Shown: positions 1 through 64,000 of the stretch, one piece after another | Position numbering within the stretch: the first letter of the stretch is position 1 | Layout: every line of letters begins with the position of its first letter | DNA from: Polaribacter sp. SA4-12 | GTDB lineage: Bacteria > Bacteroidota > Bacteroidia > Flavobacteriales > Flavobacteriaceae | DNA: 64,000 bases | NCBI RefSeq assembly: GCF_002163675.1 | Contig: NZ_CP019334.1 | Coordinates: 2,895,501-2,959,500 of the forward strand | Direction of reading: 5' to 3' | Program-made: the position numbers and the translations under genes | The notes under the pieces: model-generated | The model's database searches: none | What the model was told of the DNA's origin: nothing | Seen by the model: only the letters and a program-made list of their open reading frames with translations

Positions 1-32
1 TTAAATTTATAAAAATAGATTAAATCAATAAA

Positions 33-2252
33 ATGAAGAAAATTTGGATTGCTTTTATAAGTGTAGTTGTACTCTCTTTTGCAGTACTAATTTGGGTAGG
101 AACAGAAGTCTATCAAAAACAGCCACCAATTCCAGAAAAGGTAGTAGTTAAAGATACAGATGAAGTTTTTTATACAATTGAAGACATACAAATAGGTCAA
201 AATGTTTGGGAATCTATTGGAGGTATGGAAGTGGGTTCAATTTGGGGACATGGAAGTTATGTAGCACCAGATTGGTCTGCAGATTGGATTCATAGAGAAG
301 CTGTTTTTATGCTAGATTTATGGGCCAAAAAAGATTTCAATAAGAAATACGACGATTTAGATGTTGAGAATAAGGCAGCTATAAAGGCTCGTTTAATAAA
401 AGATATTAAAACGAATACGTATAACTCTGCAACAAAAACAATTATAATTTCTCAAGAAAGAGTTGCTGCAATAAATAATAATATTCAACATTTTAGCGAC
501 ATATTTTCTAAAGGGAATGAAAGATATGCTATTCCTGAAGGAGCTTTAACAGATGAAGTTAAGCTAAAGCAATTAAACGCTTTTTTCTTTTGGACTTCTT
601 GGGCTGCAAGTACTAACAGAATAGGTAAAGAGTATACATATACTTCTAACTGGCCACATGAACCTTTAATAGATAATAATATTACAGATGGTTCTATAAT
701 TTGGTCTGGTTTATCAATTGTATTGTTACTTGTTTTTATTGGAATCTTATCATTCTATTACTTGAGAAATCACGAAAAAGGAGAATCTCTTACAAAACCA
801 GATTCAGATCCATTACAGAATATGAAATTAGTGAAATCTCAAACAGCAGTATTAAAATACTTCTTTGTAATTTCTTTATTAATTGGTTTACAAGTCATTT
901 TAGGAATTATAACGGTTCATTATACTGTAGAAGGACAAAGTTTCTTCGGTTTCGATTTAGCAAAATATTTACCTTATTCTGTAAGTAGAACTTGGCATAC
1001 ACAATTGGCTGTTTTTTGGATTGCTGCAACTTGGTTAGCAACAGGATTATTTTTAGCGCCAATGATTTCTAAAAAAGAAATGAAATACCAACTTTTCGGA
1101 ATCAACTTCCTTTTTGTTGCATTAATCGTTATTGTACTAGGTTCTATGTTAGGAGAATGGTTAGGAGTTCATCAATTTTTAGACTTAACAACCAACTTTT
1201 TCTTTGGTCACCAAGGATATGAATACATGGATTTAGGTAGATTCTGGCAAATATTTTTAGGAATCGGTCTTGTTTTATGGGTTGTAATGGTTAGTAGACA
1301 TATTTTATATGCAATTAGAAAAAACGACGAATCTAAACACTTATTAATTATTCTATTAATATCTGTTATGGCAATTGGTATGTTTTTCTTCTCTGGATTA
1401 ATGTATGGAGAAAACAGTAGTTTACCAGTAATTAACTATTGGAGATGGTGGTTAGTTCACCTGTGGGTAGAAGGATTCTTCGAAGTTTTTGCAACGGTAG
1501 TGATCGCGTTTATTTTCTCTAGAATGGAAATAATTTCAGCTAAAACTGCTGGTAGAGTTTCTATTGCTTCTGCATCTATATTTTTAGCAGGTGGAATTAT
1601 CGGTACTTTACACCATTTATATTATTCTGGTACGCCAGTTCAAGCTATCGCTTTAGGAGCAACATTTAGTGCTTTAGAAGTTGTGCCTTTAACTTTAATG
1701 GGATTTGAAATTAGAGAAAATTGGAACCTCTTAAAAAGCAAAAAATGGATTCAGAATTATAAATGGCCAATTTTCTTCTTTATCTCTGTTTCTTTTTGGA
1801 ACTTCTTAGGAGCCGGAGTATTTGGTTTCTTAATTAATCCACCAATTGCATTGTACTATATTCAAGGTTTAAATACAACAGCAGTTCATGCACATACCGC
1901 TTTATTTGGTGTTTACGGAATGTTAGGAATGGGCTTTATTATTATCTGTTTACGTTTTTATTCTGATAGAGCTTGGAGCAATACAAAACTAAAAAGAGCT
2001 TTTTGGTTTTTAAATATCGGTTTAATAGCAATGATGGTATTTAGTATGTTACCCATAGGAATTATACAAGCGTATACTTCTATCACAGAAGGATATTCTT
2101 TTGCAAGAGAATCAGACCTTTTATACTCACCAACAATACAAACATTAAAATGGATGAGAATGATTGGAGATATCCTCTTTTCTATAGGAATCTATTATTT
2201 CTGTTGGTTTACAATTGAAGAAGTAATCTATAATTACAAAAGGAAAAAATAA
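33..2252 (+). CDS. norZ: Quinol-dependent nitric oxide reductase (qNOR)
   Basis: Single-subunit NO reductase that reduces 2 NO to N2O at the cytoplasmic membrane using quinol electrons. The 739 residues match qNOR length: an N-terminal TM anchor, a periplasmic domain of about 200 residues (IGGMEVGSIWGHGSY near residue 65), then a heme-copper-oxidase-like bundle of about 12 TM helices. Visible candidate heme/iron ligands are His322 (TWHTQ), His476 with Glu480 (VHLWVEG), His527-His528 and His619/His621 (VHAHTALFG). The fused N-terminal domain separates it from two-subunit cNOR. No denitrification neighbours are present, so it probably serves NO detoxification. The promoter lies outside the window or is not recognisable in the 32 bases before the ATG. 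Confidence 0.93.
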   Translation: MKKIWIAFISVVVLSFAVLIWVGTEVYQKQPPIPEKVVVKDTDEVFYTIEDIQIGQNVWESIGGMEVGSIWGHGSYVAPDWSADWIHREAVFMLDLWAKKDFNKKYDDLDVENKAAIKARLIKDIKTNTYNSATKTIIISQERVAAINNNIQHFSDIFSKGNERYAIPEGALTDEVKLKQLNAFFFWTSWAASTNRIGKEYTYTSNWPHEPLIDNNITDGSIIWSGLSIVLLLVFIGILSFYYLRNHEKGESLTKPDSDPLQNMKLVKSQTAVLKYFFVISLLIGLQVILGIITVHYTVEGQSFFGFDLAKYLPYSVSRTWHTQLAVFWIAATWLATGLFLAPMISKKEMKYQLFGINFLFVALIVIVLGSMLGEWLGVHQFLDLTTNFFFGHQGYEYMDLGRFWQIFLGIGLVLWVVMVSRHILYAIRKNDESKHLLIILLISVMAIGMFFFSGLMYGENSSLPVINYWRWWLVHLWVEGFFEVFATVVIAFIFSRMEIISAKTAGRVSIASASIFLAGGIIGTLHHLYYSGTPVQAIALGATFSALEVVPLTLMGFEIRENWNLLKSKKWIQNYKWPIFFFISVSFWNFLGAGVFGFLINPPIALYYIQGLNTTAVHAHTALFGVYGMLGMGFIIICLRFYSDRAWSNTKLKRAFWFLNIGLIAMMVFSMLPIGIIQAYTSITEGYSFARESDLLYSPTIQTLKWMRMIGDILFSIGIYYFCWFTIEEVIYNYKRKK

Positions 2253-2260
2253 TTTTCATT

Positions 2261-2292
2261 AAAAAAGGCGAACAGAAATGTTCGCCTTTTTT
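2261..2292 (+). terminator. Rho-independent terminator after norZ
   Basis: Stem GGCGAAC/GTTCGCC with loop AGAAAT, flanked by A6 and T6, so it can work on both strands. The stem-loop recurs in inverted orientation at 3324-3343, mirrored around the regulator gene. Confidence 0.85.
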
Positions 2293-3157
2293 ATTTTATC
2301 TCTAATTTATAACCAACTCCATGAATATTTATAAGTTGTATAGATGCGTCTTCTTTTAATTTTTTACGGAGTTTAGAAATATAAGTATCTAAACTTCTAC
2401 TCACAAAAACACCATTGTCTTCCCACACTTTTTTGGTTAACTCTTCTCTTTTAATAACCATATTTGGGTTTGCAACAAAGATTGCTAACAACTCACATTC
2501 TTTTTTAGAAAGCGGTATTTCAATTGCTTTTTTTATCAATTTATTTTGTTCTGGATAAAATTGAAAACTTCCTAAAGTAGTTGCTTTTTCTGATGCAGTT
2601 TTTTCAAGTTCAGTTGTTTTCTTAGCTGAAAAATATTTCTTGTAATACAGAGCTAATAACAATACAATTAAAATGTAAAAAAGAAAGTTATAGTTAGATT
2701 CTGATTTTTTTTGATCTAAAAACTTTACCTCAATTGAATAGTTGTTTTCAGGTAAAACTCTTCCAACACAAGAAATTAATGTCTTCTCTTTTTTAGTGTT
2801 TACTTCATAACTATAGGCAACTTCTTTAGACAGAACATCAATAACTTCAACTCTATAATTTTTAGAAAGCATTGTTTTATCAAAAACATTTTTTATAATG
2901 TTTACCAATGTGCTTGGTTCAATTGATAGCGTCTTTTCAAAAGAAATTTTGTACTTAAAATCTTCAATTTTTGTAATTGGTAAAATTAACGATAAAGAAT
3001 CTTGTTGAGATAATAGCAACTGATTTCCAATGGCTCTTAAATTGACTTTTACGCGTTCTGAAAAGTCGTTTTCGTCCTCTTGTGGATTTGCAAAACCCCA
3101 AATAAAAAACGAAGTTATCACTAAAAGTAAAAATATAGAAAGGTTCTTTTGTTTCAT
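2291..3157 (-). CDS. Membrane-anchored winged-helix transcriptional regulator
   Basis: About 288 residues from the ATG at 3157; an upstream TTG at 3175 would add six residues and is less likely. Order: N-terminal hydrophobic segment (signal anchor), ~130-residue extracytoplasmic domain with no recognised family, one TM helix (FLFYILIVLLLALYY), then a C-terminal OmpR/PhoB-type winged helix (LSKKECELLAIFVANPN, SRSLDTYISKLRKKL, IHGVGYKLE). There is no receiver domain, so it is a one-component, ToxR-like arrangement that may sense an envelope signal and act on DNA from the membrane. It converges on norZ through a shared terminator. The target is unknown; the neighbouring NO reductase is a natural candidate by position only. 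Confidence 0.75.
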   Translation of the reverse strand: MKQKNLSIFLLLVITSFFIWGFANPQEDENDFSERVKVNLRAIGNQLLLSQQDSLSLILPITKIEDFKYKISFEKTLSIEPSTLVNIIKNVFDKTMLSKNYRVEVIDVLSKEVAYSYEVNTKKEKTLISCVGRVLPENNYSIEVKFLDQKKSESNYNFLFYILIVLLLALYYKKYFSAKKTTELEKTASEKATTLGSFQFYPEQNKLIKKAIEIPLSKKECELLAIFVANPNMVIKREELTKKVWEDNGVFVSRSLDTYISKLRKKLKEDASIQLINIHGVGYKLEIK

Positions 3158-3319
3158 AATTAATACAAATAACAAGTATTTATATCAATTTTTGTAACTG
3201 TTGACACTTCTTTTACATTTTTTTGACACTTGTTTTCTGATGTAGATATTGTTTTATAATAAAATGTAAAGCTTTAATTTACTATTTGTAATTAACAAGA
3301 TAATTTTGCAATAACTAAA

Positions 3320-3345
3320 AAAAGGCGAACATTTCTGTTCGCCAA
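3320..3345 (-). terminator. Terminator of the cupredoxin-like gene
   Basis: Read on the minus strand it is the same stem-loop as at 2267-2286 (GGCGAAC, loop AGAAAT, GTTCGCC), followed by T7. It ends the minus-strand gene that stops at 3368. Confidence 0.8.
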
Positions 3346-3367
3346 TCATCATTTGAATTAAAAAAAA

Positions 3368-3736
3368 TTATTCAACTATTAATGTGTATTGTGGTGTTGG
3401 GTTTAAAGGACAGAAATAAACATATTCTCCTTTTGTAAGCGTTACCGTTTTAGAAGTTTGCTTTGTGTTATTCTTAACTTGTTCTTTTACATAAGCGTTT
3501 TTAATATGCGCTTTAACACCAGATTTTGGAGCTAAAACAAAACCTACATTATGACCAACATTGTTGTTTGCAATTTCAAAAATGTACGTTCCTTCAGATA
3601 AGGTAATTTGCTTCTGCGTAAACTCACCTTTTGTTTGTTCTAAAGAAACTGTTTTTACTTCTTGTGCACTTGTGTTAAATGCAAAACCTAATACGATTAC
3701 TACTACTACTACTACTACTGCTATTAATTTTTTCAT
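3368..3736 (-). CDS. Secreted cupredoxin-like protein with incomplete copper site
   Basis: 122 residues with a signal peptide (cut near NTSA/QEV) and a small beta-sandwich like plastocyanin or azurin. His62 (GHNVGF) and Cys109 (YFCPLNP) occupy type-1 copper ligand positions. The usual second His three residues after Cys is Asn112, and the position of the axial Met is Tyr117. A standard blue-copper centre therefore looks incomplete; the protein may bind copper differently or be structural. The signal peptide holds Val7-Val13, encoded by a run of GTA codons, an in-frame trinucleotide repeat. It is last in the minus-strand AraC/thioredoxin/AhpD-like cluster, which suggests a redox or metal-stress role. 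Confidence 0.7.
   Translation of the reverse strand: MKKLIAVVVVVVVIVLGFAFNTSAQEVKTVSLEQTKGEFTQKQITLSEGTYIFEIANNNVGHNVGFVLAPKSGVKAHIKNAYVKEQVKNNTKQTSKTVTLTKGEYVYFCPLNPTPQYTLIVE
3698..3719 (-). repeat. GTA trinucleotide microsatellite in signal peptide
   Basis: About seven consecutive GTA codons (Val) in the hydrophobic core of the cupredoxin-like signal peptide. Slippage would alter core length without changing frame. Confidence 0.75.
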
Positions 3737-3768
3737 GACTTCTATTGTTTTAAATTTTATGGATTTGG

Positions 3769-3788
3769 ATTCCCGTTTTCACGGGAAT
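3769..3788. repeat. Short palindromic repeat, copy 1
   Basis: ATTCCCG/CGGGAAT inverted arms followed by GACA, between two genes. The same palindrome is at 4629-4646. Short extragenic palindromes of this sort are common in flavobacterial genomes. Confidence 0.6.
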
Positions 3789-3834
3789 GACATTTTTAAT
3801 AGAAACACAAGGCAAAACCTCGTGAATCTTTTTA

Positions 3835-4383
3835 TTATATAGTTGCTACTTCTAATGCTTGTGCTACAGGAAAATCTACTGCAACATCTGTTGTTTTATG
3901 AAAGTAATTTGTAATTGTAATTTCTCCTATTAAAATAATTGAATCTGCTAAGTTTCCTTTTGTATATCCTGCAGCATATAAGTTTTCAACTGCTTCTGGT
4001 GTTGCTGCTCCTCTGTTAATAGCAACACTTCTAGAAAATTTTGCCAAAGCATCTAATTTTGAATCAAAAGAAGCTTCACCAGCTCTTAATTCTAAGATTT
4101 GTGCTTCTGTAAAACCATTCATTTTACCTATTGCAGTGTGCGCAGATAAACAATAAACACATTCGTTTACTTGACTTACCGCTAAATTAATTACTTCTTT
4201 TTCTTTTGCTGAAAAGCTTGTTTTTCCGCTTCCGATTGCTAAAAAATTACCTAATGCAGTTTCACTATGTGCAAACGCTGCGTATAAATTTGGTACAAAA
4301 CCTAATCCTTTTTCTAATTGATTAAAAATTGCTTGGTTGTTTTCTGATACTTCGTTTTTTGTTGGTACGTTAAATGTGCTCAT
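3835..4383 (-). CDS. AhpD-like / carboxymuconolactone decarboxylase family protein
   Basis: 182-residue all-helical protein of the AhpD/CMD family with the peroxidatic motif ECVYCLSAH: Cys75, Cys78 and His82. Members reduce peroxides or act as thiol relay partners. Here it lies downstream of a thioredoxin gene that could re-reduce it. No signal peptide, so it is cytoplasmic. It belongs to the minus-strand cluster (thioredoxin, CPxCW mini-gene, this gene, cupredoxin-like gene), probably governed by the AraC-type regulator at 5390-6229. True gamma-carboxymuconolactone decarboxylase activity is unlikely given the CxxC motif. Confidence 0.85.
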   Translation of the reverse strand: MSTFNVPTKNEVSENNQAIFNQLEKGLGFVPNLYAAFAHSETALGNFLAIGSGKTSFSAKEKEVINLAVSQVNECVYCLSAHTAIGKMNGFTEAQILELRAGEASFDSKLDALAKFSRSVAINRGAATPEAVENLYAAGYTKGNLADSIILIGEITITNYFHKTTDVAVDFPVAQALEVATI

Positions 4384-4430
4384 AATTTTATTTTGTATTT
4401 GTTTTATTGTGTTTATTTTACTTTTTGAGT

Positions 4431-4509
4431 TGTCATTTTGAGTGGAGTCGAAAAATTTCTTTTGTTAATTTTTAAAAAATAAGATTTCTCCATTTCAGTC
4501 GAAATGACA
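4431..4509. repeat. Imperfect inverted repeat (REP-like)
   Basis: Left arm TGTCATTTTGAGTGGAGTCG and a right arm ending CAGTCGAAATGACA are imperfect reverse complements around an A/T-rich centre. This resembles the TGTCATTnCGA...GGAGAAATCT repeats widely seen in flavobacterial intergenic DNA. It lies between the AhpD-like gene and the CPxCW mini-gene and may act as a transcript-end or mRNA-stability structure. Confidence 0.5.
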
Positions 4510-4511
4510 TT

Positions 4512-4606
4512 TTATTTACATTCACAAAGTTGTTGTTCTGGGTTTTGTTCATCATAAGTTTGATAACCCAACAGTTTGGGCATTGTGCGTTTTCTATTGT
4601 TTTCAT
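4512..4606 (-). pseudogene. Frameshifted CPxCW mini-protein gene
   Basis: From ATG 4606 the frame reads MKTIENAQCPNCW. It then needs one extra base, a fourth G in TGGG, to continue as GYQTYDEQNPEQQLCECK and stop at 4512. Restored, it is a 31-residue protein with CPNCW near the N-terminus and CEC near the C-terminus, suggesting metal or thiol chemistry. The 95-nt span is exactly one base short of 32 codons. Unshifted, the reading frame runs into unrelated sequence. It lies directly downstream of one of two matching promoter/operator copies in the AraC/thioredoxin cluster. It could be a true one-base deletion, a sequencing error or a recoding site. Confidence 0.5.
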
Positions 4607-4628
4607 AATTGTTGATTTTTTTGTTAGT

Positions 4629-4646
4629 TTCCCGTTTTCACGGGAA
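4629..4646. repeat. Short palindromic repeat, copy 2
   Basis: TTCCCG/CGGGAA palindrome with the same following GACA as the copy at 3769-3788. Confidence 0.55.
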
Positions 4647-4700
4647 TGACACTTTTTTGTTTTTTCGAAATTACTTTCGAAAAGCGTTTCTATTATTTGA

Positions 4701-4777
4701 TACTGCAAAGATGCAACCGATAGTAACCTCAAAAATTGGACAAAAGTTCCTACTGTTTGGACGCTGTAAAAAAGTTG
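4701..4777 (-). promoter_or_regulatory. AraC-type operator/promoter, copy 1
   Basis: Nearly matches the segment at 5172-5250. It contains two TTGGAC direct repeats (4736-4741 and 4757-4762) spaced 21 bp, two helical turns, as expected for an AraC-family dimer. On the minus strand CATCTTTG (4706-4713), close to the -7 consensus TAnnTTTG, points to the CPxCW mini-gene and AhpD-like gene. Confidence 0.65.
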
Positions 4778-4801
4778 CCTTTTTTTTGATGATTGCAGCC
4801 T

Positions 4802-5116
4802 TTATTTTAGTCGGTTTATTTTACTTCTTAAGTTTCTTTCTGTAATTAAACCTGTATGTCTGTCTGCTGGTTCTCCGTTTTTAAAGAAAAGTAACGTTGG
4901 TATATTTCTAACATTAAACTTTGCTGCTAATTTTGGATACTCATCAACATTTACTTTTTTGATAAGTACATCGTCTTTTAATTCGTCTGCTAATTTGTTT
5001 ATTGTTGGTAATAAAGTCTGACAAGGTCCACACCAATCTGCATAAAAATCTAATAATACATTGTCGTTGTTTTCTATAACATTGATAAAGTCTGTTTGTT
5101 CTAATTGTAATTCCAT
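4802..5116 (-). CDS. Thioredoxin
   Basis: 104-residue stand-alone thioredoxin, normal for the family, with the catalytic motif WCGPC (Cys29, Cys32) and the cis-Pro segment NIPTLLFF. No signal peptide, so it is cytoplasmic. It reduces disulfides in client proteins, here plausibly the AhpD-like protein downstream on the same strand. Its own operator/promoter copy (5172-5250) lies 56 bp before the ATG, and the other copy lies just past its stop. The AraC regulator at 5390-6229 is the obvious controller. It is a specialised paralog candidate rather than clearly the housekeeping trxA. Confidence 0.93.
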   Translation of the reverse strand: MELQLEQTDFINVIENNDNVLLDFYADWCGPCQTLLPTINKLADELKDDVLIKKVNVDEYPKLAAKFNVRNIPTLLFFKNGEPADRHTGLITERNLRSKINRLK

Positions 5117-5171
5117 TTTCTCTTATTTTTAGTTGCTGCTAAAGCAGGATAAATATTCTATTGTTGTTTGG

Positions 5172-5250
5172 TACTGCAAAGATGCAACGGAGATGAAGGT
5201 TTAAAAATGGACAGAAGTTCCTACTGTTTGGACAGCGGAAAAAAGTTGGC
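5172..5250 (-). promoter_or_regulatory. AraC-type operator/promoter, copy 2
   Basis: Copy of the 4701-4777 segment upstream of the thioredoxin gene. TGGAC direct repeats at 5208-5212 and 5229-5233 are 21 bp apart. The minus-strand near-consensus -7 box CATCTTTG is at 5177-5184. Differences from copy 1 fall mainly between the box and the repeats, so the conserved parts are the putative binding sites. Confidence 0.65.
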
Positions 5251-5256
5251 AAAAAT

Positions 5257-5355
5257 GCACGCGTGAAGGATTGAACAATTTGTTTGAGCTCTTTTAAAGT
5301 TTGATAAAACTTTAAAAAGCGAGTTGTGAAATCCTGACCTGAAAGGGCACGCCCA
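5257..5355. repeat. REP-like flavobacterial palindrome, member 1
   Basis: Runs from GCACGCGTGAAGGATTGAA through a long AAAGTTT/AAACTTT hairpin to GAAATCCTGACC and GGGCACGCCC. Its ends and order match the elements at 28297-28386 and, in part, 25144-25216. Probably a non-autonomous repeat. Confidence 0.6.
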
Positions 5356-5389
5356 AATACGATACGTTAATTATAGAAAAAAAAAGAGA

Positions 5390-6229
5390 CTAGTAGTCCT
5401 TTTTAAACTGAAGTGGAGATTTTAAAATTGCCTTTGTAAAGAAGCGTGTAAAATAGGCAGGGTCGTTAAAACCGAGGTCGAAAGCGATTTCCTTAACCGT
5501 TTTATCTGTGTAAATCAATTGACGCTTTGCTTCTAATAAAATACGGGTTTTAATAAAGTCCGAAGGTGTTTTTGCACCCAATTTTTGAAAGTGTTTGGTA
5601 ATAGATTTTGGCGAAAGGCCTAATCTGTTTGCATAATCCGTTACAGAATGCATTGTTTTAAAATTCTGCTCTACCAACAAACTAAAATCTTTAAAAAGAC
5701 GCGATTCTACATCTTCTTTAATAACGTGATTTTCCTTTTTTACACGAACTGCGCAAATAATAAATTGCTTTAAATAAGACTGCAACATATCGTATTGTGC
5801 GGTTTCGTTTTGTTGAAATTCCTCAATAAGACTTTCTAAAATAAAGTTGAGTTTTTTAGTGTCTTTTTCGCAAGGTTTTACAAACGGAGTTTCATAAATA
5901 TTGTTGAATAAAACACCATTACATGCTACTTCTTTATCATGGGTTTGTATGCAGTAGAAATCTCGTACAAAGGTAAGTTTGTAGGCTGTTTTTATTAGTT
6001 CGGAATCTACTGTAAATACCTGTCCGGGTGATAAAAAGAACAACACATTATCATTAAATGTATAACTTTCAAAATCGATATTATAAGTCCCACTTCCTTC
6101 TTGAATCCAATAAATAGAATAGGCATTTTGTTGCTCATGATGATCTATGGTACACGCTTTTTCGAACTGTACAGAACTCACCGAAAAAGTGTCTTTAAAA
6201 GAATATTTTAGAATGTCTTGAACTGCCAT
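5390..6229 (-). CDS. AraC-family transcriptional regulator
   Basis: 279 residues: an N-terminal cupin-like sensing domain (SIYWIQEGSGTYNIDF, LFFLSPGQVF) and a C-terminal double helix-turn-helix (VTDYANRLGLSPKSITKHF; VKEIAFDLGFNDPAYFTRFF). It heads the redox cluster. Two operator-like segments with 21-bp-phased TGGAC repeats lie downstream, before the thioredoxin and CPxCW/AhpD-like units, and make good candidate targets. The effector is not evident from sequence. Confidence 0.88.
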   Translation of the reverse strand: MAVQDILKYSFKDTFSVSSVQFEKACTIDHHEQQNAYSIYWIQEGSGTYNIDFESYTFNDNVLFFLSPGQVFTVDSELIKTAYKLTFVRDFYCIQTHDKEVACNGVLFNNIYETPFVKPCEKDTKKLNFILESLIEEFQQNETAQYDMLQSYLKQFIICAVRVKKENHVIKEDVESRLFKDFSLLVEQNFKTMHSVTDYANRLGLSPKSITKHFQKLGAKTPSDFIKTRILLEAKRQLIYTDKTVKEIAFDLGFNDPAYFTRFFTKAILKSPLQFKKDY

Positions 6230-6395
6230 ATTTTGTTATTGTGGTCTTTTGGTCGTAAAAGTAAGTTGAAACTTTACGTTTAGTTTAGTTTGTTTCTAAA
6301 TTTAATTTCAGATAACTTCGCTAACTACGAATATAAAACATTGAAACATTCCATATTAGTGTTAACGTTGGCAACAACTTTGAAAAACATCGAGA

Positions 6396-8484
6396 TTGAA
6401 AAGAAACATACTGATATTATTAATATTTTTTTCTGCGAATTTATTTGCACAAAATGAGCGTTTTGATTTTTTAGATTATCAATTACGAAAGGGAGACTTT
6501 AATGCTCTAAATGAAGTGTCTGAATATTTTGACAGTAAAACTGAATTGACCGAATTTTTAGGTTATCACATAATCAATACTATTGAATCCAATTTAGCGA
6601 AAAGACTAGTTAGAGAAAATTCAATGTTTCTAGATTCCGAGATAATCATCGACTCAACAACAACAAGCGCTAATTTCAAAAAATTTCTAAATAAAAATAA
6701 AAGGAATATTAAATTTTCAAATCTTGCAAATGCTTTTTTAATAACACCATTTAACAAAAGAAAAACGGATTTTGAAATCATCGAAATAACTGATTTCAAA
6801 TGGAATACTTTAAATTCTAAACGTAAACATTTATTGAAACTGGATTGGGTAAAAAAGAATACAATAGACAGTTTAGTAAATTCAAAAAATCCTTTAGCAC
6901 TATTACAAATCGCTTCAATTCTATTAAAAAACCGATATAGATTTGACGAACATCACGACAATGAAGAAGTAGTAGATTTAATACAATTACTAACGAAATC
7001 CCAAATTGCTGTTCCAAACGAGAGCGGAGATTTAAGCTATCATTTAGAAAAAGACTTTTATGAAAGGTCAAAAATCAATTTAGTTATTTTTTTTGCAAAC
7101 AATTATAGAAAATATAAATGGGATGACTCTGTTAAAGCGTTTAGAAACGACAATTTAAAAATTAAAGAAGTTGATAAAGAAAAAACACTTTTCGAAATGT
7201 TATCAAGCGAGAATGATACTATAGCTCAAAATGCATTCATAAGTTTGACAAAATTAGATGCTCAAAAAGTTAGTGATATGTCAGACCAATACAGAAAGGC
7301 TCGTATTTCGAATAACTATATTCTTCCATCATTTGAATTTCGGTTTTTAAAACAGTTGGTCTATTTAACAGATTACTGTAAAGAAAAAAATATAAATTTT
7401 GAAGGAAATGAAAATCTTAAAACTCAAATTGAACTTCTAAAAACAAAACTGACATTTAGTGAACGAAGGAAATTAGAAGACAAACTAGTCGATAAATTAA
7501 CTTTAGATGATATTACGTCTTTTGAATATTGGTCGCTGATTTATGAAAAATCTTGGTCATTGACATATTCTGCTGGAAGAATCTTGGATAAATTCTATTC
7601 AAAAAATTGGACTAAATTGACTAACAACCCTAAATATCTTGAAATATATTTACTTAAATCAAGGTTATTTGATGACCTTGGAATAATTGGATTTTGTAAT
7701 AATTATTTAGTCAAGTTTAATGGCTCATCGAACGAAACAATAACTTCTATTCTAAATTTAAATTCAAAAAACCCAAAAGTTCAAAGTCAAATCGAAAGAA
7801 CATTAGCAATCGCAAAAAAAACCAATTAAATTCATTACCGAGGAAAAGAAAACTTGGTATGGGAATACTTCAAAAGATATAAAAAACTTTAAGGCATCAT
7901 ACTCTAAGATTATTCAAAAAAAACAAGATAGTTCTGAACTTGAAGATGATATTTCGTTTCTAATCTCGCAAATAGAATACGTCCAAATTGGAGAAGCTTT
8001 AGAGACTATCGAGGATATTCCGATAAGACCTTATGAGAAATATTCGTTTATGGCAAGTGACTTTGGCTTTTCATATTTAGGAAAATTTGAAGAAATTAAA
8101 ATTCGAAAAGAGTTTTTAAAGAATTATCAAAAATTGAATGAGTTAGAATTGTATAAACATTATTTAAAAGAAGCAGGAATTGATTTAACAACCTCTAATA
8201 ATCATTTAGATTTTGACAAGATTTATGACATTCTGAAATACGACATTAACACTGCTTTAGCAGGTGGTGGTGGAAGCACAATGGATAATGGAGTTTATTC
8301 AATTATTAAGATTTTGGAATTAACTTTTAAGACAACTATTGACTATCCTAACAAACTTTGTTGTTCAGATAATATGAATGCTTGTGATTCAAGAGGAAGA
8401 GCAATGGAATGGATGAATTATTTGAAAGTTAATAATCATTTGAAAAAGGAACATAATGAACCCGTTTCATTTGCATTCGAATAA
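6396..8484 (+). pseudogene. Frameshifted large secreted protein gene, unknown family
   Basis: Two open frames form one gene. The first (6396-7829, TTG start, signal peptide MKRNILILLIFFSANLFAQ) gives 477 residues. The second stays open from 7807 to 8484 in the next frame and continues the same lysine/asparagine-rich style. The switch falls in an A8 run at 7814-7821: removing one A joins AIAKK to PIKFITEEKKTWYG and yields about 695 residues. No domain is recognised. The C-terminal part has GGGG and a cysteine pair (KLCCSDNMNACDSRGRAMEW). It could be a decayed gene, an assembly error or a slippage-controlled gene. It sits between palindromic boundary repeats, as in a mobile cassette, away from housekeeping neighbours. 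Confidence 0.65.
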
Positions 8485-8490
8485 AAAGCA

Positions 8491-8625
8491 GTTGCCAACA
8501 ATGTATAAAAATAATAGCGGTTTAAGTGTTGAAACGAAAGTAAGTAAATATAAAAAAGGTCTGTGTTTAACCGAAAAGTTAGTGTTTATAAATCCGCTAC
8601 TATTCTTATACTAGACCGTTAGCGA
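8491..8625. repeat. Cassette-boundary imperfect palindrome
   Basis: GTTGCCAAC opens the element and CCGTTAGCG closes it. Inside, arms at 8503-8524 (GTATAAAAATAATAGCGG) and 8590-8611 are imperfect inverted repeats around ~65 bp. A related half-site CGTTGGCAACAACTT lies at 6366-6380, upstream of the broken gene. The layout recalls attC-like sites and the palindromes around accessory genes in Bacteroidota, but the classic attC core is not matched. The right end includes the stop codon of the converging brnQ. Confidence 0.5.
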
Positions 8626-9884
8626 ATCTTCTTCAAATTAAACACAACAAAAACCAATAAAGCAGGTAGAACCCAACCTAAACTATGTTCTGCAAAAGGA
8701 ATAACACTTTTAATTCCGACTAAGTTTTCTCTAGGTATTACAAAGCCTAAAAAGTCTGTAATACTAAAGATGAAAGTAGCGATAACTACACCTCTAAAAA
8801 CCAATTTAGAAGCATATTTTTCTGGTACAACATTTAGTAGAATTAATACAATTGTTATTGGGTATACAAACATTAATGCTGGCACTGCAATATCAATAAT
8901 AAAACCAACATCATTACTACCAACAATAACACCTATAACTGCAGAAACTGCAGCGGTAATTGTATAAGCTGTGTTAGAGTTATTGCAGATTCCTCTTACA
9001 TAATCTGCTGTTCCTGTTATTACTCCAATTGCTGTTGTAAAACAAGCTAAAGCGACTAAAACACTTAAAAAAGTGCTTCCTAAATGCCCTAAAGTAAGTG
9101 TACTTAAACCAGATAAAATTTCAATTCTTGTTGCGTTTTCTGCAAAGGTTGATGAGAATAAAGATCCGCTAAAAATTAAACCTCCATAAATTAATAATAA
9201 ACCTGCTCCTGCAATGATTCCTGCTTTAGAAACGAGTTCTTTTTTGGCTTCAAAAGTTGTGTGACCACGTAAGTGTAAAGAAATAACAATTACTGCTCCA
9301 AGGATAACACCTGCAATGGCATCAAAAGTTTGATAACCTTCTAATATTCCGTCTACAAAAGGATGCTTAAATTCTGCAGGATTTATGGATTCTGGAGAAG
9401 TGAAACAAGCAATTCCTATAATTACCAATAAAATAAGGACAATAATTGGCGTTAAAAACTGACCAATTAAGCTAATTATTTTAGAACGATTTACAGCAAA
9501 TATAAATACCAAAACAAAATAAATAACACTTGTTAAAAGTGCTGATGACTCAATAAATGGCTGAATTGCTATTTCGTGCGTTACAGCAGCAGTTCTTGGT
9601 GATGGAATTGCAATGGCAATGATGTAAATTAAAAAACAATAAATGGTACTAAATAGTGGCGAAACTTTTTTTCCGAAATCGTATAAAGTTCCTTGTAATC
9701 TTGCGTGTGCAAAAATTGCCAAAATAGGAATAGCAATCGCTGTTATTACGAATCCTAAAACTACAATCCACCAATCTGGACCTGCTTTTACTCCTAAAGA
9801 TGTTGGTAAAATTAAATTTCCTGCTCCAAAAAATAGTGAAAATAATGCAAAACCTGCAATCCAAATTTCTTTTTTCTTATTCAA
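8619..9884 (-). CDS. brnQ: Branched-chain amino acid transport system II carrier protein
   Basis: 421-residue integral membrane protein of the LIVCS family, normal length, with about 12 hydrophobic segments. The N-terminal GFALFSLFFGAGNLILP motif is diagnostic. It imports leucine, isoleucine and valine using an ion gradient. It lies 5 bp downstream of the serine hydrolase gene on the same strand and may be cotranscribed with it. Its stop codon lies within the cassette-boundary repeat, so the insertion may have occurred at its 3' end. Confidence 0.92.
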   Translation of the reverse strand: MNKKKEIWIAGFALFSLFFGAGNLILPTSLGVKAGPDWWIVVLGFVITAIAIPILAIFAHARLQGTLYDFGKKVSPLFSTIYCFLIYIIAIAIPSPRTAAVTHEIAIQPFIESSALLTSVIYFVLVFIFAVNRSKIISLIGQFLTPIIVLILLVIIGIACFTSPESINPAEFKHPFVDGILEGYQTFDAIAGVILGAVIVISLHLRGHTTFEAKKELVSKAGIIAGAGLLLIYGGLIFSGSLFSSTFAENATRIEILSGLSTLTLGHLGSTFLSVLVALACFTTAIGVITGTADYVRGICNNSNTAYTITAAVSAVIGVIVGSNDVGFIIDIAVPALMFVYPITIVLILLNVVPEKYASKLVFRGVVIATFIFSITDFLGFVIPRENLVGIKSVIPFAEHSLGWVLPALLVFVVFNLKKIR

Positions 9885-9889
9885 AATAA

Positions 9890-11437
9890 TTATTGCTTTT
9901 TAAGTTTTAAATCACCAAAATCGAAACTAAAATCTGTAATTGGTGCAATAGGCTTCATAGTTGCTTCAACTGCATTTCCTTTTTCATCAAAAGTAAACTG
10001 TACAAAAACATCTGCATCAAAACTTCTGTTATTCCATTTTGCAACGTATGTTGTTTGGTTGTATGGTAGTAATTCGCCAATCAATTTAGAAGAACGCTCA
10101 CATTTTATGCTGTAAGAATTTCCATCATGAGAAATAAGTACGTTTCCAAACCAATTATCAGTATAAGTACCAATAATCTGATATGGTTTTGGTACGCTTT
10201 TATCGGTTTTAGCAATTTCTGCTTTAGAGAAAATTTCAGCTTTTAAATCGTCGTTATATTTTAAATATTTGGTATTATTTTTCCCTAATTTTTCTAGCCA
10301 ATTTCTATTTTCATACCCTAAATACGTGTCTTTAATTGTATTTGTAATCGTATTAAATGCACTTCCATTCATTTGATTCGTTAACACTACAATTGCCAAA
10401 TCTAAATCTGGAATCATCGTAAACTGAGTAACTGTACCCAATAAACCACCGGTGTGATACACTTGTTTGTAACCGCCTTTTACATCCGTTAAAAACCAAC
10501 CTAAACCATAACCTCTAAAATTAGAATTGAAAGAATCGTTTTTTCTTACTTTTAAAGGAGTTTGTAATTGCCAAAGTTCATGAAATTCTTTTTCACTTAA
10601 TATGCGTTTTCCATTTTTGGTAACTGCATCATTCATTAAAAAATTTGCCCAAATAAGCATGTCTTTTACGTTACTTATAATTCCGCCTGCAGGATTTGCA
10701 GTTTCGCTCCAATCATGCGGAATTTGAATCACTTTTCCTTCTGTTCTTGTGTGAGCGTCAATAATATTTTTTCTATTTATAACTCTATTGTAAGACGCTT
10801 TACTGTTGTTCATTCCAACAGGTTTCATAATTCTTGTTTCAATAAATTCTTCCCAAGAAAGACCACTTACACGTTTTAAAACTTCACCTGCAATAATAAA
10901 CATATTGTTATTATACGCAAATTTACTTCTAAAAGAAGTTTTTGGTTTTAGGTATTTTACATTGTTAATCACATCAGAAACATCAAAATTATTTCCTTCA
11001 GGAAAAAACATTAAATCTCCAGCGCCTAAACCCATTCCGCTTCTGTGAGTTACTAAATCTCTCACCGTAAATTGTTCCGTTACCCAAGCGTCATATAACT
11101 GAAATTCTGGAATGTGTTTTCTTACTTTATCATCCCAATTTAGTTTTCCAGCATCTACCATCATTGCCAAAGCAAAACAAGTAAAACCTTTACTGTTAGA
11201 AGCAATACCAACTAAGGTATTTTCGTTCATATCTTTTTTATTGGTTAAAGAACGAACTCCATGACCTTTTGCATAAACGATTTCACCGTCTTTTAAAATA
11301 CCAACAGAAATACCAGGAACATCAAAAGTTTTTAAGGTTTCTTTTACTAAATTATCGAGATTTTTCTCGTCAATTTGAGCGTTTAAAGTTAAAGAAAGTG
11401 TAAAGAGAAATAGAAGTACTATTTTTTTGAAAAACAT
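9890..11437 (-). CDS. Serine hydrolase, class C beta-lactamase-like (with DUF3471-like tail)
   Basis: 515 residues with a signal peptide. The beta-lactamase/transpeptidase fold shows the SxxK motif in IASNSKGF (around residue 80), a YNN motif (KFAYNNNMF) and an HTGG motif replacing KTG. The last ~110 residues form a beta-rich tail like DUF3471 (IGTYTDNWFGNVLISHDG). Such proteins are usually periplasmic or outer-membrane esterases or D-peptidases, not true beta-lactamases. It precedes brnQ on the same strand with a 5-bp gap. Substrate unknown. Confidence 0.85.
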   Translation of the reverse strand: MFFKKIVLLFLFTLSLTLNAQIDEKNLDNLVKETLKTFDVPGISVGILKDGEIVYAKGHGVRSLTNKKDMNENTLVGIASNSKGFTCFALAMMVDAGKLNWDDKVRKHIPEFQLYDAWVTEQFTVRDLVTHRSGMGLGAGDLMFFPEGNNFDVSDVINNVKYLKPKTSFRSKFAYNNNMFIIAGEVLKRVSGLSWEEFIETRIMKPVGMNNSKASYNRVINRKNIIDAHTRTEGKVIQIPHDWSETANPAGGIISNVKDMLIWANFLMNDAVTKNGKRILSEKEFHELWQLQTPLKVRKNDSFNSNFRGYGLGWFLTDVKGGYKQVYHTGGLLGTVTQFTMIPDLDLAIVVLTNQMNGSAFNTITNTIKDTYLGYENRNWLEKLGKNNTKYLKYNDDLKAEIFSKAEIAKTDKSVPKPYQIIGTYTDNWFGNVLISHDGNSYSIKCERSSKLIGELLPYNQTTYVAKWNNRSFDADVFVQFTFDEKGNAVEATMKPIAPITDFSFDFGDLKLKKQ

Positions 11438-11517
11438 AAGTTTAAATTGTGATAAATTCTCATCAAATATAGTAAATACTTTATGATGTTTTCAATTTCT
11501 AAAAGCGAATCAAATGC

Positions 11518-11525
11518 TATATTTG
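11518..11525 (+). promoter_or_regulatory. -7 box TATATTTG, 5 nt before ATG
   Basis: Perfect TAnnTTTG ending five bases before the chosen ATG at 11531. Transcription would start at or beside the start codon, implying a leaderless mRNA. Confidence 0.55.
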
Positions 11526-11530
11526 TTTCC

Positions 11531-12310
11531 ATGATTTTAGAATATAAAAAGGCGAATATTTTTTATACAGATCAAGGAAAAGGAACTGCAATTGTTCTAA
11601 TTCATGGGTTTTTAGAAAATGCCACTATGTGGGATAAAATTACTCCAGAATTAATCAAAAAGAATAGAGTTATTACCATTGATTTGTTAGGACATGGAAA
11701 ATCGGATTGTTTGGGTTATGTGCATTCTATGGAGTTGTTTTCAGAAACAATAGAAGCTGTCTTAAAACAGCTAAAAATTAGGAAATATATTTTGGTAGGC
11801 CATTCTTTAGGAGGTTATATTTCTTTAGCTATTTCCAAAATGAATCCCAATAAAATAAAGGGATTATGCTTGCTTAATTCAACTTCTAATGAAGATTCTA
11901 AAGAGCGAAAAAAATTAAGAACAAGAGCAAATAAAATGGTGCAAAATAATTTTGAAACAATGATAAAATTATCGGTTTCAAATTTGTTTCATCAAGAAAA
12001 TTTATTGAAATTTAAACAAGAAATTGAGGTTGTAAAAAAGAATGCTTTACAAACTTCTGTTCAAGGTTATATTGCTGCCAATGAAGGAATGAAAAATCGC
12101 CCGAATTTAAATCAATTTTTAAAAGATAATAATTTTAAAAAGTTGATAATTATTGGAGAGAAAGATCCTGTTTTAGATTTTGAAACCTCTAAAGAAGAAG
12201 CTGAAATAACGAACTCAGAATTTGTTGTGTTTCCTGATGGACATATGAGTCATATTGAAAATAAGAAGGAATTGATTACTACTTTAAAAGATTTTGTAAA
12301 GAGTTGTTAA
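11531..12310 (+). CDS. Alpha/beta hydrolase
   Basis: About 259 residues from ATG 11531. An upstream ATG at 11483 would overlap the consensus promoter box, so the inner start is preferred. Features of the fold: oxyanion-loop motif HGFLENATMWD, nucleophile elbow GHSLGGY (Ser), acidic residue in EKDPVLDF and a final His in DGHMSHIENK. No signal peptide, so it is a cytoplasmic esterase/lipase-like enzyme of unknown substrate. The AraC-type gene follows after 26 bp with its own promoter. Confidence 0.88.
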   Translation: MILEYKKANIFYTDQGKGTAIVLIHGFLENATMWDKITPELIKKNRVITIDLLGHGKSDCLGYVHSMELFSETIEAVLKQLKIRKYILVGHSLGGYISLAISKMNPNKIKGLCLLNSTSNEDSKERKKLRTRANKMVQNNFETMIKLSVSNLFHQENLLKFKQEIEVVKKNALQTSVQGYIAANEGMKNRPNLNQFLKDNNFKKLIIIGEKDPVLDFETSKEEAEITNSEFVVFPDGHMSHIENKKELITTLKDFVKSC

Positions 12311-12323
12311 ACTTTATTTTAAG

Positions 12324-12331
12324 TATATTTG
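12324..12331 (+). promoter_or_regulatory. -7 box TATATTTG, 5 nt before ATG
   Basis: Exact consensus with the same five-base spacing to the ATG (12337) as for the upstream hydrolase. Confidence 0.55.
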
Positions 12332-12336
12332 AATCT

Positions 12337-13458
12337 ATGGATAACGCATCAACAATTCCCTTTTTAGCAATTATTATTGTGGTGTTTTTTCTGTTTTTCT
12401 CTGTTTTTCTATTTACAGTAAAAACAGAAAAAAAATTAAGTAATATTTTATTAGCAACTTTTTTAGTTGTGGTTGCTATTGATATTAGCGCTTTTTTCTA
12501 CACAAATTTTCTACAACTACCTTTAGCATTAGAAATGCTTCGAATTCAAATTTCAAATTTTAAAGACCCGCTACTTTTTCTATATATATTATCTATTATT
12601 TATTCAAACTTCAAACTAAAGAAAATACACTTTGTACATCTTTTACCTTGGTTAATATGTGTTGTTGTATTAATCCCTAATTTTTTTCTTGTTGATGAAG
12701 AATCTAAAATTCAGTTTTTAAATAATTTTAATGAAACAAGTGAAGGTAAATTTTTAAGTTTTTTAGGATATGCTATTTCTCTTATTTATTTTGTTGCAGA
12801 GCTCTACTACGTAATAAGATACCGAAAACTATTATTAGAAAATTATACTGACAAAAATGCATTTAAAAATTACAAATGGCTGAAACAGTTACTAATTTTG
12901 ATTACTGTTGGGCAAGTTCTTACCATTATTAAAAACGTTTCTCGTCAAGGGTATTCTGCTGAGGTAACAGATATTCTTCGAATAATAACTTTAACATTTG
13001 GTGTTTTTCTGATTTTTTGGTTGGTATTTAAAGCATTAAATTCTCCGAAACTATTTAGAGGAATTGATGTAAATTTAGTGGCATCTAAAGAAATTGTATT
13101 GGATGAAAATCTAAATACAAAAACTGCTCAACAAATTGAATTGTTAAAAAAATATATGGAAGACAATAAACCTTATTTAAATCCATCTTTAACCATTAGA
13201 AATTTAGCTTTAGAAATGAATATCTCTATGAGGGAATTATCTGTTTTAATCAATCAAAACCTGAACCAACATTTTTTCGATTTTGTAAATGAATACAGAA
13301 TTAAAGAAGCAATGAAAATCTTGAAAGACCCCTCTAAAAAAGCCTTTACAGTTTTAGAAATTTTATACAAAGTTGGCTTTAATTCTAAATCTTCCTTTAA
13401 TACTGCTTTTAAAAAGCATACAGGTTATACTCCAACACAATATAGAAAAACAGCTTAA
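12337..13458 (+). CDS. Membrane-bound AraC-type regulator
   Basis: About 373 residues from ATG 12337. The N-terminal half has six or seven hydrophobic segments (first AIIIVVFFLFFSVFLFTV). A cytoplasmic linker follows, then a C-terminal AraC helix-turn-helix domain (LTIRNLALEMNISMRELSVL; VLEILYKVGFNSKSSFNTAF; TGYTPTQYR). It probably transduces a membrane or extracellular signal directly to DNA. The next gene encodes an outer-membrane receptor-like protein, and the gap between them holds a phased operator (13479-13534), so the pair likely forms a regulator/target unit. Confidence 0.85.
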   Translation: MDNASTIPFLAIIIVVFFLFFSVFLFTVKTEKKLSNILLATFLVVVAIDISAFFYTNFLQLPLALEMLRIQISNFKDPLLFLYILSIIYSNFKLKKIHFVHLLPWLICVVVLIPNFFLVDEESKIQFLNNFNETSEGKFLSFLGYAISLIYFVAELYYVIRYRKLLLENYTDKNAFKNYKWLKQLLILITVGQVLTIIKNVSRQGYSAEVTDILRIITLTFGVFLIFWLVFKALNSPKLFRGIDVNLVASKEIVLDENLNTKTAQQIELLKKYMEDNKPYLNPSLTIRNLALEMNISMRELSVLINQNLNQHFFDFVNEYRIKEAMKILKDPSKKAFTVLEILYKVGFNSKSSFNTAFKKHTGYTPTQYRKTA

Positions 13459-13478
13459 AATCAAATTGTTAACGTAAA

Positions 13479-13534
13479 GTCGAACGATTGTAAAATATAG
13501 TCGAACTCATTTCTACTTAAGAAAAGAGTTCGAC
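13479..13534 (+). promoter_or_regulatory. Phased GTCGAAC operator before the outer-membrane receptor gene
   Basis: GTCGAAC at 13479-13485 and 13500-13506 form direct repeats exactly 21 bp apart, with an inverted copy GTTCGAC at 13528-13534. The spacing equals that of the AraC-type operators at 4736 and 5208, but the motif differs. The upstream regulator is the likely binder. Confidence 0.6.
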
Positions 13535-13603
13535 TTTGTGTTTTCGGTCGCACAGGTTTCTTTTGTATCGCATTTTTGTGAAATCAAATAAAACACAAAC
13601 AAG

Positions 13604-15985
13604 ATGAACAAAAAGATTAAGTTTTTAGGATTGGTTGCATTACTACTTACAGGAATGCTAACAGCACAAACAATTATAGGAAAAGTAACTGATAAAAACG
13701 ATGTTATTCCGTTTTCGAATGTTACAATTACTGATAATCAGAATAAAATAATTGCAGGAATAACTTCTGATGATAATGGGCTTTTTGAATTAAAAGTTGC
13801 CAAAGGAATGTATACAATTACGATTAGTTATTTAGGCTATAAAAATTGGACTAAAGAAATTAACGTTCATCAAAACCTCAATTTAGGAACTATTAAAATT
13901 TTAGAAAATGCACAAGCATTAGATGAAGTTATTGTAAAAACTGAAAAAAGAATTTTAGAACGTAAAATTGATAGATTGGTTTTTAATGTTGAAAAAAGCA
14001 TTGCTTCTACTGGTGGAAATGGTTTGGATGTTTTAAGAATTACTCCTGGGGTTCAAATTCAAAACGGAACAATAGAAATTCTCGGAAAAGGTGCAACTCA
14101 AATTATGATTAATGGTAGAATTTCTCCATTACAAGGAGATGAATTGGCAAGTTTTTTAAGTGGTTTTTCAGCAAGTGATATTAAAAAAGTTGAGGTAATT
14201 ACAAATCCGCCTGCAAAATATGAAGCATCAGGAAATGGGGGTTTAATTAATATTATTCTAAAAAAAGGAGTACAAGATTCTTGGAAAAATTCTACCACAA
14301 TTTCTTACAATCAAAACAGGTACAACTTTACAACACTTGCTAATAATTTCTTCTATAATAAAGGTAAGGTTTCTTTCTCTGGAAGTTTAAATGCAACGAA
14401 AGGTGCTTTAGAAAATTTAGAAATGTTGCAGATTAATTATCCAAATAATTTTTGGGATATTATTATTGACGCCAAAGAACCTCAAAATCAATTTTCTGGT
14501 CGTTTTTTAATTGATTATGCAATCACTAAAAAAACAACTTTTGGTTTGCAATATTTAGGTGGTACATCAAAAAACAACAATGAAACAGAAACAAAATCTA
14601 ATATATTTGACACCAATAATACTTTAGAAAAATCATTATTAAATGAAGCCAATACAAATACAAATAACAAAAGTCATTCTGCAAATTTTCACTTAATTAC
14701 ACAATTGGATAGTTTGGGTAAAAGCATTTCTTTTGATGCTGATTATTTTACCTTTACTTCTGATAGAGATTTAGATTTTTTTACAGAAACTTTTGATAAT
14801 ATTGGAAATTCTCAAGGAAAAACCTCATCAGCTTTAAACAATGCTGATCAGAAAATAGAAAATTTCAGTTCTAAAATTGATGTAACACATCCTTTAAAAA
14901 AGATAAAACTTTCTTATGGTCTTCAAGCGAGTTTTACCGATACAAATAGTGGTGTTTTGTTTTTTGACAACCTTTCTGGATCACCAATTTTAGATCAAAG
15001 TCAGTCTACAAGATTCAAATACAAAGAAGATGTTTTGGCGGCTTATTTTTCTGGAAGCACAAATTTAAACGATAAATTGCAACTACAATTTGGGTTGCGT
15101 TTTGAAGACACAAAAACCAAAGGATTAAATGTAGATTTAAATCAAGAAAACATCAATAATTACAATAAGTTTTTTCCGAGTTTATATTTCTCTTATGCAA
15201 AAAGTGATTCCAATAACTTTGGTTTTTCTTATGGAAGAAGAATTAATAGACCTAATTTTAGAAATTTAAATCCATTTCGTTTTTACATAAATGATAATAG
15301 TTATAGTGTTGGTAATCCATTTTTACAACCTTCATTTTCAGATAATTTTGAGCTGTCACATTTATACAAAAACAATTTTAGTACAAAACTTTCTTTAAGT
15401 ATTACAAATGATGGTTTTGGGGTGTTTTTTAATACGGATGTTGCCAATCAAAATCAAATAATAACAAGAGAAAATTATTTTAAAAAATATACATATCAAT
15501 TAGAAGAAAGTTTTTCTTACAATAAAATCTCTTGGTTCAAAAGTCAAAACAGTATTAATTTATTAGCTCATATTACTCAATTAACCAAAAATACTAATGC
15601 AGAAATAAATGACGGAATTCAGTTTTATGCAACATCAAACAACACTTTTATTTTAAGCGAAAGCACAAAACTACAAGCCAATGCTTGGTATAGTTCTTTT
15701 CATAACGATGGTTTATTTAGTATTGACGAAATGTTTCATTTATCTTTAGGCTTACAACACGATTTTAAAAACAACATTAAACTTTCTATGCTTTTTAGCG
15801 ATGTTTTAAATACGGGGAGTTTAAGAGATTACAATTCTACAGTAAATAATATTGAACAGAGTTATAGTCAAAATCGAAGCTCAAGAAGCTTTCGAATATC
15901 ACTTTCTTATGACTTCGGAAACAAAAAAGTAAACGTAAAAGATAGACGTTTTGGAAATGATGATGAAAGGAGAAGAAGTAACTAA
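13604..15985 (+). CDS. TonB-dependent-receptor-like outer-membrane beta-barrel protein
   Basis: 793 residues: signal peptide (LTGMLTAQT), an N-terminal CarboxypepD_reg-like beta-sandwich (IIGKVTDKNDVIPFSNVTI), a plug-like domain (GLDVLRITPGVQIQNGTIEILGKG in part; KKVEVITNPPAKYEASG) and a long C-terminal barrel of the OMP_b-brl_3 type. No SusD partner follows, so it is not a typical polysaccharide locus. It may take up a small ligand or metal, or serve in surface signalling. An AraC-type operator lies in its promoter region, and the membrane AraC gene is directly upstream. Confidence 0.88.
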   Translation: MNKKIKFLGLVALLLTGMLTAQTIIGKVTDKNDVIPFSNVTITDNQNKIIAGITSDDNGLFELKVAKGMYTITISYLGYKNWTKEINVHQNLNLGTIKILENAQALDEVIVKTEKRILERKIDRLVFNVEKSIASTGGNGLDVLRITPGVQIQNGTIEILGKGATQIMINGRISPLQGDELASFLSGFSASDIKKVEVITNPPAKYEASGNGGLINIILKKGVQDSWKNSTTISYNQNRYNFTTLANNFFYNKGKVSFSGSLNATKGALENLEMLQINYPNNFWDIIIDAKEPQNQFSGRFLIDYAITKKTTFGLQYLGGTSKNNNETETKSNIFDTNNTLEKSLLNEANTNTNNKSHSANFHLITQLDSLGKSISFDADYFTFTSDRDLDFFTETFDNIGNSQGKTSSALNNADQKIENFSSKIDVTHPLKKIKLSYGLQASFTDTNSGVLFFDNLSGSPILDQSQSTRFKYKEDVLAAYFSGSTNLNDKLQLQFGLRFEDTKTKGLNVDLNQENINNYNKFFPSLYFSYAKSDSNNFGFSYGRRINRPNFRNLNPFRFYINDNSYSVGNPFLQPSFSDNFELSHLYKNNFSTKLSLSITNDGFGVFFNTDVANQNQIITRENYFKKYTYQLEESFSYNKISWFKSQNSINLLAHITQLTKNTNAEINDGIQFYATSNNTFILSESTKLQANAWYSSFHNDGLFSIDEMFHLSLGLQHDFKNNIKLSMLFSDVLNTGSLRDYNSTVNNIEQSYSQNRSSRSFRISLSYDFGNKKVNVKDRRFGNDDERRRSN

Positions 15986-16050
15986 ATATTCTTAAGGTTT
16001 ATTCTGTAATTTTTCAACTATTTCTTCGACTATTGGTAAAAATCAAATCG

Positions 16051-16506
16051 ATGAAACAGTTTATACTATTATTTTTTTTAGGAGTTTCTACAATTTTATC
16101 CGCACAACAAATAGATTACAATACTAAGAAAGGTTATGTAGCTGAAGGATATGATGTAGTTTCATATTTTGTAGAAAGTAAACCTGTAGAAGGAAAAAAT
16201 AAATTTCAAACTACTTATGATGGCGCAAAATTTAGGTTTTCTTCAGAAAAACATTTAAATATGTTTACAGAAAATCCTAAAAAATATGTTCCACAATATG
16301 GAGGATATTGTGCCTATGCAGTTGCAGAAAAAAACATTAAAATGTATATAGATGCAGAAGCTTTTGAAATTAGAGATGGAAAATTATATTTATTTTATAG
16401 TTCTTTTTTTGGTAATAAATTAGACGATTGGCAAGAAGGAGATACCAAAAAATTGAAAATAAAAGCAGATAAAAACTGGGAAAACTTAAAAAATAAAGAA
16501 GATTAA
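16051..16506 (+). CDS. Secreted YHS-domain protein 1
   Basis: About 151 residues from ATG 16051, with a signal peptide ending near LSAQQ; an in-frame ATG at 16033 would give an odd N-terminal extension. It carries a YHS-type domain: GYDVVSYF, KFQTTYDGAKFRFSS, NPKKYVPQYGGYCAYAVA. YHS domains are small, often metal-associated modules. It is a tandem paralog of the next gene, 2 bp away, so cotranscribed. Role unknown. Confidence 0.85.
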   Translation: MKQFILLFFLGVSTILSAQQIDYNTKKGYVAEGYDVVSYFVESKPVEGKNKFQTTYDGAKFRFSSEKHLNMFTENPKKYVPQYGGYCAYAVAEKNIKMYIDAEAFEIRDGKLYLFYSSFFGNKLDDWQEGDTKKLKIKADKNWENLKNKED

Positions 16507-16508
16507 TA

Positions 16509-16955
16509 ATGAAAAAATTCGGATTTCTTTTTTTACTGATCTCATTTACTGCATTTGCACAAAAGCACGATTACAATACCAAAAAAGGTTTTGTTGCAGA
16601 AGGCTATGATGTTGTTTCTTATTTTAATAACAAAGCAGAAAATGGAGATAAAAAGTTTGCAACAAAATATGATGATGTAAAGTTTAAGTTTTCATCAAAA
16701 GAAAATTTAGAAACCTTTAAAAAATCACCTAAAAAGTATGTTCCAGCTTATGGAGGATATTGTGCCTATGCAATTGGTTTAAAAGGAGAAAAAGTATCTA
16801 TAAACCCCAAAACATTCGAAATTAGAGATGGTAAATTATACCTTTTCTACAATTCTTGGGGAACAAATACTTTAGAATTGTGGCAAAAAGAAGGCGCAGA
16901 ACAATTAAAGACAAAAGCAGATAAAAACTGGATTAAGATAAAAGAACAAAAATAA
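16509..16955 (+). CDS. Secreted YHS-domain protein 2
   Basis: 148 residues, signal peptide to TAFAQ, same domain as the preceding gene (YNTKKGFVAEGYDVVSYF, KYVPAYGGYCAYA). The conserved Cys sits in GGYCAYA in both copies. The two proteins are clearly tandem duplicates that have diverged in the middle. A strong terminator follows at 16996-17025. Confidence 0.85.
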   Translation: MKKFGFLFLLISFTAFAQKHDYNTKKGFVAEGYDVVSYFNNKAENGDKKFATKYDDVKFKFSSKENLETFKKSPKKYVPAYGGYCAYAIGLKGEKVSINPKTFEIRDGKLYLFYNSWGTNTLELWQKEGAEQLKTKADKNWIKIKEQK

Positions 16956-16995
16956 GCGAAAGCAGGCTTGGGGGAGTTTGTGAATGAAGAGGAAA

Positions 16996-17025
16996 AGAAA
17001 AGAGCTGAATTAATTCAGCTCTTTT
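16996..17025. terminator. Bidirectional terminator between YHS genes and tyrS
   Basis: Near-perfect palindrome with arms AAAAGAGCTGAAT and ATTCAGCTCTTTT, serving the converging YHS operon and tyrS. Confidence 0.8.
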
Positions 17026-17050
17026 CTTTGTTATAATATGTAAGATAGTA

Positions 17051-18349
17051 CTATTCTACTACTAGTAAATAATACGTTTTTTTACCACGTTGTAATAACA
17101 CATATTTATTTGCAATTAAATCTTCTTTAGTAATTGTAAAATCTTCTTTTACCTTTTCTTTATTTACAGAAATTGCATTTTCTTTTAAAGCTCTTCTAGC
17201 ATCTCCATTCGATTTTAAGAAGTTTGTTTTTGCTGCTAAAGCACCAATCATATCTAATCCTTCTTCTATATCTGCAGCAGAAACTGTAGCTTGTGGTACA
17301 CCATCAAATACATCCAAAAACGTTTGTTCATCCAAAGATTTTAAATCAGAAGCTGTAGATTTACCAAATAAAATACTTGAAGCTTTTAAAGCATTCTCAT
17401 ATGCTTCTTTACCGTGTGTTAAAATAGTAACTTCTTCACCAAGTGTTTTTTGTAATAAGCGTAAATGCGGATTTTCTTTATGCTCTGCAATTAAATTCTC
17501 TATAGTTTCTCTACTTAAAAAAGTAAACTTTTTAATAAAGTTTTCAGCATCTTCATCAGAAGAATTTAACCAATATTGGTAATATTTATAAGGAGAAGTT
17601 CTATCTGAATTTAACCAAACATTTCCACCTTCAGTTTTTCCAAATTTTGTTCCATCTGCTTTTGTAACCAAAGGAACTGTAATTGCGTACGCTTTTCCTT
17701 GTGCTTTTCTTCTAATTAATTCTGTACCTGTAGTAATGTTTCCCCATTGGTCAGAACCACCCATTTGTAGTTTACAATTTTTCTCTTTGTATAAGTGATA
17801 AAAATCGTATCCTTGAAATAATTGGTATGTAAATTCAGTAAAACTCATTCCAACAGAAGATTCAGAACCTAAACGCTTCTTAACAGAATCTTTAGCCATC
17901 ATGTAATTTACAGTAATATGTTTACCTGTATCCCTTACAAAATCGATTAGAGAAATATCTTTCATCCAATCGTAATTGTTAACTAATTCGGCTTTATTAT
18001 CTGCAGTAGCATCAAAATCTAAAAAACGCTCTAAATTTTCTCTAACTCCAGCAATATTTTTTTCTAAAGTTGCTTCATCTAGTAAGTTTCTTTCGGCAGA
18101 TTTTCCAGAAGGATCTCCAACCATACCAGTTGCACCACCAATTAAAGCAATAGGATTATGACCAGCGTTTTGAAAGTGTTTCAAAATAAAAATTTGAACC
18201 AAGCTACCAATATGTAAAGAGTCTGCAGTTGGATCGAAACCAATATAACCAGCAGTTTTATTTTCTAATAAATATTCTTCTGTATCAGGCATGATATCAT
18301 GTAATAATCCACGCCAACGTAATTCTTCAACAAAGTTTGTCATTTTCAT
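17051..18349 (-). CDS. tyrS: Tyrosyl-tRNA synthetase
   Basis: 432-residue class I aminoacyl-tRNA synthetase that charges tRNA-Tyr. It shows the HIGH-type motif (DSLHIGSL), tyrosine-site residues (MGGSDQWGNI) and the KMSKS-type KFGKTEGGN loop, then a C-terminal S4-like RNA-binding domain (DARRALKENAISVNKEKV). Two starts are close together (18349 and 18343). A minus-strand TATATTTG box (18365-18372) lies 16 bases before the first, so no long leader or T-box is present. Confidence 0.97.
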   Translation of the reverse strand: MKMTNFVEELRWRGLLHDIMPDTEEYLLENKTAGYIGFDPTADSLHIGSLVQIFILKHFQNAGHNPIALIGGATGMVGDPSGKSAERNLLDEATLEKNIAGVRENLERFLDFDATADNKAELVNNYDWMKDISLIDFVRDTGKHITVNYMMAKDSVKKRLGSESSVGMSFTEFTYQLFQGYDFYHLYKEKNCKLQMGGSDQWGNITTGTELIRRKAQGKAYAITVPLVTKADGTKFGKTEGGNVWLNSDRTSPYKYYQYWLNSSDEDAENFIKKFTFLSRETIENLIAEHKENPHLRLLQKTLGEEVTILTHGKEAYENALKASSILFGKSTASDLKSLDEQTFLDVFDGVPQATVSAADIEEGLDMIGALAAKTNFLKSNGDARRALKENAISVNKEKVKEDFTITKEDLIANKYVLLQRGKKTYYLLVVE

Positions 18350-18406
18350 AAAATTAATCGAGGGGCAAATATACGTTTATCAGCTAAAAAAACATAAATT
18401 CGTCTT

Positions 18407-19414
18407 ATGATTTTAGTTACTGGAGGAACAGGTTTAGTTGGCGCTCATTTATTATATCATTTAATAAAGAATGATGAAAAAATACGTGCTATTTATCGTT
18501 CTGAAAATAGAATTGAAAAAGTAAAAGAAGTTTTCTCTTTTTATACGGATGATACTTCTCTAATTTCAAAAATAGAATGGTTTAAAGCTGATATTACAGA
18601 TGTGCCTTCTATGATTCCTGCTTTTATAGGAATTGAAAAAGTATATCATTGTGCCGCATTAATTTCTTTTAACCCGAAAGATTACAGAGAAATGCGAAAA
18701 GTAAATATTCATGGAACTGCAATTATTGCAAATCTTTCTATTGATGCAAAAGTTGATAAAATTTGTTTTGTAGGTTCTATTGCTTCTATTGGTAGTTCTG
18801 CAAATGGAAGTTTAATTACTGAAGATTGCGAATGGAATTCACAAGAAAATAACAGTGATTATTCTATTACCAAATTTGGAGCAGAAATGGAAATTTGGCG
18901 TGCTAGTCAAGAAGGAGTTGAAGTTGTAATTGTAAATCCAGGTGTTATTTTAGGAAGTGGTTTTTGGGAAACAGGATCAGGTAAATTATTTACCCAGGTT
19001 TATAATGGATTCAAGTATTTTACTGAAGGAATTACAGGTTTTGTAGGCGTAAAAGATGTGGTTAAATCAATGATTTCATTGATGAATTCTAATATAAAAA
19101 ACGAACGTTTTATTTTAGTTTCAGAAAACAAATCATTCAAAGAAATTTTCTTTTCAATGGCAAGTTCTTTGGATAAAAAGCTACCTTCAAGAAAAATTAA
19201 ACCTTGGCAAACAGCTATCTTTTGGAGGTTTTCTTGGTTACTATCTGCAATAACAGGTAAGGAGTCTTTGTTAAGTAAATCTTCTGCTAAAAGTGCACAT
19301 TCAATTTCTAGATATTCATCAGAAAAAATTGAAAAAAGTTTACATTTTCAGTTTAAAAAAATTGATAATGTTATAAAAAGTGTTTCTAAAAATTATCCTA
19401 ATCCCTACTTATAG
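18407..19414 (+). CDS. NAD-dependent epimerase/dehydratase family protein
   Basis: 335-residue extended short-chain dehydrogenase. The Rossmann motif is at the extreme N-terminus (VTGGTGLVGAHL), with an FVGSIASIG segment and the catalytic YxxxK in YSITKFG. The C-terminal ~60 residues are basic and partly hydrophobic. Family members modify nucleotide sugars or reduce ketones. Its stop overlaps the converging DUF4296 gene by 17 bp. Substrate not deducible. Confidence 0.85.
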   Translation: MILVTGGTGLVGAHLLYHLIKNDEKIRAIYRSENRIEKVKEVFSFYTDDTSLISKIEWFKADITDVPSMIPAFIGIEKVYHCAALISFNPKDYREMRKVNIHGTAIIANLSIDAKVDKICFVGSIASIGSSANGSLITEDCEWNSQENNSDYSITKFGAEMEIWRASQEGVEVVIVNPGVILGSGFWETGSGKLFTQVYNGFKYFTEGITGFVGVKDVVKSMISLMNSNIKNERFILVSENKSFKEIFFSMASSLDKKLPSRKIKPWQTAIFWRFSWLLSAITGKESLLSKSSAKSAHSISRYSSEKIEKSLHFQFKKIDNVIKSVSKNYPNPYL

Positions 19415-19892
19415 GAACTTCCTTTTTCAGATCAAGACTTTTTTTAAGATTGGTTTTAATAGTGTCTAAAATCATTTCAGAGATGTCAAGAGTATCTAAC
19501 TTTTTCTTCTTATTAATTTTTTTAATAGAATCATTTCTAACTGAATCTTTTCTTGTAACTATTTTACCATAAAACTCTTTTTTCTTTTCTAGTTGAGTCT
19601 TAGCATCGGTTATAATTTCTTCATACAAATCTATTTTAGATGTATAGTAATAGTTACTTCTTTGAAAACGAGCACTGTCAATCTGGTATTTGTCATAAAC
19701 AAATCCCATATAATTAATTTTCGTTTGCTTGTTTATGTTTTTTACAAACTTAGAAGAAGAAGCAATCATCATATCTTGCATTAAAAGACTCATTGTATCA
19801 CTAGGAATCAAGTCTTCTGGTTCCTTAAAAATGGTATTACTTGTACAAGAAGCAAGAAAAATAAAAAGAAGTAAGTAGCTTAGTTTTTTCAT
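19398..19892 (-). CDS. DUF4296 lipoprotein
   Basis: 164 residues with a lipoprotein signal ending in LASC, so Cys16 is probably lipidated. The mature part matches the flavobacterial DUF4296 family (helical, MSLLMQDMMIASS, YQIDSARFQRSNYYY) and ends in a lysine-rich coiled region. It starts one base after the dihydroorotase stop on the same strand, so translation is coupled. Function unknown. Confidence 0.8.
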   Translation of the reverse strand: MKKLSYLLLFIFLASCTSNTIFKEPEDLIPSDTMSLLMQDMMIASSSKFVKNINKQTKINYMGFVYDKYQIDSARFQRSNYYYTSKIDLYEEIITDAKTQLEKKKEFYGKIVTRKDSVRNDSIKKINKKKKLDTLDISEMILDTIKTNLKKSLDLKKEVPISRD

Positions 19893-19893
19893 T

Positions 19894-21234
19894 TTATCTA
19901 TTAAAGGTTATTCTTTTCCCTTTTGTTTCATCATTAAAAACACCATTATTATACATTAAGTTTCCATTGACAAATGTATGTGTAATTGTTGATGAAAAAG
20001 TTGTCCCTTCAAAAGGAGACCAACCACATTTGTATAATATATTGTCTTTAGAAACTGTTTGTGGTTTATTTGTGTCAATTAAAACTAAATCAGCAAAATA
20101 GCCTTCTTTTATAAAACCACGTTTTTCAATTTGAAATAATTTTGCAGGATTATGACTCATCTTTTCAACTGCTTTTTCAATTGAAATTACACCTTCTTTT
20201 ACTTTCTCTAAAATAGCAGTTACTGCATGTTGTACTAAAGGTCCGCCACTTGGTGCTTTTGTGTATACGTTTGTTTTCTCTTCTAAAGTATGAGGAGCAT
20301 GATCTGTTGCTAAAACATCAATTCTGTCATCTAAAAGCGCTTCCCATAAACCTAATCTGTCTTTTTCTGTTTTTACAGCAGGATTCCATTTAATATGTGT
20401 TCCTTTCTCAGCATAATCTTTATCAGAAAACCATAAATGATGAATACAAACTTCTGATGTAATTTGTTTTTCTTCTAAAGGAATATCGTTTCTAAAAAGC
20501 TCCGTTTCTTTAGCTGTTGAAACATGAAAAACATGCAATCTAGCACCAGTTTTCTTAGCAAGTTCAATTGCTTTTGAAGACGATAAATAACACGCTTCTT
20601 CACTTCTAATAATTGGGTGATATTTTACAGGAATATCATCACCATATTTATCTACAAATTCTTGTGTATTTTTTCTGATAGTAGCTTCATCTTCACAATG
20701 AACAGAAATAATCATTTTTGTTGATGAGAAAATTTTCTCTAAAACAGCTTCGTCATCAACCAACATATTTCCTGTAGAAGAACCTAAGAATAATTTAATT
20801 CCGGCTACTTTTTTAGGGTCTGTTTTTAATAATTCTTCTAAATTATCGTTTGTTCCACCAAACATAAAAGAATAGTTTGCATAAGAATCGTTTGAAGCAA
20901 TTGTAAACTTATCTTCTAATAATTCTTGGGTTGTAGCTTGAGGAACTGTGTTTGGCATTTCAATAAAAGTAGTAATTCCACCAGCAACAGCAGCTCTACT
21001 TTCTGTGGTAATATTCGCTTTGTGTGTTAAACCAGGTTCTCTAAAATGAACTTGATCATCAATAAAACCAGGAATTAAAAATTTACCTTCAGCATCAATA
21101 ACTTCAACATTTTCTGTCGCCTTTATTTCTGTTGAAATTTCTTGTATTATTTCGTTTTCAATTAAAACATCACCTAAAAAAGTGTTGTTCTCATTTACGA
21201 TTCTTGCGTTTTTTATTAAAGTTGATTTTGCCAT
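19894..21234 (-). CDS. pyrC: Dihydroorotase (class I, amidohydrolase family)
   Basis: 446 residues, normal for class I dihydroorotase, which interconverts carbamoyl-aspartate and dihydroorotate in pyrimidine synthesis. Metal-site motifs: the first HxH is Gln61-Val-His63 (DDQVHFREPG), so the first His is replaced. The carboxylated Lys sits in IKLFLGSSTG, further His residues are in SVHCED and FHVST, and the catalytic Asp is in ATDHAPH. The His-to-Gln change leaves some doubt about metal binding. It leads a minus-strand group with GT2, GNAT and DUF4296 genes. Confidence 0.82.
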   Translation of the reverse strand: MAKSTLIKNARIVNENNTFLGDVLIENEIIQEISTEIKATENVEVIDAEGKFLIPGFIDDQVHFREPGLTHKANITTESRAAVAGGITTFIEMPNTVPQATTQELLEDKFTIASNDSYANYSFMFGGTNDNLEELLKTDPKKVAGIKLFLGSSTGNMLVDDEAVLEKIFSSTKMIISVHCEDEATIRKNTQEFVDKYGDDIPVKYHPIIRSEEACYLSSSKAIELAKKTGARLHVFHVSTAKETELFRNDIPLEEKQITSEVCIHHLWFSDKDYAEKGTHIKWNPAVKTEKDRLGLWEALLDDRIDVLATDHAPHTLEEKTNVYTKAPSGGPLVQHAVTAILEKVKEGVISIEKAVEKMSHNPAKLFQIEKRGFIKEGYFADLVLIDTNKPQTVSKDNILYKCGWSPFEGTTFSSTITHTFVNGNLMYNNGVFNDETKGKRITFNR

Positions 21235-21243
21235 TTTTTCTTC

Positions 21244-21705
21244 TTAAATATCCATTCTCATATTAACTAAAATTTTGGTAAACCCAAAACTTTCGTAAGC
21301 TTTTACTGCACTAATATTATTGTCATATACATCTAATCTTAGTTCTTTTAGAGCTTTTTCTTTAGCCCAATCTTTTAAAGATTCTAAAATTAGAGTACTA
21401 ATTCTTTGTCCTCTAAAGTTTGGTTTTACATACATAAAACCAATATATCCATGTTGTGGGTTTTTCTGGTATATTTTAGAATTATCTATTCTAGCATAAC
21501 CACAAGCAACTATTTCTTCATTAGAAACTGCCACGATAAAATAAATATGTTCTGCAGCAATTAATTCTGGGATGTTGTAATAGCTTAAAGTTCCTTCACC
21601 TAAAAAAGGATCTAAAGGTTTTTCTGCTGCAACAACTCCTTGTTCAAATTCTAAGAGTGTTTGTAAGTCATTTAAATTAGCAATTCTAATTGAAATTTCA
21701 CTCAT
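21244..21705 (-). CDS. GNAT-family N-acetyltransferase
   Basis: 153 residues with the acetyl-CoA pyrophosphate loop in VKPNFRGQRISTLILE and the C-terminal YDNNISAVKAYESFGF motif. It transfers an acetyl group to an unknown amine. It lies between a glycosyltransferase and dihydroorotase on the same strand, with gaps of about 10 bp, so cotranscription is likely. Confidence 0.88.
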   Translation of the reverse strand: MSEISIRIANLNDLQTLLEFEQGVVAAEKPLDPFLGEGTLSYYNIPELIAAEHIYFIVAVSNEEIVACGYARIDNSKIYQKNPQHGYIGFMYVKPNFRGQRISTLILESLKDWAKEKALKELRLDVYDNNISAVKAYESFGFTKILVNMRMDI

Positions 21706-21715
21706 AATGGTTCAT

Positions 21716-22438
21716 TTATTTAGGTAAACCTTTTAACTTCATTTTTATTACACCAAATAAAGCTTCAGAAATTATGTTTCCACTCATTTTAGAAGTTCCT
21801 AAAGTTCTATCTGTAAAAACAACAGATACTTCTTTTACGTTATAGCCATGTTTCCATGCTTTAAATTTCATTTCTATTTGAAAAGCGTAGCCTATAAACT
21901 TTATTTTATCTAATTGTATTTTTTCTAAAACTTCTCTTTTCCAACAAACAAAACCTGCAGTGGTATCAAACAACGGAATTCTAGTTATAAAACGTACATA
22001 TTTTGATGCAAAATAAGAAAGTAACAACCTTTTCATATCCCAATTAACAACGTTTACTTGATTATTAACATATCTAGAACCAACAGAAACATCACCACCT
22101 TCTTTTTTACAAGCGTTATATAGGCGAATTAAATCTTTTGGATTATGAGAAAAATCGGCATCCATTTCTATGATATAATCATACTTTTTTGCAATTGCCC
22201 ATTTAAAACCATGAATATAAGCAGTTCCTAAACCATGTTTACCCAATCTTTCTTCTAAAAAAAGACGATTTGGAAATTCTAAAATTAAGTTTTTTACGAT
22301 TTCTGATGTTCCATCAGGAGAATTATCATCAACAACCAAAATATGAAAGTCCTTTTCTTGGTTAAAAGTAGCTTTAATGATAGCTTCTATATTCTCTTTT
22401 TCGTTGTAAGTGGGAATTATGACTAACGTGTCTGACAT
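21716..22438 (-). CDS. Polyprenol monophosphomannose synthase-like GT2 glycosyltransferase
   Basis: 240-residue GT-A glycosyltransferase of the DPM1 type: VIIPTYNEKENI, DDNSPDGTSEIV, metal-binding EMDADFSHNP and the C-terminal RTLGTSKMSGNII. No TM segments, as in short bacterial DPM1-like enzymes, which attach mannose or another hexose to polyprenyl phosphate. First gene of the minus-strand group; a TATATTTG box lies upstream on that strand. Confidence 0.87.
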   Translation of the reverse strand: MSDTLVIIPTYNEKENIEAIIKATFNQEKDFHILVVDDNSPDGTSEIVKNLILEFPNRLFLEERLGKHGLGTAYIHGFKWAIAKKYDYIIEMDADFSHNPKDLIRLYNACKKEGGDVSVGSRYVNNQVNVVNWDMKRLLLSYFASKYVRFITRIPLFDTTAGFVCWKREVLEKIQLDKIKFIGYAFQIEMKFKAWKHGYNVKEVSVVFTDRTLGTSKMSGNIISEALFGVIKMKLKGLPK

Positions 22439-22520
22439 AAATTAATTTTCATGTAGTAAGAAAGCAAATATACATTATTTAATTACTAATTTTGTGTTAA
22501 TCTTACCAAAACAAAAAAAG

Positions 22521-23162
22521 GTGCAAGCACTAGAAAGAACTATAATTGATACTAACTGGATTACCATATTATTGGTGGTCTTATTAGCCTGTATTTTTCT
22601 TTTAAAAGGATTAAGTGTTCTTAGATTAAAAGGAAATGCATTCTCTATTATAAGTAATAGTTTTATTGAAACAGAAATAGAAGAGAATTATTCTTTTTTC
22701 AATTTATTTCAAAGTGTGATTTTTGTTTTTTCAATGCTCGTCTTATCGTTATTAATGTATACCATTTTGTTGTTTTACGCTTCCTCAATAGAGCAAGGGT
22801 TTTATGTCTTTATGAAAATTACAGGTGTTGTTTTTTCTTATTTTTCTATTAAATGGTTGTTAGAATTTTTGTTTTCTCATTTATTTAAGATCGAAAAGCA
22901 AGTAAAATTCTTTTTATTTTCTAAGTCGAGTTATTTGTATTCTGTTTCATTTATTTTGCTAATAGGTCTTGTTTTAGTTGAGTACTCTCAATTAAACACT
23001 CGTTTTTTAGTTTATTTTTCAGTGTTATTATTTTCAATTCGTTTTATATTACTGATCGTTCGTAATAAAAAGCTGGTTTTTAGCGAGTTGTTTTATTTTA
23101 TTTTGTACCTTTGCGCCTTCGAAATAGCGCCGCTATTTATACTGTTTAAATTGCTGTTTTAA
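22521..23162 (+). CDS. DUF4271 membrane protein
   Basis: About 213 residues from GTG 22521, with five or six hydrophobic segments and the family's ERTIIDTNWITILL opening. A GTG at 22494 also fits the frame, but it shares its G with a perfect -7 box (TAATTTTG, 22487-22494), so it cannot be the start if that promoter is used. The gene is commonly placed next to hemD in Flavobacteriia. It lies 17 bp before hemD. Function unknown. Confidence 0.8.
   Translation: MQALERTIIDTNWITILLVVLLACIFLLKGLSVLRLKGNAFSIISNSFIETEIEENYSFFNLFQSVIFVFSMLVLSLLMYTILLFYASSIEQGFYVFMKITGVVFSYFSIKWLLEFLFSHLFKIEKQVKFFLFSKSSYLYSVSFILLIGLVLVEYSQLNTRFLVYFSVLLFSIRFILLIVRNKKLVFSELFYFILYLCAFEIAPLFILFKLLF
23106..23113 (+). promoter_or_regulatory. 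Internal -7 box TACCTTTG for hemD
   Basis: Consensus TAnnTTTG within the 3' end of the DUF4271 gene, 66 bases before the hemD ATG. It would give hemD its own promoter. Confidence 0.45.
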
Positions 23163-23179
23163 CTACAAAAAGAAAGCGT

Positions 23180-23926
23180 ATGAAAGTGAAAACGATTTTA
23201 GTATCGCAACCAGAACCAAAGACAGAAACATCTCCTTATTTTGACTTGTCTGATAAGCAAAAAGTAAAGATAGATTTTAGACCTTTTATTCACGTAGAAG
23301 GTATGACTGTTAAAGAAGTAAGAGGAGAAAAAGTTGACTTAAATAACTTTACTGCTATTATTTTAACAAGTAGAAATGCCGTAGATCATTTTTTTAGAAT
23401 TGCTGAAGAAATGCGTTTCAAGGTGCCAGATGCAATGAAGTATTTCTGTCAGTCTGAAGCTGTAGCTTACTATTTACAAAAATATGTAGTGTACAGAAAA
23501 CGTAAAATTTATGTTGGTACCAGAACATTTGATGATCTAACAAAATTAATAAAGAAACATAAAACTGAAAAATACTTATTACCAAGTTCAGATAAATTAA
23601 AACCATTAATTCCTACAGAATTAGATAAGTTAGGAGTAAAATGGACGCGATTAGATTTATACAGAACTGTAGTTAGTGATTTATCTGATTTAGAAAATGT
23701 TGTTTACGATGTTTTAGTGTTCTTTAGCCCATCAGGAATTGATTCTTTATTTAAGAATTTTCCAGAATTTAAACAAAAAAACACAAGAATTGCAGTATTT
23801 GGTAATTCTACAGTGAAAGCAGCTACAGAAGCAGGTTTAAAGTGCGATATAACTGCACCTTCACCAGAAACACCTTCTATGACAATGGCTTTAGATAATT
23901 ATATTAAAATTGTAAATAAGAAATAA
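23180..23926 (+). CDS. hemD: Uroporphyrinogen-III synthase
   Basis: 248 residues. HemD converts hydroxymethylbilane to uroporphyrinogen III in heme synthesis. The family is weakly conserved; visible hallmarks are ILTSRNAVDHFF in the first lobe, the hinge region, and VFFSPSGIDSLFKNF with AVFGNSTVKAATEAG in the second. It follows DUF4271, with an internal promoter likely. A terminator follows at 23992. Confidence 0.88.
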   Translation: MKVKTILVSQPEPKTETSPYFDLSDKQKVKIDFRPFIHVEGMTVKEVRGEKVDLNNFTAIILTSRNAVDHFFRIAEEMRFKVPDAMKYFCQSEAVAYYLQKYVVYRKRKIYVGTRTFDDLTKLIKKHKTEKYLLPSSDKLKPLIPTELDKLGVKWTRLDLYRTVVSDLSDLENVVYDVLVFFSPSGIDSLFKNFPEFKQKNTRIAVFGNSTVKAATEAGLKCDITAPSPETPSMTMALDNYIKIVNKK

Positions 23927-23940
23927 TTTCTTCTAAATTC

Positions 23941-23965
23941 TTACACTGAGCTTGTCGATGTGTAA
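23941..23965. repeat. Short GAGCTTGTCGA repeat
   Basis: TTACAC/TGTGTAA arms surround TGAGCTTGTCGA, a motif scattered through many Bacteroidota intergenic regions. Between the hemD stop and its terminator. Confidence 0.45.
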
Positions 23966-23991
23966 TTCAGAAACGTATTATAAAATTGATG

Positions 23992-24020
23992 AAAACCGAG
24001 CAGAAATGTTCGGTTTTTTG
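23992..24020 (+). terminator. hemD terminator
   Basis: Arms AAAACCGA/TCGGTTTT, loop containing CAGAAATG, then T-run. The loop resembles that of the norZ terminator. Confidence 0.78.
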
Positions 24021-24129
24021 TTTTATACAGTTTTTTACTAGTAGGCTTTTGAATCCAATATTATTGTGAGTTTCCTATTTTTTGAATATATTCAAACAGA
24101 ATAAATTAACAAAAAATAAACACAGTAAG

Positions 24130-25134
24130 ATGGCTAAAAAATTGATAACATTTGGTGAAGTAATGATGCGTTTATCTCCTCCAGGATATTCAAAATTTTC
24201 TCAAACAACTTCTTTAGACCTTGTCTATGGTGGAGGTGAAGCAAATGTTGCAATTTCTTGTGGTTATTTGGGTATGCAAGCAGCTCATGTAACTCGTTTT
24301 CCAGAGAATGCGCTTGGCAAAGCAGCTACTCAATTTTTACGTAAACATTGGTTGGGTACAAAAGATGTTATTTATGAAGACAATATGATCGGTAAATATT
24401 TTCTAGAAAAAGGAGCTGTTCATAGACCTAGTGAAGTCATTTATGAAAGAGAAGGATCTGCTTTTTCTCTAATAAAACCAGAAATGGTCAATTGGGAAGA
24501 AGTGCTAGAAGGTGCAGATTGGTTTCATTGGACAGGGATTACGCCAGCAATTTCAGAAGGTGCTGCTCAGTGTTGTTTAGAAGCTATAAAAACTGCAAAT
24601 AAAATGGGTATTAAAGTTTCTGGTGATATCAATTCGCGTAAAAATATGTGGAAATACGGTAAAACCATGCAAGAAGTTATGCCAGAATTAGTCAAAAACA
24701 CAGACATTGTAATTTCTAGTAATCGTGGAATTTATGAAATGTTTGGTATTGGAGAATTTGGAGGTGGATTTAGTAAATCAGCTAAATTATTAATGGAAAA
24801 ATTTCCAAGAATTCAAAAGGTTGTAGGTAAAACAAGAAAATCTATTAGTGCTTCACATCAACAAATACAAGGTAAAATGTGGAATGGTAAAAAATTTATT
24901 AAAGCAGAAACATTAGATGTAACACATGTTATAGATCGTGTTGGTACTGGAGATGCCTTTGCTTCTGGTTTAATTTATGGATTATTACATTATGATAATG
25001 ATATGGACGCTTTAAATTTTGCAACAGCTGCCTGTGCATTAAAACATACAGTAGAAGGAGATGTAAATATGGTTTCTGTAGAAAACGTAACGAGTTTAAT
25101 GGGAGGTAATACTTCTGGAAAAATTAAAAGATAA
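24130..25134 (+). CDS. PfkB-family sugar kinase, probably 2-keto-3-deoxygluconate kinase
   Basis: About 334 residues from ATG 24130 (MAKKLITFGEV); the ATG at 24082 gives a low-complexity extension. Ribokinase-fold kinase with N-terminal GEVMMRLSPPG and GGGEANVAISC substrate motifs and the C-terminal DRVGTGDAFASG, where Asp is the catalytic base. The opening matches KDG kinases, which phosphorylate 2-keto-3-deoxygluconate for aldolase cleavage. No KDPG aldolase is nearby, so the exact sugar is inferred. Confidence 0.82.
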   Translation: MAKKLITFGEVMMRLSPPGYSKFSQTTSLDLVYGGGEANVAISCGYLGMQAAHVTRFPENALGKAATQFLRKHWLGTKDVIYEDNMIGKYFLEKGAVHRPSEVIYEREGSAFSLIKPEMVNWEEVLEGADWFHWTGITPAISEGAAQCCLEAIKTANKMGIKVSGDINSRKNMWKYGKTMQEVMPELVKNTDIVISSNRGIYEMFGIGEFGGGFSKSAKLLMEKFPRIQKVVGKTRKSISASHQQIQGKMWNGKKFIKAETLDVTHVIDRVGTGDAFASGLIYGLLHYDNDMDALNFATAACALKHTVEGDVNMVSVENVTSLMGGNTSGKIKR

Positions 25135-25143
25135 ATTATTTTT

Positions 25144-25216
25144 AGAAGCTATTTCCTGCTTTCCACTATATCTTTTTGCAAAAAAGCAAAAAGGATGCCG
25201 TTTCAATCCGGGCTAA
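25144..25216. repeat. REP-like flavobacterial palindrome, member 2
   Basis: GAAGCTATTTCCTGC, TTTCCACTATATC, then a TTTTTGC/GCAAAAA hairpin and GGATGCCGTTTCAATCC. Related in layout to the elements at 5257 and 28297. The rest of the ~500-bp gap (25217-25642) shows a 12-bp palindrome ACTTATATAAGT near 25324 and GTTAACGTTAGCG near 25360 but no gene. Confidence 0.6.
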
Positions 25217-25642
25217 ACTTGTTTGTTGGCTATCTGCTTTATTGAAATTAGCTTTTTTATTATTGATTTTTTCACCTCAAAAAAACGAACTCCTCTACGT
25301 GAGATGAACTGAATTCAATAACTACTTATATAAGTGATTAAAACGGGCGTTATATCACTGTTAACGTTAGCGAAAATCAGGAAAAATGAGAAGTGTCTAT
25401 AATATTTTCGTTAGACATTACGTCTGACAAAACAACTGATGTAGAGGGTTTCCATATTTACATATCTTATCAATAACTCTTTCTAAGTGAGAGTAGTCTA
25501 TTAAATAATTGAATAATAATTATTTATAAATCATTATTATCTAGCTGACTAGAGTCATTGTGGGAAGATAATAAGTGTATTAATTTTGAATAAAAGGATG
25601 TGAAAATATCCATTATTGTTAATAATTTTAAAAAAATAAATT

Positions 25643-26146
25643 ATGAAGAAATTAATTATTTTATTATTTGTTGTTGGTATATCTCTGCCAGCATTTGCCC
25701 AAGATCCAATAGAGTTGTCTGAAATAACTATTCTATCTAGAAATTATAGGTATTTAGATAAGATTAATTCTGAAAAAGTAGCTGTACCAGTTAAATTACT
25801 ACAAAGAAAAGCTGCTGCTTATGATGTAACAAAATCAGATTTTTATGATGATGATTATGATTACTATACAGTTTCATTTTTTATTCCTAAAGGAAAAATT
25901 GTTGCAGTTTATGATAAAGTTGGTAATATTACTCGTACTATAGAAAAGTATAAAAATATAGCAATACCAAAAAAAGTAGCAACAGCTGTTGTAGAGCGTT
26001 TTCCAAAATGGGTAATCTCTAAAGATGTTTATTTAGTGAGTTATAGTGATGATAAAAAAAAGGCTAAAAAAGTATATAAATTAACCTTAGAGAATGGTAA
26101 CAAACGCTTAAAAGTTAAAACTGATGCTAATGGTAAATTTTTATAA
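25643..26146 (+). CDS. Secreted PepSY-like small protein
   Basis: 167 residues: signal peptide MKKLIILLFVVGISLPAFAQ, then an acidic DFYDDDYDYY stretch and a beta-rich half (VSFFIPKGKIVAVYDKVGNI, KVYKLTLENGNKRLKVKTDANGKFL). The C-terminal pattern, including VATAVVERFPKWVISK, resembles PepSY-like/BLIP-fold periplasmic proteins of Bacteroidota. It is monocistronic, with its own terminator. Function unknown. Confidence 0.7.
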   Translation: MKKLIILLFVVGISLPAFAQDPIELSEITILSRNYRYLDKINSEKVAVPVKLLQRKAAAYDVTKSDFYDDDYDYYTVSFFIPKGKIVAVYDKVGNITRTIEKYKNIAIPKKVATAVVERFPKWVISKDVYLVSYSDDKKKAKKVYKLTLENGNKRLKVKTDANGKFL

Positions 26147-26166
26147 ACCATTAAATTTTCTAGATT

Positions 26167-26197
26167 AAAACAGGAAAACAATATGTTTTCCTGTTTT
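26167..26197 (+). terminator. Terminator after the PepSY-like gene
   Basis: Arms AAAACAGGAAAAC/GTTTTCCTGTTTT, a strong stem with T-run. Confidence 0.85.
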
Positions 26198-26284
26198 ATT
26201 ATATTCTAAAATTTAGAATAATCGTTGTTATTTAAAAGTTAGTTATTTTCTGTCTTACTGCTAATCAATTTTAAAGAAAAAAAA

Positions 26285-27646
26285 TTAAGCAAACAAGGTT
26301 GCAAAAGCTTCTTCAATCTTACCAACTAAAACCAATCTTATTCCGTGGTTTTTAGAAGAAATCTTATTGTATTTAGAGGCAACTAAAGTTTTGTAACCTA
26401 ACTTTTCTGCTTCTGTAATTCTTTGGTCTATTTTAGAAACAGGTCTTATTTCTCCCGCTAAACCAACTTCTGCGGCAAAACAAACATTTGGGTTAATGGC
26501 AACATCTTGGTTAGACGATAAAATTGCAGCAACAACTGCTAAATCTATTGCTGGGTCATCTACATTTATTCCTCCAGTAATATTTAAAAAGACATCTTTT
26601 GCACCTAATTTAAAACCGGCTCTTTTTTCGAGAACCGCTAAAATCATATTTAGCCTTTTTAAATTATAACCGGTTGTGGAACGTTGAGGTGTTCCATAAA
26701 CAGCAGTAGAAACTAAGGCTTGTACTTCTATCATTAGAGGTCTAATTCCTTCTAAAGTAGAAGCAATTGCAGTTCCGCTTAAATCAGCATCTTTTTTAGA
26801 AATTAAAATTTCAGACGGATTAGAGATTTCTCTTAATCCGTTTGAAAGCATTTCGTAAATTCCTAATTCTGATGTAGATCCAAATCTGTTTTTTTGAGAT
26901 CTTAAAATTCTGTAAGTATGATTTCTGTCTCCTTCAAATTGTAAAACAACATCCACCATGTGTTCTAAAATTTTTGGTCCAGCAATGTTTCCATCTTTGT
27001 TTATATGTCCAATTAATAAAACCGGAGTTGCAGTTTCTTTGGCATACTTTATAAGTTCTGCAGCAGTTTCTCTAATTTGAGAAATACTTCCAGGAGAAGC
27101 TTCTATGGAACTTGTATGTAATGTTTGAATAGAATCTATTACTAAAACTTCTGGTTCTGTTTCTTCAATATTTTTGAAGATATTTTGTGTGTTGGTTTCT
27201 GTAAGGATTAAACAATTAGAACTATTAGCTTCTAACCTGTCTGCTCTCATTTTTATTTGAGATTGACTTTCTTCTCCAGAAACATACAATACTTTCTGAC
27301 TGATATTTAAAGCAACTTGTAATAATAAAGTAGATTTACCAATCCCTGGTTCTCCTCCTAAAAGTGTTACAGAACCTTTTACCAATCCACCACCTAAAAC
27401 GGTGTCTAATTCGTTGTTATTAGTTACAACTCTTTCTTCTGGGTTTAACTGAATATCAGCAATTTTTAAAGGTTTATTTACGTTCTGCTTTGCAGTTGTA
27501 GACTGTTTCCAAACTCTTTTTTCTTCTTTTTGTATTACTTCTTCTACAATGGTATTCCATTCTTTACAAGCACCACATTGCCCTACCCATTTTGCATGTT
27601 GCGTTCCACAGTTCTGACAGAAAAAAGTTGTTTTGGTTTTAGCCAT
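26285..27646 (-). CDS. radA: DNA repair protein RadA
   Basis: About 453 residues from ATG 27646 (MAKTKTTFFCQNCG); an in-frame start at 27679 adds an unlikely tail. Order: N-terminal zinc finger (CQNC, CGAC), RecA-like ATPase with Walker A GGEPGIGKST, the RadA KNRFGS motif, and a C-terminal Lon-protease-like domain. It promotes branch migration in recombination and replication-fork repair. A toxin-antitoxin pair lies upstream on the same strand. Confidence 0.96.
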   Translation of the reverse strand: MAKTKTTFFCQNCGTQHAKWVGQCGACKEWNTIVEEVIQKEEKRVWKQSTTAKQNVNKPLKIADIQLNPEERVVTNNNELDTVLGGGLVKGSVTLLGGEPGIGKSTLLLQVALNISQKVLYVSGEESQSQIKMRADRLEANSSNCLILTETNTQNIFKNIEETEPEVLVIDSIQTLHTSSIEASPGSISQIRETAAELIKYAKETATPVLLIGHINKDGNIAGPKILEHMVDVVLQFEGDRNHTYRILRSQKNRFGSTSELGIYEMLSNGLREISNPSEILISKKDADLSGTAIASTLEGIRPLMIEVQALVSTAVYGTPQRSTTGYNLKRLNMILAVLEKRAGFKLGAKDVFLNITGGINVDDPAIDLAVVAAILSSNQDVAINPNVCFAAEVGLAGEIRPVSKIDQRITEAEKLGYKTLVASKYNKISSKNHGIRLVLVGKIEEAFATLFA

Positions 27647-27724
27647 TTTTATATAAGTTGCAAGGTTTGAAAGTAACAAAGTTACAAAGTTTATCAGTTG
27701 TAATGGATAAACTAAAAATAACTT

Positions 27725-28006
27725 TTATTTTGGTGATTTTTGACTTGTATGAAGAATTGCGTGAACGAAAATGATGTTATTCTCTAAAGTATAATGAATT
27801 CCGTATTTGAACCTCTTTGTAAAAGTAATTCTAATAGTTTTATATCTTTTTTGAAATAGATTTGGGTTTTCTTTAATTGTATCTAAAACAATTGAAATTT
27901 CAGTGAATAATTCTGCGGCTAAATTTATGTTTTTAGTATTGTACCAATCTAAAGCTTCTAAAAGTTCTTTTTCAGCTTTTGGTTTAATGACGATTTTAAA
28001 CGCCAT
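27725..28006 (-). CDS. RelE/ParE-type toxin
   Basis: 93 residues with the ParE/RelE fold: N-terminal KPKAEKELLEALDWYNTKN helix, basic KRYKTIRITFTKRFKYGIHYTLE sheet and a short tail. Such toxins inhibit gyrase (ParE) or cleave mRNA (RelE); which applies cannot be told. It overlaps the antitoxin gene by 11 bp, the usual translationally coupled arrangement. Confidence 0.87.
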   Translation of the reverse strand: MAFKIVIKPKAEKELLEALDWYNTKNINLAAELFTEISIVLDTIKENPNLFQKRYKTIRITFTKRFKYGIHYTLENNIIFVHAILHTSQKSPK

Positions 28007-28220
28007 ATTTAGTTGATAAATCTGCTTTTATTTGATTCCAATCTTTACCACTTGTTGGGTTTTCTTTGTGAAGTTCTAATCTGTGGTCTAATATTTTTTT
28101 ATGTTCATCAGAAATAATGTTGTCTGAAACATTATAGATAGCGGCTACTTCATTCAAAACATTTTTATCTGTTTCTGAATTCTGTTTCTCTAAGGTTTTT
28201 CTTTTTTCTTCTGAGTCCAT
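27996..28220 (-). CDS. Antitoxin, addiction-module type
   Basis: 74 residues, charged and helical, ending in KENPTSGKDWNQIKADLSTKYG, the pattern of short antitoxins paired with ParE/RelE toxins. No obvious DNA-binding domain. It directly precedes and overlaps the toxin gene. The REP-like element at 28297-28386 lies just upstream. Confidence 0.82.
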   Translation of the reverse strand: MDSEEKRKTLEKQNSETDKNVLNEVAAIYNVSDNIISDEHKKILDHRLELHKENPTSGKDWNQIKADLSTKYGV

Positions 28221-28296
28221 AGAAGTTGCTTTTTATCAAAGATAATGAATTAAAAGATAGGAGTTTACTGCTCTATTTTTCTAAAAGTTAGCAAAC

Positions 28297-28386
28297 ACTC
28301 GCGTTAGCGATTGAATGGCGTGTTTGAACTCTTTTTATTTTTATAAAAAAGCGAGTAATGAAAGCGCGACCTTTAGGGAACGCCCA
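28297..28386. repeat. REP-like flavobacterial palindrome, member 3
   Basis: CTCGCGTTAGCGATTGAATG, TTTGAACTC, a TTTTTAT/ATAAAAA hairpin, GCGAGTAATGAAAGCGCGACC and GGGAACGCCC match the 5257-5355 element in order and ends. Confidence 0.6.
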
Positions 28387-28425
28387 ACTTCTCGATACAA
28401 TTTTTTAAAAAAAAATCATTCGAAG

Positions 28426-29370
28426 TTATTTATTCTTATTGTAAATTGGTAAAAGTAAAAATGCCAAACCTCCAAAAACGATAATCATTGCAGTTTGTGC
28501 GGTCCACATAATCCAACCAAAAGCGGTTGCAGGTTCTGTAGGAATATCGAACAAAGCCAAGGCGCCAGCTACAGCAATTGGGTATAAACCAATTCCGCCA
28601 TTTGTTGCAGCAATAGAAAATCCACCAGCAATAAAGCCGATTAAAATTCCGCCAAAAGGAATGTGTAAACCTTCAATTGCAGGGATTGTTGCCCAAAACA
28701 TTGCAATATACATTACCCAAATAAATACGGTGTGAAAGATAAACGCCCATTTATTTTTCATTTTAAAAATACTGGTAACTCCTTCTGCTAAACCAGAAAC
28801 AAAGGTTTTTATTTTTAATAAAAATCCAGATTTTGCTTTCTTTACAAATGAAGTTAATATGTAAAAACCAAGAATTACAACTGCTAAACCAATAATGATT
28901 TTAGTAGGATTGAAATTCTTTGTTAAGAGCTCGTAAATAAAATCGAATTGCACAAAAAGTGTGATTACAATGATGGATAACATCATAATTAAATCGGCAA
29001 TTCTTTCTGCTACAATGGTACCAAATCCTTTTTCAAACGGAACGTCTTCGTAGTTTGTTAAAACCAATGCTCTAGAAACTTCTCCTGCTCTTGGCAATGC
29101 TAAGTTTACTAAATAACCAACTAAAACTGCTAAAACACTGTTTGTGTATTTTGGTCTAAAACCTAATGGTTCTAGCATAAATTTCCATCTGTAAGCTCTA
29201 GATAAATGGCTTAAAATACCAAAGAAAAGCCCTAAAGCTATCCAACCATATTTTGCTTCTTTAAAATATTTACCTAATACTTCTAAAGAAATACCAGAGA
29301 TAGAGTACCAAACTAAAAAACCTCCCAAAACGAGAGGTAATATGATTTTTAAAATCTTTTTAATATTCAA
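28426..29370 (-). CDS. Lysylphosphatidylglycerol synthase TM-region (flippase-like) protein
   Basis: 314 residues, about eight TM helices, of the LPG_synthase_TM/YbhN family (LSRAYRWKFMLEPLGF, LPRAGEVSRALVL, ERIADLIMML, NGGIGLYPIAVAGALALF). Members translocate lipids or act with glycosyltransferases; no synthase domain is attached here. It starts 2 bp after the panD stop, so it is translationally linked to the pan genes, an arrangement often seen in Flavobacteriia. Confidence 0.85.
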   Translation of the reverse strand: MNIKKILKIILPLVLGGFLVWYSISGISLEVLGKYFKEAKYGWIALGLFFGILSHLSRAYRWKFMLEPLGFRPKYTNSVLAVLVGYLVNLALPRAGEVSRALVLTNYEDVPFEKGFGTIVAERIADLIMMLSIIVITLFVQFDFIYELLTKNFNPTKIIIGLAVVILGFYILTSFVKKAKSGFLLKIKTFVSGLAEGVTSIFKMKNKWAFIFHTVFIWVMYIAMFWATIPAIEGLHIPFGGILIGFIAGGFSIAATNGGIGLYPIAVAGALALFDIPTEPATAFGWIMWTAQTAMIIVFGGLAFLLLPIYNKNK

Positions 29371-29372
29371 AC

Positions 29373-29723
29373 CTATGTAAGTGTATTATCTTTTTCGTTA
29401 GGAAAAACTAAAGATGGTTTAAAGTTTTTTGCTTCTTCAAAGTCCATAAATCCGTAAACGATTAGAATTAAAACATCATTTACAGCAACTTTTCTGGCAG
29501 CAGCTCCGTTTAATGTAATTTCTCCGCTTCCACGAGGTCCTGGAATTGCGTATGTTTCTAAACGCTCTCCATTATTATTGTTCACAATTTGAACACGTTC
29601 TCCTTCAATAATGTTGGCAGCATCCATTAAATCTTCATCAATGGTAATGCTTCCTATATAATTTAAATCTGCACCTGTAACTTTTACACGATGGATTTTT
29701 GATTTTACAACTTGTACTAACAT
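29373..29723 (-). CDS. panD: Aspartate 1-decarboxylase
   Basis: 116 residues. The proenzyme self-cleaves at Gly-Ser in [10 protein letters not shown] to form the pyruvoyl cofactor and makes beta-alanine from aspartate for pantothenate. The conserved [19 protein letters not shown] follows. Adjacent to panC on the same strand, which uses its product. Confidence 0.95.
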
Positions 29724-29748
29724 ATGGCAAAAATACTATTTTTTTTGG

Positions 29749-30600
29749 TTAATCGTTTTTTAATCGAATGTTGTCTATCAATCTTATTTCTCCTGCGAAT
29801 ACTGCAATAAAAGCGCGGTATTTTTTGTTAGATTCTTTCTTTTTTACGGTTTCTAATGTTTTTTCATCAGCAATCGTAAAATATTCTAACTCCAAAGAAG
29901 GGTGTTTTTTAAATTGATTTTCTGCCCATTCAGTTACTTTAGTAGCATTTTCTGTGCCAAATTTACTACGAACTTTTTTTAGCGTTTTATAAATAAAAGG
30001 TACTGCAGTTCTATGTTCTTTAGTAAGTCTTGTATTTCTAGAACTCATAGCCAAACCATCTTCTTCTCTAAAAATAGCACATCCTTTAATTTTAACATTT
30101 AAACGATGCTTTTTTACCATTTTTTTAATGATTTGTAGCTGCTGAAAATCTTTTTGACCAAAATAGGCTCTATGAGGTGCTACAATTTCGAACAATGTTT
30201 TTACAATGGTACCAACTCCATCAAAATGACCATCTCTAAATTTTCCTTCCATTTGATGTTCTAAACCATCGAAGTCAAATTTTTCAGATGAAATATTCTC
30301 TGCATAAATTTCTTCCACTGAAGGAAAAAATAAGACATCACAAGATACACTTTCTAATAATTTAGTGTCATTTTTAAAAGTTTTTGGGTATTTTACTAAA
30401 TCCTCTTTATTGTCAAATTGAGTGGGATTTACAAAAATACTGACAACAACTAAGTCATTTTTCTTCTTTGCTTTTTTAATTAAGGACAAATGACCTTCGT
30501 GTAATGCACCCATAGTTGGGACAAAACCAATAGTTTTATTAGCCTCATTTTGAGCGTTTAAGTAAGATTTTATTTCTTGTTTAGTATTGAATATTTTCAT
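29749..30600 (-). CDS. panC: Pantothenate synthetase
   Basis: 283 residues, class I nucleotidyl-ligase fold. It joins pantoate and beta-alanine with ATP. Motifs: GFVPTMGALHEGHLSLI (HIGH), FVNPTQF, YFGQKDFQQL and the KMSKS-like MSSRNTRL. First gene of the panC-panD-LPG operon; a minus-strand box TAAGTTTG (30624-30631) lies 23 bases upstream. Confidence 0.96.
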   Translation of the reverse strand: MKIFNTKQEIKSYLNAQNEANKTIGFVPTMGALHEGHLSLIKKAKKKNDLVVVSIFVNPTQFDNKEDLVKYPKTFKNDTKLLESVSCDVLFFPSVEEIYAENISSEKFDFDGLEHQMEGKFRDGHFDGVGTIVKTLFEIVAPHRAYFGQKDFQQLQIIKKMVKKHRLNVKIKGCAIFREEDGLAMSSRNTRLTKEHRTAVPFIYKTLKKVRSKFGTENATKVTEWAENQFKKHPSLELEYFTIADEKTLETVKKKESNKKYRAFIAVFAGEIRLIDNIRLKND

Positions 30601-30663
30601 CCTTAGAAATTAAGTAAAGTCTGCAAACTTACCATTTTAACACGATATTAGCATAATAATTTG

Positions 30664-30671
30664 TATTTTTG
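30664..30671 (+). promoter_or_regulatory. -7 box TATTTTTG for the glgA-like gene
   Basis: Consensus TAnnTTTG 26 bases before the ATG at 30698, divergent from the panC promoter. Confidence 0.55.
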
Positions 30672-30697
30672 CGCTTCGTATAAAAGAGATTGATTTA

Positions 30698-31507
30698 ATG
30701 AAGGACAAGAGAATATTATTTGTTTCATCGGAAGTAGTTCCATATTTACCAGAAACAGAATTATCGTCAACAGCTTTTAATGTTGCCAAAAACGCACATT
30801 CTAAAGGTGTACAAACAAGAATTTTTATGCCAAGGTTTGGCGTTATTAACGAGCGTAGACACCAATTACACGAAGTAATTCGTTTATCTGGTATGAATCT
30901 GGTAGTTAACGACATGGATATGCCTTTAATTATAAAAGTAGCTTCTATTCCTAAAGAAAGAATGCAAGTTTATTTTATAGACAATGAAGAATATTTTAAA
31001 AGGAAAGCCGTTTTTACAGATGAAGATGATGAGTTGTTTGAAGATAATGACGAGCGTGCAATTTTCTTTGCAAAAGGAGTTGTAGAAACTGTAAAGAAAT
31101 TAAACTGGGCGCCAGATATTATTCATGTTCATGGATGGATGGCCTCTCTTTTACCTCTTTATTTAAAAGAATTTTATAAAGAAGAACCTTTGTTTACAGA
31201 AAGTAAAATTATTACTTCTTTATACGATAACCCTTTTGAAGGTAGTTTAGATGAAGCTTTAGCTGAAAAGTTAGAGTTTGATAACATAAATGACGAAAAA
31301 ATAGCAACAGTTAAAATACCTAGCTTTACTAATATATTAAAAAGTGCCATTGAAAACTCTGATGCAATTATACATGGTAGTGAAACAATTTCAGAAGAAT
31401 TGTCTACTTTCTTAGAAGGAAAGGAAATACCTGTTTTAGAGCATCAAGTTGAAAACATGAAAGAAAGTTATTTAAATTTTTATGCTGATTTAATTGCAGC
31501 GAACTAA
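30698..31507 (+). CDS. Glycogen/starch synthase N-terminal-domain protein
   Basis: 269 residues. It matches only the N-terminal (GT5) half of glycogen synthases: RILFVSSEVVPYLPETELSS in the ADP-glucose-site region and IIHVHGWMASLLPLYLKEFY. The C-terminal GT1 lobe is absent, and KTGG at the usual place is replaced. Such half-length forms are typical of Flavobacteriia and lie beside panC, so this is probably not a truncation. Catalytic glycogen synthesis is doubtful. It is followed by DUF4270 and glmS genes. Confidence 0.78.
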   Translation: MKDKRILFVSSEVVPYLPETELSSTAFNVAKNAHSKGVQTRIFMPRFGVINERRHQLHEVIRLSGMNLVVNDMDMPLIIKVASIPKERMQVYFIDNEEYFKRKAVFTDEDDELFEDNDERAIFFAKGVVETVKKLNWAPDIIHVHGWMASLLPLYLKEFYKEEPLFTESKIITSLYDNPFEGSLDEALAEKLEFDNINDEKIATVKIPSFTNILKSAIENSDAIIHGSETISEELSTFLEGKEIPVLEHQVENMKESYLNFYADLIAAN

Positions 31508-31514
31508 TTATTAT

Positions 31515-33083
31515 ATGTTGAGGAGAATTTTTGAAAAAAGCACATATGTTGTCGCTTTAATATTGGTGTTTACAGCTGTTATTTCTTGTGAAAAAGATTT
31601 TACAGACATTGGTTCAAGTATTATTGATAATACAAAATTTTCTACAAGTTCTATGACTGTAGATGTTGAGATGAATAATAGTGCTATTACTAAGGTTAAA
31701 TCAGATAATTTATCTGCAGAACCTGGGCAATATTTATTAGGAGTTCATGCAAGTGATGATTATGAGAAAATTGAAGCTTCAATTGTTTCACAACTTTTAA
31801 TCAATACAGGTTTTCAAGTAATTGATGATGCAAATGTTTATGATTCTGATACTACAGTTGTAACTACAATAGATACTGTTTTCTTAAGATTACCCTACCA
31901 AGCAACTTTAAATGATGATAGTACTGGTTATGATTTAGATTCTATAATTGGTGATAAATCAAAAGCATTTAATTTAAATATTTATGAAACAAGTACTTAT
32001 TTAAGTAGTTTAGATCCAGCAAATCCTGCAAAAATAAATAGTTATTATTCTAATGATGTATTTGAAAAAACAGGAACTGAGCTAAATATTAGTAACAATT
32101 TTCAGTTTATTCCAAAAGCTACAGATACAGCAATTGTAATAAAAAGATGGTTAAGTAATGGTGCGTTGTCTTCTAACGACACTATTAGTTACACAAGTTC
32201 TACAACTTCAACAATTCCTCTTCCTTTTGCGGTAATACCTTTAAAAGAAGATAAAATTAAAGAATTATTTTTAGATAAATATGAATCATCAGAATTTAAT
32301 TCTCAAGGAGCATTTAATAATTACTTTAGAGGAGTTATTTTAGAAGCAACAGGAGACGAAGGTTCTTTAGTTTCTCTTAATTTTAGTAGTACAATTAGAC
32401 CATCAATAGAAGTTTATTATACAAATACTGTTTTTACAGGAGGTGCAATTATAGATACAATTCAGAAAAATGATAGTTTTTTGTTATCAGGAATCAGAGC
32501 AAGTACTTATAAGATGGAAGATAAAGTATATCCTGTAAATGAAAATGTGATATTACAAGGAGCGGCAGGAAACGAAGCTACAATAAATATTTTTGGAGCT
32601 GACACTGATGGAAATGGATTAGCAGATAAGATAGAAGAATTAAGAGCTAAAAATTTATTAATTAACGATGCCTCTTTAACAGTCTATATTAATCAATCGG
32701 CAGATATTACAGCAATACCTTATCAATTATTTCTATATAAAAGTGACGAGAGTGCGAACCCAGTTTATAGTCATATTAAAGATGTTTATACAGAAGGCAC
32801 AACAACTTTTGGTGGTTTATTAGAAAGGAATAGTGACGGTGAACCAGAGAAATATACTTTTAGAATTACAGATTATATTTCAGATATTTTAAGTGGAGAG
32901 ACAGATTATTCTCCAACTTTAAGATTAAAAGTAATCAACGCGACAGATTTACAGGCAGTTACAGATACTGTTTTTAGTAATTTTAATTGGAACCCAAAAG
33001 CTGTTACTCTTTTTAATCATTCTGCTATTAATGATGATAAAAAGATGGAACTAAAGATTTCGTATTCAGAGGAAAAAAAATAA
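31515..33083 (+). CDS. DUF4270 lipoprotein
   Basis: About 522 residues from ATG 31515. The signal with ISCEKD points to a lipoprotein. The mature chain is beta-rich and matches the Bacteroidota DUF4270 family, known at conserved loci between glgA-like and glmS genes. Possibly surface or gliding/secretion related; no catalytic motif seen. It overlaps no gene, with 7 bp from the preceding stop. Confidence 0.82.
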   Translation: MLRRIFEKSTYVVALILVFTAVISCEKDFTDIGSSIIDNTKFSTSSMTVDVEMNNSAITKVKSDNLSAEPGQYLLGVHASDDYEKIEASIVSQLLINTGFQVIDDANVYDSDTTVVTTIDTVFLRLPYQATLNDDSTGYDLDSIIGDKSKAFNLNIYETSTYLSSLDPANPAKINSYYSNDVFEKTGTELNISNNFQFIPKATDTAIVIKRWLSNGALSSNDTISYTSSTTSTIPLPFAVIPLKEDKIKELFLDKYESSEFNSQGAFNNYFRGVILEATGDEGSLVSLNFSSTIRPSIEVYYTNTVFTGGAIIDTIQKNDSFLLSGIRASTYKMEDKVYPVNENVILQGAAGNEATINIFGADTDGNGLADKIEELRAKNLLINDASLTVYINQSADITAIPYQLFLYKSDESANPVYSHIKDVYTEGTTTFGGLLERNSDGEPEKYTFRITDYISDILSGETDYSPTLRLKVINATDLQAVTDTVFSNFNWNPKAVTLFNHSAINDDKKMELKISYSEEKK

Positions 33084-33108
33084 TCAATTAACAAAAAAAA
33101 GAATTGTT

Positions 33109-34965
33109 ATGTGTGGAATAACGGGTTATATTGGTTTTAGAGATGCGTACCCAATTGTTGTTAATGGTCTAAAGAGACTAGAGTACAGAGGGTATGATAG
33201 TTCTGGAATAATGATGTATGATGGTAAAGATATACAGCTGTCTAAAACGAAAGGAAAAGTTTCTGATTTAGAAGCAATAACTAATAAAGAAGAAGGAAGA
33301 AGAAAAGGAAATATAGGAATTGGACACACACGTTGGGCGACTCACGGAGTTCCAAATGATGTTAATTCTCATCCACACCTTTCACAGTCTGGAGATTTAG
33401 TAATAGTTCATAATGGAATTATAGAAAACTATGATTCTCTTAGAAAAGAATTAATTTCTAGAGGATATACCTTTAAAAGTGATACAGATACAGAAGTTCT
33501 TGTTAATCTTATAGAGGAAGTAAAGAAGCAAGAAAACTGCAAACTTGGACAAGCTGTGCAATTGGCTTTAAACAATGTAATTGGAGCTTATGCTATAGCT
33601 GTTTTTGATAAAACAAAGCCAAATGAGTTGGTAGTAGCTCGTTTAGGAAGTCCTATTGCTATTGGAGTAGGAAAAGATAATAAAGAGTTTTTTGTGGCTT
33701 CAGATGCTTCACCTTTTATTGAGTATACTAAAAATGCTATTTATTTAGAAGATGAAGAATTAGCAATTATTAAGATTGGTAAAGGCATAAAAATTCGTAA
33801 GATTAAGGACGATTCTATGGTTGATACCAATGTTCAAAAACTTAAACTGAGTTTAGATCAAATAGAGAAAGGTGGTTATGAACACTTTATGTTAAAAGAG
33901 ATTCATGAACAACCGAAAGCTATTATTGATACTTATAGAGGTAGAATGTTACCTAAAGAAGGTATTATTAAAATGTCTGGTATAGACGACAATATTAATA
34001 AGTTTTTGAACGCCAATAGAATTATAATTATTGCTTGCGGTACTTCATGGCATGCTGGTTTGGTTGGAGAGTATTTATTAGAAGATATGGCACGTATTCC
34101 TGTAGAGGTTGAGTACGCATCAGAATTTAGATATAGAAATCCTATTATAAGACCAGATGATGTTGTTATTGCAATATCTCAATCTGGTGAAACGGCAGAT
34201 ACTTTAGCCGCTATTAAATTAGCAAAATCTAAAGGAGCTTTTGTTTTTGGAATCTGTAATGTTGTAGGTTCATCTATTGCAAGAGAAACTCATGCTGGTG
34301 CTTATACGCACGCAGGACCAGAAATTGGAGTAGCTTCAACAAAAGCATTTACAACTCAAATTACTGTTCTTACATTAATTTCTTTAAAATTAGCAAAAGC
34401 AAAAGGAACAATGTCTGATTCTGCTTTTAGAATGTATTTGCAAAAAATGGAATTAATTCCAGCAAAAGTAGAAGCGCTTTTAAAGATTGATGAAAAAGTT
34501 AAAGAAATTGCTGCTGTATATAAAGACGCTAAAAATTGCTTGTATTTAGGAAGAGGATTTAATTTTCCTGTTGCCTTAGAAGGAGCTTTAAAGTTAAAAG
34601 AAATTTCTTACATTCATGCTGAAGGGTATCCTGCTGCAGAAATGAAACATGGGCCAATTGCTTTAATTGATGAAAATATGCCGCTTTTTGTCATTGCTAC
34701 AAATAAAGGTCATTATGAAAAGGTAGTTAGTAATATTCAAGAAATAAAATCAAGATCAGGTAAGATAATTGCTATTGTTACTGAAGGAGATACACAGGTT
34801 AAAGAAATAGCAGACCATGTTATTGAAATTCCTGAAACGGAAGAAGCATTAACACCTTTATTAACTACAATTCCTTTTCAGTTATTATCATATCATATTG
34901 CTGTAATGTTAGAGAAAAATGTTGATCAACCAAGAAATTTAGCAAAATCAGTTACTGTTGAGTAG
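33109..34965 (+). CDS. glmS: Glutamine-fructose-6-phosphate aminotransferase
   Basis: 618 residues. N-terminal nucleophile Cys2 (MCGITGYIG), glutaminase loop HTRWATHG and two SIS isomerase domains (CGTSWHAGLVG, ISQSGETADT). It makes glucosamine-6-phosphate for cell wall and LPS. The C-terminal KSVTVE is usual. Last gene before the large kinase locus; terminator follows. No glmS ribozyme seen in the 25-base leader. Confidence 0.97.
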   Translation: MCGITGYIGFRDAYPIVVNGLKRLEYRGYDSSGIMMYDGKDIQLSKTKGKVSDLEAITNKEEGRRKGNIGIGHTRWATHGVPNDVNSHPHLSQSGDLVIVHNGIIENYDSLRKELISRGYTFKSDTDTEVLVNLIEEVKKQENCKLGQAVQLALNNVIGAYAIAVFDKTKPNELVVARLGSPIAIGVGKDNKEFFVASDASPFIEYTKNAIYLEDEELAIIKIGKGIKIRKIKDDSMVDTNVQKLKLSLDQIEKGGYEHFMLKEIHEQPKAIIDTYRGRMLPKEGIIKMSGIDDNINKFLNANRIIIIACGTSWHAGLVGEYLLEDMARIPVEVEYASEFRYRNPIIRPDDVVIAISQSGETADTLAAIKLAKSKGAFVFGICNVVGSSIARETHAGAYTHAGPEIGVASTKAFTTQITVLTLISLKLAKAKGTMSDSAFRMYLQKMELIPAKVEALLKIDEKVKEIAAVYKDAKNCLYLGRGFNFPVALEGALKLKEISYIHAEGYPAAEMKHGPIALIDENMPLFVIATNKGHYEKVVSNIQEIKSRSGKIIAIVTEGDTQVKEIADHVIEIPETEEALTPLLTTIPFQLLSYHIAVMLEKNVDQPRNLAKSVTVE

Positions 34966-34989
34966 CTAGTATTGTTTTTTGATATAAAG

Positions 34990-35020
34990 AAAAATCCAGC
35001 TTTTTAGTTGGATTTTTTTA
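34990..35020 (+). terminator. glmS terminator
   Basis: Arms AAAAATCCAGC/GTTGGATTTTT with one G-U pair, then T-run. Same stem family as the terminators at 46503-50922. Confidence 0.82.
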
Positions 35021-35254
35021 TTCCCAAAATTCAAAAACAATAGGTATTTTTAACAAACTTTATACACAGGTTTACTTGAAAATGTTATCAAAAAAAGGCA
35101 GTTTATTCTTCAATAAAACAATGTTTAAGTCCTTTCTTTTTTCTTCTTTATAACCAAAATAAATAAGTATATTTTAAATTAAACTAAGGGAATATTTTCT
35201 TTAATTTTAAAAGTCATAATTACAATTTATGAGTTTGATTGACATCAATTTAAA

Positions 35255-35312
35255 TATTTTAAACAAGATTATATGTTTAAAATAAGATAGAAATTATGCC
35301 TATCTTAGGCAT
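35255..35312. promoter_or_regulatory. Two palindromes upstream of the giant kinase gene
   Basis: In the ~350-bp gap before the kinase: arms TATTTTAAAC (35255-35264) and GTTTAAAATA (35275-35284) are perfect inverted repeats, and ATGCCTA/TAGGCAT (35296-35312) is a second palindrome. They may be operators or leader hairpins. Nothing else recognisable in 35021-35367. Confidence 0.45.
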
Positions 35313-35367
35313 TAAAAAATTATTAGTAGAAATTAATTCTAAGGTCTACCTCTAAAAATCTTAAGTT

Positions 35368-38300
35368 ATGAATTATTCTCAGATAGCAATCTTATTTTTA
35401 CAAGGTACTTTAGTTGCCTTTACAATACTTTTATTATTTCGACTTCGAAGACGATTAGGAATAGGTGTTTTATTCGCTTGCTTGGGGTTATTTCAATTCG
35501 TGCAGGTATTTCTAACAAGTACTGTTTATGTATCAATTACTAATAACTTTTTTGTATCACCAGGTTCTGCCGTTTTTTTTACAGCAAGTCTTTTTGCATT
35601 GCTAATCATATATATAAAAGAAGACGCTAGTGAAACAAGAAAAATAATTTACGCCTTATTTATTGTAAACGTAATAATGGCTATTATTCTACAGACATTG
35701 GGGTGGAGTCTTAGAGAAGTATCAACACATAACCCTTTTAATGTATCAACAAGTCTTTTTGATATTAGTGGAAAGGTTTTAATTATTGGTACAATAGTAC
35801 TCTTTTTAGATTCTTTGTTGATAATAATTATGTTCGAATTTATATCGAAACGAGTGAAGTTTTTATTCTTGCAGATTTGTTTGACGATGTTAATTGTAGT
35901 GAGTTTCGATACTGCTTTTTTTTCAATCTTTGCTCTTTCTGACTTTGAGAACTTAAATTTTATTATAATATCTGGTTTAATTTCAAAAGGAGTTTTTGTT
36001 ATTTTTTACAGTATTCTTTTTTATGTTTATTTAAAATATTTTGATCTAAAAGAAAAGGAATCAACTTTCTTGAAAACAAAAGATGTATTTAAATTACTAA
36101 CCTTTAAGCAAAAGTTTGAATCTGCAGAAAACGAGATTAAAAAAGCTGAAGAGATGTATCGTATATTAACAGATCATTCTACTGATTTAATCTGTTTACA
36201 TAAACCAGATAGTACATTCAAATATATCAGTCCTTCTATAAAAAATCTTTTAGGCTATGAGCAATCAGAGTTTTTAGGTAAACAGGTTTTTGATATAATT
36301 CATAATGATGATATTCAGCCTTTACAGGAAGCAATTGAACAGAAAGTGTTTAGTAATGGTGTTATTGTAGATGTTATTTCTTGCAGGGTTCGTCATAAAG
36401 AAGGACGTTTTATTTGGTTAGAATTTTTAATATCACCAGTCTATAAGGAACAAGAAATTAGCTATTTTGTTTCAACTGGTAGAGATGTTACAGAAAGAGT
36501 GGTTGCAAATGAAAAAATTAAAAACTCTTTAGAGTTATTAGAAAAAAGTGAATACTCCTTGAGTAAAGCGAGTAGGATGGCTAAAATTGGGTATTGGGAA
36601 TATGATAGTGTAACAGACCTTCTTACATGGTCGGATTATGTTTATCATGTTTTTGGATTAGACCCAAAAGAAGATGCCTTAACACGAGAAGAAATGTTGG
36701 TGTTTTTTGATAAAAACTCTCAAAAAAAGTTATTAAAAGCCACTTCCGATCTTGACTCGAAGGATATTCCTTATGATCTTGAGTTGATATTAATCAACCG
36801 AAGAAAAGAAGAAATTTGGCTGAGAACTATAGTTCAGCCTGTATACAACGAGCAAAACGAAGTTATTGGTAGAAGAGGTGTTTTACACAATATTACAGAA
36901 TCTAAAAAAATACAACTTGAATTATCAACTTCCCTAGATTTATTAGAAAAAACTGAGTTTTCTAAGAATAAGGCAAGTAAAATGGCTAAGATTGGTTATT
37001 GGGAGTTTGATGTTGCAACTGATACTATTGTTTGGTCAGATTCTATTTATTCTGTTTTTGGGTACGAATCAAACAAAGAAATTCCGTCACGAAATGAAAT
37101 TCTAGCACTTTATGATAAAGAATCTCAAAAAAAGATAGAACAAGCTAACCTAGAACTTAATTCAACAGGTATTCCTTATGATCTTGAGTTGAGATTAATC
37201 AATTTAAGAAAAGAAGAAGTTTGGGTGCGAAATGTAGTTCAGCCCATTTATAACGAGCAAAATGAAATTGTTGGAAGAAGAGGTGTTTTTCAAGACATTA
37301 CTCTAAGAAAATTAAGACAAGATGAGTTAGACCAGAAAACCGAAAAACTTTATAAATTAAACAATACTTTAAACGCCGCTCAAGAATTAGCCCATGTTGG
37401 AAGCTGGTTCCATGATTTTTCAAGTCAAAAATCAGAATGGTCTGATGAAACATTTCGCATTTGGGGTTTCGATCCAAAAAAACCAACACCAGATGGAGAT
37501 ACTATTTTAGGTAGAATTCACAAAGATGACTTAGATATTTTTAATACCGCTACAGAATTAGTTTATAGTGAAGGAGCTTCATATGATATTGAATATCGAA
37601 TTTGTTTAGACAATGATGAGGTAAAAATGATAAGATCTATTTGTAAACCTATCTTTGGTTCTGATGGTGAGGTGATTAGTTTAAACGGAGTTAACCAAGA
37701 TATTACAGAACAAAAACGAAGACAAGACGAATTAGATCATAAAACCGAAAAACTATATGAATTAAATGATGCTTTAAATCAGGCGCAGAAATTAAGCCAT
37801 ATTGGTAGTTGGCAATGGAATATGGCAACAGATAAAGCAGAATGGTCTGATGAAATGTATCATATTTATGGAGTAACTAAAGAGAATTTTTATCCTTCTA
37901 ATGATAATGTAATGAAAACGGTATTACCTGAAGATTTACATAAACTAGAGAAAGGTTTAAGCTCATTATTAATAGATAAAATGTTTGTTCCTTTTGAGTT
38001 TAGAATAAAGCGACCGTCTGGTGAAATTAGAAACTTATATATTATGGCTCTTGAAAAAAATTCTCAAGAGAATGTTTTTGGAGTTACTAAAGATATCACT
38101 GAAAGAAAAATAATTGAAGAAGAAAACTTAAGGATAAAGAATAGTTATAGAAGTTTGTTTGATAATGCAACAATTTCTATTTGGAATGAAGATTTTACGC
38201 TAGTTTTTAAAGAAATAGAAGAACTTAGAAAATTAGACATACCTAATATTAAAATATATTTAGAAGAAAACCCAGAAGTATTATCATCATTAATTTCAAA

Positions 38301-41300
38301 AGTGGTTGTAAATAGTGTAAATAAAGCCACTTTAAAATTGTTTAAAGCAAAAAACAGTGAAGACTTTTTTAATAATATTGACACTACTTTTGGTGAAGGT
38401 GCAGATAAGGTATTTATAAAACTAATAGAATCTATATGGACCAATAAGAAATCATTTACATCAGAAGTAAATTATAAAAAACTAAATGGAGATGAATTTG
38501 TAGCATTATTTTCTATTCCTATTCCTCAAACAGAAATAGAACAAAAAACAATTCCTATTAGTATTCAAAGTATTCAAAACATAAAAGATGCAAAATCAGC
38601 AGAAAGAGAATCTATAAAAGATTTAAATGCAGCTCAAGAAATAGCTAAAGTAGGAAGCTGGTTTTTTAATGTTGTAACTAAAGAATCAGAATGGTCAGAC
38701 GAAACGTATCGCATTTGGGGTTTTGATTTAAATGAAATTACACCAAATGAAGATATAATTCTAAATAGAATTCACATTGATGATCGAGAATTATTTTTGA
38801 ACGCTGCTGAGTTAGTTTATAACAGGAGAGTCCCATATGATATTGAATATAGAATTTGTTTGCCTAACGATGAGGAAAAATGGATTAGATCTATCTGTAG
38901 GCCAATATTAGATGATAAAGGTAACGTGGTTCTTTTAAAAGGAACCAATCAAGATATTACAGAAAAAAAACGAGCATCTAATGAGCTTGAAAAAGCTGAA
39001 GAGTTGTATCGTTTATTAACTGATAACTCTAATGATATAATCTGTTTGCAAGAACCAGATAGTACTTTTAAATACATGAGTCCTTCTATTAAGAAAGTAT
39101 TAGGCTATGAACCATCAGAATTTATTGGGAAACAAATTTTTAGTATAATTCATAATGATGATATTCAGTCTTTAAAAGATGCGATTGAACAAAAAGTATT
39201 TAGTAGAGAAATTACAGACAATGTTTATTCTTTTAGAGCTCGTCATAAAGACGGACATTTTGTTTGGTTAGAATATCTAACTTCTCCTGTTTATATAGAG
39301 AAAGAAATTAGCTATTTTGTTACTTCTGCTAGAGATATTACCCAAAGAGTAGAAGCAAATGAAATAATTAAAACCTCTCTAGACTTGTTAGGGAAAAGTG
39401 AACGTTCTAAAAACGAAGCAAGTAAGATAGCTAAAATAGGGTATTGGGAACTTGATATTGCAACAGAGACTTTTACGTGGTCTGACTATTTATATCAAAT
39501 TTATGGATTAGATACAAAAGACGAAATTCCATTACTAACAAAAATCATATCATTATACGATAAAGAATCTCAAGAAAAAATAGCACAAGCTGTAAAAGAT
39601 GTTGGTGTTAAGAATTCTTCTTATGATCTTGAATTGAAATTTACCAATTTAAAAAATGAAGAAGTCTGGGAACGAAGAGTAATTCAGGCTGTATACAACA
39701 AACAAAATGAAATTGTTGGTCGAAGAGGTGTTATGCAAGACATTACAGATTCGAAAAAGGCACAGTTTGAATTAGAACGATCTAAAAAAGAAATTGAAAG
39801 TTCTTTAGAGTTGTTAGAAAAGAAAGATTATTCTTTAGAACAGACCAGTAATATTGCTAAGATTGGGTATTGGGAATATGATATTGCTAAAGATTTATTT
39901 ACATGGTCTGAGTATGTTTATACTATTTATGGAATAGATATTAATGACGGAATTCCAACACGAAAAGAAATGTTGGAATTTTATGATAAAGAATCTCAGA
40001 ATAAGCTAGCACAAGCAACCTTAGATCTAAATTTAAATGGTATGCCTTATGATGTTGAGTTAAAGGTTATCAATTTAAGAAAGGAAGTAGTTTGGGTAAG
40101 AAATGTAGTGCAACCTGTATATAACGCCCAAAATGAGATTATTGGAAGAAGAGGTGTTATACAGGATATTACAGCATCTAAAAACGCACAGTTTCAATTA
40201 GAACTATCTAAAAAAGAGATTCAAGTTTCTTTAGAGCTGTTAGAAAAAAGTGAATATTCTAAGAGTGAAGCAAGTAAAATTGCTGAAATAGGATATTGGG
40301 AACATGATTTTATAACAGATAGTGTAATATGGTCTGATTATGTTCATTATATCTTTGGTTCAAATCCTAAAGATGGAGTTCCAGGGAGAATAGAAGTTCT
40401 AGATAAATTTGATAAAGAATCTCAAGAAAAAATAGTGCAAGCAACTTTAGGTCTTACTTCTAAAGGCATTCCTTATGATATTGAATTGTATTTTGTAAAT
40501 ATTAGAAATGAAACTGTTTGGATTAGAAATGTAGCTCAACCAATTTATAACGAACAAAATGAAATTATTGGTAAAAGAGGAGTTATGCAAGATATTACAT
40601 CCTCAAAAAATGCACAATTTGAATTAGAACTTTCTAGACAAGAGATTAAAACTTCTCTTAATTTGTTAGAAAAGAGTGAGTATTCTAAAAACGAAGCTAG
40701 TAAGATAGCTAAAATAGGATACCTCGAAGATGATATTGCAACGGATACTTTTATTTGGTCTGAGCATCTTTATCATATTTTTGGATTCGATCCAAAAGAG
40801 AAGGTTCCGTCACGAAAAGAAATTGCAGCATTTTTTGATGAAGAATCTCAAAAAAAGATGGAAGAAGCCACTTTAGGACTCGATTCGAAGGGAGTTCCTT
40901 TTGATTTGGAGCTGAAGTTAATCAACCTAAGAAAAGAGGAAGTTTGGGCTAGAATTGTTGTTCAGCCTGTATATAACAACCAAAATGAGATTGTTGGAAG
41001 AAGAGGTGTTTTTCAGGATATTACAGCTTCTAAAAAAGGACAAATTGATTTAGAAATTTCTAAAATAGAAATTGAAACCTCTTTATATGAGTTAGAAAGA
41101 AGTGAATTTACTAAAAATGAAGCGAGTAAAATAGCTAAGATAGGGTATTGGGAAAATGATATTGCAACGAATGATTATATATGGTCTGATTATATTTACC
41201 ATATTTTTGGAGTAGATCCAAAAGAAGAAGTTCCCCCAGGAGAAGAAATCGTGCCGCTTTTTGATAAAGAATCTCAAGAAAGAATGGCAGAAGCTCTTTT

Positions 41301-44300
41301 AGAGCTTGATTCTAAAGGTACTTCTGTTGATATTGAGTTGAAATTAATAAATTTTAAAAACGAAGTATTTTGGGTTAGAAATGTAGCGCAGGCTGTATAC
41401 AACGACCAAAACGAGATTGTTGGAAGAAGGGGTGTTACTCAAGATATAACAGCTTCTAAGAAAGCCCAAATTGAGTTAGAGATTTCTAAACAAGAAATTG
41501 AAACCTCTTTATATGAGTTAGAAAAAAGTGAATATACCAAAAATGAGGTAAGTAAGGTAGCTAAAATTGGGTATTGGGAACAAGATATTGCAACCAAAAA
41601 TTATAAATGGTCTGATTATGTTTATCGTATTTTTGGGTTAGACCCAAAAGAAGAAGTACCATCAAGAGAAAAAATTGTGCCACTTTTTGATAAAGAATCT
41701 CAAGAAAAGATGACACAAGCTACTTTAGATCTTGATTTAAAAGGTATTCCTTTTGATTTAGAGTTGAAGTTAATAAACCTAAGAAATGAGGAGGTTTGGG
41801 TAAGACTTATAGTTCAGCCCATTTATAACGACCAAAATGAAATTGATCGAAGAAGAGGTGTTGTACAAGATATAACAGCCTCTAAAAATGCACAAATTGA
41901 GTTAGAGCTTTCTAAACAAGAGATTGAAACCTCTTTATATGAGTTAGAAAAAAGTGAATATACCAAGAATGAGGCGAGTAAAGTAGCTAAAATTGGGTAC
42001 CATGAATATGATATTGCAACAGATGTTTTTATATGGTCTGAGTATCTATATGATATTTTTGGATTCGATAAAACAAAGCGAGTTCCTCCAAGAGAAGAAA
42101 TTGTGCCACTTTTTGATGAAAAATCTCAGAAAAAGATGAAAAAAGCTACTTTAGATCTTGATTTAAAAGGAATTCCTTATGATCTTGAGTTGAAAATAAC
42201 CAACTTAAAAAATGAAGAGGTTTGGGTACGAAACATAGCTGAAGCTGTTTATAATGAACAAAATGAGATTGTTGGTAGAAGAGGGGTTACTCAGAATATT
42301 ACAATTTCTAAAAATGCACAATTTGAAATAGAGCTTTCTAAACAAGAGATTCAAATATCTCTAGAAATGTTAGGGAAAAGTGAGCGTTCTAAGAATGAGG
42401 CAAGTAAGATGGCTAAAATGGGGCATTTAGAATTTGATATTGCATCAGATACTTTTGTCTGGTCAGATTATTTGTATGAAATTTTTGGATTTGATTCAAA
42501 GAAGAAAATTCCGCCACGAAGTGAAATTCTAACACTTTTTGATGAAGAATCACAAAATAAGATATTAGAATCTGTTTTAGAACTTGAAACGAATGGTACT
42601 TCTTATGATATTGAGTTGAAATTTATCAACCAAAGAAAAGAAGACGTTTGGGCACGAAGTGTTGTTCAGCCTGTATATAACGACCAAAACGTAGTTATTG
42701 GAAGAAGAGGTACTTTTCAGAATATTACAGCTTCTAAAGTAGCACAACTTGCATTAGAAGCATCTAGACAAGAAATTAAAACGTCTTTAGAACTGTTAGA
42801 AAGAAGTGAATACTCCTTAAAAGAATCTAGTAAAGTAGCAAAAATAGGATATTATGGGTATGATACTATAAATGATATTATTATATGGTCTGATTATGTT
42901 TATGATATTCTTGGATTTGATATAAAAGATGGAGTTCCTTCAAGAGATGAAAGTATATCAATTATTGATAAAGAATTTATAAAAGAATTTGAGCAAGCCA
43001 ACATTGAACTTATTTCTAAAGGTAACCCTTATGATATTGAGTTAAAAATATTTAATAATATAAAGAAAAAAGAAGCTTGGATACGAATGGTAGTTCAGCC
43101 TGTTTATAACGACCAAAATGAAATTGTTGGTAGAAGAGGTGTTATACAAGATATTTCTGATAGAAAAAAGATTGAAGAAGAACATTTAAGAATAAAAGAT
43201 AATTATAGACGATTATTTGAGAATGCTACAATTTCTATTTGGAACGAAGATTTAACGGATGTATTTAAAGAAATAGATGAACTTAGAAAACTTGAGATAC
43301 CTAATTTTAAAATATATTTAGAACAACATCCAGAAGTATTGTTTTCATTACTTGAAAAAGTGAAAGTAAATACAGTAAACAAAGCTACTTTAGAATTATT
43401 TAAAGCAAAAGATTATCAACAATTTTTAGGTGGTATTCAAAATACCTTTGGTAAAGGGGCTTACAAAGTATTTGGTAATCTTTTAGCTGCAATATGGAAT
43501 AAAGAAAAAACGTTTACTTCAGAAGTAAATTTTAAAACTTTAGAAGGAGAAGAGTTTATAGCATTGTTTTCTGTTTCTATTCCAAAAACAAAATTAGAGC
43601 AAAAATCAGTTCCTGCAAGTATACAAAGTATACAAAGCATAAAAGATGCAGAGTTAGAAAAAAGAAAATCAATAGAGAAATTAAAAGAAGCAGAAAAATT
43701 AGCAAATGTTGGTAGTTGGGTATTTAATATATCTTATCAAAAATCAACTTGGTCTGAAGAAATGTTTTTTATATGGGGGTTTGATTTAAAGAAAGACGCA
43801 CCTGGGTTGGATATCCTTTTAAACAGAATTCATAAAGATGATTTAGAATTATTTAAAAGCTCAGTAGACAAAGGGATTACTAAAGGAATTCCTTATGATA
43901 TTGAGTTTCGAATTTGTCCGCCTAATGAAGAGCAAAAATGGATAAGAGGTATTTGTCAACCTGTTTTTGGAGATAATGGAGATGTTATTCGTTTAACGGG
44001 TAGTAATCAAGATATCACAGAGCAGAAATTAGCAACTGGTGAAATTGAAAAAGCCGAAGAAATGTATAGTCTATTGACTAACAATTCTAACGATATAATC
44101 TGTTTGCAAGAGCTAGATAGTACTTTTACGTATATTAGTCCTTCTATAAAAAGTCTATTGGGTTATGAACAGTCCGATTTTTTAGGTAAACAAATTTTTG
44201 ATCTAGTCCATAAAGATGATATTCAGTCTTTAGTAGATGCTATGGAACAAAGAATTACTAATGGTGTAGAAGATGCTGCTACTTTTAGAGTTCGTCATAA

Positions 44301-45093
44301 ACAAGGGCATTATATTTGGTTAGAATCTCTGTCGTCTCCCGTTTATAAAGATAATGAAATTAGTTATTTTGTTACCTCTTCTAGAGATGTTACAGAATGG
44401 GTTTTAGCAAGATTAGAAATTCAAAAATATCAAACATCACTTCAACAAATGACTACTGAAATGACCTTGATAGAAGAAAAACAGAAAAAAGAAATCGCAT
44501 CAAATATACACGATCATTTAAGTCAATCTTTAGTTATTTCAAAAATGAAAATTAATGAAATGAAAAAGAAATCTGAGTTAAAAATCATTAATGAAGATTT
44601 AAAATTTATTGAATCACATATTTCTGAAGCTTTAGAAAATAGCCGTAAAATTACTTATGAACTTTCACCACCAGTTTTATATCAATTAGGTATTATTGAT
44701 GCTTTAAATTGGTTGTTAGAGGATGTGGAAGCTACTCACAAGATTGAATGTATCGTTAATAGTAATGTAAATAGTATTAAACTGAGTGATGCTAATTCAA
44801 TTTTACTTTATAGGTGTATACAAGAAGTAATAAAAAATGCTGTAAAATATGCCAATGCATCTTTATTAACTTTAAATCTTGATAAAAACAAACTCGGAAT
44901 TAATATTATCCTTACAGATAATGGTGGTGGGTTTGATACTTCTACATTAAATGATTATCAAAATCATTCAGGATCTGGTTTCGGATTATTTGCTGTTCAA
45001 GAACGTGTTAAAAACATACAAGGAGAGTTTACAATAACATCAAAAATAAATACAGGAACATCTGTTAAAATTTTTATACCTTTAGCTATATGA
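35368..45093 (+). CDS. Giant multi-PAS sensor histidine kinase
   Basis: 3241 residues. Residues 1-240 hold about seven hydrophobic segments; the SPGSAVFFTASLFALLIIY region suggests a 7TM sensor. Then about 20 PAS domains, which I sort by sequence into types A-D in the order A-BB-CC-D-C-A-B9-D-C-A. Approximate starts: A at 260, 1210, 2896; B at 408, 543, then 1358 to 2494 every 142 residues; C at 677, 812, 1095, 2781; D at 927, 2612. Many end in DITxxK and have PAC-like tails, joined by amphipathic linkers such as SKQEIETSLYELEKSE. The C-terminus is a NarL-type core: H-box IHDHLSQ with His3048, N-box KNAVKYANA, G-boxes DNGGGFD and GSGFGLFAVQERV. No receiver domain. It overlaps the LuxR-type regulator by 4 bp. 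Ligands unknown; most kinases have one to a few PAS domains. Confidence 0.93.
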   Translation: MNYSQIAILFLQGTLVAFTILLLFRLRRRLGIGVLFACLGLFQFVQVFLTSTVYVSITNNFFVSPGSAVFFTASLFALLIIYIKEDASETRKIIYALFIVNVIMAIILQTLGWSLREVSTHNPFNVSTSLFDISGKVLIIGTIVLFLDSLLIIIMFEFISKRVKFLFLQICLTMLIVVSFDTAFFSIFALSDFENLNFIIISGLISKGVFVIFYSILFYVYLKYFDLKEKESTFLKTKDVFKLLTFKQKFESAENEIKKAEEMYRILTDHSTDLICLHKPDSTFKYISPSIKNLLGYEQSEFLGKQVFDIIHNDDIQPLQEAIEQKVFSNGVIVDVISCRVRHKEGRFIWLEFLISPVYKEQEISYFVSTGRDVTERVVANEKIKNSLELLEKSEYSLSKASRMAKIGYWEYDSVTDLLTWSDYVYHVFGLDPKEDALTREEMLVFFDKNSQKKLLKATSDLDSKDIPYDLELILINRRKEEIWLRTIVQPVYNEQNEVIGRRGVLHNITESKKIQLELSTSLDLLEKTEFSKNKASKMAKIGYWEFDVATDTIVWSDSIYSVFGYESNKEIPSRNEILALYDKESQKKIEQANLELNSTGIPYDLELRLINLRKEEVWVRNVVQPIYNEQNEIVGRRGVFQDITLRKLRQDELDQKTEKLYKLNNTLNAAQELAHVGSWFHDFSSQKSEWSDETFRIWGFDPKKPTPDGDTILGRIHKDDLDIFNTATELVYSEGASYDIEYRICLDNDEVKMIRSICKPIFGSDGEVISLNGVNQDITEQKRRQDELDHKTEKLYELNDALNQAQKLSHIGSWQWNMATDKAEWSDEMYHIYGVTKENFYPSNDNVMKTVLPEDLHKLEKGLSSLLIDKMFVPFEFRIKRPSGEIRNLYIMALEKNSQENVFGVTKDITERKIIEEENLRIKNSYRSLFDNATISIWNEDFTLVFKEIEELRKLDIPNIKIYLEENPEVLSSLISKVVVNSVNKATLKLFKAKNSEDFFNNIDTTFGEGADKVFIKLIESIWTNKKSFTSEVNYKKLNGDEFVALFSIPIPQTEIEQKTIPISIQSIQNIKDAKSAERESIKDLNAAQEIAKVGSWFFNVVTKESEWSDETYRIWGFDLNEITPNEDIILNRIHIDDRELFLNAAELVYNRRVPYDIEYRICLPNDEEKWIRSICRPILDDKGNVVLLKGTNQDITEKKRASNELEKAEELYRLLTDNSNDIICLQEPDSTFKYMSPSIKKVLGYEPSEFIGKQIFSIIHNDDIQSLKDAIEQKVFSREITDNVYSFRARHKDGHFVWLEYLTSPVYIEKEISYFVTSARDITQRVEANEIIKTSLDLLGKSERSKNEASKIAKIGYWELDIATETFTWSDYLYQIYGLDTKDEIPLLTKIISLYDKESQEKIAQAVKDVGVKNSSYDLELKFTNLKNEEVWERRVIQAVYNKQNEIVGRRGVMQDITDSKKAQFELERSKKEIESSLELLEKKDYSLEQTSNIAKIGYWEYDIAKDLFTWSEYVYTIYGIDINDGIPTRKEMLEFYDKESQNKLAQATLDLNLNGMPYDVELKVINLRKEVVWVRNVVQPVYNAQNEIIGRRGVIQDITASKNAQFQLELSKKEIQVSLELLEKSEYSKSEASKIAEIGYWEHDFITDSVIWSDYVHYIFGSNPKDGVPGRIEVLDKFDKESQEKIVQATLGLTSKGIPYDIELYFVNIRNETVWIRNVAQPIYNEQNEIIGKRGVMQDITSSKNAQFELELSRQEIKTSLNLLEKSEYSKNEASKIAKIGYLEDDIATDTFIWSEHLYHIFGFDPKEKVPSRKEIAAFFDEESQKKMEEATLGLDSKGVPFDLELKLINLRKEEVWARIVVQPVYNNQNEIVGRRGVFQDITASKKGQIDLEISKIEIETSLYELERSEFTKNEASKIAKIGYWENDIATNDYIWSDYIYHIFGVDPKEEVPPGEEIVPLFDKESQERMAEALLELDSKGTSVDIELKLINFKNEVFWVRNVAQAVYNDQNEIVGRRGVTQDITASKKAQIELEISKQEIETSLYELEKSEYTKNEVSKVAKIGYWEQDIATKNYKWSDYVYRIFGLDPKEEVPSREKIVPLFDKESQEKMTQATLDLDLKGIPFDLELKLINLRNEEVWVRLIVQPIYNDQNEIDRRRGVVQDITASKNAQIELELSKQEIETSLYELEKSEYTKNEASKVAKIGYHEYDIATDVFIWSEYLYDIFGFDKTKRVPPREEIVPLFDEKSQKKMKKATLDLDLKGIPYDLELKITNLKNEEVWVRNIAEAVYNEQNEIVGRRGVTQNITISKNAQFEIELSKQEIQISLEMLGKSERSKNEASKMAKMGHLEFDIASDTFVWSDYLYEIFGFDSKKKIPPRSEILTLFDEESQNKILESVLELETNGTSYDIELKFINQRKEDVWARSVVQPVYNDQNVVIGRRGTFQNITASKVAQLALEASRQEIKTSLELLERSEYSLKESSKVAKIGYYGYDTINDIIIWSDYVYDILGFDIKDGVPSRDESISIIDKEFIKEFEQANIELISKGNPYDIELKIFNNIKKKEAWIRMVVQPVYNDQNEIVGRRGVIQDISDRKKIEEEHLRIKDNYRRLFENATISIWNEDLTDVFKEIDELRKLEIPNFKIYLEQHPEVLFSLLEKVKVNTVNKATLELFKAKDYQQFLGGIQNTFGKGAYKVFGNLLAAIWNKEKTFTSEVNFKTLEGEEFIALFSVSIPKTKLEQKSVPASIQSIQSIKDAELEKRKSIEKLKEAEKLANVGSWVFNISYQKSTWSEEMFFIWGFDLKKDAPGLDILLNRIHKDDLELFKSSVDKGITKGIPYDIEFRICPPNEEQKWIRGICQPVFGDNGDVIRLTGSNQDITEQKLATGEIEKAEEMYSLLTNNSNDIICLQELDSTFTYISPSIKSLLGYEQSDFLGKQIFDLVHKDDIQSLVDAMEQRITNGVEDAATFRVRHKQGHYIWLESLSSPVYKDNEISYFVTSSRDVTEWVLARLEIQKYQTSLQQMTTEMTLIEEKQKKEIASNIHDHLSQSLVISKMKINEMKKKSELKIINEDLKFIESHISEALENSRKITYELSPPVLYQLGIIDALNWLLEDVEATHKIECIVNSNVNSIKLSDANSILLYRCIQEVIKNAVKYANASLLTLNLDKNKLGINIILTDNGGGFDTSTLNDYQNHSGSGFGLFAVQERVKNIQGEFTITSKINTGTSVKIFIPLAI
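39400..43170 (+). repeat. Tandem array of nine 426-bp PAS-encoding repeats
   Basis: The GGG/GGA of the KIGYWE codons recurs at 39439, 39865, 40291, 40717, 41143, 41569, 41995, 42421 and 42847, always 426 bp (142 codons) apart. Units 7-9 of type B share long near-identical stretches in the linker (GAAACCTCTTTATATGAGTT), a sign of recent duplication. The two type-B units at 36589 and 36994 are 405 bp apart, shorter by 21 bp. Confidence 0.9.
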
Positions 45094-45743
45094 CTTATAT
45101 AAACGAAATTAAAATAATATTAGTTGACGATCATAAATTACTTAGAGATGGTTTGAGAAATATTATAGAACAAAGGTCGAATATGCATATAATTGGCGAA
45201 GCTTCTGATGGTAGAGAAGCTATAAAAGTATCTTCAAAATTAATGCCAGATGTTATTGTTATGGATGTTGCAATGCCTGGTATGAATGGAGTAGAAGCAG
45301 CAAAACAGATTCATAAAGCGCAACCAGACATAAAAATAATAGGTCTTTCTATGCATTCTGGTAAGCAATTTATACAAGGTATGTTTAAAGCGGGTGCTTT
45401 TGGTTATTTGTTAAAAGATGGAGATGCAGATGAATTGATTACAGCAATTACTACCGTAGTTCAAAATAAAAGATACCTATCAAAAGACATTAACCAAGAG
45501 TTTCTTGCGGTACTTAAAAGTGGAGAAGATATTGTAAAAGCACTTTTGAGTTCTAGAGAGAAAGAAGTTTTACAGTTAATTGCAGAAGGAAATTCTTCTA
45601 AAAAGATAGGAGAAATATTGTTTTTAAGCTCAAAAACGATAGATGTTCATAGAAATAATATTATGAGAAAAATAGATTTACATACTATTCCTGAATTAAC
45701 AAAATATGCTATTCAAAAAGGATTAACCACATTAGATATTTAA
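45090..45743 (+). CDS. NarL/LuxR-type response regulator
   Basis: 217 residues. Receiver domain with acidic pair Asp13-Asp14 and phospho-acceptor Asp59 (VIVMDVAMPG), conserved Lys in LLKDGDAD. C-terminal LuxR helix-turn-helix (SREKEVLQLIAEGNSSKKIGEI, SSKTIDVHRNNIMRKI). Its ATG overlaps the kinase stop (ATGA), so they are translationally coupled and form a cognate NarX/NarL-like pair. Targets are not shown by sequence; the secreted-protein array downstream is a candidate. Confidence 0.95.
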   Translation: MTYINEIKIILVDDHKLLRDGLRNIIEQRSNMHIIGEASDGREAIKVSSKLMPDVIVMDVAMPGMNGVEAAKQIHKAQPDIKIIGLSMHSGKQFIQGMFKAGAFGYLLKDGDADELITAITTVVQNKRYLSKDINQEFLAVLKSGEDIVKALLSSREKEVLQLIAEGNSSKKIGEILFLSSKTIDVHRNNIMRKIDLHTIPELTKYAIQKGLTTLDI

Positions 45744-45822
45744 GAATTATTGTATCAATATTTTACTTCGTAAAAATGAATAAATTAACGATTATTTAAT
45801 ATAAATATCTATAAAATAGACG

Positions 45823-45830
45823 TATATTTG
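45823..45830 (+). promoter_or_regulatory. -7 box TATATTTG before the receiver-only gene
   Basis: Exact TAnnTTTG. The transcript should start near 45836, beginning with the C5 run at 45838-45842. Confidence 0.55.
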
Positions 45831-45867
45831 AATATATCCCCCGTTAACTTTTTTAAATTATCTAGCT

Positions 45868-46236
45868 TTGGTACTGGACTCAACATTAACGGATTTATTA
45901 ATAGTAGAAGATAACCCTTTTATTGGGGAAAGTATTGTTAATGCAGCTAAAGAACATAGTGGTATAGGTGCTCTTCATTTAACAGAAACTTTACAAGAAG
46001 CAATTTCTTTTTTAAATGTTACTAATTTTGGTGTAATTGTCCTTGACTTAAATTTGCCAGATGGAAGTGGTTTAGAGCTATTGAAATTGATTAAAGAAAA
46101 ACAAATAAAAACTAAAGTTTTTGTTTTTTCTGTAAATACAGAACTAAAAAAAATTTGTTTAAGATATGGAGCTTCTGCTTTTTTCGATAAAGCGAATGAT
46201 TTTGATAAATTAATTGAAACGATTAAAGCAGCTTAA
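45868..46236 (+). CDS. Stand-alone receiver-domain protein
   Basis: 122 residues: a single CheY-like receiver with Asp15 (IVEDN), phospho-acceptor Asp60 (VIVLDLNLPDGSG) and Lys in FFDKAND. No output domain. It may be a phosphate sink or an intermediary for the giant kinase upstream. The start must be TTG at 45868: the frame is open from 45832 but has no ATG or GTG before the first beta strand. It has its own consensus promoter and lies 124 bp after the LuxR-type gene. 46237-46502 holds no gene I can see. Confidence 0.82.
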   Translation: MVLDSTLTDLLIVEDNPFIGESIVNAAKEHSGIGALHLTETLQEAISFLNVTNFGVIVLDLNLPDGSGLELLKLIKEKQIKTKVFVFSVNTELKKICLRYGASAFFDKANDFDKLIETIKAA

Positions 46237-46502
46237 CTAAAAAGTGGTTTTTCTTTAAATTTAACAATTCTAATATCTTTTTATTTTGACTAAGTTTAGC
46301 AATTACAAAAAGTTAGGTGTTAATAGGTTAGTTTTACTTTTCTTTTAATAAAATTATAGAAGTAAATACCAATATCATATTCTTCAATAATCTACTAATT
46401 AGATACACAAATATCTTCTAATCTTAGGAGTAAATAAATCCATAAAAATTTCTAAGTAAAACCTTTTTTGAAGAGAAGATTTTTGAGATTTTATTTAATA
46501 TA

Positions 46503-46532
46503 AAAAAAATCCAGCTTTAGGCTGGATTTTTT
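46503..46532 (-). terminator. Terminator of unit 1 (R1-R2, paralog 1)
   Basis: Arms AAAAAATCCAGC and GCTGGATTTTTT, A- and T-runs on both sides. It closes the minus-strand transcript containing R2 and R1. Confidence 0.82.
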
Positions 46533-46537
46533 AAGGG

Positions 46538-46627
46538 TTCATATCATAAAGAAAGAGGATTGGAGAAAGTTAGAGAGACCCCTACGTACCTAGAGCAATC
46601 TCCTTTGTCCTCTATCTTTTATATGAA
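46538..46627 (-). ncRNA. R element 1 (structured 3' UTR RNA)
   Basis: 90-nt element. Nested pairings: TTCATAT/ATATGAA (46538-46544 with 46621-46627), AGAGGA/TCCTCT (46554-46559 with 46608-46613), GGAGA/TCTCC (46562-46566 with 46599-46603). The apical part carries the conserved ACGTAGGGGT (minus-strand reading). Second of two tandem R copies downstream of paralog 1. Confidence 0.7.
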
Positions 46628-46685
46628 ATGTGTTCGTTTAATTCTTTGTTTTATTAGGTCTAATTATAAGTTTTGTTTTAAGGGG

Positions 46686-46776
46686 TTCATATCATAAAGA
46701 AAGAGGATAGGAGAAAGTTAGAGAGACCCCTACGTATCAAGAGCAATCTCCTTTGTCCTCTGTTTGTTTATATGAA
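46686..46776 (-). ncRNA. R element 2 (structured 3' UTR RNA)
   Basis: Same three nested stems as R1 with outer TTCATAT/ATATGAA. It begins just after the stop of paralog 1, 148 bp from R1. Confidence 0.7.
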
Positions 46777-46781
46777 AAGTA

Positions 46782-47216
46782 TTAGTTTATTTTTTTCATT
46801 TTACCTGTCCAACTTCTACCACCTAATGTAGATTGGTAATAGATATAACCATTTTTAACTTTATTTATTTTCATGTTTAATTTAGTACCGTTTCTAAAAG
46901 GAAAATTAGGTAGGTTAGATTCAAGTATTGTCATTTCACATTCCGTTTCAGAAGTCCATAAAAGACTAGATTTAATAGAGTGTTGTTTATTATTAAAATA
47001 TTCGATATGTCTGTTTTCTGTAAAAACAACTAAAACATTATCACCTTTATATTTATATGTATAAGTAGTTTCTTCTAATAAAGGAACTATTTTATTACTC
47101 GCTTCATTATAATTAACATTGTCATAATTATTCGTTGGAGTATTCATTGCTATATCTTGTGCTCCAGTTGAAAAAGATATTATTAGAACTGTAATAAGTA
47201 GTTGTAATTTTTTCAT
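46782..47216 (-). CDS. Secreted ~144-residue array protein, paralog 1
   Basis: 144 residues: signal peptide (MKKLQLLITVLIISFSTGA), then a variable stretch of about 12 residues and a highly conserved beta-rich domain (TYTYKYKGDNVLVVFTE; WTSETECEMTILE; YIYYQSTLGGRSWTGKMKK) with one Cys. Almost identical to paralog 2 and close to paralogs 3 and 4. No known family recognised; a lipocalin-like or small beta-barrel fold is possible. Followed by two R elements. Confidence 0.8.
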   Translation of the reverse strand: MKKLQLLITVLIISFSTGAQDIAMNTPTNNYDNVNYNEASNKIVPLLEETTYTYKYKGDNVLVVFTENRHIEYFNNKQHSIKSSLLWTSETECEMTILESNLPNFPFRNGTKLNMKINKVKNGYIYYQSTLGGRSWTGKMKKIN

Positions 47217-47330
47217 AATAAAATTTTTTGAGGGTTAAAAATCAATCATACATATACTAATAAGTACACTATAAAGATATATAAGATTCTAAGGCAACTC
47301 AATAGGTAATTTTCTTATTTTTTCAATTAA
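47217..47330 (-). promoter_or_regulatory. Shared promoter/leader, paralog 1
   Basis: Minus strand: TTGAG, then TATCTTTA (47272-47279, near the -7 consensus), a TACTTATTAGTATATGTA imperfect palindrome, and AACCCTC about 13 bases before ATG. Conserved in all four paralogs and, in modified form, the barrel gene. Confidence 0.6.
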
Positions 47331-47393
47331 GGTAAAAAAGTATATAATTTTTAGTGAGTTTGTTTATTTGAATAATTTGTTTTTTTATAAAAT

Positions 47394-47420
47394 AAAAATC
47401 CAGCTTAAAGCTGGATTTTT
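47394..47420 (-). terminator. Terminator of unit 2 (R3-R5, paralog 2)
   Basis: Arms AAAAATCCAGC/GCTGGATTTTT around TTAAA. Confidence 0.85.
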
Positions 47421-47426
47421 TAGGGG

Positions 47427-47516
47427 TTCATATAATAAAGAAAAAGGAATGGAGAAAGTTAGAGAGACCCCTACGTATCTTGAGCAATCTCCTCTGTCCT
47501 CTATTTTTTATATGAA
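47427..47516 (-). ncRNA. R element 3
   Basis: Outer TTCATAT/ATATGAA retained. The AGAGGA arm has become AAAGGA on the plus strand, which on the minus strand keeps pairing through a G-U pair. Last of three tandem copies after paralog 2. Confidence 0.65.
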
Positions 47517-47574
47517 ATATTTTTGTTTGTTTTTTTTATTTTCCCCGTCTAACTATAAAATCTGTTTTTAATGA

Positions 47575-47666
47575 TTCAAATAAAAAAGAAAGAGGATTGG
47601 AGAAAGTTAGAGAAACCCCTACGTGTCTATAGCAATCTCCTTTTTCCTCTATTCTTTTTACATGAA
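47575..47666 (-). ncRNA. R element 4
   Basis: AGAGGA/TCCTCT and GGAGA/TCTCC intact. The outer stem is weaker and the apical region has ACGTGTC. The spacers on both sides resemble the end of the paralog gene. Confidence 0.65.
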
Positions 47667-47728
47667 AAAATGTATTCTTTTAATTTTTTATTTTATCAAG
47701 TTTACTAATCAATTCTGTTTTTTAATAA

Positions 47729-47825
47729 GTTCATTTAAATAAAGAAAGGGGATCGGAGAAAGTTAGAGAGACCCCTACGTATCAAGAGCAATCTCCTTTG
47801 TCCCCTATTCTTTTATATAAAGAAC
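47729..47825 (-). ncRNA. R element 5
   Basis: Compensatory change: AGGGGA (47747-47752) pairs with TCCCCT (47801-47806) where other copies have AGAGGA/TCCTCT. The outer arms have become GTTC/GAAC. First copy after paralog 2. Confidence 0.68.
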
Positions 47826-47826
47826 A

Positions 47827-48261
47827 TTAATTTAATTTTTTCATTTTACCTGTCCAGCTTCTACCACCTAAGGTAGATTGGTAATAGATATAACCATTTT
47901 TAACTTTATTTATTTTCATGTTTAATTTAGTACCGTTTCTAAAAGGAAAATTAGGAAGATTAGATTCAAGTATCGTCATTTCACATTCCGTTTCAGAAGT
48001 CCATAAAAGACTAGATTTAATAGAGTGTTGTTTATTATTAAAATATTCTATATGTCTGTTTTCAGTAAAAACAACTAAAACATTATCACCTTTGTATTTG
48101 TATGTATAAGTAGTTTCCTCTAATAAAGGAACTATTTTATTACTCGCTTCATTATAATTAACATTGTCATAATTACTCGCTTGAGTATTCATTGCTAAAT
48201 CTTGTGCTCCAGTTGAAAAAGATATTATTAGAACTGTAATAAGTAGTTGTAATTTTTTCAT
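47827..48261 (-). CDS. Secreted ~144-residue array protein, paralog 2
   Basis: 144 residues, differing from paralog 1 mainly in the short segment after the signal peptide (DLAMNTQASN versus DIAMNTPTNN). The same conserved single-Cys beta domain. The stop is 2 bp before R5, and three R copies follow. The strong identity to paralog 1 implies recent duplication or gene conversion of the pair. Function unknown. Confidence 0.8.
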   Translation of the reverse strand: MKKLQLLITVLIISFSTGAQDLAMNTQASNYDNVNYNEASNKIVPLLEETTYTYKYKGDNVLVVFTENRHIEYFNNKQHSIKSSLLWTSETECEMTILESNLPNFPFRNGTKLNMKINKVKNGYIYYQSTLGGRSWTGKMKKLN

Positions 48262-48370
48262 AATAAAATTTTTTGAGGGTTAAAAATCAATCATACATAT
48301 ATTAATAAGTACACTATAAAGATATATAAGATTCTAAGGCGACTCAATAGGTAATTTTCTTATTCATTCA
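48262..48370 (-). promoter_or_regulatory. Shared promoter/leader, paralog 2
   Basis: Nearly identical to 47217-47330, including TATCTTTA, the TATTAGTATATGTA segment and AACCCTC in the leader. Confidence 0.6.
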
Positions 48371-48470
48371 ATTAAGATAAAAAAATATGATTTTTAGTGA
48401 GTTTGTTAATTTGAGTAATTTGTGTTTTTATAGAAAAAAAGATTCAACAATAAGCCGGATCTTTTAATAA

Positions 48471-48536
48471 GGAAGAGGGTAGGAGAAAGTTAAAGATATC
48501 CCCACATCTCCTGAAGCGATCTCCTTTGTCCTCTAT
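48471..48536 (-). ncRNA. R element 6 (divergent subtype)
   Basis: Core stem retained with GGAGA/TCTCC. The apical part is different: minus strand AGATGT, GGGG, ATATCT makes a 6-bp hairpin with one G-U pair that exists only on the minus strand. Lies after the barrel gene; a weak terminator-like stem AAAGATT/GATCTTT is to the left. Confidence 0.6.
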
Positions 48537-48556
48537 TGTTTTTTTAATAGTTTAAT

Positions 48557-49066
48557 TTATAGTCGATATTTTATTCCAATAAAACCACTAACTATATAAT
48601 CTTCTTCGCAGTTATAAAGTACTTTTAAGTCTTCTCTTTCTGTAAGTTGCCATGTACAAATTAACTTTAACTTATTATTTATTTTGTAGTTAAGTTCTCC
48701 ACTGAGGCTAAAACTGTAAAAACCTTCTTTTTGTCTGTATATTTTTCCATAATCTGCATAGGCGCCAGCACCTATTTTTCCATAAACACTTTTAACAACA
48801 TATCCTGCACCAATAGCGTAACGCTTGTAGTTTTTACCAACTAAATCTGCATACTCTAAAGAAAGGTAAGTTGATAAATGGTTTTTTTTAAGATTGTAAA
48901 CAGGAATTTCAACCTTAGATAAAAGATTAACAGTTAAAGGATCGTTTCCTTTGTTGTCTCCTACTAAGAATAGTCTTACATCTTGTTGTAGAGATATTTC
49001 TATATTGTTTTGGCTATAACTATAAAGACCAAGCATAAAGCAGCAAGTAAATAATATTTTTTTCAT
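48557..49066 (-). CDS. Small outer-membrane beta-barrel protein
   Basis: About 169 residues from ATG 49066; an upstream start at 49093 is not supported. Signal peptide to SYSQ, then alternating beta strands (YLSLEYADLVGKNYKRYAIGAGY, YSFSLSGELNYKINNKLKLICTW) ending in IKYRL, with a terminal-type aromatic pattern. Not similar to the four paralogs but inserted in their array with an R element after it and a related leader, so likely co-regulated. Confidence 0.75.
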   Translation of the reverse strand: MKKILFTCCFMLGLYSYSQNNIEISLQQDVRLFLVGDNKGNDPLTVNLLSKVEIPVYNLKKNHLSTYLSLEYADLVGKNYKRYAIGAGYVVKSVYGKIGAGAYADYGKIYRQKEGFYSFSLSGELNYKINNKLKLICTWQLTEREDLKVLYNCEEDYIVSGFIGIKYRL

Positions 49067-49165
49067 AATTGGGGGTTTATGTAAATTGTACATATACTAA
49101 TATGTACACTATAAAAGTATCGAAGATTGTGAGGTAATTCAATAGGTGAATTTCTTAATCGTTCT
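49067..49165 (-). promoter_or_regulatory. Barrel-gene promoter/leader with perfect palindrome
   Basis: GTACATAT/ATATGTAC (49088-49107) is a perfect 8-bp-arm palindrome where the paralogs have an imperfect one. The leader has ACCCCC (49071-49076, minus strand) four bases before ATG. Confidence 0.6.
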
Positions 49166-49213
49166 AATCAAGATTAAAAAGAAGCTCTTTTGTTAAGTTT
49201 TTTTTATAAATAA

Positions 49214-49238
49214 AAACCCAGCTTTATGCTGGATTTTC
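49214..49238 (-). terminator. Terminator of unit with R7 and paralog 3
   Basis: AAAACCCAGC/GCTGGATTTT stem with one mismatch, T-run on the minus strand. Confidence 0.75.
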
Positions 49239-49245
49239 TAGGGGG

Positions 49246-49335
49246 TTCACGTCATAAAGAAAGAGGATCGGAGAAAGCTAGAGAGACCCCTACGTATCAA
49301 GAGCAATCTCCTTTGTCCTCTGCTTTATTATATAA
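49246..49335 (-). ncRNA. R element 7
   Basis: AGAGGA/TCCTCT (49262-49267 with 49316-49321) and GGAGA/TCTCC intact; the apical region matches R2 and R5. The outer arms no longer pair. Confidence 0.68.
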
Positions 49336-49341
49336 AAATAA

Positions 49342-49776
49342 TTAGTTTAATTTTTTCATTTTACCTGTCCAACTTCTACCACCTAAGGTAGATTGGTAAT
49401 AGATATACCCATTTTTAACTTTATTAATTTTCATATTTAATTTAGTTCCGTTTCTAAAAGGGAAATTCGGTAGATTAGATTCAAGTATTGTCATCTCACA
49501 TTCCGTTTCAGAAGTCCATACAAGATTAGATTTTATAGAATGTTTTTTATTATTAAAGTATTCTATATGTCTGTTTTTAGTAAAAACAACTAAAACATTA
49601 TCTCCTTTATATTTATAAGTATAAGTAGTTTCCTCTAATAAAGGAATGATCTTTTTATTGGCTTCATTATAATTAACGTCATCATAATTACTCATTTGAG
49701 TATTCAATGCTAAGTCTTGGGCTCCAGTTGAAAAAGTTATTATTATAACTGTAATAAGTAGCTGTAATTTTTTCAT
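49342..49776 (-). CDS. Secreted ~144-residue array protein, paralog 3
   Basis: 144 residues from ATG 49776 (the frame continues upstream to 49806 with an unlikely start). Nearly identical to paralog 4; differs from paralogs 1 and 2 at a few sites (KNRHIEYFNNKKHS, SNLVWTSE). Signal peptide MKKLQLLITVIIITFSTGA. One R element follows. Function unknown. Confidence 0.8.
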   Translation of the reverse strand: MKKLQLLITVIIITFSTGAQDLALNTQMSNYDDVNYNEANKKIIPLLEETTYTYKYKGDNVLVVFTKNRHIEYFNNKKHSIKSNLVWTSETECEMTILESNLPNFPFRNGTKLNMKINKVKNGYIYYQSTLGGRSWTGKMKKLN

Positions 49777-49885
49777 AATAAAAATTTTTTGAGGGTTAAA
49801 AATCAATTACACATATACTAATAAGTACACTATAAAGATATATAAGATTATAAGGCAACTCAATAGGTAATTTTCTTAATCTTTC
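49777..49885 (-). promoter_or_regulatory. Shared promoter/leader, paralog 3
   Basis: Same elements as 47217-47330, with slightly different T/A-run lengths. Confidence 0.58.
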
Positions 49886-49950
49886 TAATTAGAGTTAAAA
49901 AAAGAGGACTTTTAATAAGTTTTTATTGTTGATCAATTTGTTTTTTATAA

Positions 49951-49980
49951 AAAAAGATCCAGCTATAAGCTGGATCTTTG
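49951..49980 (-). terminator. Terminator of unit with R8 and paralog 4
   Basis: AAAAGATCCAGC/GCTGGATCTTT stem, extended by a GA/TC pair relative to the others. Confidence 0.82.
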
Positions 49981-49984
49981 CAAG

Positions 49985-50076
49985 GGGGTTTGTTTAATAA
50001 GAAAGAGGTAGAAGAAAGTTAAAGATATCCCCATATCTCAAAGAACGATCTCCTTTGCCCTCTTTTTTTTATATGA
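49985..50076 (-). ncRNA. R element 8 (divergent subtype)
   Basis: AGAGG/CCTCT (50004-50008 with 50059-50063). The apical hairpin AGATAT/ATATCT (50023-50028 with 50033-50038) is perfect, with GGGG as the loop on the minus strand. The inner arm change pairs by G-U only on the minus strand. Confidence 0.66.
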
Positions 50077-50082
50077 AAAGGA

Positions 50083-50517
50083 TTAGTTTAATTTTTTCAT
50101 CTTACCTGTCCAGCTTCTACCACCTAAAGTAGATTGGTAATAGATATACCCATTTTTAACTTTATTAATTTTCATGTTTAATTTAGTTCCGTTTCTAAAA
50201 GGGAAATTCGGTAGATTAGATTCAAGTATTGTCATCTCGCATTCCGTTTCAGAAGTCCATACAAGATTAGATTTTATAGAATGTTTTTTATTATTAAAGT
50301 ATTCTATATGTCTGTTTTTAGTAAAAACGACTAAAACATTATCTCCTTTATATTTATAAGTATAAGTAGTTTCCTCTAATAAAGGAATGATCTTTTTATT
50401 AGCTTCATTATAATTAACGTTATCATAATTACTCGCTTGAGTATTCAATGCTAAGTCTTGGGCTCCAGTTGAAAAAGTTATTATTATAACTGTAATAAGT
50501 AGTTGTAATTTTTTCAT
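50083..50517 (-). CDS. Secreted ~144-residue array protein, paralog 4
   Basis: 144 residues, almost identical to paralog 3; the post-signal segment is DLALNTQASN. Conserved beta-rich single-Cys domain as in the other copies. It is the first unit of the array read on the minus strand. One R8 copy follows its stop by 6 bp. Function unknown. Confidence 0.8.
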   Translation of the reverse strand: MKKLQLLITVIIITFSTGAQDLALNTQASNYDNVNYNEANKKIIPLLEETTYTYKYKGDNVLVVFTKNRHIEYFNNKKHSIKSNLVWTSETECEMTILESNLPNFPFRNGTKLNMKINKVKNGYIYYQSTLGGRSWTGKMKKLN

Positions 50518-50620
50518 AATAAAGGTTTTTGAGGGTTAAAAATCAATTATACATATACTAATAAGTACACTATAAAGATATATAAGATTCTAAGGAAATT
50601 CAATAGGTAATTTTCTTAAT
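50518..50620 (-). promoter_or_regulatory. Shared promoter/leader, paralog 4
   Basis: Same elements as the other paralogs. 50621-50893 beyond it shows no gene I can support. Confidence 0.58.
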
Positions 50621-50893
50621 CTTTCCATTATGGGTGAGAAAGAAGGTGTTTACTGAGGTTATGTTTAGATCATAAAAAATTAAATAAAACATAATTTAAG
50701 ATTCCTTTATCAGCACCATATTTTTCAATAACTTGAACCAGATGATGCAAATGTTTTTAAGGATTTTAATAAAATGAATAGGTGGGTGTTTTTATATAAT
50801 ATTCTTGTTGTAAAGAAGAGGGAAGTGTAGTTAATGGTTTACATAATATTTAGAAATAGAAGGAGTCTGTTTTTGTTGAGTAATTTGTTTAGC

Positions 50894-50928
50894 AAAAAAA
50901 AATCCAGCTTTAAGCTGGATTTCTTTTT
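50894..50928 (-). terminator. TonB-like gene terminator
   Basis: AAATCCAGC/GCTGGATTT with long A and T runs, starting right at the stop codon. Same stem as the array terminators. Confidence 0.82.
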
Positions 50929-51663
50929 TTATGTTCTAACCTCAAATGTTATGGGTATACTGTAACTAACACCTACAGGATTTCCTCTTTGTTTACCTGG
51001 GGTCATTTTTGGAAGTGAGGTAATTATTTTGACTACTTCTTTCTCTAGTCTTGGGTGTGGTCCTCTAGCTCTAACATTAATAACTTTACCTTGTTTACTA
51101 ATTGTAAAAATTACAAATAGTTTCTTTTTACCTGGTTGTAAACCTAATTCATTTGCTAAATTGGTATCAAATCTTCTACCAAAGTGTTCAGTTACTTTTT
51201 TAGTAAAACACTTTTTTAGTTTTGTATTGTTACCTCTACAACCTGGATACACAGGTACATTTTCAATTAATATAAAAGGAATATCTTCTTCAACTTCTTC
51301 AGCTTCTTCAACCTCAATAATATCTTCAGTATCTATAATTACACCTTCATCTTCATCTGTCTCTGTAGATTCAATTACAGTCTCTTCGATTTCTTTTTCA
51401 TCTTCCACAACTGTTATTTGTTCAACTACAGGTGGAGGTGTGTTTTTTGGCGGTGGCTTTACTTCTTGAATTTCGATAATAGGAATATCTTCTTTCATAT
51501 CATCAAACATGTTTGCTTGACCTAAGCCTTTTAAATCATTTCTTTCGTAAGTCTTATGCTCAATTAATGTGTAGGTGATAAATAAGGTAAGTACTAACCC
51601 TATTTGCAAGAAAATTTTACTGTAATTTTCTAATTGTTGTTTTGGATTTTTTTTAATTTCCAT
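50929..51663 (-). CDS. TonB-type energy transducer
   Basis: 244 residues: short cytoplasmic start, one TM helix (IFLQIGLVLTLFITYTLI), a proline and acidic linker (EVKPPPKNTPPP, then a Glu-rich run) and a C-terminal TonB-like domain (VPVYPGCRGNNTKLKKCF, KMTPGKQRGNPVGVSYSIPI). Two Cys are 13-15 residues apart. It transmits proton-motive energy to outer-membrane receptors. Related to the 56981 gene and to the N-terminus of the RemB-like protein. Confidence 0.88.
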   Translation of the reverse strand: MEIKKNPKQQLENYSKIFLQIGLVLTLFITYTLIEHKTYERNDLKGLGQANMFDDMKEDIPIIEIQEVKPPPKNTPPPVVEQITVVEDEKEIEETVIESTETDEDEGVIIDTEDIIEVEEAEEVEEDIPFILIENVPVYPGCRGNNTKLKKCFTKKVTEHFGRRFDTNLANELGLQPGKKKLFVIFTISKQGKVINVRARGPHPRLEKEVVKIITSLPKMTPGKQRGNPVGVSYSIPITFEVRT

Positions 51664-51796
51664 TTTGTAACCCTTTTAAAGTTTATGATTTTAATAATAT
51701 TACTTAAAATAGTTTGCCATAAATTATCAAATTCTTAATAATTTGATTTATGACTGTAAAATTATAAACTATAAGGGCTTTAAAATATGATTTCCA

Positions 51797-52402
51797 TCAT
51801 ACTTTATCATGTACTTTTGTAGGTCTTTTGTTATTCCATAACGTAAGTATGTCTGTGGCCACACTTGCACCACTTCCTGCTGCAATTGCAAACTGACTTC
51901 TCCAGCCAGCAATGGTGCCACAACAATATAAACCTTCTCTTATAAGGTGATTATTGTTTTTAAGTTGAATTCTATCTTTTGTAGGGTTTGCTCTTTGATG
52001 AGGTTCTATTAAGTCGTCTAGACCTATTATTGTAAAGGGCTTAGAGTAGTTTAATGCAATAATTACTATTTTACTTATGTAGGTGTTGTTATTGGATATT
52101 ATTTGATAACCATTTACATCCTCTAGTATAGATACAACTTTCTCATTTTTTATTTGTTTAACATGAGGATATAAAGATGAGAGTTGCTTTTTACCTTCTA
52201 TTAAAATATCTTTCCCTAAAGTTTTGGGAGGTAAGCCTAATACATTATTAAATAAAGCATCTTGTAAGTGAGAAGCTCTTTGATGTGTAATAATCCCTAT
52301 ATTTTTGGGTTTAGCAAAAGGTTTGTTTTTTGCAGAACCTAATACTAAAGCACATTGCATTCCAGATACACCACCACCAATAATAAGAGCATCAAATTTC
52401 AT
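51797..52402 (-). CDS. Short FAD-dependent oxidoreductase
   Basis: About 201 residues from ATG 52402. Dinucleotide-binding start DALIIGGGVSGMQCALVLG and a C-terminal FAD motif YCCGTIAGWRSQFAIAAGSG. Resembles thioredoxin-reductase-like proteins but lacks the NADPH domain and the CxxC motif, so it is about two thirds of the usual length. It begins one base after the MarC stop, a coupled pair. Activity unknown. Confidence 0.8.
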   Translation of the reverse strand: MKFDALIIGGGVSGMQCALVLGSAKNKPFAKPKNIGIITHQRASHLQDALFNNVLGLPPKTLGKDILIEGKKQLSSLYPHVKQIKNEKVVSILEDVNGYQIISNNNTYISKIVIIALNYSKPFTIIGLDDLIEPHQRANPTKDRIQLKNNNHLIREGLYCCGTIAGWRSQFAIAAGSGASVATDILTLWNNKRPTKVHDKV

Positions 52403-52403
52403 T

Positions 52404-52985
52404 TTAAAAAAGCATTTTAATATTTGCTGCAAATAACTTTACAGAAATAGCTAATAAGATTACACCAAATACTTTACGTATTATTTGAATTCCTGTTGGG
52501 CCAATTAATTTTTCAATTTTTGAGGATGTTTTTAAAACGATGTATAAAACGATCATATTTAAAACAACAGCAACAATAATATTCTGTATAGCAAATTCGG
52601 CTCTTAAAGAAAGTAACGTTGTTAAACTTCCTGGACCAGCAATTAAAGGAAAAGCTAGTGGGAAAACGGTAGCAGTAACAGCAGAAGAACTTGCGTCATC
52701 TTTATATAAAGTAATACCTAAAATCATTTCTAAAGCAATAAAAAATAAAATTAATGCTCCTGCAACAGCAAAAGAATGTACATCGATACCAATAAAATGA
52801 AGTAAACTTTGTCCTACAAAAAGAAAAAGGATCATAATGAAACCTGCAATAATTGATGCTTTTTCAGATTGAATATGTCCAGATTTTCTACGTAAATCAA
52901 TAATTATTGGAATATTTCCAATAATATCGATTACAGCAAAAAGAACCATAAAGGCAGTAATAATTTCTTTTAGATTAAAGTTCAT
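52404..52985 (-). CDS. MarC-family membrane protein
   Basis: 193 residues, six TM helices (FMVLFAVIDIIGNIPIII; PLAFPLIAGPGSLTTLL). MarC proteins were named for drug resistance but their transport role is not established. Upstream of the FAD protein gene on the same strand. Confidence 0.88.
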   Translation of the reverse strand: MNFNLKEIITAFMVLFAVIDIIGNIPIIIDLRRKSGHIQSEKASIIAGFIMILFLFVGQSLLHFIGIDVHSFAVAGALILFFIALEMILGITLYKDDASSSAVTATVFPLAFPLIAGPGSLTTLLSLRAEFAIQNIIVAVVLNMIVLYIVLKTSSKIEKLIGPTGIQIIRKVFGVILLAISVKLFAANIKMLF

Positions 52986-53061
52986 GATAAATGAATTTAG
53001 ATTTATGCAAAATTAAAAAACTTAGTTTAGCTAAACGTAAAGTTATAGAAAAAAATAATAC

Positions 53062-53069
53062 TATTTTTG
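53062..53069 (+). promoter_or_regulatory. -7 box TATTTTTG, 4 nt before ATG
   Basis: Consensus box ending four bases before the DUF3109 start, implying a leaderless mRNA. Confidence 0.55.
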
Positions 53070-53073
53070 CGGT

Positions 53074-53643
53074 ATGTTTCAACTAGGAAAAACAATAGTT
53101 TCAGAAGATATTATAGAAAAAGATTTTGTGTGTAATCTTTCTGCATGTGGTGGTGCTTGCTGTGTAGATGGTGAGGCTGGTGCTCCATTAGATAAAGAGG
53201 AAACTAAAATTTTAGAAAAAATTTATCCCAAAGTAAAACCTTTTTTAAGAAAAGAAGGAATAGATGTAATTGAAAAAGAAGGAACTTGGGTTACAAGTGA
53301 ATGGGGAGAGTTAGAAACTCCTTTAATTAATGGAGCTGATTGCGCTTATGTAATTTTTGATGAAAAAAATACTGCGCTTTGTGCTATTGAAGAAGCTTAC
53401 AATTCTGGTGAAATAGATTGGAAAAAACCTGTTTCTTGCCATTTATATCCTGTAAGAGTTAAAGAATATAGCGAGTTTTCTGCAGTAAATTACCACAAGT
53501 GGGAAATTTGTGATGATGCTTGTTCTTTAGGGAAAGAGTTACAAGTACCCGTATATAAGTTTGTAAAACAAGCCTTAGTAAGAAAATTCGGACAAGATTG
53601 GTATGACGAATTAGAGAAAGTAGCTGAAAAGCATTTAAAATAA
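53074..53643 (+). CDS. DUF3109 cysteine-rich protein
   Basis: 189 residues with clustered Cys (CNLSACGGACCVDGE; ADCAYVIF; CAIEEAY; VSCHLYP; CDDACSLG), the DUF3109 pattern, probably Zn or Fe-S binding. No signal peptide. Its end overlaps the converging LytS-like gene by 9 bp. Function unknown. Confidence 0.88.
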   Translation: MFQLGKTIVSEDIIEKDFVCNLSACGGACCVDGEAGAPLDKEETKILEKIYPKVKPFLRKEGIDVIEKEGTWVTSEWGELETPLINGADCAYVIFDEKNTALCAIEEAYNSGEIDWKKPVSCHLYPVRVKEYSEFSAVNYHKWEICDDACSLGKELQVPVYKFVKQALVRKFGQDWYDELEKVAEKHLK

Positions 53644-55551
53644 TGGGAACTTAATAACAACCTTAGTTCCTAGGGCATTATTATTTTCATCTTTTAAATC
53701 TTTATAAATTATAGAATAATCGTTTATTAAATTCTTTGAGAAATTGGTTAATCTATCTTTTGTTAAATTTATTCCTACAGATTTTCTATTAATAGATTTT
53801 TCAGCTTTTATTTTTGCAGCAGCATCACGTCCAATTCCATTATCTGCAATATCAATTTGAATATAATCAGAAGATATTTTATGAATATGAATTGTCATCT
53901 TTTTATCTTTTCCTTTCGAAGATAAACCATGCCATAAAGAATTTTCTAAGAAAGGTTGTAACACTAAAGGTGGAATTTTTATCGACTCTAAATTTAAGGA
54001 AGGATCAACTATAACAGAAAAGTCTATTTCATTTGAAAAACGAATATTCTCTATACTCATATAAAGCTCCATCGTTTCTATTTCTTCAGCTAACGTAGTT
54101 TCTTGTATAGAAGAAGCTTCTAGTATTTTTCGCATCAATTTCGAAAACTTGTTTAGGTAAGAAGTCGCTTTTTTCTTATCGTTTTCAATAATGTATAGTT
54201 TAATAGAATTTAGGGCATTAAACATAAAGTGAGGATTCATCTGACTTCTTAAAGCATCTTGTTTTAATGAAAGAATTCTTTTTTCATTTTTTAAACGTTT
54301 TTGTTTACTAACAGAAAAGACAACTACAGTAGTTAAAGCAAAAATACTTAAAGCCATAATCCATAAGTTTCTGTTTCTTGTAATTTGTAATTGAGCAATC
54401 TGATTCTTTTTTGCTAAATCTTTTATTTGATTTTCACTATGTTCTTTGTTATATTTACTAGTTAACTCACTGACATATAGTACGTTTCTGTCGTTAAGTG
54501 TTTTAGCACCTTCTTCTTTTGCTTTCTTGTAATAAAAGTAAGCCTTTTTATAATCTTTTTTCTTGTCATTTAACAGTGCTAGGTTTTCATTTGCTTGAAC
54601 TATAATAGCTTGTATGTTAAATTCTGTTGCAATATTTAAAGCTGTAGTTAAATTATCTTTAGATGCAGTAAGTTTATTTAAGTGTAATTGAGCTAAACCT
54701 AAAGCATTATATGTTTTAGACAGATAATACTTGTCGTTTTCCTTGATTGCTGCTTGTAAAACGGTATCTACAGTAGTAAGAGCTTGATTGTACTTTTTTT
54801 GTTTTATTAAAATATTCGCAATTCTATATCCGCAAATTATTCTACCAAGCTTAGAATCTATTTTATTGTTATAATTTAAAGATTTGTGATAATTTAAAAG
54901 TGCTTTATCTAAATTACCTAAGCCTTCATTTGCTCTTCCAATATTTTGATAGTTAATAGCAAGACCAAGTTGATGACCAAGTTCTCTTTGTGTAATAATC
55001 GATTTGCTAAACTCATTTAGTGCTAATTTATATTGTCTTAAAGAAACGTAGATATTACCAATACTATTTTGAGAAATACTAATACTTTTTTTAATACTAA
55101 CTGTAGGATTCTTAATACGAATAGCTTTATCTAATGCTCTTTGATGATAATTTAAAGCATTTCTAATATCATCTTGTCTTCTGTAAACAGAACCAATAGC
55201 ATTTAATACTTTTACTTCAGAAACGGTATCTTTTATTTTTTCGCTAATAATTAATGCTTTTTCATATTGAAAAAGAGACTTGTTAAAAAGAGAACGATCT
55301 CTATAATGCCTGCCTAGAGCATTAGAACCATAAAACTGCCCTTCTAAATATGCGTTTTCTTTACTTCTTTTTACTAGTTGTTCTAAGAGGTCTTTGTCTT
55401 CTCTTTTTTTTCTAAAAACAGAGTCAATAATATCTAAAGAAGAAATTTTATTCTCAACAAGGTATTCTATTTGTTTATTTTTTTCTTTTTTTTGAGAAAA
55501 AGAGATAATACTTAAAAACAAAAAAGTAAGCGTAAATAATTTTGACTTCAT
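53635..55551 (-). CDS. TPR-containing LytS-type sensor histidine kinase
   Basis: 638 residues: signal peptide, about seven TPR repeats (residues 65-340, e.g. ALNYHQRALDKAIRI, ALLNYHKSLNYNNKI), a coiled stretch, one TM helix (WIMALSIFALTTVVVFSV), then a His_kinase domain with NPHFMFNALNS (His441) and an ATPase domain (LENSLWHGL, DNGIGRDAA). It phosphorylates the LytTR regulator 3 bp further on. TPRs on the outside would sense a protein or peptide. Confidence 0.92.
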   Translation of the reverse strand: MKSKLFTLTFLFLSIISFSQKKEKNKQIEYLVENKISSLDIIDSVFRKKREDKDLLEQLVKRSKENAYLEGQFYGSNALGRHYRDRSLFNKSLFQYEKALIISEKIKDTVSEVKVLNAIGSVYRRQDDIRNALNYHQRALDKAIRIKNPTVSIKKSISISQNSIGNIYVSLRQYKLALNEFSKSIITQRELGHQLGLAINYQNIGRANEGLGNLDKALLNYHKSLNYNNKIDSKLGRIICGYRIANILIKQKKYNQALTTVDTVLQAAIKENDKYYLSKTYNALGLAQLHLNKLTASKDNLTTALNIATEFNIQAIIVQANENLALLNDKKKDYKKAYFYYKKAKEEGAKTLNDRNVLYVSELTSKYNKEHSENQIKDLAKKNQIAQLQITRNRNLWIMALSIFALTTVVVFSVSKQKRLKNEKRILSLKQDALRSQMNPHFMFNALNSIKLYIIENDKKKATSYLNKFSKLMRKILEASSIQETTLAEEIETMELYMSIENIRFSNEIDFSVIVDPSLNLESIKIPPLVLQPFLENSLWHGLSSKGKDKKMTIHIHKISSDYIQIDIADNGIGRDAAAKIKAEKSINRKSVGINLTKDRLTNFSKNLINDYSIIYKDLKDENNNALGTKVVIKFPLF

Positions 55552-55554
55552 AAA

Positions 55555-56289
55555 TTAAAATTTATCTAAAAACTCTGCTTTCTTTTGGCGAGAAACTGGT
55601 ATTTTCTGATTGTTTTCTAAAACGACATAACCATCTGTTTTTAAGAATTCTTTCACTTTTTTTAAGTTGATAATATAAGAATTATGAATTCTAAAAAACA
55701 CTTCTTCTGGTAGTAATGTATTAACTTCTTTCAGCTTTTTTGTAACAACAATTTTTTTATTATTTGTAGTATAAATTGATGAGTAATTCCCATCAGATTC
55801 AATAAAAAGGATTTCTTCAGGCTCTAAAAAAATTAGTTTACCATCTGTATTAATTGTAATTTTTTTATTGTTTAATTTTTCATTAAAATTCAATAATACT
55901 TTTTCTACTTTGTTAGAGTTTAAAGATCTAATATTATACTTCTTTACTTTTGCTATAGTTTCTTCTAAATCATCAGTGTCTATAGGTTTTAATAGATAAT
56001 CTATAGCATCGTTTTTTAATGCTTTAATAGCATATTCATTATAAGCAGTTGTAATTACTACAGCAAAATCTCGAGATTTTAATTTCTTTAAAAACTGAAA
56101 ACCATCCATAGTTGGCATTTCAATATCTAAAAACAGGCAATCAATCTCATTATTAGCTAAATAAATTAAAGCTTTTTCAGGGTCATTAAAAGTAGCAATT
56201 ACATTTATTTGGTCATTAAAATTTGATAATTCCCAAGATAAACCTTGTATTGCTTTTGGTTCGTCATCAACAATAACTGATGTTAGCAT
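55555..56289 (-). CDS. LytTR-type response regulator
   Basis: About 244 residues from ATG 56289. Receiver with Asp8-Asp9, phospho-acceptor Asp55 (LFLDIEMPTMDG), Lys in YLLKPID. C-terminal LytTR DNA-binding domain (ILFIESDGNYSSIYT, FFRIHNSYIINLKKV, NQKIPVSRQKK). It pairs with the LytS-type kinase gene after it. LytTR proteins bind two 9-bp direct repeats about 21 bp apart, which is exactly what stands before the two small-RNA genes directly upstream of it. Confidence 0.95.
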   Translation of the reverse strand: MLTSVIVDDEPKAIQGLSWELSNFNDQINVIATFNDPEKALIYLANNEIDCLFLDIEMPTMDGFQFLKKLKSRDFAVVITTAYNEYAIKALKNDAIDYLLKPIDTDDLEETIAKVKKYNIRSLNSNKVEKVLLNFNEKLNNKKITINTDGKLIFLEPEEILFIESDGNYSSIYTTNNKKIVVTKKLKEVNTLLPEEVFFRIHNSYIINLKKVKEFLKTDGYVVLENNQKIPVSRQKKAEFLDKF

Positions 56290-56378
56290 AAAAAATGTTT
56301 TAACCAAAAATACTATAATATTTACATTTTGATTGTTTTAATTAAATAGAAAATACAAGATGCTTTGTTTTTAATACA

Positions 56379-56446
56379 ATTTATACAGGATTTAAAACCA
56401 TTTATACAAAAGTGAATTTTAAAACAGATAGTTCCTCTTACTTTTG
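56379..56446 (+). promoter_or_regulatory. Candidate LytTR site and promoter of sRNA 1
   Basis: ATTTATACA at 56379-56387 and 56400-56408, direct repeats with 21-bp spacing, then the -7 box TACTTTTG at 56439-56446. From the second repeat to the box: 39 bp, the same as in copy 2. Confidence 0.68.
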
Positions 56447-56450
56447 TAAA

Positions 56451-56564
56451 GCATTTTGGGGGAAATGCAAAAATTTAAGAAAACATTAAGTTTATTGATT
56501 GATTAACTGTAGGGGGATAATCAATTTATAGTAAAAAAGCATCACTATTTAGTGATGCTTTTTT
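56451..56564 (+). ncRNA. Small RNA 1 (G5-loop sRNA)
   Basis: ~114-nt RNA starting just after the -7 box. Hairpin 1: GCATTT, loop TGGGGG, AAATGC (56451-56468). Hairpin 2: TTGATTAAC (56499-56507) with GATAATCAA (56516-56524), loop TGTAGGGG. Terminator AAAAAAGCATCAC/GTGATGCTTTTTT (56533-56564). No ORF of note. Tandem with sRNA 2. Likely activated or repressed by the adjacent LytTR regulator; targets not known. Confidence 0.7.
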
Positions 56565-56741
56565 AGTGGAATTCATTTATATATTTTTAGTTATTAAAAG
56601 ATCTAATTTAATTTATTTGATAATTATCCAAGATAACTCTGTAAAACTCTAATTTTTCTATTAATATAAAAGATACTGTAATTTTTGAATTTAGGTTGCT
56701 TTATTAATTTGATAGATATTCTTTATTTTATTTTTTATGCA

Positions 56742-56809
56742 ATTTATACAGTATTTAGTGCCATTCATACAAAAGTGAATTTTTAAATAGTTTGTTTCCC
56801 TTACTTTTG
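56742..56809 (+). promoter_or_regulatory. Candidate LytTR site and promoter of sRNA 2
   Basis: ATTTATACA (56742-56750) and ATTCATACA (56763-56771), again 21 bp apart, and TACTTTTG at 56802-56809. The surrounding DNA between the copies (56565-56741) has diverged, so the match is selective. Confidence 0.68.
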
Positions 56810-56813
56810 TAGA

Positions 56814-56928
56814 GCGTTTTGGGGGAAATGCAAAAAATAAAAATGAATTAAGTTTATTGATTGATTAACTGTAGGGGGTTAACCAATTTATATTAAAAAA
56901 GCATCACTTTTTAGTGATGTTTTTTTTT
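56814..56928 (+). ncRNA. Small RNA 2 (G5-loop sRNA)
   Basis: Second copy: GCGTTT, loop TGGGGG, AAATGC (56814-56831, G-U pair on the plus strand only). TTGATTAAC (56861-56869) with GTTAACCAA (56878-56886), partner changed relative to sRNA 1. Terminator 56895-56928 with a G-U closing pair. The wobbles support the plus strand as the transcribed one. Confidence 0.7.
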
Positions 56929-56980
56929 GTGGCATATTCTTTGTTTTAACAAAGTCTTAACATTTAAAAACTTTCTGATT

Positions 56981-57727
56981 ATGAAAAATGTAAAAAAGTT
57001 ACCAAGCAAACAATTAGAGAAATTCTCTAACATTTTTATGCAGTTAGGGTTGGTCTTAGTACTCTTTGTAGTATATGTAGCCTTAGAGTATAAAACAGAA
57101 CAAAAGACTATTGTAAGTTGTGTCTTTTTAGATAAAGGTAGTGTGGTTAATATAGAACCAGACGCAGACGTTATTTTTAAAAGAGAACCGAAAGTTATTC
57201 CTAAAGCAGAAATAGTAAAAATAGCACCGCTTTTAATTGATGAAGTTGTAAAAGGAGATAATACTATTAAAGAAATTATTTTTGATGATACTCCTGATGA
57301 ACTCCCAACCATAATAGATATTAAAGCTTTAGTTGTAGTAAAAGAACCTGAGAAATTTAACCCAGAAGATGCAGTTCCTTTTGTGAATTTACAAAACGCA
57401 CCGGTTTTTAAAGGATGTGAAAATTTATCAAAAGAAGATAATAAAGTTTGTTTTGATAAAAAAATGAAGCAATTTGTGCAACGTAATTTCGATATTTCTT
57501 TGGCAAACGAATTAGGTTTACATTCTGGTAATCATAGAATACAAACACAGTTTATCATCAACCAAAAAGGAAGTATTATAGATGTGGAAATAAGAGCGCC
57601 TCATAAAAAATTAAAAAATGAAGCTCAAAGAATTATAAATAAGCTTCCAAAGTTTAAACCAGGTAAGCAAAATAGTAGAACAGTAAAAGTTAGATATTTA
57701 TTACCAATTACTTTTAAAATTGAGTAA
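56981..57727 (+). CDS. TonB-type protein 2
   Basis: About 248 residues from ATG 56981. TM helix (IFMQLGLVLVLFVVYVAL), linker without the usual Pro-rich run, and a TonB-like C-terminal domain (APVFKGCENLSKEDNKVCF, KFKPGKQNSRTVKVRYLLPI). It resembles the 50929 protein closely in the TM and C-terminal regions. It lies downstream of sRNA 2 on the same strand; read-through from that promoter is possible but a terminator intervenes. Confidence 0.85.
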   Translation: MKNVKKLPSKQLEKFSNIFMQLGLVLVLFVVYVALEYKTEQKTIVSCVFLDKGSVVNIEPDADVIFKREPKVIPKAEIVKIAPLLIDEVVKGDNTIKEIIFDDTPDELPTIIDIKALVVVKEPEKFNPEDAVPFVNLQNAPVFKGCENLSKEDNKVCFDKKMKQFVQRNFDISLANELGLHSGNHRIQTQFIINQKGSIIDVEIRAPHKKLKNEAQRIINKLPKFKPGKQNSRTVKVRYLLPITFKIE

Positions 57728-57732
57728 TATAG

Positions 57733-57759
57733 AAACCCAACCATTTGGTTGGGTTTTTT
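57733..57759 (+). terminator. Terminator after TonB-type protein 2
   Basis: AAACCCAACC/GGTTGGGTTT arms with T6. Confidence 0.85.
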
Positions 57760-57782
57760 GTTGAAAACGGTTTATAATTTAT

Positions 57783-57790
57783 TATTTTTG
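57783..57790 (+). promoter_or_regulatory. -7 box TATTTTTG, 4 nt before ATG
   Basis: Consensus box ending four bases before the deoC ATG (57795), as for DUF3109. Confidence 0.55.
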
Positions 57791-57794
57791 TAAT

Positions 57795-58541
57795 ATGGAA
57801 ATCAATCAATATTTAGACGCTACTTACTTAAAAACAGCAAGTCAAGCAAACCTTTCAGAAGAAGAGAATCAACAAAAAGTTATTGATCTAATCAAAGAAG
57901 CTATTTTGTATGATTATAAATTAATAATGATTCGTGCAAAATATATTCCTTTAGCAAAAGAAATGCTTCAAGAAGCAAGTAAAAGTAACCTTATAGGTAC
58001 AGTTATTGGCTTTCATGAAGGAACTTATACCGTTGAAGAAAAATTAGAAGAAGCACAAAAAGCGATTAATTTAGGTGCCGATGAGTTAGATTTTGTGGTA
58101 AATTATGAAGCTTTTAAAAGAGGAGAAATAGATTTAGTTAAAAATGAAATTACAAAAGGAATTGAACTTTCTTTAGCTAATAATAAGGTTGTAAAATGGA
58201 TAATTGAGGTAGCTGCCTTAACAAGCAAAGAAATAATTGTAATTTCGCAATTAATTAAAGACATTGTTTTTGATGTTTTTGGTGAAGAAAATGCAGATAA
58301 AGTTTTTGTAAAATCATCAACTGGTTTTTTTAAAACAGAAAACAATTTGCCAAATGGAGCTACGTTTGAAACTATGAAGTTAATAGTAGAAAATGCAAAG
58401 CCATTAAAAATAAAAGCAGCTGGAGGAGTAAGAGATTATGAAACTGCTGTAAAAATGGTTGAATTAGGAGTAGATAGAATTGGTACATCATCTTCTAAAG
58501 AGATTGTTAATAAAGAAAATAATTCAAATTCAGGTTACTAA
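57795..58541 (+). CDS. deoC: Deoxyribose-phosphate aldolase
   Basis: 248 residues, class I aldolase (TIM barrel): cleaves 2-deoxyribose-5-phosphate to glyceraldehyde-3-phosphate and acetaldehyde. Motifs: ADELDFVVNYEAF, KVFVKSSTGF (Schiff-base Lys region), IKAAGGVRDYETA and RIGTSS. The next gene starts 2 bp after its stop with TTG. Confidence 0.94.
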   Translation: MEINQYLDATYLKTASQANLSEEENQQKVIDLIKEAILYDYKLIMIRAKYIPLAKEMLQEASKSNLIGTVIGFHEGTYTVEEKLEEAQKAINLGADELDFVVNYEAFKRGEIDLVKNEITKGIELSLANNKVVKWIIEVAALTSKEIIVISQLIKDIVFDVFGEENADKVFVKSSTGFFKTENNLPNGATFETMKLIVENAKPLKIKAAGGVRDYETAVKMVELGVDRIGTSSSKEIVNKENNSNSGY

Positions 58542-58543
58542 TT

Positions 58544-59116
58544 TTGAAAGATTATTTTGCACATGAAACCGCTGTAATAGATGCAGATTGCAGTATTGGA
58601 AAAAATACCAAAATTTGGCATTTTAGTCATATTATGTCTAATTGTGTTATTGGTGAACAATGCAATATTGGTCAAAATGTAGTGGTTTCTCCAGAAGTAA
58701 TTTTAGGTAAAAATGTTAAAGTACAAAACAACGTTTCTATTTATACAGGCGTAATTTGTGAAGATGATGTTTTTTTAGGTCCTTCAATGGTTTTTACAAA
58801 TGTGATAAACCCAAGAAGTGCTATCAAAAGAAAGAACGAATATCAAAAAACTTTAGTAAAAAAAGGTGCAAGTATTGGTGCTAATGCAACGATTGTTTGT
58901 GGTAATACTATTGGCGAATATGCTTTTATTGGAGCAGGATCTGTCGTTACTAAAGAAGTTTTACCTTTTGCACTTGTAGTTGGTAACCCATCAAAACAAA
59001 TTGGTTGGGTAAGTGAATATGGCCATACTTTAGAGTTTAATGAAAACGGAATTGCAATTTGTAAGGAAAGCAATCAAAAATATCAATTAAAAAATAACAC
59101 TGTTATAAAATTATAG
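58544..59116 (+). CDS. Left-handed beta-helix acyltransferase (hexapeptide repeat)
   Basis: 190 residues built from hexapeptide repeats (CSIGKNTKIWHFSHI, CNIGQNVVVSPEVILGKNV, GASIGANATIVCGNTIG), similar to WbpD/WlbB-type sugar O- or N-acetyltransferases. Active-site-like His in IWHFSHIM. The start is TTG (58544); the next in-frame ATG is 30 codons in. It lies between deoC and the RemB-like gene with 2- and 1-bp gaps, so an operon. Confidence 0.87.
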   Translation: MKDYFAHETAVIDADCSIGKNTKIWHFSHIMSNCVIGEQCNIGQNVVVSPEVILGKNVKVQNNVSIYTGVICEDDVFLGPSMVFTNVINPRSAIKRKNEYQKTLVKKGASIGANATIVCGNTIGEYAFIGAGSVVTKEVLPFALVVGNPSKQIGWVSEYGHTLEFNENGIAICKESNQKYQLKNNTVIKL

Positions 59117-59117
59117 G

Positions 59118-61184
59118 ATGATAAAAAAATACGTATTTCTAGTTTTATTATTTCCCACACTATTTTTTGCTCAAGAAGAAAGATATCCAATCTTTGATGT
59201 CTGTAAAGGAGCTGAAATAGAATCTTTAAAAGATTGTTTCTACACAACAGCAAGAAAACATTTTTTTGCAGAATTTAAAACTCCAGCAATTGTAGAAAAT
59301 GAAAGTTTTAATGGAACAGTTAATACTATTTTTGCAGTTACTGCAGAAGGTGAATTTAAATTGATTTACGTTAACACTCCTTATGAAGGAATTAGAGAAG
59401 AAGTAAAAAGAGCTTTTAAAGTTTTTCCGAAAATTACTCCAGGTTGGTACAATAACCACGCAATAGAAATGAAGTTCGAACTTCCTATTAAGTTTCCTAT
59501 AATAGAAAATTCTATTAGTTACGATGTAAAACCTTCAATAGAAATTAAGAAAGAAAACTTATTAGATGTTGTGGAAAAAAATAGAATTGCAGATTCTACC
59601 TTTTTAGAGCATAGCAGTAAATTAAATATTCCGTTTACGCATAAGAACTATGTAGACTATGAGTTTGCTTTACATAAAGCAAAAGGAACACATACTGCTT
59701 CTAAACCATATACTTACAATGAAGTTGGTGAGTATTATAACTTAACAGAAGAGAAGAAAAAGTTTTTAAAACCAAATAAAAGAACTTGGTTAGGTAATAA
59801 AGTTTGGAACGAACATTTATTACAAATTAAAAAGGAAGATTATTGGTTAACAGTAGACTTTCTATTTGATGTTCAGTTAGGAAAAGATAATTCAGATTTA
59901 GCGTATACATTCAATAATTCTAGAATTGTAAATGTTAATGGAGAAATTGGAAATAATTTTTCATTCTCTACAACGTATTCAGAAAGTCAAGGTAGGTTTG
60001 CAGAGTATGTAAATAGTTACGTTACAAACCCAGCAGCAAATTTTAAACCTAAAAATTCAGAAGGTTTAGTTCCTGGTAGAGGAAAGACTAAAGGACATAG
60101 AACAGATTCTCATGATTATCCTGTTGCAGAGGCTTATTTAGCATACACGCCAAATAAACACATGCAATTTCAATTTGGTAATGGTAAAAACTTTATTGGA
60201 GATGGTTATAGATCTTTTATTTTATCAGATGTTTCTTCTCCAACAACCTATTTAAAAATGAAGGTTGATTTATGGAAATTTCAATACACAAATATTTGGA
60301 TGTGGAATACAGAACCATCTATTAGTTCTGTTTCTGACCCAAATGAACATGCAAGAAAATACGTAGCAGCCCATTATTTGAGTGTTAATATTACAGATCG
60401 ATTAAATTTAGGCTTTTTTGAAACAGCAATTTCTGCTGGAGAAAATGGTATAGATGCAGGTTTTTTAAATCCAATAATATTTTATAGATCTTTAGAGTTT
60501 AATAGAGGTGAAGATGCAGGTAATGCAATTATTGGTTTAACAGGAAAATATAAACTGAACGATAATATTTCTTTATATTCTCAATTTATGATTGATGAGT
60601 TTTCTTTTGGAAACTTTAGTGATTTAAGTGATTGGAAACATAAGTTTGCTTACCAAATGGGAGCAAAGTATTTTGATGCTTTTAATGTTAAAGATTTATT
60701 TTTACAATTAGAATACAATCGTGCTCGTCCTTATACTTTTGCACATAAATCGCCAATTTTAAATTATGGTAACTATAGTCAGCCACTTGGGCATTTATGG
60801 GGAGCTAACTTTTGGGAAGCAATTGCAATTGCGAGATATAAAAAAGATAGATGGAGTGGTAGTGCTAAAATTATCTTAGGTAAAAAAGGTTTTGATTTAG
60901 ATGATCAAATAATAAGTTATGGTGGAGATCTTTATCAATCTTATGAAGATAGGTTAGCGGATACCGGTATTGAAATTGCTCAAGGTAACACTGCAAACAT
61001 ATTTATTGCAGATATACAAGCTAACTATTTAATAAACCCATCTAATAATACAAATCTATTTGCAAGTTTATCTTATAGAAATTTCTCACCAGATACACCT
61101 ATAATAAGCTCTCCTTCAGGATCAAATGTGTGGTTTAGTGTAGGGGTAAAAGCAGATTTATTTAATTGGTATTTTGATTTTTAA
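59118..61184 (+). CDS. remB: RemB-like gliding motility outer-membrane protein
   Basis: 688 residues: signal peptide (LLFPTLFFAQ), an N-terminal TonB-C-like domain (YPIFDVCKGAEIESLKDCF, FKVFPKITPGWYNN) and a C-terminal Wzi/capsule-assembly-like beta-barrel (QFQFGNGKNFIGDGYRSFI, MDPNEH-type segment, IARYKKDRWSGSAKI). RemB of Flavobacterium has this architecture and is needed for gliding. The two-Cys motif is shared with the two TonB-type proteins in this window. Last gene of the deoC operon. Confidence 0.75.
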   Translation: MIKKYVFLVLLFPTLFFAQEERYPIFDVCKGAEIESLKDCFYTTARKHFFAEFKTPAIVENESFNGTVNTIFAVTAEGEFKLIYVNTPYEGIREEVKRAFKVFPKITPGWYNNHAIEMKFELPIKFPIIENSISYDVKPSIEIKKENLLDVVEKNRIADSTFLEHSSKLNIPFTHKNYVDYEFALHKAKGTHTASKPYTYNEVGEYYNLTEEKKKFLKPNKRTWLGNKVWNEHLLQIKKEDYWLTVDFLFDVQLGKDNSDLAYTFNNSRIVNVNGEIGNNFSFSTTYSESQGRFAEYVNSYVTNPAANFKPKNSEGLVPGRGKTKGHRTDSHDYPVAEAYLAYTPNKHMQFQFGNGKNFIGDGYRSFILSDVSSPTTYLKMKVDLWKFQYTNIWMWNTEPSISSVSDPNEHARKYVAAHYLSVNITDRLNLGFFETAISAGENGIDAGFLNPIIFYRSLEFNRGEDAGNAIIGLTGKYKLNDNISLYSQFMIDEFSFGNFSDLSDWKHKFAYQMGAKYFDAFNVKDLFLQLEYNRARPYTFAHKSPILNYGNYSQPLGHLWGANFWEAIAIARYKKDRWSGSAKIILGKKGFDLDDQIISYGGDLYQSYEDRLADTGIEIAQGNTANIFIADIQANYLINPSNNTNLFASLSYRNFSPDTPIISSPSGSNVWFSVGVKADLFNWYFDF

Positions 61185-61233
61185 ATTTTATATCTTTATT
61201 TGGTATTAACAAACAATATTATATATATTTGCA

Positions 61234-61261
61234 GTGTGATTTTTTATTAAATCACACTTTT
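61234..61261 (+). terminator. First of two tandem terminators after remB
   Basis: GTGTGATTT/AAATCACAC arms then T5. The TATATTTG box at 61224-61231 ends two bases before it. Confidence 0.75.
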
Positions 61262-61280
61262 TCTTTTTCATAGCAATTTT

Positions 61281-61309
61281 CCCACTCAATTTATTGAGTG
61301 GGTTTTTTT
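61281..61309 (+). terminator. Second terminator after remB
   Basis: CCCACTCAAT/ATTGAGTGGG arms followed by T7. Confidence 0.85.
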
Positions 61310-61362
61310 ATATGTAAAAGTTAAAAGCTGGCTAAAAACATTGTAAAGTCATAATTATCAAA

Positions 61363-61370
61363 TATCTTTG
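61363..61370 (+). promoter_or_regulatory. -7 box TATCTTTG before ctaB
   Basis: Consensus TAnnTTTG 16 bases before the ctaB ATG. Confidence 0.6.
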
Positions 61371-61386
61371 CAGACTATTTTGTAAA

Positions 61387-62289
61387 ATGAGCACAACACT
61401 AATTACAAACAATACAACATCTATGCAAGCTATTTTTTCTGACTTTAAACAACTAACAAAAGTTGGTTTGTCTTTAAGTGTGGTCTTTTCTTCTGTTGCA
61501 GGATATTTATTAGCAATAGATGTCGTTAATTATTTTACACTTTTTCTTTTAGCTATTGGTGGTTTCTTTATGGTCGGTGCATCAAATGCATTTAATCAAA
61601 TTATAGAAAAAGATACAGATGCTATTATGAAACGTACACAAAATAGACCTTTGCCAACAGGTAGAATGTCTGTTAATGTTGCATTAACCATCGCAATTCT
61701 ATTTACAATCCTTGGTTTATCAATTTTATATAGTATAAACCCTAAAACAGCTTTGTTTGGTGCTATTTCTATATTTTTATATACAAGTGTTTATACGCCT
61801 TTAAAACCAGTAACACCATTATCTGTTTTTGTTGGTGCAATTCCAGGAGCAATTCCTTTTATGTTAGGTTGGGTGGCAGCCACTAATAATTTTGGTTTAG
61901 AAGCAGGTTTCTTATTTATGATTCAGTTTTTCTGGCAATTCCCTCATTTTTGGGCAATTGGTTGGTTGCAAGATGAAGAATATAAAAAAGCAGGATTTAA
62001 TATGCTGCCTATGGGAGAAAAAGACAAAGGAGCAGTAAAACAGATTATATTTTACACTATAATTATGATACTTGTATCAATTGCACCCGTTTTAAAATTA
62101 TCAGGAGCATTTTATATTCATCCTATAACAGCAGTAATTGTTGCTTTGTTGGGGATTTATATGCTGTACTTTGCATTTAAATTACATAAAAGTGAAGAAA
62201 ACATTGATGCAAGAAAACTTATGTTATCAAGTGTTTTGTATATTACAGCAGTGCAAATTATATACGTAGTAGATAAATTTTTACATTAA
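61387..62289 (+). CDS. ctaB: Protoheme IX farnesyltransferase (heme O synthase)
   Basis: 300 residues, UbiA family, eight or nine TM helices. Prenyl-diphosphate site NAFNQIIEKDTDAIMKRTQNRPLP and second Asp motif GWLQDEEYKKAGFNMLP. It converts heme b to heme O for the heme-copper oxidase. It starts an operon with oxidase subunit genes. Confidence 0.95.
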   Translation: MSTTLITNNTTSMQAIFSDFKQLTKVGLSLSVVFSSVAGYLLAIDVVNYFTLFLLAIGGFFMVGASNAFNQIIEKDTDAIMKRTQNRPLPTGRMSVNVALTIAILFTILGLSILYSINPKTALFGAISIFLYTSVYTPLKPVTPLSVFVGAIPGAIPFMLGWVAATNNFGLEAGFLFMIQFFWQFPHFWAIGWLQDEEYKKAGFNMLPMGEKDKGAVKQIIFYTIIMILVSIAPVLKLSGAFYIHPITAVIVALLGIYMLYFAFKLHKSEENIDARKLMLSSVLYITAVQIIYVVDKFLH

Positions 62290-62291
62290 TA

Positions 62292-62879
62292 ATGATATTA
62301 GAACAAGATTTACAAGAAGAATTAACGGTTGCTAAGAGAAAATCGGCAAAACCTATGTTATGGATTTCCATGATTAGTATGGTGATGTTTTTTGCAGGAT
62401 TAACAAGTGCATATGTAATAAGTATGAAAAGAGATGATTGGGTTTCTTTTGATTTACCACGAGCATTTTATATAAGTACTTTTCTAATCGTTGCAAGTAG
62501 TATTACGCTGTTTTTGTCGCAAAAATTCTTAAAAAATGATAAAAGACAACTCTCATTAGTGTTTGTTATTGCAACTTTATTACTAGGAATAGGATTTGTG
62601 TGGCAACAATATGTTGGTTTTAATCAATTAAAAAGTGTTGGTCTTTTTTTTACAGGACCAGAAAGTACGGTGTCAACATCTTTTATAATAGGAATCACAT
62701 TTATGCACGTTTTACACCTGTTAGCAGGTCTTTTAGTGCTTTTGGTTGTTATTTATAATCATTTTAAATACAAATACAAATCAGACAATATGCTTGGTTT
62801 TGAACTAGGAGCAATCTTTTGGCATTTTGTAGATATACTATGGATTTACCTATTTTTCTTTTTCTATTTTATTAGGTGA
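62292..62879 (+). CDS. Heme-copper oxidase subunit III (short form)
   Basis: 195 residues, five TM helices, cytochrome c oxidase subunit III family (KPMLWISMISMVMFFAGLTSAYVIS, FMHVLHLLAGLLVLLVVIYNHF, FWHFVDILWIYLFFFFY). 2 bp after ctaB. It is the five-helix type found in Bacteroidota beside a longer subunit III. Confidence 0.9.
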   Translation: MILEQDLQEELTVAKRKSAKPMLWISMISMVMFFAGLTSAYVISMKRDDWVSFDLPRAFYISTFLIVASSITLFLSQKFLKNDKRQLSLVFVIATLLLGIGFVWQQYVGFNQLKSVGLFFTGPESTVSTSFIIGITFMHVLHLLAGLLVLLVVIYNHFKYKYKSDNMLGFELGAIFWHFVDILWIYLFFFFYFIR

Positions 62880-62937
62880 TGAAAAATAGCTATTTTTGGC
62901 GCACTAACTAAGAACACTAATTAATAGAAATTATTAT

Positions 62938-63921
62938 ATGGAAGCAAATATTGCTATACCTGAAGATGGTAAAGAAACTTGGAGCGGTGGTGGACAACGA
63001 CCATTTGGAGCAAGTTATGGTAAAATGATGATGTGGTTTTTTATCGTTTCTGATGCTTTAACCTTTACAGGTTTTTTAGCAGCTTACGGTTTAACACGAT
63101 TTAAATTTATAGACTCTTGGCCAATTGCCGATGAAGTGTTTACTCACTTTCCTGGATTGCATGGTGTACATGCACCAATGTATTACGTTGCATTAATGAC
63201 ATTTATTCTTATTGTTTCTTCTGTAACAATGGTTTTAGCTGTTGATGCTGGTCATCAAAAGAAACAAAAAAAGGTAGCTTGGTATATGTTTGCTACTATT
63301 ATTTTTGGAATCATCTTTGTTGGATCTCAAGCTTGGGAGTGGAAAAACTTTATTAATGGATCTTATGGAGCAGTAAAAACTACTGATGGTAAAATTTTAC
63401 AATTTGTAAAAGATGGTCATCAAATTGCTTTGTCAGACTTTGTTGTTGGAGAAAGAACCGATGGAAGAGTTCAACACGAAAGAGAAAACGGATTATGGTT
63501 TGAGAAGGAAGGAACTATAGCTACATATTCTATAGCTCAAATTCAAAATTCTTATAAATCTAATTCAGAGATACTAGTTCGTTCCGAATTGATAGATCCT
63601 GTTACCAAACAAAAAATAATTCTTTCAAGAGAAGAAGGTTTGGCTCAGTTAGCTAAAACTAAATTAGTTGTTGAGGGTGCAAACTTGCAAGTAAATGAAT
63701 ATGGAAATACCATTTTTGCGGATTTCTTTTTCTTTATTACAGGATTTCACGGATTTCACGTGCTTTCAGGAATTATAATTAATATCATTATTTTCTTCAA
63801 TGTTATTCTAGGTACTTATGAACGTAGAGGACATTATGAAATGGTAGAAAAAGTAGGATTATATTGGCACTTTGTAGATTTAGTTTGGGTATTCGTATTC
63901 ACATTCTTCTATTTAGTTTAA
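62938..63921 (+). CDS. Cytochrome c oxidase subunit III (long form)
   Basis: 327 residues. Subunit III helices (MMMWFFIVSDALTFTGFLAAYGLT, FFFFITGFHGFHVLSG, YWHFVDLVWVFVFTFFY) are interrupted by a polar insertion of about 100 residues (146-250) between TM helices, probably facing the periplasm. Part of the oxidase operon; a TATTTTTG box lies near 62891. Confidence 0.9.
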   Translation: MEANIAIPEDGKETWSGGGQRPFGASYGKMMMWFFIVSDALTFTGFLAAYGLTRFKFIDSWPIADEVFTHFPGLHGVHAPMYYVALMTFILIVSSVTMVLAVDAGHQKKQKKVAWYMFATIIFGIIFVGSQAWEWKNFINGSYGAVKTTDGKILQFVKDGHQIALSDFVVGERTDGRVQHERENGLWFEKEGTIATYSIAQIQNSYKSNSEILVRSELIDPVTKQKIILSREEGLAQLAKTKLVVEGANLQVNEYGNTIFADFFFFITGFHGFHVLSGIIINIIIFFNVILGTYERRGHYEMVEKVGLYWHFVDLVWVFVFTFFYLV

Positions 63922-63939
63922 TTTATAAAAGAAATTAAA

Positions 63940-64000
63940 ATGGCACACGCACACGAATCGAACACAAAAAGAATTTGGGTAGTTTTAATAATATTAACAG
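63940..64000 (+). CDS. Cytochrome c oxidase subunit IV family protein (5' end only)
   Basis: Begins MAHAHESNTKRIWVVLIILT and runs off the window. The His-rich start and hydrophobic segment match the small subunit IV genes that follow subunit III in flavobacterial oxidase operons. 18 bp after the previous stop. Confidence 0.7.
   Translation, partial: MAHAHESNTKRIWVVLIILT

Follow-up and report, generated by a model that had tools for sequence, protein, structure and literature searches.

In this study, we have shown that eight copies of one structured element, here called R, lie at positions 46540 to 50076 of a 64,000-nucleotide stretch of the Polaribacter sp. SA4-12 genome (the window), in an array of genes for small proteins. 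All eight are at the places given in an initial annotation made from the sequence alone. The position of R between stop codon and terminator on the mRNA strand (transcription of the genes being assumed), its conserved structure, its recurrence in four genomes and the promoter box common to the array genes were all observed. We tentatively postulate that R is a structured 3'-UTR RNA module of one regulon and that pairing between its loop and C-tracts may tune the array messages; it is equally likely that R is a stability or 3'-end element.

The claim of an eight-copy structured element was confirmed by position, by BLAST, by a covariance model and by pairing statistics. With R2 as the BLAST query, the whole 3.99 Mb genome returned the same eight places and no others, and the covariance model returned exactly those eight again. 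The initial annotation had placed a copy between each gene stop and the downstream terminator; this holds for R2, R5, R6, R7 and R8, whereas the other three, R1, R3 and R4, are additional copies in tandem. A spacer test, computed with R's own outer arm left out, was clear between R3 and R4 (0 of 1,000 dinucleotide shuffles), weak between R4 and R5 (32 of 1,000) and not significant between R1 and R2 (184 of 1,000). Early stops in R1 and R4, read by eye, led us to reject R as coding sequence.

Features of the array and of its regulatory neighbourhood (positions in the window)
Feature	Positions	Strand	Remarks
3241-aa protein	35368..45093	+	sensor kinase with repeated PAS-like units, by eye
LuxR-type response regulator, GacA-like	45090..45743	+	near array; proposed activator of the box
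Receiver-only response regulator	45868..46236	+	neighbour, conserved
Terminator after R1	46504..46532	-	terminator scan; nearly symmetrical by eye
R1	46540..46627	-	distal tandem copy, first unit; terminator immediately after
R2	46688..46774	-	directly 3' of 144-aa gene 46782-47216
First 144-aa gene	46782..47216	-	signal-peptide-like start
Promoter box TAAGAAAWTYACCTATTGA, first 144-aa gene	47299..47317	-	
Terminator after R3	47394..47420	-	terminator scan
R3	47429..47515	-	tandem copy, distal
R4	47577..47664	-	tandem copy, middle
R5	47731..47819	-	directly 3' of 144-aa gene 47827-48261; AGGGGA/TCCCCT double change
Second 144-aa gene	47827..48261	-	
Promoter box, second 144-aa gene	48344..48362	-	
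R6	48460..48547	-	directly 3' of 178-aa gene; apical stem resembles other genomes' copies
178-aa gene	48557..49066	-	178 aa from first ATG, 169 aa from likely start; signal-peptide-like start
CCCCC tract, leader of 178-aa gene	49071..49075	-	immediately before likely ATG
Promoter box, 178-aa gene	49139..49157	-	
R7	49248..49334	-	directly 3' of 144-aa gene 49342-49776
Third 144-aa gene	49342..49776	-	
Promoter box, third 144-aa gene	49860..49878	-	
Terminator after R8	49953..49979	-	terminator scan
R8	49989..50076	-	directly 3' of 144-aa gene 50083-50517; nearest copy R6
Fourth 144-aa gene	50083..50517	-	
Promoter box, fourth 144-aa gene	50600..50618	-	

The array proteins are putatively secreted, as judged solely by their signal-peptide-like starts. 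The 178-aa protein had no match in Pfam or NCBIfam and none in the phage, plasmid and viral collections searched; a family search with the 144-aa protein encoded at 46782-47216 gave only Lipocalin_4, below threshold. The promoter box is common to all five array genes and occurs without mismatch at six places in the genome, five of them in the array; an earlier, different promoter pattern gave no match. The best NCBIfam scores of the LuxR-type regulator included the MctR and UvrY/SirA/GacA models, below their cut-offs.

Standard pairs fill 94.4% of the 144 pair cells of the window copies, a share that falls to 52.8-64.6% when the strands are slid by one to three columns and that was reached by 2 of 500 shuffles; the covariation score was likewise reached by 2 of 500. 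Four pairs are changed on both sides (reached by 12 of 500 shuffles), one of them depending on R8, whose P2 has an alternative perfect register; the number of further pair types is not in excess (464 of 500 shuffles reach it). The AGGGGA/TCCCCT change of R5, described initially as compensatory, is a true double change, and the G-U changes claimed for R3 and R8 were seen in P2 and P3, respectively. The G-U pair claimed for the apical hairpin of R6 is present in the predicted fold of that copy, and the one R6 change said to favour the plus strand is an A-C in P2. Stem pair types differ from genome to genome; the number of double-changed pairs across genomes was reached by 170 of 500 shuffles. 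The GGG of the apical loop (GTAGGG, GTGGGG, ATGGGG, TTAGGG or AAGGG) is kept in all 14 distinct copies while the stem beneath it varies, as aligned in hand-made segments. The pairing kept through double changes, together with this loop, argues for a 3'-UTR control module. The cross-genome shuffles and the predicted folds point the other way: the isolated minus-strand cores of R1, R2 and R5 prefer an alternative fold, and the apical GGG of R1, R2, R3 and R5 is more paired than free.

R appears to have moved independently of the genes, which also speaks for the 3'-UTR control reading: R7 and R8 are 72% identical whereas their genes are 97% identical, so that R has a history of its own. A Bacteroidota-wide search had been proposed; with a covariance model built solely from the window copies, R was found in 4 of 166 genomes of the genus (this one and three relatives), and model searches of 397 genomes of the family yielded no convincing R; over the genus and family levels covered, R is thus not Bacteroidota-wide. 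Ten further genomes among the 166 matched at E 0.1 or better, which is not above chance. Weak model matches in G028, G077, G273, G559 and G075 C3 and in G086, G079, G149, G016 and G094 looked like chance when read by eye: they either had simple short stems or lacked the core of R. The four genomes carry 1, 2, 4 and 8 copies, those with 1 and 2 copies being only 76% and 68% complete. In the three relatives R lies just 3' of the 178-aa orthologue, and two of these genomes have it in tandem. Hits that only follow the coding gene would, according to the initial annotation, speak against its reading, and this is half borne out: in the relatives R is always found behind the 178-aa gene, but the window copies include some behind 144-aa genes, and the similarities among R copies do not match those among the genes. 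Because one and the same gene precedes R in three relatives, R is probably a genuine RNA element.

It can be envisioned that, when the neighbouring two-component system is switched on, the LuxR-type regulator would activate all five promoters, and that every array mRNA would then bear one to three R hairpins. The GGG of their apical loops would pair with C-tracts, the candidates being CCCCC before the start of the 178-aa gene, CCCTC in the leaders of the 144-aa genes and CCCC 3' of several R copies. R, acting in cis or from sister mRNAs, may thus tune how well the array messages are translated or how stable they are, with additional tandem copies giving a higher dose. The strongest form of this proposal, a signal-controlled regulon self-wired by RNA, in which a dose of 3'-UTR G-loop hairpins kisses the regulon's own leader C-tracts and hairpin copies persist and multiply even after their own gene is lost, we regard as very unlikely.

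In favour of such pairing, the 178-aa gene is the only one among 190 sampled genes of this genome (starts by rule of thumb) with CCCC within 40 nt of its start codon; scored for pairing against four R loops, its leader ranked 5 to 9 among the 190. The non-coding DNA of the array has nine CCCC starts (eight outside R) in 1.9 kb, against an intergenic background of 0.62 per kb, these copies not being independent because they are paralogous. Against pairing as the function of R, the 144-aa leaders rank only 23 to 70 of 190, and pairing between R and leader, read by eye, amounts to only 4-5 bp. Of the 14 orthologues of the 178-aa gene that could be scored, 9 have CCCC in the last 40 nt of the leader, and 7 of these are from genomes that lack R; the C-tract is therefore kept without R and has another job or partner. 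A search of this genome for Hfq, CsrA and RRM proteins found none.

As a 3'-end hairpin, R would have no pairing target and would shield the mRNA from exonucleases or derive from the gene's own terminator, a possibility to which we give the same tentative standing as the 3'-UTR control module. R is invariably at the 3' end of its unit, and a run of eight T follows the hairpin in relative G160 and, after one A, in copy G075_2b; the longest T run found within 18 nt is five for two more copies from relatives, and five and six for R3 and R4. In six of the eight window copies, however, the longest run is only two or three, and separate terminators listed by the scan follow R1, R3 and R8 (those after R6 and R7 were read by eye). 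The conserved GGG loop and the several copies per mRNA are also left unexplained.

It is unlikely that R is processed out as a small RNA of about 90 nt, derived from the 3' UTR and acting in trans on other genes. Its location between stop codon and terminator is what would be expected, and 21 UTR-derived small-RNA candidates appear in an account of Bacteroides thetaiotaomicron (PMC7366714). However, none of R2, R4 and R5 has its own terminator, and no convincing outside target was found in the 190 sampled leaders, where only the loop was scored and some higher-ranked ORF starts are doubtful. Unlike 3'-UTR-derived small RNAs, with which it shares its place in the mRNA, R occurs one to three times per message and on several messages of one array. 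As far as we are aware, knowledge of small-RNA control is sparse for Flavobacteriia, and none of the titles listed in a literature search concerned such an element.

The initial annotation had R read mainly on the minus strand, a view favoured by the copies in the three other genomes and not by the z-scores of the window copies. In the latter, minus-strand single-sequence z-scores are modest (-0.2 to -3.4) and are better (lower) on the plus strand in 7/8 to 8/8 copies against shuffles, which counts against 3'-UTR control. That R acts on the plus strand, as an antisense or independent RNA, nevertheless seems quite unlikely. In its favour are the z-scores, taken as better in 8/8 copies, and the greater plus-strand stability of R1 to R5. 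A small GCT/AAC-type pairing, absent from the initial annotation, is C-A on the minus strand in six copies; it therefore pairs only as G-U on the plus strand and speaks for that strand. In G160, a box promoter also faces R from the opposite side. On the other hand, the sense strand is more stable in 6/6 copies from other genomes (4/6 by z-score), and G-U pairs possible only in the sense strand number 11 cells, scattered across several sites, against 7 for the other strand, 6 of which are one site in paralogous copies. Moreover, the array has no plus-strand box, even with up to three mismatches allowed, and a symmetrical-looking terminator separates the receiver gene from R1. We consider it equally improbable that R is a DNA-level repeat, either a recombination site or a hitch-hiker on gene duplication, with no RNA function: the window copies all lie in one array and were spread by duplication, R7 appears swapped between units and distribution in the genus is patchy, but double changes keep the pairing, sense G-U pairs are in excess, the loop is conserved, place and orientation are constant, and searches of plasmid records, viral contigs (pattern scan) and phage records gave no more than one match of 21 bases, to a phage record.

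The sponge RNAs of the Gac/Rsm systems (CsrB, RsmZ) present GGA repeatedly in hairpin loops, and the array is reminiscent of them in having a GacA-like regulator near RNA with repeated G-rich hairpins; unlike these sponges, R lies in mRNAs and has no gene of its own. A CsrA/RsmA sponge was rejected: PF02599 had no match in this genome (3 of 14 control genomes were positive), and in R the GGA motifs are part of stems, the P2 and P3 arms, not of loops. The array also resembles integron attC arrays, in which an imperfect palindrome stands behind each small gene and carries the core sites RYYYAAC and GTTRRRY at its ends. In the aligned copies, however, the GTTAGAG/GTTAAAG of R (GCTAGAG in R7) is inside the hairpin and departs from GTTRRRY; each of the five array genes, unlike those of attC arrays, also has its own promoter box.

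With sensor, regulator, common box and a 3'-UTR hairpin that is both repeated and variable, all in one compact locus, the array would offer a directly testable case of regulon-wide 3'-UTR control, and the copy numbers in the four genomes, two of them incomplete, would form a natural dosage series.

The L17 downstream element (RF01708) is a 3'-UTR motif. It and Flavo-1 (RF01705), which is listed for Bacteroidetes, are among the motifs of Weinberg et al. 2010 and, like R, are candidate structured RNAs from comparative genomics (PMC2864571). In contrast to both, R is under every Rfam threshold and was found in four genomes only; 15 weak Rfam matches over 46480-50120 were each below the gathering threshold. 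The sole Rfam match at threshold in the window was Flavo-1 itself, at 25148-25218.

On the minus strand, which is the mRNA (sense) strand of the array, R folds into stems P2 (AGAGGA/TCCTCT), P3 (GGAGA/TCTCC) and P4, the last of three pairs, and an apical stem, P5, that closes a loop five or six bases long. In the eight window copies, standard pairs fill 94.4% of the 144 pair cells, compared with 52.8 to 64.6% when the strands are slid; double-sided changes occur at four pairs (12/500 shuffles get there). The share paired was matched by 2/500 shuffles and the covariation score also by 2/500. In a 12-row alignment that includes copies from other genomes, and from which G032b and G075_1b were dropped because MAFFT shifted both rows, 77.8% of cells pair, compared with 40.5 to 60.8% when slid. 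Shuffles of this alignment were as high in 9/500 cases for the covariation score, 22/500 for cells with a double change, 41/500 for the percentage paired, 170/500 for the number of double-changed pairs and 483/500 for further pair types. The conserved stems proposed in the initial annotation are upheld by pairing within the window; given these mixed counts, the cross-genome alignment gives a positive result without being strong evidence. Column shuffling of 13 rows, with R5 left out because its core is the same as that of R2, gave z scores of -2.99 for the sense strand (6/300 as low) and -2.96 for the antisense strand (9/300). Four genomes hold 15 copies of R, and in all 14 distinct ones GGG lies at the same place in the apical loop of hand-made segments.

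The array consists of five transcription units, four with a 144-aa gene and one with a 178-aa gene (169 aa when counted from its likely start); signal-peptide-like starts on both gene types suggest that the products are secreted. All five units have one or more copies of R at the end, two of them with extra tandem copies (R2-R1 and R5-R4-R3). The count of eight copies was borne out genome-wide: BLAST of one copy found exactly eight places in the 3.99-Mb genome, and the covariance model agreed.

Coordinates of the features discussed
Feature	Location	Strand	Remark
Array of five units	window 46500-50660	minus	
Large protein	window 35368-45093		3,241 aa; many similar units; read as sensor kinase
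Flavo-1 RNA (RF01705)	window 25148-25218	minus	67.8 bits
Distant 178-family paralogue	G000 (own genome):C1:3076255-3076725		exact box; no R found there
Gene with two-mismatch box	G000 400258		C-terminal part resembles type IX secretion cargo (by eye)
Box promoters downstream of 178-aa gene	L090:8780; L092:8533 and 8940; L097:8519; L063:2040; L070:2056		
Box promoter aimed straight into R	L094:8648 (G160)	minus	opposite strand

R7 and R8 are 72% identical and their genes 97%, and R7 and R2 are 93% identical and their genes 91%; R has therefore moved, or undergone conversion, separately from the coding sequence. Judging by the spacers, the tandem copies may stem from gene loss between duplicated units. 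This is clear for R3-R4 only, where the likeness to a decayed gene end was equaled by 0/1,000 dinucleotide shuffles; it is weak for R4-R5 (32/1,000) and not significant for R1-R2 (184/1,000).

A first covariance model, which drew only on the eight window copies and was searched against 166 genus genomes, SA4-12 included, gave clear matches in three further genomes: G032 (best E value, 7e-14), G160 (1.5e-12) and G075 (6.5e-9). Ten others reached 0.1 or better, the best at 9.5e-4. A second model, trained on 12 copies, set the same four genomes apart (8, 4, 2 and 1 copies, E below 1e-8; next genome, 0.0013). The wider search thus added three genus genomes but nothing convincing among 397 family genomes, a sample that takes in SA4-12 and some of the genus and in which, as in all searches over more than 40 genomes, the filters were stricter and liable to lose weak matches. 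Two other family genomes reached E 0.01; their matches have short stems, look like chance and were rejected.

In G032, G075 and G160, R comes immediately 3' of the 178-aa orthologue, in tandem in the first two; the R-bearing loci L090, L091 and L094 are metagenome assemblies. On a tree of 15 orthologues of the 178-aa protein, 11 come from genomes in which R was not found, and the scattered R-bearers (four changes, at least two forced) reflect repeated loss or transfer.

The initial annotation held that R is read mainly on the minus strand, and the evidence is divided. Over P3-P5, 11 G-U cells are sense only and 7 antisense only, six of the latter being one site in six paralogous copies. The sense strand is the more stable in 6/6 copies from other genomes and 3/8 window copies, but z scores against shuffles favour antisense in 8/8 window copies and sense in 4/6 others; when the cores are taken alone, those of R1, R2 and R5 favour a different sense-strand fold. 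From this evidence, and from the place of R in 3' UTRs, we consider the sense reading likely.

In relatives, the 178-aa gene adjoins a receiver-only regulator, a LuxR-type regulator and a large putative kinase (names read from the sequences) at L090, L091, L093, L095 and L097; the last three, by coordinates contigs of the genus genomes G138, G114 and G086, also have the 144-aa gene. This neighbourhood was not found at L094 or L098, and L092 runs to a contig end. For the window LuxR regulator, MctR is the best-scoring model and UvrY/SirA/GacA also scores high, both below their cut-offs. The box, TAAGAAAWTYACCTATTGA, has six mismatch-free matches in the genome, at the five array promoters and the distant paralogue; allowing up to three mismatches gives 41 matches, compared with 24 for the reversed pattern. 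We infer that the neighbouring LuxR-type regulator binds it.

The G-loop of R could pair with C-tracts that recur around R: CCCCC precedes the 178-aa start, the 144-aa leaders contain CCCTC, and CCCC lies just 3' of R2, R3, R7 and R8. Among 190 genes sampled from the window plus 400 kb, with starts picked by rule of thumb, only the 178-aa gene has CCCC within 40 nt of its start. This pairing is weakened because the tract is kept in relatives without R (CCCC in 9/14 scorable orthologues, seven of them without R; L073 was not scorable) and because predicted pairing with the loop is only moderately special, the 178-aa leader ranking 5 to 9 of 190 and the 144-aa leaders 23 to 70. Equally likely is a role as a 3'-end stability or terminator-like element, with which the eight T after R in G160 and in one G075 copy are consistent.

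R was absent from the titles found in the literature and is not described in passages of PMC7366714, PMC9723704 and PMC2864571. According to PMC9723704, the matches to Flavo-1 in F. psychrophilum offered no real clue to its function. In G160, the 230 bases preceding the 178-aa gene show no box. The downstream boxes of five relatives precede, by eye, a short stretch that has a C-tract and lacks a long reading frame, and then a terminator (mostly GCTAAAC/GTTTAGC); this unit, doubled in L092, is a candidate for a small-RNA gene in this regulon. Proteins at the position of the large window protein in relatives are much shorter, at 1,723, 1,498, 1,279 or 903 aa.
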